NCBI GenBank assembly: GCA_030656575.1
Contig: JAUSPO010000177.1
Location: 1-38,931, forward strand
Origin: Bacillota bacterium
Lineage (GTDB): Bacteria > Bacillota > Dethiobacteria > DTU022 > UBA8154
Length of the DNA stretch: 38,931 nucleotides
Direction of reading: 5' to 3'
Positions 1 through 38,931 of the stretch are shown in pieces (position 1 is the stretch's first letter; the number at the start of each line of letters is the position of its first letter). The position numbers and the translations under genes are program-made. The notes under the pieces are model-generated. The model had not been told where the DNA came from, made no database searches, and was given only the letters and a program-made list of their open reading frames with translations.

Positions 1-44
1 CTACTCAGCCAATAGGTTACTTAATCGCTCGGGACGCAAAGCAT

Positions 45-236
45 GGGGACGGTTCCATCGTCTTCCCACTAGCTATGGTAAGGCGACACACCCCATTTTT
101 CAAGTGGTATGGGGACACACACCCCAGCGGGGAATGTCCCCTATGAATGTCCCCAAGTCTTCGCTTACGCTACGGTGACATTGCATGGGGACATTCCTCT
201 GCAAGAGGTGTGTCCCCTTACCTTTTTCCCGTCCCC
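45..236. repeat. GGGGAC/GTCCCC nested inverted-repeat element
   Basis: This non-coding stretch is built from repeated GGGGAC and GTCCCC blocks in opposite orientation. GGGGACGG lies at 45-52 and its partner CCCGTCCCC ends at 236. GGGGACACAC at 111-120 faces GGTGTGTCCCC at 207-217. GAATGTCCCC occurs at 132-141 and again at 145-154, facing GGGGACATTC at 187-196. Such elements are common between genes in Clostridia and resemble REP-like sequences moved by IS200/RAYT-type transposases, although no transposase is visible here. The rest of positions 1-306 holds no gene I can support. Confidence 0.6.
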
Positions 237-306
237 AAGCTTCACTTATCTTTTATCATACCAGTTACTATTTTCCATTTATAACAATGATCTCCTGCAT
301 TAATGA

Positions 307-1689
307 TTAATCACTAAATAAAAATCGTTCAAAGCTAAAATTTAAAGGAAAATGTTTTACCTTGATTAGATCGGCACTAAAAGGAATTAAGGCGCCTTCT
401 TCTGACAATTGAAACTTTAAGAGGACCAGGCTATAATTAATCTCTAATTTTTGAACACCTCTGATTCCGGAAGCCCCTGTACTCCCCGCATTTATCTCCA
501 CATAATTATCGGTTTTTTTAATGTACGGCGAGTGCTGATGCCCTCCAAGAAGCAAATTATTATTATTCCTCAGGTATTTAAAAGAGAGGGGATTATGCGC
601 TGCGATAATATCAACCTTTTCAGCATGGGCGACTGTCTCGTACAATCTCTGGGCTGCCTCCTCCATTAAATTCTCATCTGCAACAACCATTGCTGTTGAA
701 GAAGATGCAGGATCAGCTATACCAGCAATGCTTAAGCCTTCAATTTCTATTATTCCTTCTTCCAGGACAATAATATTCTCAATTGTCTTAAGCTGCTCTA
801 TTACAATTGGTGATTCATGATTTCCGGGAATGAAAACATAGGGGATATGGATCTGCCGAATAAACTGTGTTAAAAGGTCTAGTTCAAAAGTTGTCCCATA
901 ATCTACAAGATCCCCGGTATCTATAATCAGATCCACATGGAAAGTATCTTTAATACGACCGATAAAGTCAAAAGCAGTAGGATTATTATGAATATCTGAA
1001 ATATGAAGAACATTTAGAGTACTGATGTCCTCTCCAGATATGACGTTTTTTTCCATTTCTTTTTGTAAAATGGAAATGTTATCAACAACATTAGCAAATT
1101 GTATTCCAATCTCCTCAATTATTCCTGCCCCTTCTTCCAGAAAGCTTAAAACCCATGGAGCAGCTTCCAGAATTCCCTGGTATTCCGCTTGAGAAAAAGC
1201 TTCCTGGTCGTAAGTCAAAGCAGATGTGGAAAAAAACATTAACAATACCATAATGTTGATTAGTCCGGTAAAGAGCATCTCTTTTATACGGATCTTTCCC
1301 CTCGACCATAACAATGAAGCCACCATTCCTAAAAAGAAAACAAAGATTAAAAGAGAAACCAGGTATTTCACTATAGTAACTAGTATTTCACTAAGCATAT
1401 TTTCAGGCATTAAACTCTCCTGAGAAATGCTTTTTGTATATTGCGATAAAGCTTCCAAATGTATATTTTTCAGTGAAAGATGGAAATCAATGGGGGGAGT
1501 ATGGGTGGAAGCAATAATATTACCCAATGGAGGAAAATGAATAAAAGTTTTACCACCAGTTCCAAATTTAACACTTGTTTCAAATTCAAAAGCCCCGATG
1601 GAAAAGCTGACAGGGCTTAACAATTGTATAACCAGGATCATTAACAGGAGACTGAAAATGATTTTTTGGATTTTATTACTTAATTTCAT
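307..1689 (-). CDS. Membrane-anchored metallophosphoesterase
   Basis: A calcineurin-like phosphoesterase domain fills the C-terminal half and shows the metal-binding motifs in order: SDIHNN (about residues 231-236), DTGDLVDYG (257-265), PGNHES (288-293), AHNP (about 356) and GGHQHS (about 373). The N-terminal 200 residues are a membrane part, with hydrophobic segments near 7-30, 105-128 and 140-158 and an extracytoplasmic loop between the first two, so the enzyme probably sits on the cytoplasmic face of the membrane. The ATG at 1689 is preferred over 1701 because GAGG lies 6 bases upstream of it. The gene overlaps the end of the FtsH-like gene, which implies translational coupling. The substrate (phosphoprotein, nucleotide or lipid phosphate) cannot be told from sequence. 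Confidence 0.85.
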   Translation of the reverse strand: MKLSNKIQKIIFSLLLMILVIQLLSPVSFSIGAFEFETSVKFGTGGKTFIHFPPLGNIIASTHTPPIDFHLSLKNIHLEALSQYTKSISQESLMPENMLSEILVTIVKYLVSLLIFVFFLGMVASLLWSRGKIRIKEMLFTGLINIMVLLMFFSTSALTYDQEAFSQAEYQGILEAAPWVLSFLEEGAGIIEEIGIQFANVVDNISILQKEMEKNVISGEDISTLNVLHISDIHNNPTAFDFIGRIKDTFHVDLIIDTGDLVDYGTTFELDLLTQFIRQIHIPYVFIPGNHESPIVIEQLKTIENIIVLEEGIIEIEGLSIAGIADPASSSTAMVVADENLMEEAAQRLYETVAHAEKVDIIAAHNPLSFKYLRNNNNLLLGGHQHSPYIKKTDNYVEINAGSTGASGIRGVQKLEINYSLVLLKFQLSEEGALIPFSADLIKVKHFPLNFSFERFLFSD

Positions 1690-3184
1690 GTTCAACCTCA
1701 TTTTTTATGTCCAATCCAAGAAGCTCGCGCAGATAGCTTCCGTTGATTCTTTCTTTTTCAATTAAATAGTATGCTGTCTTTTCTATAATATCTTTATATT
1801 TTATTATTAATTGTAAAACTTTTTCCTCCTGGGCAGTTAAAATCTCTTTTATACATTCATGCAGGGTTCCTCCCGGTAAGTCCTTCTCACTCACCACTCC
1901 TAGTGAAGACATACCGGAACTTATAATTTTTTTTGACAGTTCGATTGCTTGTTGAAAGTCATTTCCTGCACCTGTGCTTCGGCTGCCGAGAAGCTCCTCT
2001 TCGCAAACAGCACCGCCAAGCAAAATTGCAATCTGTCCTTCAAGATAGTCTTTTGTATAGATATAACTGTCTTTTTCCGGTTTTTGCCTTATAAATCCCA
2101 TCGCTTTTCCACGGGGCACAATAGTAATTGCTGCAATTGAATAGGGTTTTATGCACTCACTGACAAGAGCATGTCCCATTTCATGAATAGCAATTCTCAG
2201 ACATTCATCTTTTCCCGGCCTTTTATCCAGTTTGGCACCCATGATAACTTTATCTATAGCCTCATAAAAGTGATTCTTATGCAGGAATTTACTTTTATCT
2301 CTAAGAGCTGAGATAGCAGCTTCATTGGCTAAACTCTCCAGGTGGGCTCCGGAAAAGCCAAATGTTTCTGCTGCTATGCTTTCTAAATTGATATCATTTT
2401 CCAAGGGCTTATTGCGGGTGTGAAGCTGTAATATCTGCATCCTGCCCTCCAGATCCGGAAGATCAACTTGAACAATACGATCAAAACGTCCTGGACGTAA
2501 TAATGCATTATCCAGAAGATCAGATCTGTTTGTAGCTCCAATTAATAACACGCATACTTCATCATTAAGACTAAGCCCGTCCATCTCAACCAGGAGTTGG
2601 TTTAGAGTCTGATCGTATTCGTGATGAGAACTGTGGCTGCCTCTTTTTGAACCTAAAATCTCAATTTCGTCCACAAAAATAATAGCGCTGGTTTTATTCT
2701 TTTTTTTAGCTGAATTTCTCGCCTGTTGAAATATTTGTCTTACTCTTTGAGCTCCTACACCGGCATACATTTCAATAAATTCACTCCCAGCTGCAGACAA
2801 AAACACCGAATCTGCATAAGAAGCCGCAGCCTTGGCAAGCAGTGTCTTCCCTGTCCCCGGAGGCCCTTCCAGGAGAATCCCTTTTAAAGGCCTGATACCC
2901 ATCAAGCTAATCTTCTCTGGAATTCTAATAAAATCCAAAGCTTCTAGCAGTTCTTTTTTTGCAGAGTTTTGGCCACCTATGTCGTCAAAACTTATGCTTT
3001 TCTTTAACTTAGAATTGCTCTTTTTGATGGAAGAAAATTCTTTAATTCCTCCTTTTGTATCTAACACCTTGTACAACAGAAATAGTATACCCACAAAAAA
3101 TAAAATAGGATAAATGTTAAAACCCAACCATATCAGACCTATTACCGTTCCCAGGCCAACTCCTACTCCAACCTCTTTAAGCAT
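1676..3184 (-). CDS. FtsH-like AAA+ ATP-dependent zinc metalloprotease, short form
   Basis: This is a membrane-bound AAA+ protease that would unfold and degrade membrane or short-lived cytoplasmic proteins. It shows Walker A GPPGTGKT (107-114), Walker B IIFVDEIE (168-175), the second region of homology ending in RPGRFDR (230-236), the zinc site HEMGH (334-338) and the third ligand Asp409 in GAGNDF. At 502 residues it is shorter than usual FtsH (about 600-650). The two N-terminal hydrophobic segments (about 5-20 and 23-38) form a tight hairpin, so the extracytoplasmic domain is missing. The pore loop reads MYAG instead of the usual MFVG. GGAGG precedes the ATG. It lies between a small membrane protein and a membrane phosphoesterase, probably in one operon. 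It may be a paralogue of a full-length FtsH elsewhere. Confidence 0.88.
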   Translation of the reverse strand: MLKEVGVGVGLGTVIGLIWLGFNIYPILFFVGILFLLYKVLDTKGGIKEFSSIKKSNSKLKKSISFDDIGGQNSAKKELLEALDFIRIPEKISLMGIRPLKGILLEGPPGTGKTLLAKAAASYADSVFLSAAGSEFIEMYAGVGAQRVRQIFQQARNSAKKKNKTSAIIFVDEIEILGSKRGSHSSHHEYDQTLNQLLVEMDGLSLNDEVCVLLIGATNRSDLLDNALLRPGRFDRIVQVDLPDLEGRMQILQLHTRNKPLENDINLESIAAETFGFSGAHLESLANEAAISALRDKSKFLHKNHFYEAIDKVIMGAKLDKRPGKDECLRIAIHEMGHALVSECIKPYSIAAITIVPRGKAMGFIRQKPEKDSYIYTKDYLEGQIAILLGGAVCEEELLGSRSTGAGNDFQQAIELSKKIISSGMSSLGVVSEKDLPGGTLHECIKEILTAQEEKVLQLIIKYKDIIEKTAYYLIEKERINGSYLRELLGLDIKNEVEHEIK

Positions 3185-3274
3185 AAAATACCTCCATCAA
3201 GTTCCGGCAAGTAATTCATTTACCAATTTGTGATTAACCATTCGTTAAGTTGAAACCTGAAACACATGTGCATT

Positions 3275-3814
3275 TTATGCAAAAGTATTCCCGCCGGATA
3301 CAAATTGTAAAGGAACAATTTCATAAAGAAAACCATTATCAGACGATAACTGCAAGTATATTCTTTTCTGATCTACCCATAGGCGATAATTCTCTAATTC
3401 ACTTTCTTGTTCCAGAAGCATTGAAATTTCTTTGCTCATATGACTGTAGTTTCCTACCCTTTCACCCTCCATCAAGGCAAAATGAATTTTCGCATAAATT
3501 GACTCCAGGTAAAGATTTCTCTGATCAATTAAGGCTATTTTATAAGAACTATCTTTGTATGTTGAATCTAATATTTCTTCGAGGTTCCTATATGTCTGAT
3601 ATATGTTATCAACTTCTTTTAAAGTTACCAAAAATTCTGTCTCATTTCCAATCTTATTAATATCCACATCTTCCACATCCTCAATCTGCAGAAGGGATTC
3701 TTTTAACGGTTCCTCAATTAACCGTTGTTGACGCCAATAACTAACCAAATATATAGATGAGACAGTTAACACAAAAGCCAGTAAAACAATAGGCCATCTC
3801 AAATTGATTTTCAA
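3275..3814 (-). CDS. Hypothetical single-pass membrane protein
   Basis: I do not recognise a family. The 179-residue product has one N-terminal transmembrane segment (about residues 8-27) followed by a soluble, largely helical and acidic region, presumably outside the cell, and no cysteine pair or catalytic motif that I can see. The start is a TTG with AAGGA 9 bases upstream. It is the first gene of a likely three-gene unit with the FtsH-like protease (90 bp downstream) and the metallophosphoesterase. It could be an adaptor or a substrate of the protease, but only the position suggests this. Confidence 0.6.
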   Translation of the reverse strand: MKINLRWPIVLLAFVLTVSSIYLVSYWRQQRLIEEPLKESLLQIEDVEDVDINKIGNETEFLVTLKEVDNIYQTYRNLEEILDSTYKDSSYKIALIDQRNLYLESIYAKIHFALMEGERVGNYSHMSKEISMLLEQESELENYRLWVDQKRIYLQLSSDNGFLYEIVPLQFVSGGNTFA

Positions 3815-3857
3815 ATTATATCATCCTTGCTGTTAACATAATGTAGTTACATAATGT

Positions 3858-3887
3858 ATTATAACAAAAAAGATGCTCATAAGGCAA
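3858..3887 (-). promoter_or_regulatory. Sigma-A-like promoter of the small membrane protein/FtsH-like operon
   Basis: On the minus strand TTGCCT (3887-3882) is followed after 18 bases by TATAAT (3863-3858). Just downstream is a direct repeat of ACATTATGT, present twice before the TTG start at 3814, which could be an operator. The promoter overlaps one arm of the rimO terminator hairpin. Confidence 0.45.
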
Positions 3888-3931
3888 TAAAGAAAACCCT
3901 CTTTGTGATAAAAAGGGCTTTTCTGTTATTG
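3885..3931 (-). terminator. Terminator-like hairpin downstream of rimO
   Basis: CAATAA-AGAAAACCCT (3885-3900) pairs with AGGGCTTTTCT-G-TTATTG (3914-3931) around a short loop. On the minus strand the 3' arm is U-rich but lacks a long terminal U run. It lies 38 bp after the rimO stop, as expected for a terminator, though it could also be a processing site. Confidence 0.55.
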
Positions 3932-3968
3932 CGTTAAACTTAGATGGGACTATTGGCTTCCTATGGAA

Positions 3969-5309
3969 TTAAACTTTCCTGGTCTGCTTTAATGATCTTC
4001 CTATTAGATCGTAGGACCCTGTCCCCGTAATTTTTACCTGTAAAAAATCACCTGGACTTACGCCTGATATATGATTTATTATCACTCTGCCGTCTACTTC
4101 AGGAGCCTGTGAAGAAAGCCTTCCGTACGCTTTTTTCCGGTTATGAGCAAAAGAATCTATTAGAACTCTCTCCTCTTTCCCCAATAAACACCTGTTACAA
4201 TTTCTTGAAATGCTTTTTTGTTTTTCCATAACTTTTTTTAATCTTTGTGATGAGGTTTCTAAATCAACTTTTTGATCTTGCTCAAAGGCAGCTGTCCCTT
4301 TCTCTGCAGAAAAAGAAAAAGCTCCAAGTCGTTCAAAAGGATACTTATCTAAAAAACAAAGGAGCTCATCAAACTCTTGGTCTCCTTCGCCGGGGTATCC
4401 AACCATAACAGTAGTGCGCAATACAATACCCGGTATTGATTCCCGCATCTTACCGTATAAAGCTATTATTTCTTCTTTGCTTGTATTTCTCCCCATAAGC
4501 CTCAGGATTTTGTTACTAATATGCTGAATAGGTAAGTCAACATAGTTACAAATTCTAGGTTCCTGCTGAATTGTTTTGAGAAGGTCATCAGTAATATGTG
4601 CTGGATGGGTATATAAAAGACGTATCCATTCAAAACCTTTCACAGCGCACAAACGCTCCAACAAGGTAACAATCATATACTTTCCGTATAAATCCAGGCC
4701 ATAAGCAGTAGTATCCTGAGCAATTAAATTAATTTCTTTTGCACCTAACTTTTGAACTGCTCGGACCTCGTCAAGGATATCCTCAATACTTTTACTGCGC
4801 AATCTACCTCTCAACGAAGGAATTAAGCAATAAGAACACTTATTATTACAACCATCGGAAATTTTAATATACACACTGTGGGGAGGCCTACTTAAAAAAC
4901 GATTTTTTTGTAAAGTATAACCTTTCAAATCTTTTTTAGGAAAAAACATTTTTTCAACAAGAAGAGGAATAGTGTGATTTTTGCTGATGGGAACAACTAG
5001 ATCGACCTCGGGGACCCGTTCTTTCATTTCTCTTTCATCATAATATTGAGCAATACAGCCTAGAACAATTATTTTTTCCAACTGGCTGTCTTTTGAACTT
5101 TTTATCTTTCCCATTTCTTTAATTGTTTTAAGTGCTTCCAGACGTGCACTTTCCAAAAAAGCGCAGGTATTAATAATAACAAAAGCAGAGCCATCAATTT
5201 CTGTGTTTAACCGATAACCTTGTTTTTGTAGCCCTCCTATAATTTCTTCTGAATCCACCAAGTTTTTTGCACAGCCGAGAGATATAAAACTGAATGTTTT
5301 TTTTGACAT
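3969..5309 (-). CDS. rimO: Ribosomal protein S12 methylthiotransferase RimO
   Basis: RimO is a radical-SAM enzyme that adds a methylthio group to a conserved aspartate of ribosomal protein S12. The protein has the order typical of methylthiotransferases. An N-terminal UPF0004 domain carries three cluster cysteines (Cys13 in SLGCAKNLVDSE, Cys49, Cys85). A radical SAM domain has C-N-N-K-C-S-Y-C (Cys154, 158, 161), and a TRAM domain closes the C-terminus. The SLGCAKNLVDSE signature and DLPIQH favour RimO over MiaB. Length (446) is normal. The start is unusual: the only good Shine-Dalgarno (TTTGGAGG) lies about 19 bases before the ATG and is better placed for an out-of-frame ATG at 5326. An in-frame stop directly upstream rules out an extension. 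Confidence 0.95.
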   Translation of the reverse strand: MSKKTFSFISLGCAKNLVDSEEIIGGLQKQGYRLNTEIDGSAFVIINTCAFLESARLEALKTIKEMGKIKSSKDSQLEKIIVLGCIAQYYDEREMKERVPEVDLVVPISKNHTIPLLVEKMFFPKKDLKGYTLQKNRFLSRPPHSVYIKISDGCNNKCSYCLIPSLRGRLRSKSIEDILDEVRAVQKLGAKEINLIAQDTTAYGLDLYGKYMIVTLLERLCAVKGFEWIRLLYTHPAHITDDLLKTIQQEPRICNYVDLPIQHISNKILRLMGRNTSKEEIIALYGKMRESIPGIVLRTTVMVGYPGEGDQEFDELLCFLDKYPFERLGAFSFSAEKGTAAFEQDQKVDLETSSQRLKKVMEKQKSISRNCNRCLLGKEERVLIDSFAHNRKKAYGRLSSQAPEVDGRVIINHISGVSPGDFLQVKITGTGSYDLIGRSLKQTRKV

Positions 5310-5463
5310 AATAAATACTTATTCATTTCCTCCAAACTAGATATAATCTTAAAATGGGTCAAACCGACGAAAAGGTTTGAAGCTAACGTACGGTTCTGTT
5401 GAAATGCCAAAACAACATGAGTCTCACAAGAGATCTTAATAATACATTCTGAATGCTGGTTAG

Positions 5464-6273
5464 CTACATTTCTTTCCTTATGGTAATATTGTACGGATTT
5501 GTGATCGGCTTTAAGTCTGTTATCTCCAAATCATTCACCTTAATCTCTGCCGCAGGTGGAAAGCCAAAACGAATCCAGGTTTCGGTACTGTCTCCAATAG
5601 ATTTGCTATCACCTGATCGAAAAGATTTTTCTTCCACAAGTCTGCCGTCCTGCTCAATCCTCACCCAACAATCACCCTTGAAAGTAAGCAGTATTTGTTT
5701 CTGTTCTGCGCCGCTTAACAGATAGGTGGCTCCAATATTATCCTGAGTAATGATCGTTAGCTTCGCCTCTAGGACTGGCTCATCTACAGGCAATAATACG
5801 TTATCATCCGGCTCTTCCTGTTTATCATTACCATCTTCAAAAGGTTCACTGACATAGGGTATTCTATCATTATTGCCTCTTTGGTAAGAATACCAGGTAC
5901 TGCCAATGACAACTATAGCCACTAGTACAATCCAGATCAGTGCAGCCGAGGGAAGAGGTTTCTTCTCTTTTCTAACAAGATGTGATTCTGAACCCTCTCT
6001 TCTTTTCTTTTTTTCTCTTTTTTCTTCAGGTTCTTTTGAATTATTTAAATGCTGAGTGTACAGAGAAATAATTTCGGATGGATTCATACCAACTGCTTCT
6101 GCATAATTCCTGAGGGCACCTTTTACATAAACTTCTCCGGAAAAAGGAGAAAAGTCCCCCTCTTCCAGGGATGAAAGATGTCTTTTTTGTATCTTAGTTT
6201 CTCTGCTAATATCATCCAGACTTAATCCTTTTTCCTCACGAGCATTCCGCAGTAAGTCACTAATCTCTTTCAA
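5464..6273 (-). CDS. rodZ: RodZ-like cell-shape protein (HTH, membrane segment, DUF4115)
   Basis: The 269-residue protein has an N-terminal Cro/C1-type HTH_25 domain (about 1-70, with GLSLDDISRETKI and YVKGALRNYAE), a basic linker rich in Lys/Arg/Glu (80-105), one transmembrane segment (about 110-128) and a C-terminal DUF4115 beta domain (about 170-262, with CWVRIEQDG). This is the RodZ/YmfM arrangement. RodZ ties MreB and the elongation machinery to the membrane. The start is TTG behind AAAGGGGG. It follows ftsK by 31 bp, probably in the same transcript, matching the known spoIIIE...ymfM neighbourhood of spore-formers. A catabolic regulator with the same HTH is unlikely given the DUF4115 domain. 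Confidence 0.88.
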   Translation of the reverse strand: MKEISDLLRNAREEKGLSLDDISRETKIQKRHLSSLEEGDFSPFSGEVYVKGALRNYAEAVGMNPSEIISLYTQHLNNSKEPEEKREKKKRREGSESHLVRKEKKPLPSAALIWIVLVAIVVIGSTWYSYQRGNNDRIPYVSEPFEDGNDKQEEPDDNVLLPVDEPVLEAKLTIITQDNIGATYLLSGAEQKQILLTFKGDCWVRIEQDGRLVEEKSFRSGDSKSIGDSTETWIRFGFPPAAEIKVNDLEITDLKPITNPYNITIRKEM

Positions 6274-6304
6274 GATGTTCCCCCTTTCTATTCACGGGAA
6301 ATGC

Positions 6305-8647
6305 CTATTTTTCAATTTTCTTTGTCTTTTCCTTTAATAGGGCGTTTACTTGCTCCTTACCCATTAGAACCTTCCTGGGTTTACTTCCCTCATATTTACC
6401 CACTATACCCATTCTTTCCAAATCATCGATGAGTCTTGCTGCTCTCGTATATCCTATCCGATATCTTCTTTGAATAAGTGATATGGAAGCATGTCCCGTT
6501 TGTATGATAAGATCCACTGTCTCTTGCAAAAGGGGGTCACTCTTCTCTTCTTCAATGTATTCTTCACTTGTTTCTTCAGTAAAAAAAGACTGCTGGTAGA
6601 GAGGACTTTCCTGCTGTTTAATAAATTCTACCAGTGTGAATATATCCCTTTCGCTTAAAAAAGTACCCTGTACCCTAAGAGGTTTATGAACACCGATAGG
6701 ATAATAAAGCATATCTCCCCTTCCCAAAAGCTTTTCAGCCCCACCAAGGTCTAAGATGGTCCTTGAATCTACTTGAGAAGACACTGCAAAAGCGATACGC
6801 GAAGTTATGTTAGCTTTAATTAATCCTGTAATTACGTCTACTGAAGGCCTTTGCGTCGCGATTACAAGATGTATCCCTGCCGCTCTTGACATCTGAGATA
6901 GTCTCACGATTGAGTCTTCAACTTCAGAGGATGCTACCATCATTAAATCGGCCAGTTCATCAATTACAACTACAATATAAGGAAGAGGATTACCAGCAAT
7001 ATTATCATTTGAATTATCACAACCATTGTCTTTCACATGCTCATTGTATCGACTGATATCCCTGACACCTTTATATGCAAATAGCTCATATCTGCGTTCC
7101 ATCTCCTTCACCATACTCCGCAAGGCCATGGATGCTTTTTTCGGTTCTGTAATTACAGGAGAAATAAGATGGGGAATCCCGTTATATATACTTAATTCCA
7201 CAATCTTGGGATCAATAAGGAGAAATTTAACAACCCATGGTGCTGCCTTAAAGAGGATACTGCTAATAACAGTGTTAATACAAACACTCTTACCCGAACC
7301 AGTTGAGCCTGCAATTAGAAGATGAGGCATCTTCAACAGATCGGCAAAAATAGGAGCCCCTGCAATGTCTTTACCAAGGCCAATAGTTAAAGGAGAGGAA
7401 GTACTTTTAAAAGCAGGATCATCCAGTACTTCCCTCAGGTAAACGAGGGAAATAATTTTATTGGGTACTTCTATGCCAATAGCGGCCTTGCCGGGAATAG
7501 GCGCTTCAATACGAACATCCGAAGCAGCTAAATTCAGGGCAAGATCATCACTTAGACTTAAAATTCTGCTAACCTTAACTCCTTTATCAGGTTGAATCTC
7601 AAAACGTGTAACAGCAGGACCTGCTTGTACCTCTTTTATTGTTACATTCACACCAAAACTTTTGAAAGTACTTTCCAGTACTCTTGCCCTTTCCTGGATT
7701 ACTTTCTGCTGCTGAAAATCACGTAGTTTATTCACTTTTATCAAAAGATTTGTAGGTGGGATTTTATAGTCTTTAAACGGTTTGTTTTCTTGAATAATAT
7801 TGGTAAGCTTTGAATATTCATCCGAATGTCCTTCGTTTAAAGTGTTTCTTTCCTCTATCTCTTTACTTGAAACCACTATATTATTTTCAAAAACTTCTCT
7901 TTTATAAAGATCTTTCTCTTCCTTTTCTTCCTTTTCTTCCTTTTCTTCTTCATTCGTATCCATGCTAACTTCGAAATTATTATATTCCTTGATTGTATAA
8001 CTTCCACCGGGAATCTCCTTCTTTAATACTTTCGGAGGTGAAATTCCAATTAGAGTTTTACTTAAACTGCCGGATAGTTTTGCCAAAGACTTAAAGCCAC
8101 TTAGAAAACTTTTAAAGATTTCAATTATAGAACTGTTTGTGATTAGCAGCAGTGAAACAAAACCAAGAGCGCTAATAACAATATAGCTACCCATGTCTTT
8201 AAATAAAAACAACAAAGCAGCAGTTAAGACAGCACCCAACAGGCCTCCACCTTGCTGCTGAAACCCCAGGTAGAGGATAGAACTATAAAAATCCCCCCTG
8301 GCTAGGATATGCAGCTCCTGTAGGGTAATGAGATGTAAGCTTATTGCCAACAGGCAGAATAGAATGAAAAGACCTACAAACCGGTAGTGTAAATTTTCGA
8401 TTTCCAAAGGCCATAGATGACATAAAGCTAATACTCCCAACATAAAAGGGAGTGCCAGAGCTGCATCCCCCACCAAAATCCTGAAAAAATTGTTTAAAAT
8501 AATACCGGTATACCCTGTCTGTGGAGTAAACCGAATACAGGCGAAAACAAAAACCGCAAATGTGAGAATAATAACTGCCCTTATTTGTTTATTCATTATT
8601 TCATTTTTAAATCTTTCTTTTTTAACTCTTTTTGTTTTTTTTGTCAT
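6305..8647 (-). CDS. ftsK: DNA translocase FtsK/SpoIIIE
   Basis: This is a membrane-anchored DNA pump for chromosome segregation at division or into the forespore. The N-terminus holds about four membrane segments (roughly residues 20-180). A linker with a Glu/Lys low-complexity run (about 233-245) follows. The alpha/beta motor has Walker A GSTGSGKS (about 447-454) and Walker B VVVIDELADL. The gamma winged-helix domain (about 700-765, with RRYRIGYTRAARLID) reads polar DNA sequences. I chose the ATG at 8647, which has GAGGTG about 11 bases upstream; the ATG at 8668 has no Shine-Dalgarno. The length of 780 fits the SpoIIIE class. SpoIIIE and vegetative FtsK cannot be separated by sequence alone. 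Confidence 0.95.
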   Translation of the reverse strand: MTKKTKRVKKERFKNEIMNKQIRAVIILTFAVFVFACIRFTPQTGYTGIILNNFFRILVGDAALALPFMLGVLALCHLWPLEIENLHYRFVGLFILFCLLAISLHLITLQELHILARGDFYSSILYLGFQQQGGGLLGAVLTAALLFLFKDMGSYIVISALGFVSLLLITNSSIIEIFKSFLSGFKSLAKLSGSLSKTLIGISPPKVLKKEIPGGSYTIKEYNNFEVSMDTNEEEKEEKEEKEEKDLYKREVFENNIVVSSKEIEERNTLNEGHSDEYSKLTNIIQENKPFKDYKIPPTNLLIKVNKLRDFQQQKVIQERARVLESTFKSFGVNVTIKEVQAGPAVTRFEIQPDKGVKVSRILSLSDDLALNLAASDVRIEAPIPGKAAIGIEVPNKIISLVYLREVLDDPAFKSTSSPLTIGLGKDIAGAPIFADLLKMPHLLIAGSTGSGKSVCINTVISSILFKAAPWVVKFLLIDPKIVELSIYNGIPHLISPVITEPKKASMALRSMVKEMERRYELFAYKGVRDISRYNEHVKDNGCDNSNDNIAGNPLPYIVVVIDELADLMMVASSEVEDSIVRLSQMSRAAGIHLVIATQRPSVDVITGLIKANITSRIAFAVSSQVDSRTILDLGGAEKLLGRGDMLYYPIGVHKPLRVQGTFLSERDIFTLVEFIKQQESPLYQQSFFTEETSEEYIEEEKSDPLLQETVDLIIQTGHASISLIQRRYRIGYTRAARLIDDLERMGIVGKYEGSKPRKVLMGKEQVNALLKEKTKKIEK

Positions 8648-8698
8648 TAAGAGCACAGCACCTCGCATTAATATTTCGACATTTATTCTTAAACACCT

Positions 8699-9487
8699 TT
8701 AATTAAATAACGTGTAAACAACAGTTAATGTTCCAACGAACCAGCAATAATAGGCTAGATAATAAAACTTTCCTCTCTCTAAAAGTTTTATAAATACCTT
8801 TATGGCAAATACTCCGGAAATAAAAGCTATTATTGCAGCCAGGAAATTTACAGTCATAAATTCACTACTTCCCCCTAATTGTACCCAATCCCAAAATTCC
8901 AAAAAAGTAGCACCTGCAATAGCAGGCAGGGCAAGCAAAAATGAATACCTGACAGCAGTTTCCCGGTTTAAGCCTTTCCATAATGCTCCTAGTATTGTAG
9001 AACCTGAACGGGTTATTCCAGGGATTATGGCTATCCCCTGAAATATACCGATTGTAACGGCGTCCCAGGCAGTCATATTCTTAATATCCTTCTTTTCGAT
9101 ATGTATGCGTGAAATAGTAAAGACGATAAGTCCGGATACTAATAACATTATCCCTACCAGAAAAGGACTCTCAAATATTTTTAGAAAGAAAGAACTTAAG
9201 AGTAATCCCATCAAGGCAGTTGGGATCGTCCCAACTATTAAAAATATGAAAAGCCTTTTTTGTTCAGCATCGTATAAGAAACCTCGGGCCAGAGCAGAAA
9301 GATCTTTTTTGAAGACCCACATAATTGAAAGGAGTGTTCCAAAATGAACCATAACTTCAAAAGTTACTCCGGCTTGTTTGATTCCGAGGAAATGCTGTGC
9401 AATAACCAGATGGCCCGAACTGCTGACGGGTAAAAATTCTGTCAACCCCTGCAGTAGACCGAGTAAAACTACTTCTAGTAAGCTCAT
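8699..9487 (-). CDS. uppP: Undecaprenyl-diphosphatase UppP (BacA)
   Basis: This integral membrane enzyme removes a phosphate from undecaprenyl diphosphate, recycling the lipid carrier for cell-wall synthesis; it is also linked to bacitracin resistance. The family signatures are present: QGLTEFLPVSSSGH (13-26) and PGITRSGST (156-164), which form the active site near the outer face. Length 262 is normal, with about eight hydrophobic segments. GGGAG lies 10 bases before the ATG. It ends about 50 bp before ftsK on the same strand, so cotranscription is likely. Confidence 0.95.
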   Translation of the reverse strand: MSLLEVVLLGLLQGLTEFLPVSSSGHLVIAQHFLGIKQAGVTFEVMVHFGTLLSIMWVFKKDLSALARGFLYDAEQKRLFIFLIVGTIPTALMGLLLSSFFLKIFESPFLVGIMLLVSGLIVFTISRIHIEKKDIKNMTAWDAVTIGIFQGIAIIPGITRSGSTILGALWKGLNRETAVRYSFLLALPAIAGATFLEFWDWVQLGGSSEFMTVNFLAAIIAFISGVFAIKVFIKLLERGKFYYLAYYCWFVGTLTVVYTLFN

Positions 9488-9542
9488 CAGTTCAATACTC
9501 CCTTCCCTTTTATTATTACCTATTTTTTATATTCTTTCTGCC

Positions 9543-10508
9543 TTACTTAATTTCACCTCCAAATTTATGCGTTTTATGTTTATCTTTTATAATATACTCT
9601 AATATATTTGCATATTTGTCAATAAGGGGCAGAAAAACAATAACTCCCACAAGGTTATAAAAAGCATGAGAATTTGCAACCTGCCGTGGAAAGTCAGCTG
9701 AGGTAATACTAATAAGATATATGAAATATTTCCAAAAAGGAATTATAATTATTATGGAAGCAAAATTAAAAAAGAGATGTCCCCAGGCAACTTGTCTCGC
9801 AGGTAAAATTGTGCCTAACGAAGCCAGCATTGATGTGATACAGGTGCCCAGGTCTGCACCAAGAATCATAGCCAGAGCTTCTGGTAAATTTAACATATTT
9901 TCTCTGGCCATTAATATAACCATACCGATTGTTACACTGCTGCTCTGCAGAACTGCCGCCGCTAGTGCTCCTGTAAGCAGGCCCTTCCAAGGGGATCCTT
10001 TACTAAATAAAAAAAGATTGTTATAAAATGTTGTAGATGACAGGGGCTCTAAGCTGATTGAAAGAAATTCAATTCCGCTTAACAAGAGGGCAATACCCAG
10101 TAAAATCTTTCCTCCTAAACGCTTTTTAGACAGTACTTCAATAATGTAGATAGCAGTCCCTGAGATTAAAAGTGGAATAATTAACTGACTGGCTTCGAAA
10201 GAGAATAATTGAGAAGTAATAGTAGTACCTAAATTCGCCCCAATGACAATACTTAAACCCTGATTCAGGGTTAAAAATCTTCCATTAATAAATCCAACTA
10301 CCATAACAGTTACAAGACTGCTGCTCTGTAAAAAAACAGTGGAAATTGCACCTAATAAAAACCCCTTTGCCGGTGTTGAGGTGTATCTTTTTAAAAGGTC
10401 GTGCAGGAACCCTCCTGCAATTTCCTGCAGGCTTCTGCTGACAAATTTAATCCCTCCTAAAAGCATTAAAAGAGCCAAAGCAAACTTACCTACTACTATA
10501 ATTAACAT
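9543..10508 (-). CDS. Na+/phosphate cotransporter family protein (NptA/YjbB type, no PhoU domain)
   Basis: The protein shows the two inverted Na_Pi_cotrans repeats. Each has the QSSS signature in a re-entrant loop (residues 61-64 in FLQSSSLVT and 188-191 in VLQSSSVTI) followed by a GANLGTT or GADLGTC motif. About eight membrane segments are present. At 321 residues it holds only the membrane domain; the C-terminal PhoU-like part of longer family members is missing. Sodium-driven phosphate transport is inferred from the family. It heads a minus-strand run toward uppP and ftsK and is divergent from tepA. AAAGG precedes the ATG. Confidence 0.87.
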   Translation of the reverse strand: MLIIVVGKFALALLMLLGGIKFVSRSLQEIAGGFLHDLLKRYTSTPAKGFLLGAISTVFLQSSSLVTVMVVGFINGRFLTLNQGLSIVIGANLGTTITSQLFSFEASQLIIPLLISGTAIYIIEVLSKKRLGGKILLGIALLLSGIEFLSISLEPLSSTTFYNNLFLFSKGSPWKGLLTGALAAAVLQSSSVTIGMVILMARENMLNLPEALAMILGADLGTCITSMLASLGTILPARQVAWGHLFFNFASIIIIIPFWKYFIYLISITSADFPRQVANSHAFYNLVGVIVFLPLIDKYANILEYIIKDKHKTHKFGGEIK

Positions 10509-10670
10509 AATAATACCTTTCCATTTGTTTAAGCTAATGTTTAATTCTTCATAGATCCTTATATTGATTTATTTATAATTAGAACTTTTTATTAAGGAAA
10601 ACAGTTTTTTTATCCTGATAAATTAACTATTTTCGGATAAAATATAAAAACAAGAAAGGAGAAGATTAAA

Positions 10671-11411
10671 TTGAAGGAAAAAAACTTTGGGAACATTCCT
10701 GAGGTTCAGGAGCCTCAAAAAGAAGAACAGGTAAACGTAGAATGTGATTCATCTATAAAAACACTGGAACAACTGGGACAATTATCTTTACCAAAAACAG
10801 ACAACGAAATTTTTACATTAGTAATAATCGGGCAAATAGAAGGACATATGATCCTGCCTCCTCAAAACAAAACAACTAAATATGAGCATGTGATTCCTCA
10901 ACTAATCGCTGTAGAGCAAAACCCCAATATTGAAGGAGCTTTAATAATTCTCAATACAGTGGGGGGTGATGTGGAAGCAGGGTTAGCAATTGCAGAAATG
11001 ATTAATACCCTTTCCAAACCAACTGTTTCCCTGGTGTTGGGAGGAGGGCATTCCATAGGAGTTGTAATTTCCTGTGGTTGTGATTATTCATTTATTGCAG
11101 AAACAGCAACGATGACGATACACCCAATACGATTAACGGGGTTAATAGTAGGCGTAAGCCAGGTATTTGAGTACCTTGATAAAATGCAGGATAGAATCAT
11201 CGATTTTGTTTCCAGCCACTCCAAGGTTTCAAAGGATAAATTCAAAGAACTGATGTTTAATACGGGACAGTTGGGAAGAGATATTGGTACTGTCCTCATT
11301 GGACATGAAGCGGCTGACGTAGGTTTAATTGACGAAGTGGGAGGTCTTTCTAAGTCAGTCAACAAGCTAAGAGAAATGATCAATGAACAAAAAAGTAGAA
11401 AGGAACATTAA
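10671..11411 (+). CDS. tepA: TepA-like ClpP-family serine peptidase
   Basis: This is a ClpP-fold peptidase of the translocation-enhancing protein (TepA/YmfB) group, probably cytoplasmic. Family features are [17 protein letters not shown] (94-110), the oxyanion/nucleophile region GGGHSIG with Ser128, the histidine in MTIHPIR (His151) and an Asp in the YLDKMQDRI helix as the likely third residue. The start is TTG with AAGGAG 9 bases upstream. The first 40 residues are polar and probably disordered. ylzJ follows 4 bp later, the same pair as in Bacillus, where they sit beside spoIIIE. Here the pair is on the opposite strand from ftsK. Confidence 0.9.
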
Positions 11412-11415
11412 AAAT

Positions 11416-11655
11416 ATGATTTTGTACACTCCTCAGCCGGAAAATATTATGAATGATGGAGAAGATTATAAACCATCCTACTTTCAAATACCTTACAGCA
11501 GGGGTTTTATTGAAGTAGCATTTTCTTCACTAACCACCGCTAAAATTGTTCGTCTAATGAGTAATGATCTCAATGATTATCTGCGTCCTGGCTTTCAACC
11601 GGGAGATGAAATAAAATTAACATGGGAACAATTAAATAATAAATCAATGGAGTGA
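11416..11655 (+). CDS. ylzJ: YlzJ-like small protein
   Basis: The small protein of about 79 residues starts with MILYTPQPENIM, the typical beginning of YlzJ-like proteins, which accompany tepA in spore-forming Firmicutes. No catalytic motif is evident and the function is unknown. The ATG at 11416 is preferred over the upstream one at 11383: it has GGAAC about 8-10 bases ahead, starts 4 bp after the tepA stop and matches the family start. The upstream start would overlap tepA. Confidence 0.8.
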   Translation: MILYTPQPENIMNDGEDYKPSYFQIPYSRGFIEVAFSSLTTAKIVRLMSNDLNDYLRPGFQPGDEIKLTWEQLNNKSME

Positions 11656-11660
11656 TATTT

Positions 11661-12770
11661 ATGACAGTACTCAATGTAGCCATAATAGGTACGGGAATGG
11701 CATTTGAAAAATTACATTATCCGGCGTTTCAGGAGCTTGCCGATAAATACCGTATCGTAGCTCTATGTGATACAGATCAGGAAAAAGCCCGTTACTGGGC
11801 AGGTATACTGAATTTAGATATGGATAACGTCTATGAAGATTACCACGATATGTTTCAGAGGGAAGATATAAACCTCTTTGATATAATGGTTCCTATCTCC
11901 TTAAATTATAAAGTAACATTGGATGTAGCAAAAAATATAGCCGGAAGCGGAAAAGGTATTATCTGTGAAAAGCCTGCAGCAAGCAACGAAAAAGATGCCC
12001 GCGCCCATCGTGAACTGCCGTCAAAATATAACGTACCCATACTAATAGCAGAAAATTACCGTTACAATGAAGAAACAAATATAATCAGGGATATGATACG
12101 TGAAAAGAAGATCGGAGATGTCATTTATTTTATCTACCATCGTTTTTTGGATTTTCCTGGAGATATTCATAAAGACAAATTCCCTGCTAAAGAATGGCGC
12201 CAGTATCCTGACTATCAGGGTGGAGCAATTTTAGATTCGGGAGTCCATGATCTTGCCGCTTTACGCCATGTTTTTGGTGCAGTTGATAAATTACAGGCTT
12301 TTGGGCATCCGCTGGAGGCCGATTATTCTCCTTATTCCGTGGTAAATGTTAATATCTGCTTTAAAAGCGGCATAACTGGACATTTTTCCTTCTATTGTTC
12401 CGGAAGAGAAGTACAATCACCCCTGATCGGCTTTAGAATTTTTGGGACGGAGGGGATGATTTACCTGGAAGAGAGAGGTTGTGGAACAATCAACGTTGCA
12501 TTTAATAACGGTTCGGAAGAACAGATCCCATACATTCCCCAAAGAGGATACTACAACGAACTTCTAAACTTCTATAACGCAAGCATAAAAAAGGAGCCTC
12601 TCTTTGTAACACCTGAACTGGAATACGGTGATACAAAAATGGTCTTCGATATTTTAAAATCTATTGAAAATGACCAAGTAATTTATGTAGATGAAGAAAA
12701 ATATTATGAACCTGGAAAAGAGAAGAAAACTCCAGCAGATAAAATCAAATCTCTACTTAATCTGTCTTAA
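11661..12770 (+). CDS. Gfo/Idh/MocA family NAD(P)-dependent oxidoreductase
   Basis: The N-terminal Rossmann fold shows VAIIGTGMAFEKLHYPAF (about 6-23) and the CDTDQEKA strand end; the family motif EKPAA follows near residue 97. The C-terminal Gfo/Idh/MocA beta domain includes GGAILDSGVHDLAALRHVFG. These enzymes oxidise or reduce sugars, inositols or related carbonyl compounds with NAD(P). The substrate cannot be assigned. The ATG at 11661 is preferred because GGAG lies 8 bases upstream; a GTG at 11652 has no site. It follows ylzJ by 5 bp and ends at a strong terminator, so it is cotranscribed with tepA-ylzJ although functionally unrelated. Confidence 0.85.
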   Translation: MTVLNVAIIGTGMAFEKLHYPAFQELADKYRIVALCDTDQEKARYWAGILNLDMDNVYEDYHDMFQREDINLFDIMVPISLNYKVTLDVAKNIAGSGKGIICEKPAASNEKDARAHRELPSKYNVPILIAENYRYNEETNIIRDMIREKKIGDVIYFIYHRFLDFPGDIHKDKFPAKEWRQYPDYQGGAILDSGVHDLAALRHVFGAVDKLQAFGHPLEADYSPYSVVNVNICFKSGITGHFSFYCSGREVQSPLIGFRIFGTEGMIYLEERGCGTINVAFNNGSEEQIPYIPQRGYYNELLNFYNASIKKEPLFVTPELEYGDTKMVFDILKSIENDQVIYVDEEKYYEPGKEKKTPADKIKSLLNLS

Positions 12771-12785
12771 GAACTACTTAGAATG

Positions 12786-12822
12786 AGGAAGCAAAAAAAC
12801 CGTTCCCCTGCTTCCTTTTTTT
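12786..12822 (+). terminator. Rho-independent terminator of tepA-ylzJ-oxidoreductase
   Basis: AGGAAGC (12786-12792) pairs with GCTTCCT (12810-12816) and is followed by a run of seven T residues. It separates the convergent plus-strand operon from the minus-strand molybdenum operon. Confidence 0.85.
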
Positions 12823-14215
12823 ATTCTGACTCCTGTCTCCTTACTTCTGAATAGTTTCTATATTTCCGAAGGTCTTCAGGGGTATCAATATCTACCAATA
12901 CCCCTGAAGACTTTGTTTCTATGGCAAATATTTCATTTTCCGGAATAGATGAGAATACTTGCTTTCCTCCTTCGTCTCCCTCTAAATCCATTAACAAAGG
13001 CCATATGCGACGATCAAATAAGACCGGGTTTCCCCGTCTTCCCTCAAACAAAGGGAATGTAAGTAAATTTAGCTTATCAGCATAATTTTTAATTAATGTA
13101 TCATATACTTCTGCAGGTATAAAAGGCTGGTCAGCCAGGGTAAAAATAATTCCCTGTGCGCCGGAATGGACAGCAGTGATGCCAGTTTTTAAAGATGAAG
13201 ATATTCCCTGATCAAAATGGTGATTTGTTACAACCTTAACTTTCGAGTCATAAAACGTTTTATGAGAGATAAAACTTTTAGGCCTCGTCACAACAATTAC
13301 TTCATCTACCCCTGATCCAAGTACATTTTTCAAAGAATGCTCAAATATGGTTTCTTCTTTTATTTTAACAGTTAATTTATCCATCCCCATACGATTGGAT
13401 AACCCTGCAGCAAGAATTACACAGGAAACAAAAGGGAAAAATGATTTCTTAGAGAGATCGAAGACAAATTTCAGGGCAGCTGTTTGCTTTGCCGCGGTAA
13501 ATAGGAAGCGCTCCGCCAAAGGCTCTCCAATAAACTTTTCCCCTATACTCTTAATTAGATTTGTCTCCTTAGTAAGTTCAACCTTATTTACAATAGGGAT
13601 AATTCTTGCTTGGGGAGACATATTATGTCCACGTTTTATCATATACTTTAAGCATTTTATTAAATGATCGACACCTAACGGCTCTCCTGCTTCTGCTCCA
13701 GTTATTTTTGACAAAATCTCAGGTCTGTGAACATCCATAGGACCCACAGCTTTCCCAATAGCATCAATACCCAGAACGGGAAGGATCAGACTTGAATCAG
13801 GTGGGAGAACAGGCTCATAAGAAGCATAGCCTTTAATCGGTCTGCCAGCAGAACCATCGGCTTCAACAAGGAGGTACGAGGCAATTCCACTTTCAAAAAT
13901 CTTTTTCACCCAGGATATTTCTATCCCATTTAACTTATTTTCGGGAAGAAGAGAACTGCCCAGGGCAATAAGATCATGCTTTTTTAATAATTCACCCGCT
14001 TCAATAATGGCTTTTTTTAGATCAGATTTAATAACACAGTGAATCCCGGCAGGTTTGTATATTTTCGTAGTAGTAGTGAGAATGACTTTTTTTTGTGAAC
14101 CTGCCAACTCATGTGCCAGGCGGTTAAGAAGAGTTGATTTTCCTCCTGCTCCATAAGCTGAGATAATTTCTCTTTCCTTGAGTTCCAGGCTATCTGCCAG
14201 GGATGAAGGGTTCAT
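12821..14215 (-). CDS. YqeC-MocA fusion: molybdenum hydroxylase cofactor maturation protein
   Basis: Two proteins are fused. Residues 1 to about 255 match YqeC, the accessory protein linked to selenium-dependent molybdenum hydroxylases: SAYGAGGKSTLLNRLA with a P-loop-like GAGGKST at 22-28, TTTTKIY at 47-53 and VEADGSAGRPIKGY. Residues about 263-455 are a MobA/MocA-type nucleotidyltransferase with VILAAGLSNRMGMDK (266-280) and FTLADQPF, which adds CMP to molybdopterin (molybdenum cytosine dinucleotide cofactor). It is the last gene of an operon with a molybdopterin-binding protein, XdhC and a ModE-like regulator. GAGGG precedes the ATG. The expected client is the Hcr-like enzyme encoded just upstream. 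Confidence 0.87.
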   Translation of the reverse strand: MNPSSLADSLELKEREIISAYGAGGKSTLLNRLAHELAGSQKKVILTTTTKIYKPAGIHCVIKSDLKKAIIEAGELLKKHDLIALGSSLLPENKLNGIEISWVKKIFESGIASYLLVEADGSAGRPIKGYASYEPVLPPDSSLILPVLGIDAIGKAVGPMDVHRPEILSKITGAEAGEPLGVDHLIKCLKYMIKRGHNMSPQARIIPIVNKVELTKETNLIKSIGEKFIGEPLAERFLFTAAKQTAALKFVFDLSKKSFFPFVSCVILAAGLSNRMGMDKLTVKIKEETIFEHSLKNVLGSGVDEVIVVTRPKSFISHKTFYDSKVKVVTNHHFDQGISSSLKTGITAVHSGAQGIIFTLADQPFIPAEVYDTLIKNYADKLNLLTFPLFEGRRGNPVLFDRRIWPLLMDLEGDEGGKQVFSSIPENEIFAIETKSSGVLVDIDTPEDLRKYRNYSEVRRQESE

Positions 14216-14233
14216 ATTTTTCCCTCATTCTCT

Positions 14234-14572
14234 TTATTTTAAAAAATGTTTATCAAATGTTTTCCGCAGTGCTTCCCCAGCTTCATGGCGAAATTCGCTA
14301 AACCTGATTGCAAACTCTTTTCCTTCTTCAGTCAGGACAGACCCGCCACCCGAAGTGCCTCCAGCTGTTTTAACCAGCAGGGGAAAGCCTAATTTTCTTT
14401 CTAGGTCATCTATAAGTTTCCATGCCTGGCTGTAAGACATATTAATCTCTGCTGCTGCCATGCGCAAAGAACCAGTACGTTCAATCCTTTGCAGTATATC
14501 ACAGGGACCGTCTCCAAAAATTTTTTGACCATTCTTTTCTACCCAAATTTTATAATTAAGGGAAAAGGTCAT
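14234..14572 (-). CDS. ModE-like winged-helix transcriptional regulator
   Basis: The 112-residue protein consists of one LysR/ModE-type winged helix, with ILQRIERTGSLRMAAAEIN, MSYSQAWKLIDDLERKLGFPL and the glycine-rich TAGGTSGGGSVLTEEG wing. This matches the N-terminal DNA-binding domain of ModE. The C-terminal molybdate-binding MOP domains are absent, as in many single-domain homologues. It lies inside the molybdenum-cofactor operon, and a ModE-box-like palindrome heads that operon (16496-16519), so autoregulation is likely. How molybdenum status would be sensed without MOP domains is unclear. GAGGGGG precedes the ATG. Confidence 0.85.
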   Translation of the reverse strand: MTFSLNYKIWVEKNGQKIFGDGPCDILQRIERTGSLRMAAAEINMSYSQAWKLIDDLERKLGFPLLVKTAGGTSGGGSVLTEEGKEFAIRFSEFRHEAGEALRKTFDKHFLK

Positions 14573-14626
14573 AATTAATCCCCCTCAAGGAATTTTGTCC
14601 CACATTTCGCCTTAGAGGCGGAATAT

Positions 14627-15424
14627 TTAAAGTTTCCCTGAAATCTTTCCTTTATTTTTTACTGCAATAATCTGACTTAATATACTAACAGATATCTCTT
14701 CCGGCGTTTTTGCGCCAATACCCAGACCTATAGGAGCATATACCTCCTTCAACTTGTCCTCAGAAAAACCCTTGTTTAATAAATTTTGATATACAGTTTG
14801 CACTTTCTTTTGACTGCCGATCATTCCTATATAACGCGCTTTTGAGTTTAAAGTTTTTTCCAATGCTTTTTCGTCATAAGAATGGCCCCGTGTAACAATA
14901 ACAAGGTAGGTATTTTCATTTATTTTAGCTTCTTGAAGCAAGTTTTCAATATTGCCCAACAGACATTCATCTGCGGTGGGGAATCTCTCTTTGTTACAAA
15001 AATCTTCTCTGTCATCAATTACTATTACTAGAAAATTGAGTATTTTTGCCATTAAGGCAAGAGGTTGGGCAATATGCCCTGCACCAATGATTAACATGGT
15101 CTCCGGTGAAACAATGACATCCATAAAAACTGTTGTCTCCCCCCCACAGATCATTCCCAATCCAGCTGCTGTATCATTTGTCAGGTTGTAGGTGCTGTAT
15201 TTTGGAGTATTTAGTCTAATAGCTTCTACAGCTTCATTGATTACTGTTGCTTCAACCAACCCGCCGCCTATAGTACCAACCGTATTACCCTGAAGATCCA
15301 CAAGCATTTTAAAGCCTGGTTTTCCAGGCGATGATCCTTTGGTTTCTACTACAGTAACAAGAGCTGCAGGTTCTCCCTTTTCCATCATTTCCAGTAATGT
15401 CTCATAGATTTCCCTCTGCATCAT
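14627..15424 (-). CDS. XdhC/CoxI family molybdenum enzyme maturation protein
   Basis: XdhC proteins deliver sulfurated molybdenum cofactor to xanthine dehydrogenase-type enzymes. The N-terminal XdhC_CoxI domain shows ETKGSSPGKPGFKMLV (about 27-42), TIGGGLVEA and MICGG (91-95); the C-terminal Rossmann-like domain shows LIIGAGHIAQPLA (111-123) and ends with YAPIGLGIGAKTPEEIS. Length 265 fits the family. Two adjacent ATG codons (15424 and 15421) are possible starts, with AAAGGAG in the end of the upstream gene. It works with the YqeC-MocA fusion to mature the hydroxylase encoded upstream. Confidence 0.92.
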   Translation of the reverse strand: MMQREIYETLLEMMEKGEPAALVTVVETKGSSPGKPGFKMLVDLQGNTVGTIGGGLVEATVINEAVEAIRLNTPKYSTYNLTNDTAAGLGMICGGETTVFMDVIVSPETMLIIGAGHIAQPLALMAKILNFLVIVIDDREDFCNKERFPTADECLLGNIENLLQEAKINENTYLVIVTRGHSYDEKALEKTLNSKARYIGMIGSQKKVQTVYQNLLNKGFSEDKLKEVYAPIGLGIGAKTPEEISVSILSQIIAVKNKGKISGKL

Positions 15425-15428
15425 CTAT

Positions 15429-16463
15429 CTAGACCACTCCTTTGCCAAAAGAACAGTTTGGATATAAGCACTTTTCACAACGCCGGCAAAGTCCACCGTG
15501 TCCGAGGCCTGCAATATCCCCTATTTCTAAGATTTCGCCAGCCAGTATACGGGGAAGGATAATATCCAGGATCGTTGTACGAAAGTACATGGCACAGGCG
15601 GGAATGCCTAGAATTGGAGTTTTCCCCTTGTAAGCCAGAAGAAACATTGCCCCTGGCAGGGCGGGTGCACCGTACTTGATTACCCTGGCACCTGCTTTTT
15701 TTATGCCTGAAGGAGTAACATCATCAGGATCTACAGACATACCGCCAGTGACGATTATAATTTCGCAATTTCTGGACAATAAATCTTCCACACTATTAGC
15801 AATTATCTCCGCATTATCTCCCGCATAGAGTATCTCCGGGGGTTCTAAACCGAAAAAAGATGCTTTCTCGTTAAGGACAGGAGCAAAACCATCTTGAACA
15901 CGCCCCTCTATCACCTCTCTTCCGGTTATTACCACACCTATTTTTTGTTTACCATAAGGTAAAATCCTTAAAAGCGCAGGTCCACTTTTGCAAATCTCTT
16001 CTACCTGCCTTACTACCTCCTCATTAACAACAAGGGGTATTACTTTTGCTCCTGCCACTTTTTCTTCTATCTCCACAGGAGTATTGGTATGCAAGGTAGC
16101 TATGACCACATCGGGAAGCAGGTTAATTTTATTCAGCCTTTCTACATCAACCTTGAGAAGGCCTCTCTGCAGCGCAGTAAGATCCAACCTACCTTCCGAA
16201 GGGCCGTTTAAAGTCAGTCCATCTCCCTGTAAAGCCCTGGCTATTCGTAGTCCTGCCTCATCTTCGTGCAGTTCCCCTGGCTCCAGTTCTAAGGAATAAA
16301 TGTGATTTTTTCCGAGATTAAGCAGGATTTCCACATCTTCCTCTCTGATCAGATGGCCTTTTTTAAAAAGCGCCCCTTTGAATGCACCTTTTTCGATCTT
16401 AGTGATATCGTGACAAATAACCTTTCCAACAGATTTTTCGGTTTCAAGAAAAAGCGCTTTCAT
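15429..16463 (-). CDS. Molybdopterin-binding (MoeA/CinA-fold) protein with C-terminal cysteine cluster
   Basis: The C-terminal half is a MoaB/Mog/MoeA-type molybdopterin-binding domain, with GVVITGREVIEGRVQDGF, IIVTGGMSVDPDDVTP and LPGAMFLLAYKGKTPILGIP. The N-terminal half lacks the usual MoeA domain 1 architecture. The last 30 residues carry four cysteines in CRRCEKCLYPNC, suggesting a metal or Fe-S site, a known variant next to molybdenum hydroxylases. I place the start at the ATG at 16463, preceded by AAGGAG at 11 bases; the longer reading from a GTG at 16496 has no site and would overlap the operator. It is the first gene of the molybdenum operon. Molybdate insertion or cofactor storage is the likely role. 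Confidence 0.82.
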   Translation of the reverse strand: MKALFLETEKSVGKVICHDITKIEKGAFKGALFKKGHLIREEDVEILLNLGKNHIYSLELEPGELHEDEAGLRIARALQGDGLTLNGPSEGRLDLTALQRGLLKVDVERLNKINLLPDVVIATLHTNTPVEIEEKVAGAKVIPLVVNEEVVRQVEEICKSGPALLRILPYGKQKIGVVITGREVIEGRVQDGFAPVLNEKASFFGLEPPEILYAGDNAEIIANSVEDLLSRNCEIIIVTGGMSVDPDDVTPSGIKKAGARVIKYGAPALPGAMFLLAYKGKTPILGIPACAMYFRTTILDIILPRILAGEILEIGDIAGLGHGGLCRRCEKCLYPNCSFGKGVV

Positions 16464-16495
16464 TTTTGCGTCCACTCCTTTAAAGTAAATAGGCA

Positions 16496-16519
16496 CGTTA
16501 TACTTTTAAAAGTATAACG
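16496..16519. promoter_or_regulatory. Perfect 24-bp palindrome, ModE-box-like operator
   Basis: CGTTATAC-N8-GTATAACG is a perfect inverted repeat with the inner TTTTAAAA also palindromic. It ends 33 bp upstream of the first gene of the molybdenum operon and contains TATACT, which could be the -10 box. From memory, the E. coli modA operator is also 24 bp long with CGTTATAT and ATAACG ends. The operon encodes a ModE-like protein, so repression by that protein is the simplest reading. An attenuator or the tetR terminator are alternatives, but no U run follows. Confidence 0.65.
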
Positions 16520-16533
16520 AAGAACAAATTATT

Positions 16534-17103
16534 TCATTGTTTTAATATTCCATTCAAGATCATATCTGAATATAATTCCGCTATTTCTTCAGGCTTTAAG
16601 CGCCCATTGGGTTTATACCAATGATATAACCAGTTACACATACCGATTATAGCATAAACAGTTGGAATAACATCAATTTTTTTTAAGATATTTTTCTCTA
16701 TACCCTCCTCAAAGACACTTGCTATCTTCTTTTCATAAATTTTTCGTCTGACATTTATAGATTCTAAATTGTCAGGTGTAAGATGAGCCTTTTCGGTAAA
16801 GAAAATTGAAATGTTTGGAGCCTCATCAAAAACGGCCATAATATGATTATAAATAAATTTTCGAATTCGTTCTTCAACTGTCATTTTCTGTTCCATTAAT
16901 TTATTTAATCGAAATTCTGCAGTTGTCATAGTTTGGTCGAATATTTCATAAAGTATTTCCTCTTTACTGGAAATATAGTAATATAAAGCGGCTTTTGTAA
17001 CATTTAAAACATCCGCGATATCTTGAACGCTTGTCGCTGAATAACTCTTTTCATTAAATAGATTTACAGATGCTGTTATTATTTCTTGTTTGGTCAGGCC
17101 CAT
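16534..17103 (-). CDS. TetR family transcriptional regulator
   Basis: The N-terminal TetR helix-turn-helix covers about residues 8-50 (SATSVQDIADVLNVTKAALY). The C-terminal ligand domain ends with WYKPNGRLKPEEIAELYSDM, a tail typical of the KstR2/FadR-like groups that sense acyl- or aromatic-CoA esters. I place the start at the ATG at 17103, with GGAGG 6 bases upstream and the usual TetR beginning; a longer reading to 17187 adds an untypical 28 residues. It sits between the hydroxylase operon and the molybdenum operon, and is the prime candidate to bind the paired palindromes at 23000-23013 and 27346-27359. The ligand might be a CoA ester made by the adjacent ligase. Confidence 0.9.
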   Translation of the reverse strand: MGLTKQEIITASVNLFNEKSYSATSVQDIADVLNVTKAALYYYISSKEEILYEIFDQTMTTAEFRLNKLMEQKMTVEERIRKFIYNHIMAVFDEAPNISIFFTEKAHLTPDNLESINVRRKIYEKKIASVFEEGIEKNILKKIDVIPTVYAIIGMCNWLYHWYKPNGRLKPEEIAELYSDMILNGILKQ

Positions 17104-17521
17104 TCTTCCCTCCATAAATTCGTATAAAGAAATGGTGAATGTTTTGGACTGCAATAATTCGTGCATAAACTTCCTGATCACTGCCACAGTAAATTACCTC
17201 GGAACTTATATTCGCGACTTTTTATCTTAAATCCTTCTTTAACTTTTTAACTTAAAACAAATTATGAATTAAGCTTCTAAAATATTTTTTTAGAAAAATA
17301 TCCACACTACCCCACAAAAGCAGACCGGCATTAAAGCCGCAGCGCATTAAAGCTTCTCTTAAAATGAAAAGACTAATTATTGATGAGGATGCAGAATGGG
17401 CAGGGTGAGTGTGAATATCCTCATATTGGTTCCAAGATGGACATTCAGGAGCATGAAAACCTTACCCTGCACATTATTAAATGACTACATCCCCTCTTTT
17501 TTTATCACAAACCTGCTAATA
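17104..17521. other. 418-bp intergenic region with two interleaved inverted repeats
   Basis: No gene is supported between tetR and the large hydroxylase subunit. ATGAGGAT (17383-17390) is complementary to ATCCTCAT (17417-17424). GCAGGGTGAG (17400-17409) is complementary with one mismatch to CTTACCCTGC (17461-17470). The two pairings interleave, so they would form a pseudoknot or alternative structures. GCTTTAATGC occurs twice on the minus strand near 17330-17355. I see no clear terminator with a U run after the hydroxylase operon and no firm promoter for tetR. Confidence 0.4.
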
Positions 17522-19903
17522 CTATATTTTTCCTAGAGCCCGCAAAACCTTTTCGGGAGTAATAGGTAAACTATAAAAACGCACTCCGATAGCATCATGA
17601 ACGGCATTCCCTATGGCTCCCAAAATTCCAGCAACAGACCCTTCACCAACCTCCTTCGCTCCGAAAGGTCCGCTTGGTTCAATCGTTGCAACCAATTCAT
17701 CCACAGATTCAGGTGTATCAAGAGATATAGGAAGCTGATAAGAAAGAAATGATGGATTGAAACATTGTCCATTTTCCAAAAAAACCTCTTCCGAGAGAGC
17801 TTGACCTGCTCCCATAGAAACGCACCCATGCACTTGCCCTTCAACGATTGTTTTGTTCAGAGGAAAACCACAATCATGAAAAGTAACTGCTTTTACTAAG
17901 GTGACCTTTCCTGTTAAAGTATCCACCTCAACTTCAGCTGCTTGGGCTGCAAACCCATATGCACTGGTAAACAATCCTTTACCCTTGGCGAGACTGGGAT
18001 AACGATCTGTCTGGGGATACCCTTTATAAAAACCTTTTCCTATAATAGGATTTCCATCCCTATTTAAAACGCTGGCTTGGATCGCCTGTTGAAAAGAAAT
18101 TGATTTTTCGGGGTTATCTTTTAAAAAGATCTTCTTCTCTAAGGTATCTAATTTATCAATATCATCTACCCCAAGAATCTCAGCAGCACCCTCTAAAACC
18201 TGGCGCTTTGCATCGGCTGCAGCCAGTTTAACTGCGTTACCAGTAACAAGAGCGGTGCCGCTTAAAAAACTTCCTAAATCAATAGGGCATAGATCAGTGT
18301 CGCCTGCAACAACTTGTATATCTTCCATTCCAATTCCCAGTTCTTCAGCTAAAACCTGCGACAAAGTTGTGAAACTCCCCTGTCCTATATCCTGGGCACC
18401 TGTAAATAAGGTGGCAGAACCATCATCATGCATTTTAACAATAGCAGCAGAGGCAAAAGGGTAATACATGGCACCGCTGAACATTGAACAAAGCGAAATC
18501 CCCACACCACGTCTGTATCTCCTATTTCCCTCTTTTGCTCTAAATTGCATTCTTTTGTTTTCCCAATCAATTGCTTTAGCAGCACCTTCAATACACTCTG
18601 TTAAGCCACAGCTATTTAATTTATCACCGTTAGGAAGTACATCCCCTTCATGCCTTACATTTTTACGCATAATATCAATAGGATCTATGCCAAGATCCCT
18701 TGCTATAAGGTCAAGATGTGAATCAATGGAAAATCTTATCTGAGGAGCACCGTGACCTCGTTGTGGTCCACGAATACCGTTATTTGTATAAATAGAAAAA
18801 CCTTCATAACTATAGTTTTCTATATTATAAATTGGAAAACTAAAGCCATGGCAAAGAAAAATTACAACAGGGCCGCTTCCCCTATACCCACCATTATCTG
18901 CTATTGCTTTTACTTCTTGAGCTAAGATAGTTCCGTCTTTTCTAATTCCAGTTTTAATTTTAATAATCATTGGATGGCGCTGGCGAGTAGTCATAAATAC
19001 TTCCTCTCGCTCCAATTCGATCTTTACCGGCTTACCTGTTTTAATAGAAAGATAAGCTGCACAATATTCATAAGAAAAAAGGTCAATCTTCCCGCCAAAA
19101 GCTCCACCTACAAAAGTATGATGCACTCTTATTTTGCTTGCCGGCATTTCAAGAACTTTACTTAAAAAAAATCTCTTTAAAAATATCCCCATGGTGGACA
19201 ACCAAACATTAAGTTTCTGTTCGATAGGGTCATAACTGGCAACAGCCGCATGGGGTTCCATTTGACAATGTGCAGTAGCCTTTAATTCAAAACTATCCTC
19301 ACGTACATAATCAGACTCATGAAAACCCTTTACCACGTCTCCAAAACTTACAGAAGTATGACCACTTAAATTATTTACCTTAATCTCCGACTCATAAGAC
19401 CCTTTCCTTTGAGCAACCCCCCATTGTTCCCAGGCAGAAGTGCCTTCCAGTTGTTCATCATGAATCACAGGTGCATTATGCTTCATTGCTTCTTCAGCAG
19501 TAAATACGCCGGGAAGAATTTCATATTCTACTTTTATTAAAGATAATGCTTTTTCGGCTATTGATTCACTTTCAGCAGCTACCGCAGCTACTTCATCTCC
19601 AATATATCTAACTTTGTCAACGGCAAGAGGTCGCTCATCAGCAGGATATCGGGGTGTATCAACAAATGCATATCGAACATCACTTAAATCCTGGCCGGTT
19701 ATGATTTCTTTAACTCCCGGTAATTTCTTAGCTTCACTAGTATCTATATTTAAAATTCTCGCATGAGGATATGGACTTCTAAGGATTTTTCCATAAAGCA
19801 TATCAGGCAGCTTCACATCAACAGTATAAATTGCTTTACCTGTAGATTTTGCTGGTCCATCCACTCTTGGGATTCCTTTACCAACGATATTATAATTAGT
19901 CAT
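17522..19903 (-). CDS. hcrA: Molybdenum hydroxylase large subunit, 4-hydroxybenzoyl-CoA reductase alpha-like
   Basis: This is the molybdopterin-binding catalytic subunit of the xanthine oxidase family. It begins with IVGKGIPRVDGPAKSTGKA and shows VGGAFGGK (265-272), GIRGPQRGHGAPQ (376-388) and, near the C-terminus, GAKEVGEG, whose Glu (about 754) is the expected active-site base. Length 793 fits the family (about 750-800). It is the last gene of paaK-orf64-hcrB-hcrC-hcrA. The Hcr assignment rests on the partner FAD subunit with its 4Fe-4S insertion and on the CoA ligase; by itself the subunit would only be called xanthine dehydrogenase family. AGGTGG precedes the ATG. A hydroxylase acting on a heterocycle or another acyl-CoA remains possible. 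Confidence 0.85.
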   Translation of the reverse strand: MTNYNIVGKGIPRVDGPAKSTGKAIYTVDVKLPDMLYGKILRSPYPHARILNIDTSEAKKLPGVKEIITGQDLSDVRYAFVDTPRYPADERPLAVDKVRYIGDEVAAVAAESESIAEKALSLIKVEYEILPGVFTAEEAMKHNAPVIHDEQLEGTSAWEQWGVAQRKGSYESEIKVNNLSGHTSVSFGDVVKGFHESDYVREDSFELKATAHCQMEPHAAVASYDPIEQKLNVWLSTMGIFLKRFFLSKVLEMPASKIRVHHTFVGGAFGGKIDLFSYEYCAAYLSIKTGKPVKIELEREEVFMTTRQRHPMIIKIKTGIRKDGTILAQEVKAIADNGGYRGSGPVVIFLCHGFSFPIYNIENYSYEGFSIYTNNGIRGPQRGHGAPQIRFSIDSHLDLIARDLGIDPIDIMRKNVRHEGDVLPNGDKLNSCGLTECIEGAAKAIDWENKRMQFRAKEGNRRYRRGVGISLCSMFSGAMYYPFASAAIVKMHDDGSATLFTGAQDIGQGSFTTLSQVLAEELGIGMEDIQVVAGDTDLCPIDLGSFLSGTALVTGNAVKLAAADAKRQVLEGAAEILGVDDIDKLDTLEKKIFLKDNPEKSISFQQAIQASVLNRDGNPIIGKGFYKGYPQTDRYPSLAKGKGLFTSAYGFAAQAAEVEVDTLTGKVTLVKAVTFHDCGFPLNKTIVEGQVHGCVSMGAGQALSEEVFLENGQCFNPSFLSYQLPISLDTPESVDELVATIEPSGPFGAKEVGEGSVAGILGAIGNAVHDAIGVRFYSLPITPEKVLRALGKI

Positions 19904-19923
19904 GTAAATACACCACCTATTAA

Positions 19924-20385
19924 TTAAGATTTAGCAAGAGACTTAATTGCATTGATAATTTGCAAATACCCAGTACACCGGCAAATATTTCCTGAAATGG
20001 CCTCCTTAATTTCATCTATCTGTGGATTAGGATTTTGTTCCAATAAATTTTTAGTTACTAATATCATCCCTGGTGTACAAAAACCACACTGAATTGCACC
20101 TTTTTCATTGAAAGCTATTTGTATTGGATGTAAATGACCTTCCTTGGCTACACTCTCAATTGTATCTATAGATTTACCATCTGCTTTAACCGCCAATAAA
20201 GAGCAGGAACTAACCGGTTTTCCATTTATTAGTACTGTGCATGCTCCACATTCTCCCTGATTGCACCCTTTTTTTGTACCGGTTAACCCTAAATCATCGC
20301 GTAATACATCTAACAGAGTTTGGTTAACATTCACTAACAAGTTTTTTTCTTCACCGTTTAAAACTAATCGAATTGTTTTTTTCAT
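19924..20385 (-). CDS. hcrC: Molybdenum hydroxylase [2Fe-2S] subunit, HcrC-like
   Basis: The small electron-transfer subunit carries two [2Fe-2S] clusters. The plant-type ferredoxin half has Cys41, 46, 49 and 61 (GCNQGECGACTVLING...SSC); the C-terminal four-helix half has Cys100, 103, 135 and 137 (QCGFCTPGM and NICRCTGY). All eight ligands are present and the length of 153 is normal. It starts one base after the FAD subunit stop, so translation is coupled, and it sits between the FAD and molybdenum subunit genes, moving electrons between them. Confidence 0.93.
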   Translation of the reverse strand: MKKTIRLVLNGEEKNLLVNVNQTLLDVLRDDLGLTGTKKGCNQGECGACTVLINGKPVSSCSLLAVKADGKSIDTIESVAKEGHLHPIQIAFNEKGAIQCGFCTPGMILVTKNLLEQNPNPQIDEIKEAISGNICRCTGYLQIINAIKSLAKS

Positions 20386-20386
20386 T

Positions 20387-21373
20387 TTAAATACCTCCGA
20401 CTTCTCTTATTGCTTCTGAAATAATAATCTTAGCTACCTCTCGTTTATATCTTGGTGAAATAAGAGTAGTTTTAAATGGATAAATTTCTGTAACAGCAGC
20501 TTCTGCTGCATCAGAAATCAGATTAGCATTTAACTTTTTATTAAGAAGCATTCCTCTAACTTGCGCTGGTTCAACAGGTCCAGTGCCTGCGCCAGTAATA
20601 ATAATACGAGCGTCTCCACATCGCTTTTCTTCGTTAAATTGAATTGCGACAGAAACTCCGATCAGTGGAAAATCAATAGACTCCCGCATCCGATACTTAT
20701 GATAACAACTTTTTAAGTTATTCTGTGGAATTGGTATCTCTATCTCGGTTAAAATTTCCTTACTTCCACTTAAAATTACATTAGGAAAACGGCCGTCACC
20801 GGAATAAAAATTCTCCAGGGGTATTACCCTCTCTTCATTAGCCCCAACTAATTTAACTCTTGCCCCATAAGATATTAGAACCGGGGGGATATCAGCTGAA
20901 AAGGTAGAAACACAGCTGTTCTTCTTTTTTGCTACATGACAAATGTTGCCGCCTACCTTAAAACATTCTTCACGGGAAGACCGCCAGAAAAGTGATTGAT
21001 TATAGAAACGACACCTTGTATTTAAGCAAATATTCCCACCAATCGTTGCTATAGAACGAAGAAGTGGAGAACCAACGTCCCATGCAGCCTTCCTTAAGGC
21101 AGGAAACTTTTCCTTAATCAATGTATAATTTATAATATCGTCGAGTGTACTCATCGCGCCTATGATAACAGCATCGTCTTTTTTCGTTATTTTTTTTAAA
21201 GATGGAATTTTATCTAAACTAATAAGATATCTGGAATTTTGCAACCTTTGCTTTAACGCTACTACAAGGTCAGTCCCACCTGCAATAATTGTGCAGCTAT
21301 TATTTTTTGCCAGTTGATTGATCGCTTCTTCTAAACTTTCAGGTTCAAAATATTCAAACTCCGGCAACCTCAA
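20387..21373 (-). CDS. hcrB: Molybdenum hydroxylase FAD subunit with 4Fe-4S insertion, HcrB-like
   Basis: The FAD-binding subunit shows IIAGGTDLVVALKQ (29-42) and TIGGNIC (110-116). It contains an insertion with Cys121, Cys137, Cys145 and Cys154 (TRCRFYNQS, REECFK, NICHVAKK, NSCVS). As I recall, Thauera 4-hydroxybenzoyl-CoA reductase binds an extra [4Fe-4S] cluster through Cys122, 138, 146 and 155, exactly the same spacing. Ordinary xanthine dehydrogenase FAD subunits lack this. In HBCR the cluster lets low-potential electrons run backward from ferredoxin to remove a phenolic hydroxyl from the CoA ester, giving benzoyl-CoA. The start is TTG behind AAGGAGG. The substrate is inferred, not proven. 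Confidence 0.88.
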   Translation of the reverse strand: MRLPEFEYFEPESLEEAINQLAKNNSCTIIAGGTDLVVALKQRLQNSRYLISLDKIPSLKKITKKDDAVIIGAMSTLDDIINYTLIKEKFPALRKAAWDVGSPLLRSIATIGGNICLNTRCRFYNQSLFWRSSREECFKVGGNICHVAKKKNSCVSTFSADIPPVLISYGARVKLVGANEERVIPLENFYSGDGRFPNVILSGSKEILTEIEIPIPQNNLKSCYHKYRMRESIDFPLIGVSVAIQFNEEKRCGDARIIITGAGTGPVEPAQVRGMLLNKKLNANLISDAAEAAVTEIYPFKTTLISPRYKREVAKIIISEAIREVGGI

Positions 21374-21415
21374 TGTTAACCCTCCTTTTTACATATAATA
21401 TTATTAATAGATTAC

Positions 21416-21610
21416 TTATACTTTATAGTGGAAAAGCTGTTCAAACTCTAGATCAAGGTCACTCGTTATCTGCCATATAACACCAAGGGCTCGACGTGCA
21501 TTATAGCAAACGGCAGGTAAATCTTCCACCTCACATAATTCCTTTAATAAATTATATACCTGTTGAACTTTTTCCTCTACCAGTTTGGGATTTTCTTGAA
21601 AAGATAGCAT
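21416..21610 (-). CDS. Small protein of unknown function in the hydroxylase operon
   Basis: A 64-residue protein that I do not recognise. It is predicted to be all-helical and acidic, with two cysteines, and has a distinctive centre, AVCYNARRALGVIWQITSDL. It has GGGAGG 8 bases before its ATG and lies snugly between paaK (28 bp) and hcrB (42 bp), so it is a real cotranscribed gene. A role as a small subunit, chaperone or regulator of the ligase or reductase is possible, but only position supports it. Confidence 0.65.
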   Translation of the reverse strand: MLSFQENPKLVEEKVQQVYNLLKELCEVEDLPAVCYNARRALGVIWQITSDLDLEFEQLFHYKV

Positions 21611-21638
21611 TATTAAAGCCTCCCTTGAGCTATTTTTT

Positions 21639-22973
21639 TTATTGTTTATTACGCAAATCTTGAAGCCTGCGTGATTTTAATTCGAACTTTGGTAAAGCCC
21701 CTGGTTCTACTATCTCAACATAAAAAGATAAACGATGAGCATTATATAATTTTTCTGAGATAATCTTTTGCAAATACTGATTTTTCTCTGGGAAATATTC
21801 TGGAAGCGGCTCTATTTTTACCTTAACCTGATCAATGTCTTTTTCTGTATAGATTATTATCTGAAACTCACTAACTTCATTGAATTCGCGTACTATATCT
21901 TCAACAGCAGAAGGGAAAATATTTACTCCTTTAACAAGTTTCATGTCGTCAGCTCTACCGAGAATTCCACCCTTATAAAGGTCAAAAGTTCTGCCACAGC
22001 TGCAAAAACTACTTTCAACACGCTCAACCAGGTCTCCGGTTCTATACCGAATAAGTGGTAGAGCTCCTCTTCCAAAGGATGTCAATACCAGTTCCCCTCT
22101 CTGACCATAACCCAAATTCTCTGTTGTCCTGGGATCTATAACTTCCTGGATGTAATGATCCTCAAGGATATGTAACCCACCGCTTTGCTTAGAGCATTCG
22201 TAACACGTTGAACCTCCTGTTTCTGACATCCCCGGGAAATCCCCTACTTTCGCACCCCATGAATCTTCCAACATTTTTTTTGTACCAGGAATACTAGCAC
22301 CCGGTTCACCCGCATGAATTAAAAACTTAACTTTAGAGTCTTTTGCCAAATCAACTCCCATTTCGTTGGCTACCTGGGCAAGCCTAATGGCATAGGTAGG
22401 AGTGGAAACAAGTACAGTTACTCCCATCTCCATTATCTTATTAATACGGTCTTGGCTTGTCATACCCCCTGTGGGTAAAGTCAGTGCCCCCAATCTTTCA
22501 CAAGCATAATGCGCTAGCCAGAATCCAATGAAGTTACCGTATCCAGAAGCGACTAAGCATATATCAGTTTCCCTGACGCCAAAAGCGTACATCCCATAAC
22601 ACCACATTTCCGATCCCCACTCCCAGTCCTTCCAGCCATCTAAAATACGTAAAGGACCACTTCCAGAAGTGCCAGATGTCTGATGATACCTCACTGATTG
22701 TTCAGCAGTAACGGCCATAGCATCCCCGAAAAGGGGATTATCAGATTGGGATTGGCTCAGTTCCTTTCTGGTTAAGAAAGGAATCTTTTTGATGTCTTCC
22801 AGGGAAGTGATGCCATCCGGCTTGAAAGCTACCTCATCTAGCTTTCTTTTCCATAAAGGGCTATTGTTGTAAGCCCACCTTACAAGTACCTTTAACTTTT
22901 TCAACTGAAGAGCTTCTAAATTTTCTCTAGACATTAACTCGGTTTTTGAATTCCAGTAATTTGAAGTACTCAT
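21639..22973 (-). CDS. Phenylacetate-CoA ligase family (PaaK-like) acid-CoA ligase
   Basis: This AMP-forming ligase activates an aromatic or other carboxylic acid to its CoA ester using ATP. Motifs seen are the P-loop HQTSGTSGSGPLR (97-109), GMSETGGSTCYECS, GRGALPLIRYRTGDLVE and the C-terminal ILGRADDMKLVKGVNIFPSAVED hinge. SSFCSCGRT gives the paired cysteines common in this family. The ATG at 22973 is preferred (GGGAGG 5-6 bases upstream) over a TTG at 22988. It is the first gene of the operon that ends with the HcrA-like subunit, 27 bases downstream of an operator palindrome. The expected product is the CoA ester reduced by the Hcr-like enzyme; 4-hydroxybenzoate or a related acid is a reasonable but unproven substrate. 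Confidence 0.88.
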   Translation of the reverse strand: MSTSNYWNSKTELMSRENLEALQLKKLKVLVRWAYNNSPLWKRKLDEVAFKPDGITSLEDIKKIPFLTRKELSQSQSDNPLFGDAMAVTAEQSVRYHQTSGTSGSGPLRILDGWKDWEWGSEMWCYGMYAFGVRETDICLVASGYGNFIGFWLAHYACERLGALTLPTGGMTSQDRINKIMEMGVTVLVSTPTYAIRLAQVANEMGVDLAKDSKVKFLIHAGEPGASIPGTKKMLEDSWGAKVGDFPGMSETGGSTCYECSKQSGGLHILEDHYIQEVIDPRTTENLGYGQRGELVLTSFGRGALPLIRYRTGDLVERVESSFCSCGRTFDLYKGGILGRADDMKLVKGVNIFPSAVEDIVREFNEVSEFQIIIYTEKDIDQVKVKIEPLPEYFPEKNQYLQKIISEKLYNAHRLSFYVEIVEPGALPKFELKSRRLQDLRNKQ

Positions 22974-22999
22974 TTTATCCTCCCTCAAATATTTGATTT

Positions 23000-23045
23000 A
23001 CTAACCGTTTAGTATAATTATATTCAATAAATTTTCCAACGTCAA
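23000..23045 (-). promoter_or_regulatory. Sigma-A promoter with TetR-type operator for the paaK-hcr operon
   Basis: On the minus strand TTGACG (23045-23040) is followed after exactly 17 bases by TATAAT (23022-23017). Three bases later comes the 14-bp near-palindrome ACTAACCGTTTAGT (plus strand 23000-23013), covering the expected transcription start. The same layout is found at 27346-27391 ahead of the TRAP operon. The leader to the paaK ATG is only about 35 bases. Confidence 0.8.
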
Positions 23046-23110
23046 TAAAAATTTTAATTATTGCTTAACTTAAGAATCGTATTCCTTTCCATGTCTGCCC
23101 AGATATACTT

Positions 23111-24062
23111 TTATTTATATTGTTGATTATATTTGTTTGAAAGTTCATTAATAACCTGCAGGGCTTCCTGGCCTGGCAAGTTTTTACTTTTCATTTCTTG
23201 AATAAAGTCCTCCTGGATAGGCTTTACTTGTTCTATCCATTTGTTTAGCTCTTCATCTGAAAGGGAAATAATCTCTATTTCATTTTTTTCTATAGCCCAC
23301 TGCAGCGCTATTTCATTTTGTTTGTCCCAAAGATCCATAACTACTTCTTCAAAGATTTTTTCATTTACTTCCATTATTATTTCCTGCAGTTCTGGAGAAA
23401 AAGAATTCCATATATCCAGGTTAATGTTAAAGAAGAAAAGAGTGTTATATAAAAAAGGAGTATAAGTTAGATATTCTACTAATTCCCCCTGATTCCATTC
23501 TTTCAGGACTTCGGGAGGAGACAGGTTACCTTTTACTACACCTGACAACAATGCTTCATACGTATCAGATTGAGGCATTGATATGGGAACTGCTCCAAGA
23601 GACTTAAGTATTCTGGCATTTAAACCAGTTCCCCTTATCTCCATTCCTTTAAGATCAAATAAATTTCTAACAGGCCTTATAGTAAACAAATGACACGGAC
23701 CAGTGGCAAAAACCATCATTAGTTTTGAATCTTGGACTTCTCGTGGGTTTAATAGTTGAATTCCTTCCCAAGCAACTTTGCTTGCTACTTTTGAGTTGTT
23801 GTAAATAACTCCCGGCAATTCAAATGACTCAAGTAGAGGAAAGCGTCCTCTATTATTAAGCAAAACAGGAAATGCCTAACTCAGCAATATTTATAACTAC
23901 TCCATCATATATTTCCTCAGACTTAAGTAGAATTTCATCTGGATAGCTGGTTACTGTTAACTGCCCGTTAGTCGATACTTCAATAGCTTCAGCCCAAGCT
24001 CGAATTAATTCTGTCTCAACAGGGTGATCGGAAAAAAACACCCCCTTAATATTTTTTAACAA
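23111..24062 (-). pseudogene. Frameshifted TRAP substrate-binding protein (dctP-like)
   Basis: Two reading frames together resemble the intact DctP at 26031-27101. The upstream piece (to about 23856) runs from HPVETELIRAWAEA to GISCFA and stops; the downstream piece resumes with NNRGRFPLLESFELPG in another frame. Aligning with SCYAYTRGRFPVLE shows that one extra A in GCTTAATAATAG (about 23853-23864) breaks the frame; removing it restores a SCFAYNRGR reading. The 5' end is also damaged: no signal peptide or ATG precedes the mature part and an in-frame TAA lies just upstream. It is the last gene of the TRAP operon. The remaining protein is full length at the C-terminus, so decay looks recent, or the extra base is a sequencing error. 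Confidence 0.8.
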
Positions 24063-24124
24063 CAGGATTGGTCCACCTATCCAAAAATATAGCCATTAAA
24101 CAACAACTCCGCGTAGAAGATCCT

Positions 24125-25441
24125 TTATAATAAATAATTTGGTAAAAACAAAGCTATTTGTGGGAATACAATTAAAATAGCACCACATACAATAAGAGCT
24201 ATTAAAAAAGGCCATATACCTTGGAAGATAACTTGTAATGGAATATCTTTAGTTATTCCTTTAACCACGTAAACGTTAATCCCAACTGGTGGGGTAATAC
24301 ATCCCATTGTAACAGCAACGACCATCATTACGCCAAACCATATAGGATCATAACCAAGAGTTTGGACAGCTACTGGATAAAAAATAGGAACAGTAAGAAG
24401 CATTAAAGGTAAGGAATCGATAAACGTACCAAGTAATAAATATATAAGTAAAATTACCCCTACTACAACTACAGGTGGTAATGGAAGTACTTCAACCCAG
24501 CCTGCCAACTCAAAAGGAATACGGGTTATTGCCATAAAACGTCCAAAAATAGTTGCACCGGTTACAAGAAATAGTATCATAGCTGATGTTCTAGTAGTAT
24601 CGGAAAGGGACTTTTTAATTTTTTCCCAGTTTAAACTCTTTTGAAGTAATGTTACTAGTAAAACACCAGCTGCCCCAACACCCCCTGCCTCTGTGGGAGT
24701 AAACCATCCAGCAAAAAGACCGCCTAGAGAAATAATAAATATAATTATAACTTCTATTAAACCACTATTTGGAAGAGACATTACAATTTCTTTAAATTTC
24801 GGGTGTGGTCCTGGTGCTGCAGGAGCCAGAGCAGGATTATGGAAAGTAACAATAAAAATCGCAGCTATATACAAAAATGTTAGAAGAATACCAGGGACAA
24901 TACCTGCTATGAATAATTTTGCAATTGATTGTTCTGTTGCAATTCCGTAAAGTACCAAAATAACACTTGGAGGAATCATTATTCCTAAAGCTCCTCCAGC
25001 AGCAACACAACCAGTCGATAGTTTATCACTATAATTGTATCGCTTCATCTCAGGAATAGCAATCGAGCCCATCGTAGCAGTCGTAGCTGTACTTGAGCCA
25101 CAAATAGCACCAAAAATAGCACAAGCAACTTGAGTTGCCATAGCTAATCCCCCTGGGAAGCGACCTACTAACTTATAAGCAAACGAGTAGACCTTGGTTC
25201 CTATTCCTGCATGGTATGCGAGGAAACCCATTAATACAAACATTGGTATTACACTAAGTGAATAGGATGTAAAAGTAGTAAAAATATCCGAGGCTACTAT
25301 TCTATTAGCAGCTAAAAATGTTGTTACATATCCATATCCGAAATACCCTACTATAATCATAGAAATGGAGATTGGTATTTTAACGAGGAAGCATATAAAA
25401 AGAACTATTATGCCTAACATTCCTATAACAATAAGGTTCAC
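24125..25441 (-). CDS. dctM: TRAP transporter large permease DctM
   Basis: This is the large membrane subunit of a tripartite ATP-independent periplasmic (TRAP) transporter, driving solute uptake with the sodium or proton gradient. It has about 12 hydrophobic segments in 438 residues, with family motifs FGAICGSSTATTATMGSIAIPEM, GALGIMIPPSVILVLYG, WFTPTEAGGVGA and GCITPPVGINVYVVKG. The GTG start overlaps the dctQ stop by 4 bases, so translation is coupled. The substrate is not readable from this subunit; the operon link to the ligase/reductase suggests an aromatic or related acid. Confidence 0.93.
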   Translation of the reverse strand: MNLIVIGMLGIIVLFICFLVKIPISISMIIVGYFGYGYVTTFLAANRIVASDIFTTFTSYSLSVIPMFVLMGFLAYHAGIGTKVYSFAYKLVGRFPGGLAMATQVACAIFGAICGSSTATTATMGSIAIPEMKRYNYSDKLSTGCVAAGGALGIMIPPSVILVLYGIATEQSIAKLFIAGIVPGILLTFLYIAAIFIVTFHNPALAPAAPGPHPKFKEIVMSLPNSGLIEVIIIFIISLGGLFAGWFTPTEAGGVGAAGVLLVTLLQKSLNWEKIKKSLSDTTRTSAMILFLVTGATIFGRFMAITRIPFELAGWVEVLPLPPVVVVGVILLIYLLLGTFIDSLPLMLLTVPIFYPVAVQTLGYDPIWFGVMMVVAVTMGCITPPVGINVYVVKGITKDIPLQVIFQGIWPFLIALIVCGAILIVFPQIALFLPNYLL

Positions 25442-25923
25442 TTTCGACTCACCTTCTTAATAGATTCAACTAGGTTTCCATACAGTACCAGGCTGTATCC
25501 CACAAAGCCAAGTGCGATTATATATGCAAAATAATGCATAGGTACTTTTGTTGTCATTCCTATATACCCTCCAGCAAACATCCTGTTACCATACAAAATT
25601 AACATTCTAACAGTCATAAGTAAAAATAATAAAATAAGTATATTTACAATAATATCTACTTTCATTTGGTTTTTTTTTGAGAGTCGCTCTACTAAGATAG
25701 TTACAGCGACATGGCCTTCCTGAGCTGCGCAATAAGAAAGAGCTAGACTGATTGCGGAAGCCATTAAGAAACCCACCCATTCATAACAACCACCAAAAGG
25801 GCGGCCAAAAAAGCGAAAAATTACATTCCCCACGACTAATGCAACAATAATCAAAAAAATGGTCCTGGCTATTCGATCGAAGCTTTCAGTAATCTTGATG
25901 GTTAATTTAGGAATTAAATTCAT
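25438..25923 (-). CDS. dctQ: TRAP transporter small permease DctQ
   Basis: The small TRAP membrane subunit has four hydrophobic segments in 161 residues (about 17-37, 48-66, 85-108 and 126-148) and the DctQ-type features FFGRPFGGCYEWVGFLMA and SYCAAQEGHVAVTILVERL. It pairs with DctM, whose start overlaps its stop. AGGGAG precedes the ATG. It lies 107 bp after dctP, with a strong hairpin in between. Confidence 0.9.
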   Translation of the reverse strand: MNLIPKLTIKITESFDRIARTIFLIIVALVVGNVIFRFFGRPFGGCYEWVGFLMASAISLALSYCAAQEGHVAVTILVERLSKKNQMKVDIIVNILILLFLLMTVRMLILYGNRMFAGGYIGMTTKVPMHYFAYIIALGFVGYSLVLYGNLVESIKKVSRK

Positions 25924-25982
25924 TTTATTTCTCCCTTATTAAATCATTTTATAACATTGAAGAAGGTAAAAAATATTATCTA

Positions 25983-26015
25983 TAGCTGGCAGGTACCATA
26001 TTTACCTGCCAGCTA
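25983..26015 (-). promoter_or_regulatory. Strong intercistronic hairpin between dctP and dctQ
   Basis: TAGCTGGCAGGTA (25983-25995) pairs perfectly over 13 bp with TACCTGCCAGCTA (26003-26015) around a 7-base loop. On the minus strand a T-rich stretch follows several bases later. It could be a partial terminator or a 3' stabiliser that keeps binding-protein mRNA more abundant than permease mRNA. Confidence 0.75.
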
Positions 26016-26030
26016 CAGTCTTAAAAACTT

Positions 26031-27101
26031 TTAGTTTCCATAAATTTCTGTGTTTTTTTCTATTATTTTTAATGTAGTATTATAGATTTCTTGTCCAGGT
26101 AATCCCTTATCATTTAAATATTTAATATGATTGTCTAACAAGGGCTTAATATCATTAACCCATCTTTCTTCTTCTTCCTTAGAAAGGTAAATTATTTCTA
26201 ATTCGATTCCTTCTTGAGCTAGCCATTCAAATACAAGCTCTGCAAGCCAGTCATAAAAACCAGCGACCACTTCTTCATAGTAATCCTCTGTAACTTTTTC
26301 TATAATGTTTTGAATATCAGGGGGAAGTGAATTCCACTTATCAAGATTCATAACCATGAAGAGCAATTGATTATAAAGCATTGGTGTAATTGTTACATGA
26401 TCTACAACTTCTGCTAACCTAAAACTCTTTAATGTCTCCATCGGGGCTACAACACCTTTAGTTAATCCCCTGGAAATAGCTTCATACTGTTCCGGCATAG
26501 GCAAAACAACACCAGAAGCTCCTAATCTTCTAAGAGCATCTGCTCGTTCTCCCGCAGTAACCCCAATTTCAAGGCCACTTAAATCTTCCTTTCTTTCTAC
26601 TGGAACCTTCGTTAACAAGTCCCCTCTTCCAGTTGTCCAGCTAAATAGATGTTTTACATCTTTAAGTTCATCTGGATTTAGTTCTTTAATTAGATCCATT
26701 TGTACCCAATCTGCGACCTTAGCATTAGGCCATTGAAGACCAGGGACCAATAAAGTTTCAAGAACTGGAAAGCGTCCCCTTGTATATGCATAACACGAAT
26801 GTCCAATATCGGCAGCACCATCAACTACTCCTTCATAAATTTCGGTTCCCGGGATTAATGTTCCACCTGGATAACTCGTAATTTTAACTCGACCATCAGT
26901 AGCTTCTTCTATAGCTTTTATCCAACCTTGAATGAGAACCGTTTCAACTTCATGGACAGGTGGTTGAAAATGAGCAAGTGTCAGTTCAAAGACTTCCTTT
27001 TCTGACGGTTTACCACAACCCACTAATGTTAAAAGAACTATTAAAAATATAATTAATAAAACACAGACCATCTTTCTATCCAGTAATATTTTAAAAAACA
27101 T
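26031..27101 (-). CDS. dctP: TRAP transporter substrate-binding lipoprotein DctP
   Basis: The extracellular solute-binding protein starts with a lipoprotein signal peptide: hydrophobic residues 11-28 and a lipobox LVGC with Cys29. The DctP fold follows, with LTLAHFQPPVHEVETVLIQGW, SYPGGTLIPGTEIYEGV and the conserved central segment DLSGLEIGVTAG (a variant of the usual GLKIR) whose arginine is replaced here. Length 356 is normal. AAGGGGG precedes the ATG. It is the first gene of dctP-dctQ-dctM-pseudo-dctP and has a long leader (about 250 bases) after its operator-controlled promoter. Loss of the usual arginine that grips the carboxylate would suggest an unusual ligand, but my alignment is by eye. 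Confidence 0.9.
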   Translation of the reverse strand: MFFKILLDRKMVCVLLIIFLIVLLTLVGCGKPSEKEVFELTLAHFQPPVHEVETVLIQGWIKAIEEATDGRVKITSYPGGTLIPGTEIYEGVVDGAADIGHSCYAYTRGRFPVLETLLVPGLQWPNAKVADWVQMDLIKELNPDELKDVKHLFSWTTGRGDLLTKVPVERKEDLSGLEIGVTAGERADALRRLGASGVVLPMPEQYEAISRGLTKGVVAPMETLKSFRLAEVVDHVTITPMLYNQLLFMVMNLDKWNSLPPDIQNIIEKVTEDYYEEVVAGFYDWLAELVFEWLAQEGIELEIIYLSKEEEERWVNDIKPLLDNHIKYLNDKGLPGQEIYNTTLKIIEKNTEIYGN

Positions 27102-27345
27102 GTTTTTTCCCCCTTTTTTTAAATAATTTTTAACTCTTTAAATGCATTTTCTCTAAAGATCATTAATTACATAATTATAGTCACCCCCAGTCCTATTAGC
27201 ATTTTCAAAATTATACGAAATTAAGTCGGCAAGTAAAAAGGTAAGGGAAAGACTCCAATAAGAAAATATGAGAAAAATCTAAATCTTAATGATATCTTGG
27301 ACTGGGTTTATTGTTTAAGTAATTAATATAAAATAAATAAATTAT

Positions 27346-27391
27346 ACTTACCGGTTAGTATAATTATAGAAGAATCATTCAGAAAAGTCAA
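27346..27391 (-). promoter_or_regulatory. Sigma-A promoter with TetR-type operator for the TRAP operon
   Basis: On the minus strand TTGACT (27391-27386), 17 bases and TATAAT (27368-27363) form a near-ideal promoter. Three bases later lies the near-palindrome ACTTACCGGTTAGT (plus strand 27346-27359). The symmetry extends to ATTATACT...AGTATAAT, giving 24 bp with a single mismatched pair. The layout is identical to that at 23000-23045. The leader from here to the dctP ATG (27102-27345) has no gene; CCCAGTCC (27186-27193) and GGACTGGG (27299-27306) could pair over 105 bases. Confidence 0.82.
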
Positions 27392-27468
27392 TAGTATTTT
27401 TATATATTTATATATTTGAAAACATAATCTTTACGCAATTCTTAAAAAATATATATGGTTATCTTTAA

Positions 27469-27582
27469 GTTATAGAGAGGATTCGTGATTTCAAGCAGAG
27501 GGCAGTAAGAAGTTTTCTACAGCTAGAGTTTATTACCGAATGTCTTAAGGCTGCCAAGGAGCAACAAACAAAGGCGCCCTAA
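27469..27582 (+). pseudogene. Possible remnant of a glycyl-radical-enzyme activating protein
   Basis: A short plus-strand reading contains FLQLEFITECLKAAKEQ (about 27514-27564), which strongly recalls the GGEPLLQ-EF---LLKA-KE stretch of pyruvate formate-lyase activase-type radical SAM proteins. No start codon, no cysteine motif and no GGEP remains, and the reading ends at a stop at 27580-27582. If real, it is a decayed fragment at the island border. The match is short and judged by eye, so it may be chance. Confidence 0.3.
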
Positions 27583-27595
27583 AAACAAGGCGCCT
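27572..27595 (-). terminator. Possible RNase J terminator hairpin and unexplained flank
   Basis: AGGCGCC (27572-27578) pairs with GGCGCCT (27589-27595) around a 10-base loop. On the minus strand the stem is followed by TTTGTTTG, a weak U tract, about 120 bp after the rnjA stop. The stretch 27596-27712 between the hairpin and rnjA is more GC-rich than its surroundings, with CCGCGTGCCGCGT, and holds no gene I can support. Confidence 0.45.
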
Positions 27596-27712
27596 AAAGC
27601 TTATTAGCCAACTACCGCGTGCCGCGTAAGGAGTTCTGTCGAGCAGTCATCTTCGGCCAAAGTTGAGCCATTCAGGATGACACCCGTAATTACCTCATTA
27701 TTGCTGGCAAAA

Positions 27713-29395
27713 TTATACTTCCATAATGATAGGTAAAATCATAGGCCTGCGGCCGGTTTTTTCCCAGAGAAACTTACTCACTGAATCCTTTATACTGTTT
27801 TTTATAGTAGGCCAATTGGTTACTTTTTTGATCATTAAGCCTTCGATTACTTTCTTAACATTTTCCTTGGCCTCATCCAATAGTTCCTCAGATTCCTTAA
27901 TGTAGACGAATCCCCTGGAAACGAGATCAGGTCCCGATACAATTTTATTTTCTACATTGTCAATTGTTACAACAACAATAAAGATCCCATCTTTGGACAA
28001 AACCTGCCTGTCTCTTAGCACAATACTTCCTACATCACCAACACCCAGGCCGTCTACAAATATTCCTCCTGCCTGTACGGTTGTTGAAACTCGTGCCTGA
28101 GTAGAAGTAAACTCCATTACAGTCCCGTTTTCCACAATAAAAATATTTTCTCGATTCATTCCCAGATTTTCTGCAAGTTTGGCATGATGTATTAAATGAC
28201 GATATTCACCATGGACAGGGATTAAATAGCGGGGACGCAGTAAATTTAACATTAACTTCAACTCTTCCTGGCTTCCATGCCCGGAGACGTGTATTCCTGA
28301 ATTGTTCTCATAAACTACTTTTGCCCCTCTGCGAAAAAGGTTATCTATGGTACGGAAAACCAGCTTTTCATTGCCGGGAATTGAAGTAGCAGCAATCACT
28401 ACAGTGTCACCTGTAATAATCTCCAGTTTCCTGTGATTCGCATTAGCCAACCTTGTCAGTGCAGACATTGGCTCCCCCTGAGTGCCAGTGGTTAATAATA
28501 CCACCTGATTTTGGGGAAACTTTTTAATTTCATCCACCTCGATCAATGTCCCGGGAGGAATATGCAGATAACCAAGCTTATGGGCGATTTCAACTACATT
28601 AACCATGCTTCTGCCGTCCACTGCAATCTTTTTCCCAGAGTAACTTGCAGCGTTCACGATCTGCTGTATGCGGTTAACATTTGAAGCAAAGGTTACAATT
28701 ATTATTCTTCCTTCTGAAGAAAGAAAAATATCTTTTAAGGATTCTCCCACTCCCTGCTCGGAATGAGTGTAGCCGGGACGTTCGGCATTTGTGCTGTCTG
28801 ACAAAGCTACCAGCACTCCTTCTCTGCCTATCTCAGCAAGAGTGTGAAAATCAGTGATTTTTCCCTGGACCGGAGTATGGTCAAACTTAAAATCACTGGT
28901 ATACACAACATTTCCAACTGGTGTCTTCAACACTATCCCCACAGAATCGGGGATACTGTGGTTTGTTGTAAAGAAACTGACTTTAAATGAACCTATGACA
29001 ATTTCATCTTCTGGTTTTATCTCATAAAGAGTTGTTTCATCCAACAGCCTGGCCTCTTCCAGTTTGATCTTTAAAAGACCCAGCGTTAGCCTGGTTCCAT
29101 AAATGGGAACCTTAATTTTTTGTAGAATAAAAGGCAATGCACCGATATGATCTTCGTGGCCATGCGATAGAAATATGCCTTTTATTTTATCTTTATTTTC
29201 AATTAGATAGGTTATATCAGGAATAACCAAATCTACCCCCAGCATCTCCTCTTCGGGAAATTTTAAACCTGCATCCAATACTATTATTTCCTGATCGTAT
29301 TGTACGCAAAACATGTTCTTGCCAATTTCACCTATACCGCCAAGAGGTATAACATAAAGTTTATCCGTTGATCTTTTCTTATCTTTTGTCCCCAA
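27713..29395 (-). CDS. rnj: Ribonuclease J
   Basis: This metallo-beta-lactamase/beta-CASP ribonuclease has 5'-3' exo- and endonuclease activity in mRNA turnover and RNA maturation. It shows VIPLGGIGEIGKNM (15-28), the zinc motif SHGHEDHIGALPF (77-89), SDSTNAERPG, the beta-CASP stretch VTFASNVNRIQQ, GSQEE, VHGEYRHL and the C-terminal domain found in RNase J. Length 560 is normal. The start is TTG with AGAGGTG upstream; no better start exists. Its place after dpaA-dpaB-dapA matches rnjB (ymfA) of Bacillus; whether it is the J1 or J2 type is not decidable here, so I do not choose a letter. Confidence 0.95.
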   Translation of the reverse strand: MGTKDKKRSTDKLYVIPLGGIGEIGKNMFCVQYDQEIIVLDAGLKFPEEEMLGVDLVIPDITYLIENKDKIKGIFLSHGHEDHIGALPFILQKIKVPIYGTRLTLGLLKIKLEEARLLDETTLYEIKPEDEIVIGSFKVSFFTTNHSIPDSVGIVLKTPVGNVVYTSDFKFDHTPVQGKITDFHTLAEIGREGVLVALSDSTNAERPGYTHSEQGVGESLKDIFLSSEGRIIIVTFASNVNRIQQIVNAASYSGKKIAVDGRSMVNVVEIAHKLGYLHIPPGTLIEVDEIKKFPQNQVVLLTTGTQGEPMSALTRLANANHRKLEIITGDTVVIAATSIPGNEKLVFRTIDNLFRRGAKVVYENNSGIHVSGHGSQEELKLMLNLLRPRYLIPVHGEYRHLIHHAKLAENLGMNRENIFIVENGTVMEFTSTQARVSTTVQAGGIFVDGLGVGDVGSIVLRDRQVLSKDGIFIVVVTIDNVENKIVSGPDLVSRGFVYIKESEELLDEAKENVKKVIEGLMIKKVTNWPTIKNSIKDSVSKFLWEKTGRRPMILPIIMEV

Positions 29396-29450
29396 AAAAA
29401 AATAGCACCTCTCTTTCTAATTATATTTGCCGTCCATAATTGTTAATCTA

Positions 29451-29479
29451 ATTATACTTTAAAATTCAAGAAAGAGCAA
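29451..29479 (-). promoter_or_regulatory. Probable sigma-A promoter of the RNase J gene
   Basis: On the minus strand TTGCTC (29479-29474) and TATAAT (29456-29451) are separated by 17 bases. The promoter lies downstream of the dapA terminator and 56 bp before the TTG start, so RNase J can be expressed independently of the sporulation genes. Confidence 0.55.
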
Positions 29480-29512
29480 ATTATTACAGGAGTTTTTGGA
29501 GCAATTAACATA

Positions 29513-29544
29513 AAAAACGCTCCTTTATGATCAGAGCGATTTTA
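29513..29544 (-). terminator. Rho-independent terminator of dpaA-dpaB-dapA
   Basis: On the minus strand CGCTC (29538-29534) pairs with GAGCG (29522-29518) around an 11-base loop, followed by a run of six T. It lies about 25 bp after the dapA stop. Confidence 0.75.
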
Positions 29545-29568
29545 AAACCCTTGTTTATAACAGTACTG

Positions 29569-30453
29569 TTAAACCAACCTATATTTTTGCAATACGTTTT
29601 TAAGCTCTATTTTCATATTTTCCGGCAGTGGCATGAGGGGCAGTCTGGGACTTCCAACTTCCATACCTGTCATCTGGAGCGCCGCTTTGAGGGGAATAGG
29701 GCTTGTCGTCATAAATAAAGCTTTAAATAATGGCATTAACTTCTGATGGATACTTCTGGACTCTGTAATGTCCCCATCCAAAAATGAAGTAATCATTTTT
29801 TTGATTTCCGGTCCCACAAGATGTGAAGCTACACTGACAACCCCCTTACCTCCAATGCTTAAAATGGGAAGCGTCATAGAGTCATCACCGCTGTAGACAT
29901 CAAACCCATCCGGTGCCGCCTCGCAAATATATGTAATCTGTTCCAGGTTACCGCTGGCCTCTTTAATAGAAACAATATTATCTATTACTGCTAATTTTAA
30001 AGTGGTCTCCACTGAGAGGTTTATGACAGTCCTTCCGGGTACATTATATAACATAATAGGTAAAGAAACTGCATCAGCAATATTTTTAAAATGATGATAA
30101 AGGCCTTCCTGGGGAGGCTTATTATAATAGGGAGTTACAAGCATTAGTCCGTCTACGCCTATTTCCTCGGCCTTCCTGCTCATTTCCACAGACTTTTGGG
30201 TTGAATTCCCGCCAGTACCGGCAATTACTATAGCTCTCCCCTTGACTGTATTTACTACTGTTTTATAAATATTAAATTTTTCTTCATCGGACAGAGTGGG
30301 TGATTCTCCGGTAGTTCCTGTCACAACCAGACTATCTGAACCTTTTTCAAGAAGAAGTTCAGCTAATTCTGCCACTTTATCATAATCTACTCTGAAACTT
30401 TGATCAAAGGGAGTTGCCATTGCCGTAATTAAGCAGCCAAAAGTGTTTTTCAT
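29569..30453 (-). CDS. dapA: 4-hydroxy-tetrahydrodipicolinate synthase DapA
   Basis: DapA condenses pyruvate with aspartate semialdehyde, the first step toward lysine, diaminopimelate and dipicolinate. Active-site features are TGTTGE (45-50), Tyr136 in YNVPGRT, Arg141 and the Schiff-base Lys164 in SIKEASGN. Length 294 is typical. The ATG at 30453 is preferred over a TTG at 30459; AAAGGA lies upstream. Placement directly after dpaA-dpaB fits a supply of dihydrodipicolinate precursor for spores. Compared with Bacillus, asd and dapG are missing between dpaB and dapA. Confidence 0.95.
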   Translation of the reverse strand: MKNTFGCLITAMATPFDQSFRVDYDKVAELAELLLEKGSDSLVVTGTTGESPTLSDEEKFNIYKTVVNTVKGRAIVIAGTGGNSTQKSVEMSRKAEEIGVDGLMLVTPYYNKPPQEGLYHHFKNIADAVSLPIMLYNVPGRTVINLSVETTLKLAVIDNIVSIKEASGNLEQITYICEAAPDGFDVYSGDDSMTLPILSIGGKGVVSVASHLVGPEIKKMITSFLDGDITESRSIHQKLMPLFKALFMTTSPIPLKAALQMTGMEVGSPRLPLMPLPENMKIELKNVLQKYRLV

Positions 30454-30551
30454 GAGCAAAACATCCTTTCCAATATTTCGTAGCCATTATATCAGACTCC
30501 ACAATTATTTTCAATTAAAAGGAAAAGACAATAATCACTTTAGCATATTTT

Positions 30552-31145
30552 TCATTTACCGGAACTGCAGTGCAAAAGAGGCTGAAGTTGTTCTCTTTGG
30601 AGCGCTTTTTCTATTGTGGGCAGCAGAAGATCTACTCTTGAGATTAAAGAATTTGGTTTATTAAGCGGATCGTCCTGCCCAAAAGGCACCATGAAAATAT
30701 TTTTTGTTGCCAGTAAAAGACCTATATTTTTCGCATTTATTCCCAATCCATCATTTGTAGCTATACTTAATACTACAGGCAACTGGTTTCGAAGGTGTGC
30801 TTTCGCTGCCATTAAAACTGCTGTGTCCGTGATACCGTGTGCCAGCTTTGCAAGGGTGTTCCCTGTACAGGGAGCAATGGCCAGAATATCAAAAAGCTTT
30901 TGGGGACCGATCGGTTCCGCTTCAGCAATACTCCTAATAATCCTGTTACCTGTCATTTTTTCAAGGTGTTCTTTTATTTCTTTTGCTTCCCCAAAGCGGG
31001 TACTCGTAAATCGAACTGCAGGAGAAATAATGGGAAATATTTGAGAACCAGCAGTTACAAGTTTTTCTACCTCGGAAAAAATTTCATCAATCGTACAATG
31101 AGAGCCGGTTAGAGCAAGGCCAATTTTAATCCCATGAAATTTCAA
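30552..31145 (-). CDS. dpaB: Dipicolinate synthase subunit B (SpoVFB)
   Basis: This flavoprotein-fold subunit of dipicolinate synthase makes dipicolinic acid, the calcium chelator of the spore core, from the DapA product in the mother cell. It starts with KFHGIKIGLALTGSHCTIDE and shows IAPCTGNTLAKLAHGITDTAV and MVPFGQDDP, typical of the family. Length 197 is normal. The start is TTG overlapping the dpaA stop (TTGA), so the two subunits are made together. A 98-bp gap leads to dapA. Confidence 0.94.
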   Translation of the reverse strand: MKFHGIKIGLALTGSHCTIDEIFSEVEKLVTAGSQIFPIISPAVRFTSTRFGEAKEIKEHLEKMTGNRIIRSIAEAEPIGPQKLFDILAIAPCTGNTLAKLAHGITDTAVLMAAKAHLRNQLPVVLSIATNDGLGINAKNIGLLLATKNIFMVPFGQDDPLNKPNSLISRVDLLLPTIEKALQREQLQPLLHCSSGK

Positions 31146-32047
31146 AATTTTTCACCTCTCTTCAATGATGAAACAATAATATCGGGGTAAACCTTACATA
31201 ATATTTTTGCCGCAGTTTGTGGCGCAACTCTGCCAGGCAGCCCAAGTAAAAGGATTGCCTTAAGATTCAACCTTTCTGCAGCTGCAAAATCCACACCCCC
31301 GGGGTGTGAAGCAATATCAATAATAAGAGTGGCCTTATTGATACGATAAAGAATTTCTGCATTTAAAACAAGAGATGGAATAGTGTTGAAGATTATATCA
31401 GCTTTCTTAATCTCCTCTGTAAAATTCTCCAACAATAATGGTTTCATCTTACAAGCCTCTATCCAGGGGAGCACTTCTTTTCTTCTTACAGCAACTGTGA
31501 CTTCTGCTCCTAAGGCCTTTAACGTTCTAGCTAAAATTTGCCCACATCTGCCAAAACCCAGAACTAAGCAGTTACTGTTATGTATTGTAATTTCCGTATT
31601 TGCCATAGCAGTATAAACAGCACCTTCAGCAGTTGGAATAGCATTTGGAACAGAAATTTCATCCATCTCTCTTGTTTCCTTTACTATTATATTTTTTTGG
31701 ATTAATATTTCCTTTAACGATGGCCATACGTATCCTGCAATAAATAAAGTTTTAGGTTTGATTGCTTTTAATATATCGGGTTGGTTAATACAGACCTTTC
31801 CTTTTCCAAAGGGGGTATATACTTCACCATTTGCTTCAATTCCTGTCAGAGGTGTTATAATAACATCAGATATCCTGATTGATTCTATTAAATTATCAGT
31901 CACTGTAATATCCCCAGAGTGAGGATACTTTTCAAAACCATACAAAGATACATTTGCTCCATTTTTTTTCAAATGATAATAGACTTCAACTTCCCGTCTA
32001 TCCCCACCAATTATCAGAATGTTCAATCCTAATAAAATAACATCCAT
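31142..32047 (-). CDS. dpaA: Dipicolinate synthase subunit A (SpoVFA)
   Basis: This is the NAD(P)-binding subunit of dipicolinate synthase. It has an N-terminal segment with LNILIIGGDRREVEVYYHL and a Rossmann domain around residues 155-185 with LVLGFGRCGQILARTLKALGAEV, related to shikimate and hydroxyacid dehydrogenases. Its C-terminal region has the LPGRVAPQTAAKIL stretch. Length 301 is normal. AGAGG lies 9 bases before the ATG. It is the first gene of dpaA-dpaB-dapA, and a sequence matching a sigma-K promoter lies upstream, in line with mother-cell expression late in sporulation. Confidence 0.95.
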   Translation of the reverse strand: MDVILLGLNILIIGGDRREVEVYYHLKKNGANVSLYGFEKYPHSGDITVTDNLIESIRISDVIITPLTGIEANGEVYTPFGKGKVCINQPDILKAIKPKTLFIAGYVWPSLKEILIQKNIIVKETREMDEISVPNAIPTAEGAVYTAMANTEITIHNSNCLVLGFGRCGQILARTLKALGAEVTVAVRRKEVLPWIEACKMKPLLLENFTEEIKKADIIFNTIPSLVLNAEILYRINKATLIIDIASHPGGVDFAAAERLNLKAILLLGLPGRVAPQTAAKILCKVYPDIIVSSLKRGEKF

Positions 32048-32124
32048 CTTGATTGCCTCTCTTTTTGTTAAATTGTATTTTTAAAATTCCTTATGCTTTT
32101 TTATATCTCGCTGAGCTATATTTT

Positions 32125-32152
32125 TATATTATGAATCATTACATAATAATGT
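32125..32152 (-). promoter_or_regulatory. Putative sigma-K promoter of dpaA
   Basis: On the minus strand AC (32152-32151), 17 bases and CATAATATA (32133-32125) fit the sigma-K consensus AC-N16/17-CATANNNTA. It lies about 80 bp before the dpaA start. The region is AT-rich, so chance matches are possible, but dpaA is known to be sigma-K controlled in Bacillus. Confidence 0.5.
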
Positions 32153-32167
32153 GAAAAAACTTCTATC

Positions 32168-32187
32168 GATAGGAAGCGATAGGAAGC
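32168..32187. repeat. Two tandem copies of GATAGGAAGC
   Basis: GATAGGAAGC occurs at 32168-32177 and 32178-32187, followed by a partial third unit GATAAAAAGG. It lies in the 290-bp gap between dpaA and the YflT-like gene. No function is apparent. Confidence 0.6.
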
Positions 32188-32229
32188 GATAAAAAGGGGG
32201 ACTCCCGCTTACTCCACCTGATTATAAAA

Positions 32230-32307
32230 GCCCCACCTACGCTATGCTTAGAGGTGAGGCCTTATCCAAATAATTAGTATAAAAAAACGCGCCATAAAGA
32301 CGCGTTT
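32230..32307 (-). terminator. Two consecutive hairpins downstream of the YflT-like gene
   Basis: The first hairpin met on the minus strand pairs AAACGCG with CGCGTTT (32301-32307 with 32285-32291) and ends in seven T residues, a good terminator. About 20 bp further, GCCTCACCT and AGGTGGGGC (32260-32252 with 32238-32230) form a second stem followed by TTTTA. They close the stress-protein gene before the dpaA promoter. Confidence 0.72.
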
Positions 32308-32337
32308 GTGCAGAAAAATTCTTTACCAAAGAAGCGT

Positions 32338-32832
32338 TTAATGTGCTTCTACATCTTCAGCGCCATTCTCCCTTAATACAGAGGATATCTCCGATACTTC
32401 ATCTTCCTGAGCTTTAATCATAACTAAAATATCGCCTTTTTTTACTCTCTCTTCGAAGTAACGACCTCTTTCTTCCGGGATTCCAGAATCAACCAATCCT
32501 CCCACAAGGCCTCCTCCTACAACTCCAGTGAGAAAAGCAGCTAGAGGACCGGCAGCAATAATCGGGCCAACACCAGGAATTAAAAGTGCGCCCGCCCCGG
32601 CAAGCAGACCCGCAATACCACCCAAAGCTCCACCGGCAAAAACTCCGTCGCCTAAATTCTGGTCCTCCATAGTCAGGCGTTGCCCAGGGTCTGCATCTGG
32701 TTCATAATCCTTTGCTTTTTCATCCCTGGCAACGAGAGATATGTCTCTTTCATAACCATTGCGTTTCAGCTCGTTTATTGCGTCTGTTGCGCTGTCTTTG
32801 CTGCGAAAAACTCCTACAATCGCCTTTGTCAT
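32338..32832 (-). CDS. YflT/GS17M-type stress protein with glycine-zipper segment
   Basis: The 164-residue protein opens with a YflT-like (general stress protein 17M) domain, AIVGVFRSKDSATDAINELKRNGY. A glycine- and alanine-rich hydrophobic hairpin follows (about residues 66-116, with GGIAGLLAGAGALL and GVVGGGLVGGLV), then a C-terminal copy of an alpha/beta ferredoxin-like half ending in DVEAH. The centre looks like a glycine zipper able to enter a membrane. In Bacillus such proteins belong to the general stress response; the exact role is unknown. AGGAGG precedes the ATG. It is transcribed alone, with its own terminator. Confidence 0.75.
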   Translation of the reverse strand: MTKAIVGVFRSKDSATDAINELKRNGYERDISLVARDEKAKDYEPDADPGQRLTMEDQNLGDGVFAGGALGGIAGLLAGAGALLIPGVGPIIAAGPLAAFLTGVVGGGLVGGLVDSGIPEERGRYFEERVKKGDILVMIKAQEDEVSEISSVLRENGAEDVEAH

Positions 32833-32911
32833 AAGTATTCCCTCCTAATTTGGATTGTGACTATATATATTATTTCCAAAGGAGTTTGTTATATTCAGTT
32901 ATTGTAAGATA

Positions 32912-33367
32912 TTAGAACTTACCGCTATGGCCGAATCCCCCATCACCTCGTTCAGTGGAAGGAAGAATTCCAACTTCTTCAAGCTTTACCCTTGTTAAGG
33001 AATGTATAATAAGCTGCGCTATACGTTCTCCTCGCTGAATAAAATAAGTTTCAGTGCCAAGATTTATTAAAATAACATTTATTTCACCCCGGTAATCTGC
33101 GTCAATTGTCCCAGGTGCATTCAAAACAGTAATACCATGCTTTAAGGCCAACCCACTCCTTGGCCTGACTTGTCCCTCATAAGAGTTGGGGATTGCAACA
33201 GCTATTCCTGTAGGTAATAGTTTAAATTTGCCAGGTCTGATTTCAACTTCACTTTCTACTGCGGCAAGCAGGTCCATCCCGGAAGATTCTTTAGTGGCAT
33301 AAGAAGGAAGCGGAAGACCGTGGGCATGAGGTAATCTTTGAACAAAAATGCGAAGCTGCTCTGACAT
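32912..33367 (-). CDS. dut: dUTP diphosphatase (trimeric dUTPase)
   Basis: The enzyme hydrolyses dUTP to dUMP and pyrophosphate, keeping uracil out of DNA and feeding thymidylate synthesis. All five trimeric dUTPase motifs are visible: SGMDLLA (29-35), [10 protein letters not shown] (69-78), [10 protein letters not shown] (86-95), RGERIAQL (112-119) and [10 protein letters not shown] (140-149). The ATG at 33367 (AAAGGAG upstream) gives 151 residues, the normal size; an upstream extension to 33403 has no support. Confidence 0.96.
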
Positions 33368-33426
33368 GATCTTTCTCCTTTGCTTTTTAAATTGTCTGTT
33401 CATTAGTTTTTTGATTACTGATGATA

Positions 33427-33455
33427 ATTCTATTTTTTTTGCCGTTCATTGTCAA
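33427..33455 (-). promoter_or_regulatory. Sigma-A promoter of dut
   Basis: On the minus strand TTGACA (33455-33450) and TAGAAT (33432-33427) are separated by 17 bases, a near-consensus promoter 60 bp before the dut ATG. Confidence 0.7.
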
Positions 33456-33488
33456 TGCAGCACTTTATCCTAATTTTGTTGGAACTTT

Positions 33489-34322
33489 TCACTCCCAAAT
33501 CTCAATTACCATACGATAACCCCATGTTGATGCTTTTATCATAATAAACCTGTCTGAATTATTTCTGAATTTAAAATCGAGATGATCCGATACTGTGGCG
33601 TCCATTCCAGTGGGTACATAACCTACCGGTTGACTGTGTGGAAACCTTTCCACCACCTCCAGACCGGATTTCCTTACAGCATTGTATAATGTTGTTGAAA
33701 CCTGGCATACCCCTCCTCCATATCCGGGCACAACTGAACCTCCCACAATAATTGGAGCAGGCTTATACCCTTTCTTGGGGTCGCTGTGCATAGTGGTCTT
33801 GTTAAAAGAAAAAGTTTCTCCGGGTGCTAATAAATAATTATTGATGTAATATGCTGCAAGACTGATATTAGTCCCTCTGTTTCCACCTCCGAATCCAGTC
33901 ATATAAAAACCTTTTTTCGTCCTGATGTTTCGATAAACGTCTACTGTAATCTCAGGATCGAGGGTAACATAGACTGGATTATGAGTAATATAACTCTCAG
34001 ATCTCATAATTGTATTTAAAGTTGCATGGATATCAATTTTTTCCCCATATATTTCCGGTAGAATCTGCCCGGTAACAGGATCCGAATAAGCGTTTCTGGG
34101 CTGTTTTGAGAACTCCTTATCCAATGAATATATATAGGTTTCCACTTCATGCTCAAGCATTTTAGCAAGGGGCATTTCTCCCAGGTACACGCCAGGTGGA
34201 ACTCCATACTTCATACGTTTATAATTATCGTTGACGCTGAAGGCCATACAGCCGGTCATGAACAGAATCACCACTAAAGAAAATGTTGTTCCTTTGATGC
34301 TCAATACAGTTATCTTCTTCAT
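33489..34322 (-). CDS. VanW family protein, probable lipoprotein
   Basis: The N-terminus has a signal sequence with a lipobox-like end (TGC, Cys25). A short region (about 38-65) resembles PG_binding_4. The VanW domain fills the C-terminal half, with NISLAAYYINNYLLAPGETFSFN-type sequence, VGGSVVPGYGGGVCQVSTTLYN and HSQPVGYVPTGMDATVS. VanW proteins occur in vancomycin resistance clusters and near sporulation or wall genes; their activity is unknown. It overlaps the preceding deacetylase-like gene by 4 bases (ATGA), so it is made together with it. GGAG precedes the ATG. Confidence 0.88.
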   Translation of the reverse strand: MKKITVLSIKGTTFSLVVILFMTGCMAFSVNDNYKRMKYGVPPGVYLGEMPLAKMLEHEVETYIYSLDKEFSKQPRNAYSDPVTGQILPEIYGEKIDIHATLNTIMRSESYITHNPVYVTLDPEITVDVYRNIRTKKGFYMTGFGGGNRGTNISLAAYYINNYLLAPGETFSFNKTTMHSDPKKGYKPAPIIVGGSVVPGYGGGVCQVSTTLYNAVRKSGLEVVERFPHSQPVGYVPTGMDATVSDHLDFKFRNNSDRFIMIKASTWGYRMVIEIWE

Positions 34323-35320
34323 TCTATCTCCGCCGGAAGATATTGTGGATTTAATAACTGAGAGATGGTTACAATATTAAAACCTCTATTTTTAATTTCT
34401 GGAATAGTCTCTTTCAAGAATGTTACAGTATCCTCAGTAGGATGCATAAGTACGATAGCCCCTTCATGAAGATTATCTAATACTTTGGATTTCATTTTTG
34501 GGACACCAGGAGACATCCAGTCAACGGTATCGATAGACCATAAAACCGTGCGCATACCCTGACGTGATACAATTTCCAGAACCAGTTCACTATATTCACC
34601 CTTGTGAGGAGTAAAATAAAGAGGTTCCTGTCCTGTTGCCGTTTCTACGATCCTGTTAACTTCCTGCAACCCATTTTCTGCTTCTTCCGGGGATAATTCC
34701 GTATACACAACGCTGTCAGTATGCCCGTGACTTTCAATGGGATAGCCTCGCCTATCTATATCTTTTAACAAATCCATATTCTTTCCAGCCCATTTACCAA
34801 CAACAAAAAAAGTGCCATAAGCTTCTTCTGCAGCAAGAATATCAAGAATGGGAACAATAAATTCTGTACCCCAGGCCACATTTATCATCAAGGCAATTTC
34901 CTTTTTCTTAGGGTTCCCCCGGTCAATATAAGCCCAGGGATAATCTTTAATAGTTATATCCGGCAATATAGGTTCATAAAAAGGAAATACATCTTCATCC
35001 GGGGCGGCAGACATAATATTATTGATCGTTTCCTGAAGATTCACCTCATAACCCCAAAGTTCAGGAATTATAGAATTTAGATCCGGATTATAAACTGCAT
35101 CAACGGGGCTTAATAACCACTCCCCAAACCTGGCGTTAACTCTCTCCGTTACTTCTTCCCTAGTTAGACCACTCATATTCTGCCCAAGAAAAGATACCCC
35201 CGGTTCAACACCAGAAAAACGTGGATTAAAGGAACTTATAAGAAAGAAAGCTCCAATAACTATGAGCAAAAGTAGAAAAGAGATTATTTTTGTTCTTGAG
35301 GAAATAAAGAGAATAAACAT
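34319..35320 (-). CDS. YlxY-like NodB-fold protein with degenerate active site
   Basis: An N-terminal membrane anchor (about 8-26) is followed by a PG_binding_4/YoaR-like segment (PGVSFLGQNMSGLTREEV) and a NodB polysaccharide deacetylase fold. The motif-1 aspartates (normally TFDDG) are replaced by MINVAWG, and the zinc histidine motif HTxxH by SHGHTDS. The fold is kept (YFTPHKGEYSE, VLWSIDTVDW, LMHP), but standard metal-dependent deacetylation is doubtful. Such proteins follow pnp in spore-formers. I place the start at the ATG at 35320, with AGAAGG 8 bases upstream; a GTG at 35329 would be too close. It shares an operon with a second NodB-like gene and VanW. Confidence 0.85.
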   Translation of the reverse strand: MFILFISSRTKIISFLLLLIVIGAFFLISSFNPRFSGVEPGVSFLGQNMSGLTREEVTERVNARFGEWLLSPVDAVYNPDLNSIIPELWGYEVNLQETINNIMSAAPDEDVFPFYEPILPDITIKDYPWAYIDRGNPKKKEIALMINVAWGTEFIVPILDILAAEEAYGTFFVVGKWAGKNMDLLKDIDRRGYPIESHGHTDSVVYTELSPEEAENGLQEVNRIVETATGQEPLYFTPHKGEYSELVLEIVSRQGMRTVLWSIDTVDWMSPGVPKMKSKVLDNLHEGAIVLMHPTEDTVTFLKETIPEIKNRGFNIVTISQLLNPQYLPAEIE

Positions 35321-35325
35321 AACCA

Positions 35326-36045
35326 TCACCTTCTGTTAATAATTAGTTGTTTCTCCGCCTGCTCCAGTAATAAATCCGGAGAACCTATCGTATAACCTTT
35401 CCAATGTAAAATTTCTATGATTTCAGGAAGAGTATTTAGTATATTTGGTGAAGAAGTGTGGAAAAGGATAACAGCTCCATCGTGGAATTGCTCTTCCATG
35501 CGGCCGATAATTAACTCGCTTTCCATCCCTGAAAGCATAAGTGAGTTAATACTCCATAAAACGGTAATGCAGTCTTCTTTACCGGCTATACGTACTATTC
35601 TGGCGTTGTATTCTCCATAAGGAGGTCGGAAAAAAGAAGGATGGTAACCTAACAACTCCCTGCTTAATGTATTAAACTTTATTATTTCCTTCTCAATTTT
35701 TTCTTCTTCTAACAGTATAAGCCTGGATCTTGAATATGTATTGTTACCGATTTCATGTCCATGCTCAATAATACTTTGTGCTTCCTGGGGGTACTTTTTT
35801 AACCATTCACCTGCTAAGAAAAATACTGCCATAACTTCGTATTTATCCAGTATTTCCAAGATTTCTCCCAGGTGTTCTTTTTCCCAGAGAACATTAAAAG
35901 TGAAAAAAACAACGGAATGCGAATCTTCTATGAAATAAACAGGCTGCCGCTGGTAAGAAGAACCAGGTGCGCTTAGAAAGTTCGCTGTAACAACCGTTAT
36001 TAAAAAACAAAAACTTAAAAAAAAAGAGGTTTTTTCATAATCCAA
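35326..36045 (-). CDS. Second NodB-fold deacetylase-like protein, degenerate; start uncertain
   Basis: This 239-residue polysaccharide deacetylase-like protein, exported through an N-terminal hydrophobic segment (about 8-26), has lost the catalytic residues: TFNVLW stands for TFDDG and GNNTYSR for GNHTYSH. RPPYGEYN and VLWSINS are retained. The start is odd. The annotated frame begins with TTG at 36045, only 3-4 bases after GAGG. A better-spaced ATG at 36038 is out of frame, and one extra base in the A9/T9 run at 36017-36025 would give the classical signal peptide MKKPLFFLSFCFLITVV. Slippage, a recent mutation or a sequencing error are all possible. Confidence 0.78.
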   Translation of the reverse strand: MDYEKTSFFLSFCFLITVVTANFLSAPGSSYQRQPVYFIEDSHSVVFFTFNVLWEKEHLGEILEILDKYEVMAVFFLAGEWLKKYPQEAQSIIEHGHEIGNNTYSRSRLILLEEEKIEKEIIKFNTLSRELLGYHPSFFRPPYGEYNARIVRIAGKEDCITVLWSINSLMLSGMESELIIGRMEEQFHDGAVILFHTSSPNILNTLPEIIEILHWKGYTIGSPDLLLEQAEKQLIINRR

Positions 36046-36116
36046 TAACCTCGATCTTTGATTTATATTAATTACTATTATTATTTTTAGGAGATTATTC
36101 CCGCAAATAATTGTAC

Positions 36117-36147
36117 AAAAAAAAACATAAACCTATCTAGGCTTATG
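36117..36147 (-). terminator. Terminator overlapping the pnp stop codon
   Basis: On the minus strand CATAAGCCTA pairs with TAGGTTTATG (one G-U pair), directly followed by nine T residues (36125-36117). The pnp TAG stop lies inside the stem, so the last codons of pnp encode the terminator's first arm. Confidence 0.85.
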
Positions 36148-38307
36148 TTCTTTATCGCTGAAGCGCTTTGGTCGATTCCTGGGGTCCCGATCAACGCTAC
36201 GATTCGTACTGTTTTCCTGTGGTTGGTCAGGGTCATGAGGTAAAGCTTCTCTCCTGGAGAGATTAATTCTTCCTTTTTCGTCAATATCAAGTACTTTAAC
36301 CATTACCTGGTCACCAACATTTACCACATCTTCAGTCTTATTTACCCGGGATCTATCCAGATGGGAAATATGAACCAGACCCTCTTTTCCCGGAAGTACT
36401 TCTACAAATGCTCCGTACTTTTCTGTGCGCATAACCTTTCCAAGATAGATACGTCCAGGCTCAACATCAACTGTCAGGTTCTCAATCATTTGCTGTGCCT
36501 TATTGCCGGCGGCCGCATCTACTGCTACAATAAAAATTTTTCCGTCAGATTCAATATCTATGTTTGCCCCTGTCTCGGCAATAATTTTGTTTATAATCCT
36601 GCCACCCGGCCCAATTACATCCCGAATTTTATCAGGATCAATATGTATTGTGATAATCCGTGGAGCAAAATCAGATAATTTTGGCCTGGGCTCACTAATT
36701 GCTTCCGTCATTTTGTCAAGAATGTAGAGATATCCTTCCCTTGCGCGCTCCAGTGCCTCTTTAAGTATTTCACGGGAAAGGCCATCCACTTTAATATCCA
36801 TCTGTAATGCCGTAATTCCAGCCCGGGTCCCTGCTACTTTAAAATCCATATCTCCAAGGTAATCTTCCATTCCCTGGATATCGGAAAGTATAGCATAATC
36901 ATTATCTTCCTTGATTAAACCCATCGCAATTCCAGATACTGGAGACTTAATTGGTATACCAGCATCCATTAAGGCAAGTGTCCCCGCACATACGCTACCC
37001 ATAGAAGTTGATCCGTTTGATTCAACAGCCTCGGAAACAAGCCTTATTGTATATGGGAATTCTTCCTCTTTGGGAATTACAGGCTCAAGGGCTTTTTCCG
37101 CCAGAGCACCATGGCCTATCTCCCGCCTGCCGGGCCCTCGCATAAAACCTGCTTCACCCACACTATAGGGAGGAAAATTATAGTGATGCATAAAACGTTT
37201 TGATTCTTCAATACCGAGACCGTCCAATCTTTGCATATCTCTCAAAGCTCCAAGAGTGCATACATTTAGAACCTGGGTCTGTCCCCTGGTAAAAAGTGAA
37301 GATCCATGTGTCCGCTTAAAAAGCTGCACTTCGGAAGATATGGGCCTTATTTCATCCCTGGTTCTTCCATCGGGACGCAGGTTTTCCTTAATAATCATGG
37401 TGCGTAACATTTTTTTAATGAGGCGTTCAATTGTCACTTTAATATCTTTTTTATTGTCAGGGTAGATTTCTAAAAAATGCTGAATCGTATCTGCTTTTAT
37501 CTTATCGACGTTGCTTTCCCTCTCAAGCTTTTCTTTGACCCTTATTGCTTCTTTAAATCTACTCTCACAATAATTTATCACTTCACCGCTAATCTGTGGG
37601 TCAGGCTCAAATACAGTCACTTCCATTTTTTCCTGACCTATGGATTCAACCATCTCTTTTTGAATCTTTACAATTTCTTTAATAGCTTCATGTCCAATTT
37701 CCAAAGCTTCAAGTATTTGCTCTTCTGAAACCTCTTTAGCTTTAGCTTCCACCATCATAATAGCTTCTTCCGTGCCAGCTACCAACAGGTGAAGGGTACT
37801 TATTTCACTTTGCTCAACAGTAGGGTTAACAACAGGCTTACCATCAATTAAGCCAACCGCTACAGCTGCAATGGGCCCTGCAAAGGGTATTTTAGATATT
37901 GAAAGGGCAGCTGATGCGCCAATGATTGCCAATGATTCAGGAGGACAATCCTGATCAATTGAAAAAACTGTCGATACAATATGGATAGCATTTCGAAATG
38001 CCGACGGAAATAAAGGTCTCAGAGGCCTGTCTGTAAGTCTGGCCGCCAGAATTCCCTTTTCCGTGGGCCTGCCCTCGCGTTTGATAAACCCCCCCGGTAT
38101 TCTTCCCACAGCATAAAGTCTCTCTTCAAAATCTACTGTCAAAGGCAAAAAGTCCACACCTTCACGTGGTTCTTTTGAAACAGTTGCTGTAACAAGAATC
38201 GCTGTATCACCAGAACGTACAAGTACGGAACCGCTTGCCTGTTTTGCAATTTTTCCTGTTTCAAGAGTTAAAACCTTGCCGCCAACATTAACTTGATAAT
38301 TTTGCAA
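36133..38307 (-). CDS. pnp: Polynucleotide phosphorylase
   Basis: PNPase is the phosphorolytic 3'-5' exoribonuclease of mRNA decay, forming a trimeric ring. It shows two RNase PH-like domains ([15 protein letters not shown]-type, [22 protein letters not shown] and, in the second, TSMGSVCAG with [19 protein letters not shown]), a KH domain with [11 protein letters not shown] (near 566) and an S1 domain (about 620-688) ending in INLSRRE. A polar 35-residue tail follows. Length 724 is normal. The start is TTG, with AAGGAGG 8 bases upstream. It follows rpsO, as in most bacteria, with a strong hairpin between. Confidence 0.97.
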
Positions 38308-38329
38308 ATAGCGAACCTCCTTCTTTTAG

Positions 38330-38352
38330 AAAAGCGGGGAAACCCCGCTTTT
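38330..38352 (-). terminator. rpsO-pnp intercistronic hairpin
   Basis: AAAAGCGGGG (38330-38339) and CCCCGCTTTT (38343-38352) form a perfect 10-bp stem with a 3-base loop, ending in UUUU on the minus strand. It lies directly upstream of the pnp ribosome binding site. It can act as partial terminator for rpsO or, as in E. coli, as a processing and autoregulation site for pnp. Confidence 0.8.
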
Positions 38353-38371
38353 AATATTTAATATTTATTAT

Positions 38372-38641
38372 TTATTTTCTTAAACCTAGTTTTCCAATAA
38401 TAAAACGATACCTGTTTGGATCTTTGTCTCTCAGATAATTTAATAAGCCTCTTCTCTTGCCTACCATTTTCAGTAATCCTCTTCTGGAATGGAAGTCTTT
38501 TTTGTGTAATTTTAGATGATCAGTCAACTGGTTAATTTTTTTTGTTAAAATTGCAATCTGCACTTCGGGTGAACCAGTATCAGTTTCATGAATCTTATAG
38601 TCGTTAATGATATTACTTTTTACCTCATTTGATAAGACCAA
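38372..38641 (-). CDS. rpsO: 30S ribosomal protein S15
   Basis: S15 is a primary 16S rRNA-binding protein of the small subunit platform. The signature [16 protein letters not shown] (about 18-33) and [20 protein letters not shown] are present. I place the start at the TTG at 38641: it has GGAGG 8 bases upstream and gives 89 residues aligned end to end with Bacillus S15. A GTG at 38650 would lie within the ribosome binding site. Confidence 0.97.
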
Positions 38642-38684
38642 TGCAATCACCTCCTTCTTCAGATTAACAAAATAAATTACATTA

Positions 38685-38774
38685 CTTAACCCGATCTTAA
38701 CATCCTATTTACATACTAATAATACCCCAAAGCTGGGTTAAGCAAATTCTATCATATTGAACAATCTTTGTAAA
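38685..38774 (-). promoter_or_regulatory. rpsO promoter and structured leader
   Basis: On the minus strand TTTACA (38774-38769), 17 bases and TAGAAT (38751-38746) form a sigma-A promoter. The transcript would begin near 38740. Its first bases, CTTAACCC (38742-38735 on the minus strand), can pair with GGGTTAAG (38692-38685). The same CCC can instead pair with the nearby GGGG (38727-38724). Such alternatives are typical of ribosomal protein autoregulation. The remaining 38775-38931 holds no gene I can support. Confidence 0.55.
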
Positions 38775-38931
38775 CATTACTAACCCCCATGCAGAGCTGA
38801 CGCATGAAATTCTTTAAAAATCTTGCAAGGTCTAAGATTGACGTTTTTTAGCCATTGCCTATCGGTTTTTCTGAAAATTACCGGTTCATCCGCGGCAACC
38901 CCTTTTCACTTAAATTGTTTTTGCTCGTTTA

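What the first reader, a model, noticed from the sequence alone, without database searches (positions are those of the whole stretch)
17522..22973. Hcr-like aromatic CoA-ester reductase operon with the diagnostic 4Fe-4S insertion
The FAD subunit has cysteines at 121, 137, 145 and 154, the same 16-8-9 spacing that I recall for the extra 4Fe-4S cluster in Thauera HcrB. Together with a PaaK-type ligase in the same operon this points to reductive dehydroxylation of an aromatic CoA ester in an anaerobic spore-former, rather than xanthine dehydrogenase as an automatic annotation would say.
Basis: partly seen in the sequence, partly recalled or inferred. Interest (0 to 1): 0.7.

Follow-up and report, generated by a model that had tools for sequence, protein, structure and literature searches.

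The report
Hcr-like aryl-CoA reductase, distinct clade
An anaerobe of a spore-forming lineage carries a co-regulated gene set that most likely imports an aromatic acid, attaches coenzyme A to it and then strips a group off its ring with a molybdenum enzyme; it resembles 4-hydroxybenzoyl-CoA reductase but belongs to a separate, uncharacterised branch, and the iron-sulfur insertion that suggested the identity turns out to occur across branches.

Summary
The FAD subunit (20387-21373, minus strand) has Cys121/137/145/154, which align without a gap with Cys122/138/146/155 of Thauera HcrB. The 16-8-9 spacing holds in 66 of 73 distinct insertion-bearing homologues. A 94.9-pLDDT model matches 1rm6_B at TM 0.94-0.95 and 1.5 A over the whole chain. 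The enzyme is not a purine hydroxylase, and lies inside a supported group with HcrA. But it is not HcrABC: all three subunits miss the NCBI equivalog cut-offs, and the catalytic subunit falls outside the branch that holds Thauera HcrA. The insertion is not diagnostic. Bacillota HcrA equivalogs that pass the cut-off lack it, and so does the same genome's closest HcrA relative. Catalytic-subunit and FAD-subunit trees conflict, which suggests that FAD subunits have been exchanged. The reductase, a PaaK-type ligase, a conserved 64-aa protein and a TRAP transporter appear to be one regulon: a palindrome placed identically after two promoters is found nowhere else in the 3-Mb genome. A class I benzoyl-CoA pathway is encoded elsewhere. 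Best reading: a new variant of aryl-CoA reductase with unknown substrate, possibly not 4-hydroxybenzoyl-CoA.

The parts
17522..19903 (-). Molybdenum (MCD-type) catalytic subunit, 793 aa
   Evidence: Pfam MoCoBD_1, MoCoBD_2 and Ald_Xan_dh_C; best solved relative 1rm6_A, 453 bits; TIGR03194 694 bits, below the cut-off of 994.55
19924..20385 (-). [2Fe-2S]x2 subunit, 153 aa
   Evidence: Pfam Fer2 and Fer2_2; best solved relative 1rm6_C
20387..21373 (-). FAD subunit with a four-cysteine insertion (Cys121, 137, 145, 154), 328 aa, TTG start
   Evidence: Pfam FAD_binding_5 and CO_deh_flav_C; cysteines align with HcrB 122/138/146/155; model pLDDT 94.9, TM 0.94-0.95 to 1rm6_B
21416..21610 (-). Conserved 64-aa protein of unknown function between ligase and FAD subunit
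   Evidence: tblastn homologues at 52-78% identity beside the ligase in every locus that has the ligase orthologue, and nowhere else among the loci; weak DUF6052 match, below cut-off
21639..22973 (-). PaaK-type aryl-CoA ligase
   Evidence: AMP-binding_C_2; best solved relatives PaaK 4r1l and 2-hydroxyisobutyryl-CoA synthetase 6hdw; phenylacetate-specific TIGR02155 missed, 269 vs 646 bits
22999..23014 (.). Palindromic operator TACTAACCGTTTAGTA, 2 nt after the -10 of the ligase promoter
   Evidence: core expected 0.09 times in the window; only two sites with up to 1 mismatch in the whole genome, both in this window
23017..23045 (-). Promoter TTGACG-17-TATAAT of the ligase-reductase operon
   Evidence: 11 of 12 consensus bases, best in the region; the total number of promoter-like matches there is not above shuffles
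24125..25441 (-). TRAP transporter large permease DctM
   Evidence: TIGR00786, 323 bits, over the 268 cut-off
25438..25923 (-). TRAP transporter small permease DctQ (by position and homologues)
   Evidence: conserved between DctP and DctM in L049
26031..27101 (-). TRAP substrate-binding protein DctP
   Evidence: Homologues beside the reductase in L049 and behind the same operator in G004 (82% identity)
27345..27360 (.). Second operator, TACTTACCGGTTAGTA, 2 nt after the -10 of TTGACT-17-TATAAT (27391-27363) upstream of dctP
16534..17187 (-). TetR regulator (TetR_C_24, FadR-like), proposed to bind both operators
   Evidence: TetR homologues beside the ligase or reductase in L049, L054, L056, L057, L058 and G016 C32; binding not shown
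15429..16496 (-). MoCF_biosynth-domain (MoeA/MogA-like) protein
   Evidence: same neighbourhood in G010 and G016
14627..15424 (-). XdhC-type chaperone for the sulfurated Mo cofactor
   Evidence: Pfam XdhC_C and XdhC_CoxI
14234..14572 (-). ModE-type DNA-binding domain protein
   Evidence: TIGR00637, 57.8 bits, below its 98.5 cut-off
12821..14215 (-). YqeC-MocA fusion (Se-cofactor marker plus Mo cofactor cytidylyltransferase)
   Evidence: TIGR03172 147 vs 73 cut-off; TIGR03310 176.5 vs 186 cut-off

Best explanation
An uncharacterised lineage of aryl-CoA reductase in the xanthine oxidase family. A TRAP transporter imports an aromatic acid and the PaaK-type ligase turns it into its CoA thioester. 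The three-subunit Mo enzyme then reductively removes a ring substituent (most likely a hydroxyl) so that the product enters the class I benzoyl-CoA pathway encoded elsewhere in the genome. Electrons from a low-potential donor (ferredoxin in Thauera) would enter at the [4Fe-4S] of the FAD subunit and pass by FAD and two [2Fe-2S] clusters to the Mo cofactor. A TetR repressor, probably released by the CoA ester, would control the transporter promoter and the ligase-reductase promoter through the shared palindrome. Shown by computation: gene content, cysteine insertion and fold, placement outside XDH and outside the HcrA branch, shared promoter-operator architecture, benzoyl-CoA pathway in the genome. 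Inferred: reaction direction, substrate, electron donor, the identity of the repressor.
For: All three subunits have 1rm6 (HcrABC) as closest solved relative. Catalytic subunits of window and HcrA share a 36-row group with 100/99 support that excludes E. coli XdhA, CoxL and QorL. The active-site Glu (res 754) and the RGHG motif (res 382-385) are shared with HcrA, where XDHs have RGYG/RAYG. The FAD-subunit model superposes on HcrB with the insertion. The operator occurs in the whole genome only before the ligase and before dctP, in identical register behind both -10 boxes; the reversed control pattern gives 0 in this genome. The same operator precedes the ligase in G002, L049, L054, L057, and a dctP orthologue in G004. 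BzdQ 442, Had 479 and OAH 568 bits, all over cut-off, on one contig of the genome. A PaaK-type ligase is assigned to 4-hydroxybenzoate in Desulfatiglans anilini (PMC6114531).
Against: The ligase orthologue is not found in 5 of the 9 genomes of the family that carry the reductase (three of those loci are cut by a contig end), and in G016 ligase, small protein and TetR sit on another contig beside a second enzyme without the insertion. Presence of the reductase does not correlate with benzoyl-CoA reductase across the family (6 of 9 vs 7 of 14, p = 0.67). FAD subunits with this insertion also occur in lineages usually regarded as aerobic (Acidobacteriota, Gemmatimonadota, Rhodobacteraceae), so the insertion alone does not prove a reductive anaerobic role. 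No substrate evidence exists.
Confidence: 0.5

Rival explanations
1. It is simply this organism's 4-hydroxybenzoyl-CoA reductase, diverged in sequence: the ligase makes 4-hydroxybenzoyl-CoA and the enzyme dehydroxylates it to benzoyl-CoA.
For: Closest solved relative HcrABC; benzoyl-CoA pathway present; PaaK-type 4-hydroxybenzoate-CoA ligase assigned in D. anilini; RGHG and Glu shared with HcrA.
Against: All three subunits miss the 4-HBCR equivalog cut-offs. Outside the HcrA branch. The same genome has a closer HcrA relative on C131, 817 bits, with its own AMP ligase. The Thermincola MAG G265 holds both a window-type enzyme and a 1166-bit HcrA equivalog beside two UbiD-like genes, which argues for division of labour.
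Confidence: 0.23
2. It is a reductive deaminase (4-aminobenzoyl-CoA to benzoyl-CoA) or acts specifically on another substituted aroyl-CoA such as protocatechuyl-CoA or a hydroxycinnamoyl-CoA.
For: In D. anilini Hcr-like proteins are induced only by aniline or 4-aminobenzoate and are proposed for this step (PMC7500099); spore-forming Desulfotomaculum gibsoniae degrades catechol via protocatechuate (PMC4148979).
Against: No aniline-specific gene was noticed in the window; nothing in the sequence distinguishes these substrates.
Confidence: 0.12
3. It is an oxidative hydroxylase of a (hetero)aromatic CoA thioester, as furoyl-CoA dehydrogenase is (from general knowledge), and the [4Fe-4S] serves as exit path for electrons.
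For: Most of the family is oxidative; insertion-bearing FAD subunits also occur in lineages usually regarded as aerobic; ligase plus Mo hydroxylase is also the furoate arrangement (recalled, not tested).
Against: The only characterised insertion-bearing enzyme works reductively; the host has a benzoyl-CoA reductase of anaerobes.
Confidence: 0.12
4. Xanthine or nicotinate dehydrogenase, as automatic annotation might say.
For: XDH-family Pfam domains; XdhA models score 560-563 bits.
Against: XdhA and XdhB cut-offs missed by a wide margin; E. coli XdhA in a separate 100/100 group; 3hrd nicotinate dehydrogenase scores 235 vs 453 bits for HcrA; co-regulated ligase.
Confidence: 0.02

Closest known systems
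4-hydroxybenzoyl-CoA reductase HcrABC of Thauera aromatica (PDB 1rm6, 1sb3)
   Same: Three subunits, four-cysteine [4Fe-4S] insertion with equivalent cysteines, FAD-subunit fold (TM 0.94-0.95), active-site Glu and RGHG
   Different: Catalytic subunit 38% identical and outside the HcrA branch; misses all three equivalog cut-offs; paired with a PaaK-type ligase, a 64-aa protein, TRAP and TetR
Bacillota HcrA equivalogs over the TIGR03194 cut-off (L137-L142)
   Same: Same superfamily group, RGHG, in Bacillota; one lies beside TRAP and UbiD-like genes
   Different: FAD subunit has no insertion; catalytic subunit only 41-42% identical to the window's; both types coexist in one genome (G265)
Urolithin C dehydroxylase Ucdh of Enterocloster bolteae (PMC12771579)
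   Same: Reductive dehydroxylation by a xanthine-oxidase-family enzyme, transporter in the cluster, XdhC helps maturation
Hcr-like proteins of the ani and hcr clusters of Desulfatiglans anilini (PMC7500099, PMC6114531)
   Same: Hcr-like enzymes in a strict anaerobe, PaaK-type ligase for 4-hydroxybenzoate
   Different: Proposed substrate 4-aminobenzoyl-CoA; sequences not compared here

Membership tests
4-hydroxybenzoyl-CoA reductase (HcrABC) | Scores over the NCBI equivalog cut-offs TIGR03194/03195/03193 | tested here: not met
   694 vs 994.55, 258.5 vs 404.55, 190.4 vs 257.8 bits
4-hydroxybenzoyl-CoA reductase (HcrABC) | Catalytic subunit inside the branch of characterised HcrA | tested here: not met
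   HcrA branch of 17 rows with 100/99 support excludes the window clade; both sit in a 36-row group with 100/99
4-hydroxybenzoyl-CoA reductase (HcrABC) | [4Fe-4S] insertion with four cysteines in the FAD subunit | tested here: met
   but shown not to be diagnostic
4-hydroxybenzoyl-CoA reductase (HcrABC) | Active-site Glu and RGHG motif of the catalytic subunit | tested here: met
4-hydroxybenzoyl-CoA reductase (HcrABC) | Ferredoxin-dependent dehydroxylation of 4-hydroxybenzoyl-CoA | not testable with these tools
   Needs enzyme assay
Xanthine oxidase family (molybdenum hydroxylases) | Ald_Xan_dh_C plus MoCoBD domains, FAD_binding_5, Fer2/Fer2_2 | tested here: met
Xanthine dehydrogenase XdhABC | Equivalog cut-offs and grouping with E. 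coli XdhA | tested here: not met
   563 vs 916 and 181 vs 310 bits; separate group in the tree
Nicotinate dehydrogenase | Grouping with the Eubacterium barkeri enzyme in a tree | not tested
   No full sequence in the tree; only a score comparison, 3hrd 235 vs HcrA 453 bits
PaaK-type aryl-CoA ligase | AMP-binding_C_2 domain and PaaK relatives of known structure | tested here: met
Phenylacetate-CoA ligase PaaK (specific) | TIGR02155 cut-off | tested here: not met
   269.5 vs 646.3 bits
Selenium-dependent molybdenum hydroxylase | SelD, YqeB and YqeC in the genome, YqeC near the enzyme | tested here: met
   SelD 375 vs 125, YqeB 360 vs 220, YqeC 147 vs 73 bits; markers only, and several other Mo enzymes in the genome could be the clients
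Selenium-dependent molybdenum hydroxylase | Selenium ligand on Mo | not testable with these tools
   Needs metal analysis or spectroscopy

The most novel reading that the evidence does not exclude
Probability: 0.13. Interest if true: 0.65.

Novelty: new variant of a known kind. Interest (0 to 1): 0.42.

Why it matters
The four-cysteine insertion is easy to take as the signature of 4-hydroxybenzoyl-CoA reductase; here it marks an electron-entry module that is not tied to one catalytic lineage, so annotations resting on it are unsafe, and Bacillota HcrA equivalogs are missed if it is required. If the branch works as proposed, it adds an experimentally accessible reductive enzyme to a family with very few known reductive members, with a self-contained regulon (importer, ligase, reductase, TetR operator) that makes its substrate directly testable.

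Tried and rejected
Ligase-reductase linkage as a universal rule: rejected, the ligase orthologue is missing from 5 of 9 family genomes. Co-occurrence with benzoyl-CoA reductase as substrate evidence: no correlation. YqeB co-occurrence: 8 of 9 vs 6 of 14, one-sided p = 0.036, but 0.18 among genomes at least 90% complete and chosen after the fact, so only a hint. Loss of the TQ glutamine as a clade mark: rejected, 9 Met and 4 Gln within the clade; the SR to SG/SA/SC change is uniform (13 of 13) but its meaning is unknown. Plasmid searches gave only distant homologues, best 40% identity. An operator-like site in G014 lies inside a GTPase gene and was taken as chance.
Full report
WHAT IS THERE. 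All genes of interest are on the minus strand. From the upstream end: dctP, dctQ, dctM (27101 to 24125), a decayed second dctP, a PaaK-type ligase (22973-21639), a 64-aa protein (21610-21416), FAD subunit (21373-20387), [2Fe-2S] subunit (20385-19924), Mo subunit (19903-17522), TetR (17187-16534), a MoCF_biosynth protein, XdhC, a ModE-type protein and a YqeC-MocA fusion (to 12821). The block sits between housekeeping genes: pnp, dut, dpaA/dpaB, dapA and rnj on one side, a ClpP-like gene and ftsK on the other (pnp, dut and the ClpP-like gene named by eye from their sequence). In the related genome G016 the reductase and its maturation genes lie at the same site between rnj and the ClpP-like gene.

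THE CYSTEINES. Cys121/137/145/154 align without a gap with Cys122/138/146/155 of Thauera HcrB (HcrB numbers follow from the printed alignment). Among 73 distinct insertion-bearing FAD subunits, 66 keep exactly 16-8-9. A model from a 74-sequence alignment has mean pLDDT 94.9, with the insertion at 92-93. Its best solved match is 1rm6_B (TM 0.94/0.95, 1.5 A, 328 columns); FAD subunits without the insertion follow at TM 0.85 or less by query length.

NOT A PURINE HYDROXYLASE, BUT NOT HCRABC EITHER. A careful tree of 49 catalytic subunits puts the window in a 36-row group with HcrA (100/99), away from E. coli XdhA. Inside that group Thauera HcrA sits in a 17-row branch (100/99) that excludes the window. 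The window's own branch holds Dethiobacter-like, Desulfotomaculum-like and Thermincola genomes, with Chloroflexota and Myxococcota relatives. Identity to HcrA is 38%, to the close branch members 71-87%. NCBI's 4-HBCR equivalog cut-offs are missed by all three subunits, and so are those for XDH. Nicotinate dehydrogenase could not be placed in the tree; it only scores lower than HcrA.

THE INSERTION IS NOT DIAGNOSTIC. A search of 299 Bacillota genomes found six with HcrA homologues over the TIGR03194 cut-off. In the five whose FAD subunit could be read (L137, L139-L142), it has no insertion. The window's own genome has its best HcrA match on contig C131 (817 bits), beside an AMP ligase, again without insertion, and a third ligase-plus-Mo-enzyme set on C151 beside a UbiD-type gene, also without. 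G265, the same contig as the Thermincola MAG locus L058, carries both a window-type enzyme and a 1166-bit HcrA equivalog. The catalytic-subunit data reject insertion-bearing enzymes as one clade (331.9 log units, p = 0.0006) and need at least five changes. The FAD-subunit tree, built with the insertion and flanking columns removed, keeps all 16 insertion-free FAD subunits together in 96% of bootstrap trees, and rejects the groupings of the catalytic tree (p = 0.009 and 0.008). The simplest explanation is that FAD subunits were exchanged between catalytic lineages. Shared functional constraint on FAD subunits, or limits of a 280-column alignment, could mimic this.

A REGULON. The ligase promoter (TTGACG-17-TATAAT) is followed after 2 nt by TACTAAACGGTTAGTA. 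The dctP promoter (TTGACT-17-TATAAT, read) is followed after 2 nt by TACTAACCGGTAAGTA. With one mismatch allowed these are the only two sites in the 2.99-Mb genome, and the reversed control pattern gives none there. The same palindrome, with at most one half-site mismatch, precedes the ligase in G002, L049, L054 and L057, the FAD subunit in L049 and L054, and an 82%-identical dctP in G004. A TetR protein with a FadR-like effector domain accompanies the set. TRAP uptake, ligation and reduction therefore appear to be one response to one acid. That the TetR protein binds these sites is inferred.

PATHWAY CONTEXT. The genome encodes a bzd-type class I benzoyl-CoA reductase (BzdQ 442 bits, cut-off 380), 6-hydroxycyclohexene-carbonyl-CoA dehydrogenase (479, cut-off 339) and the ring hydrolase OAH (568, cut-off 464) on contig C57, with another PaaK-type ligase. 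Across 23 genomes of the family the reductase is in 9, but its presence does not track with benzoyl-CoA reductase, so context supports an aromatic role without naming the substrate. Published precedents: 4-hydroxybenzoate-CoA ligase of PaaK type and candidate 4-aminobenzoyl-CoA reductases in Desulfatiglans anilini (PMC6114531, PMC7500099), and urolithin C dehydroxylase as second reductive family member, which uses NADH and no CoA ester (PMC12771579).

MECHANISM. Inferred by homology: low-potential electrons enter at the [4Fe-4S] cluster, pass FAD and two [2Fe-2S] clusters to the Mo centre, and the thioester stabilises the reduced ring while the substituent leaves. Conserved in the window: the active-site Glu and the RGHG motif shared with HcrA and the Bacillota equivalogs. 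Differing: an Arg found in 62 of 70 other sequences compared is Gly, Ala or Cys in all 13 of the clade, of unknown effect.

VERDICT. The reading 'Hcr-like aromatic CoA-ester reductase operon' is probably right as a functional class (about 0.85 over all reductive aryl-CoA readings), but not as membership in HcrABC; the 'diagnostic' argument fails, and the substrate is open.

Noticed in passing
window 23117-24026 (-): Decayed second copy of dctP: homology to intact DctP residues 50-354 in two frames, signal peptide missing, frameshift near 23855.
   Followed up: partly
window 21416-21610 (-): Conserved 64-aa protein always beside the ligase orthologue, weak similarity to DUF6052 (16 bits, cut-off 25).
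   Followed up: partly
G000 contig C103 (L036:7868-11702) and 11 related loci: A second, different cysteine insertion (TRCWYYRYP...C...C...YHA...C) in FAD subunits of another Mo-enzyme group (about 30% identity), in L036 beside corrinoid, pterin-binding and URO-D-type genes and a TRAP transporter; possibly linked to O-demethylation of methoxyaromatics.
   Followed up: partly
L085, L092, L068, L076, L112, L118, L120: Insertion-bearing enzymes of Acidobacteriota, Myxococcota and others whose catalytic subunit has Gln in place of the conserved active-site Glu.
   Followed up: no
window 12821-14215 (-); G000 C184, C171: YqeC fused to MocA in the locus; the genome also has YqeB and a SelD with one in-frame TGA (possible selenocysteine), the marker set of selenium-dependent molybdenum hydroxylases.
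   Followed up: partly
G016 contig C32 (L171:10075-19899, L175:544-4397): Ligase, small protein and TetR orthologues sit beside a second Mo enzyme (54% identity) without the insertion, with the same operator upstream of an HMGL/PYC-like gene.
   Followed up: partly
G002, G006, G007, G013, G014, G016, G018, G021: Full-length OAH-like proteins at 343-376 bits, below the OAH cut-off of 464 but far above ordinary hydratases; possibly a variant ring hydrolase.
   Followed up: no
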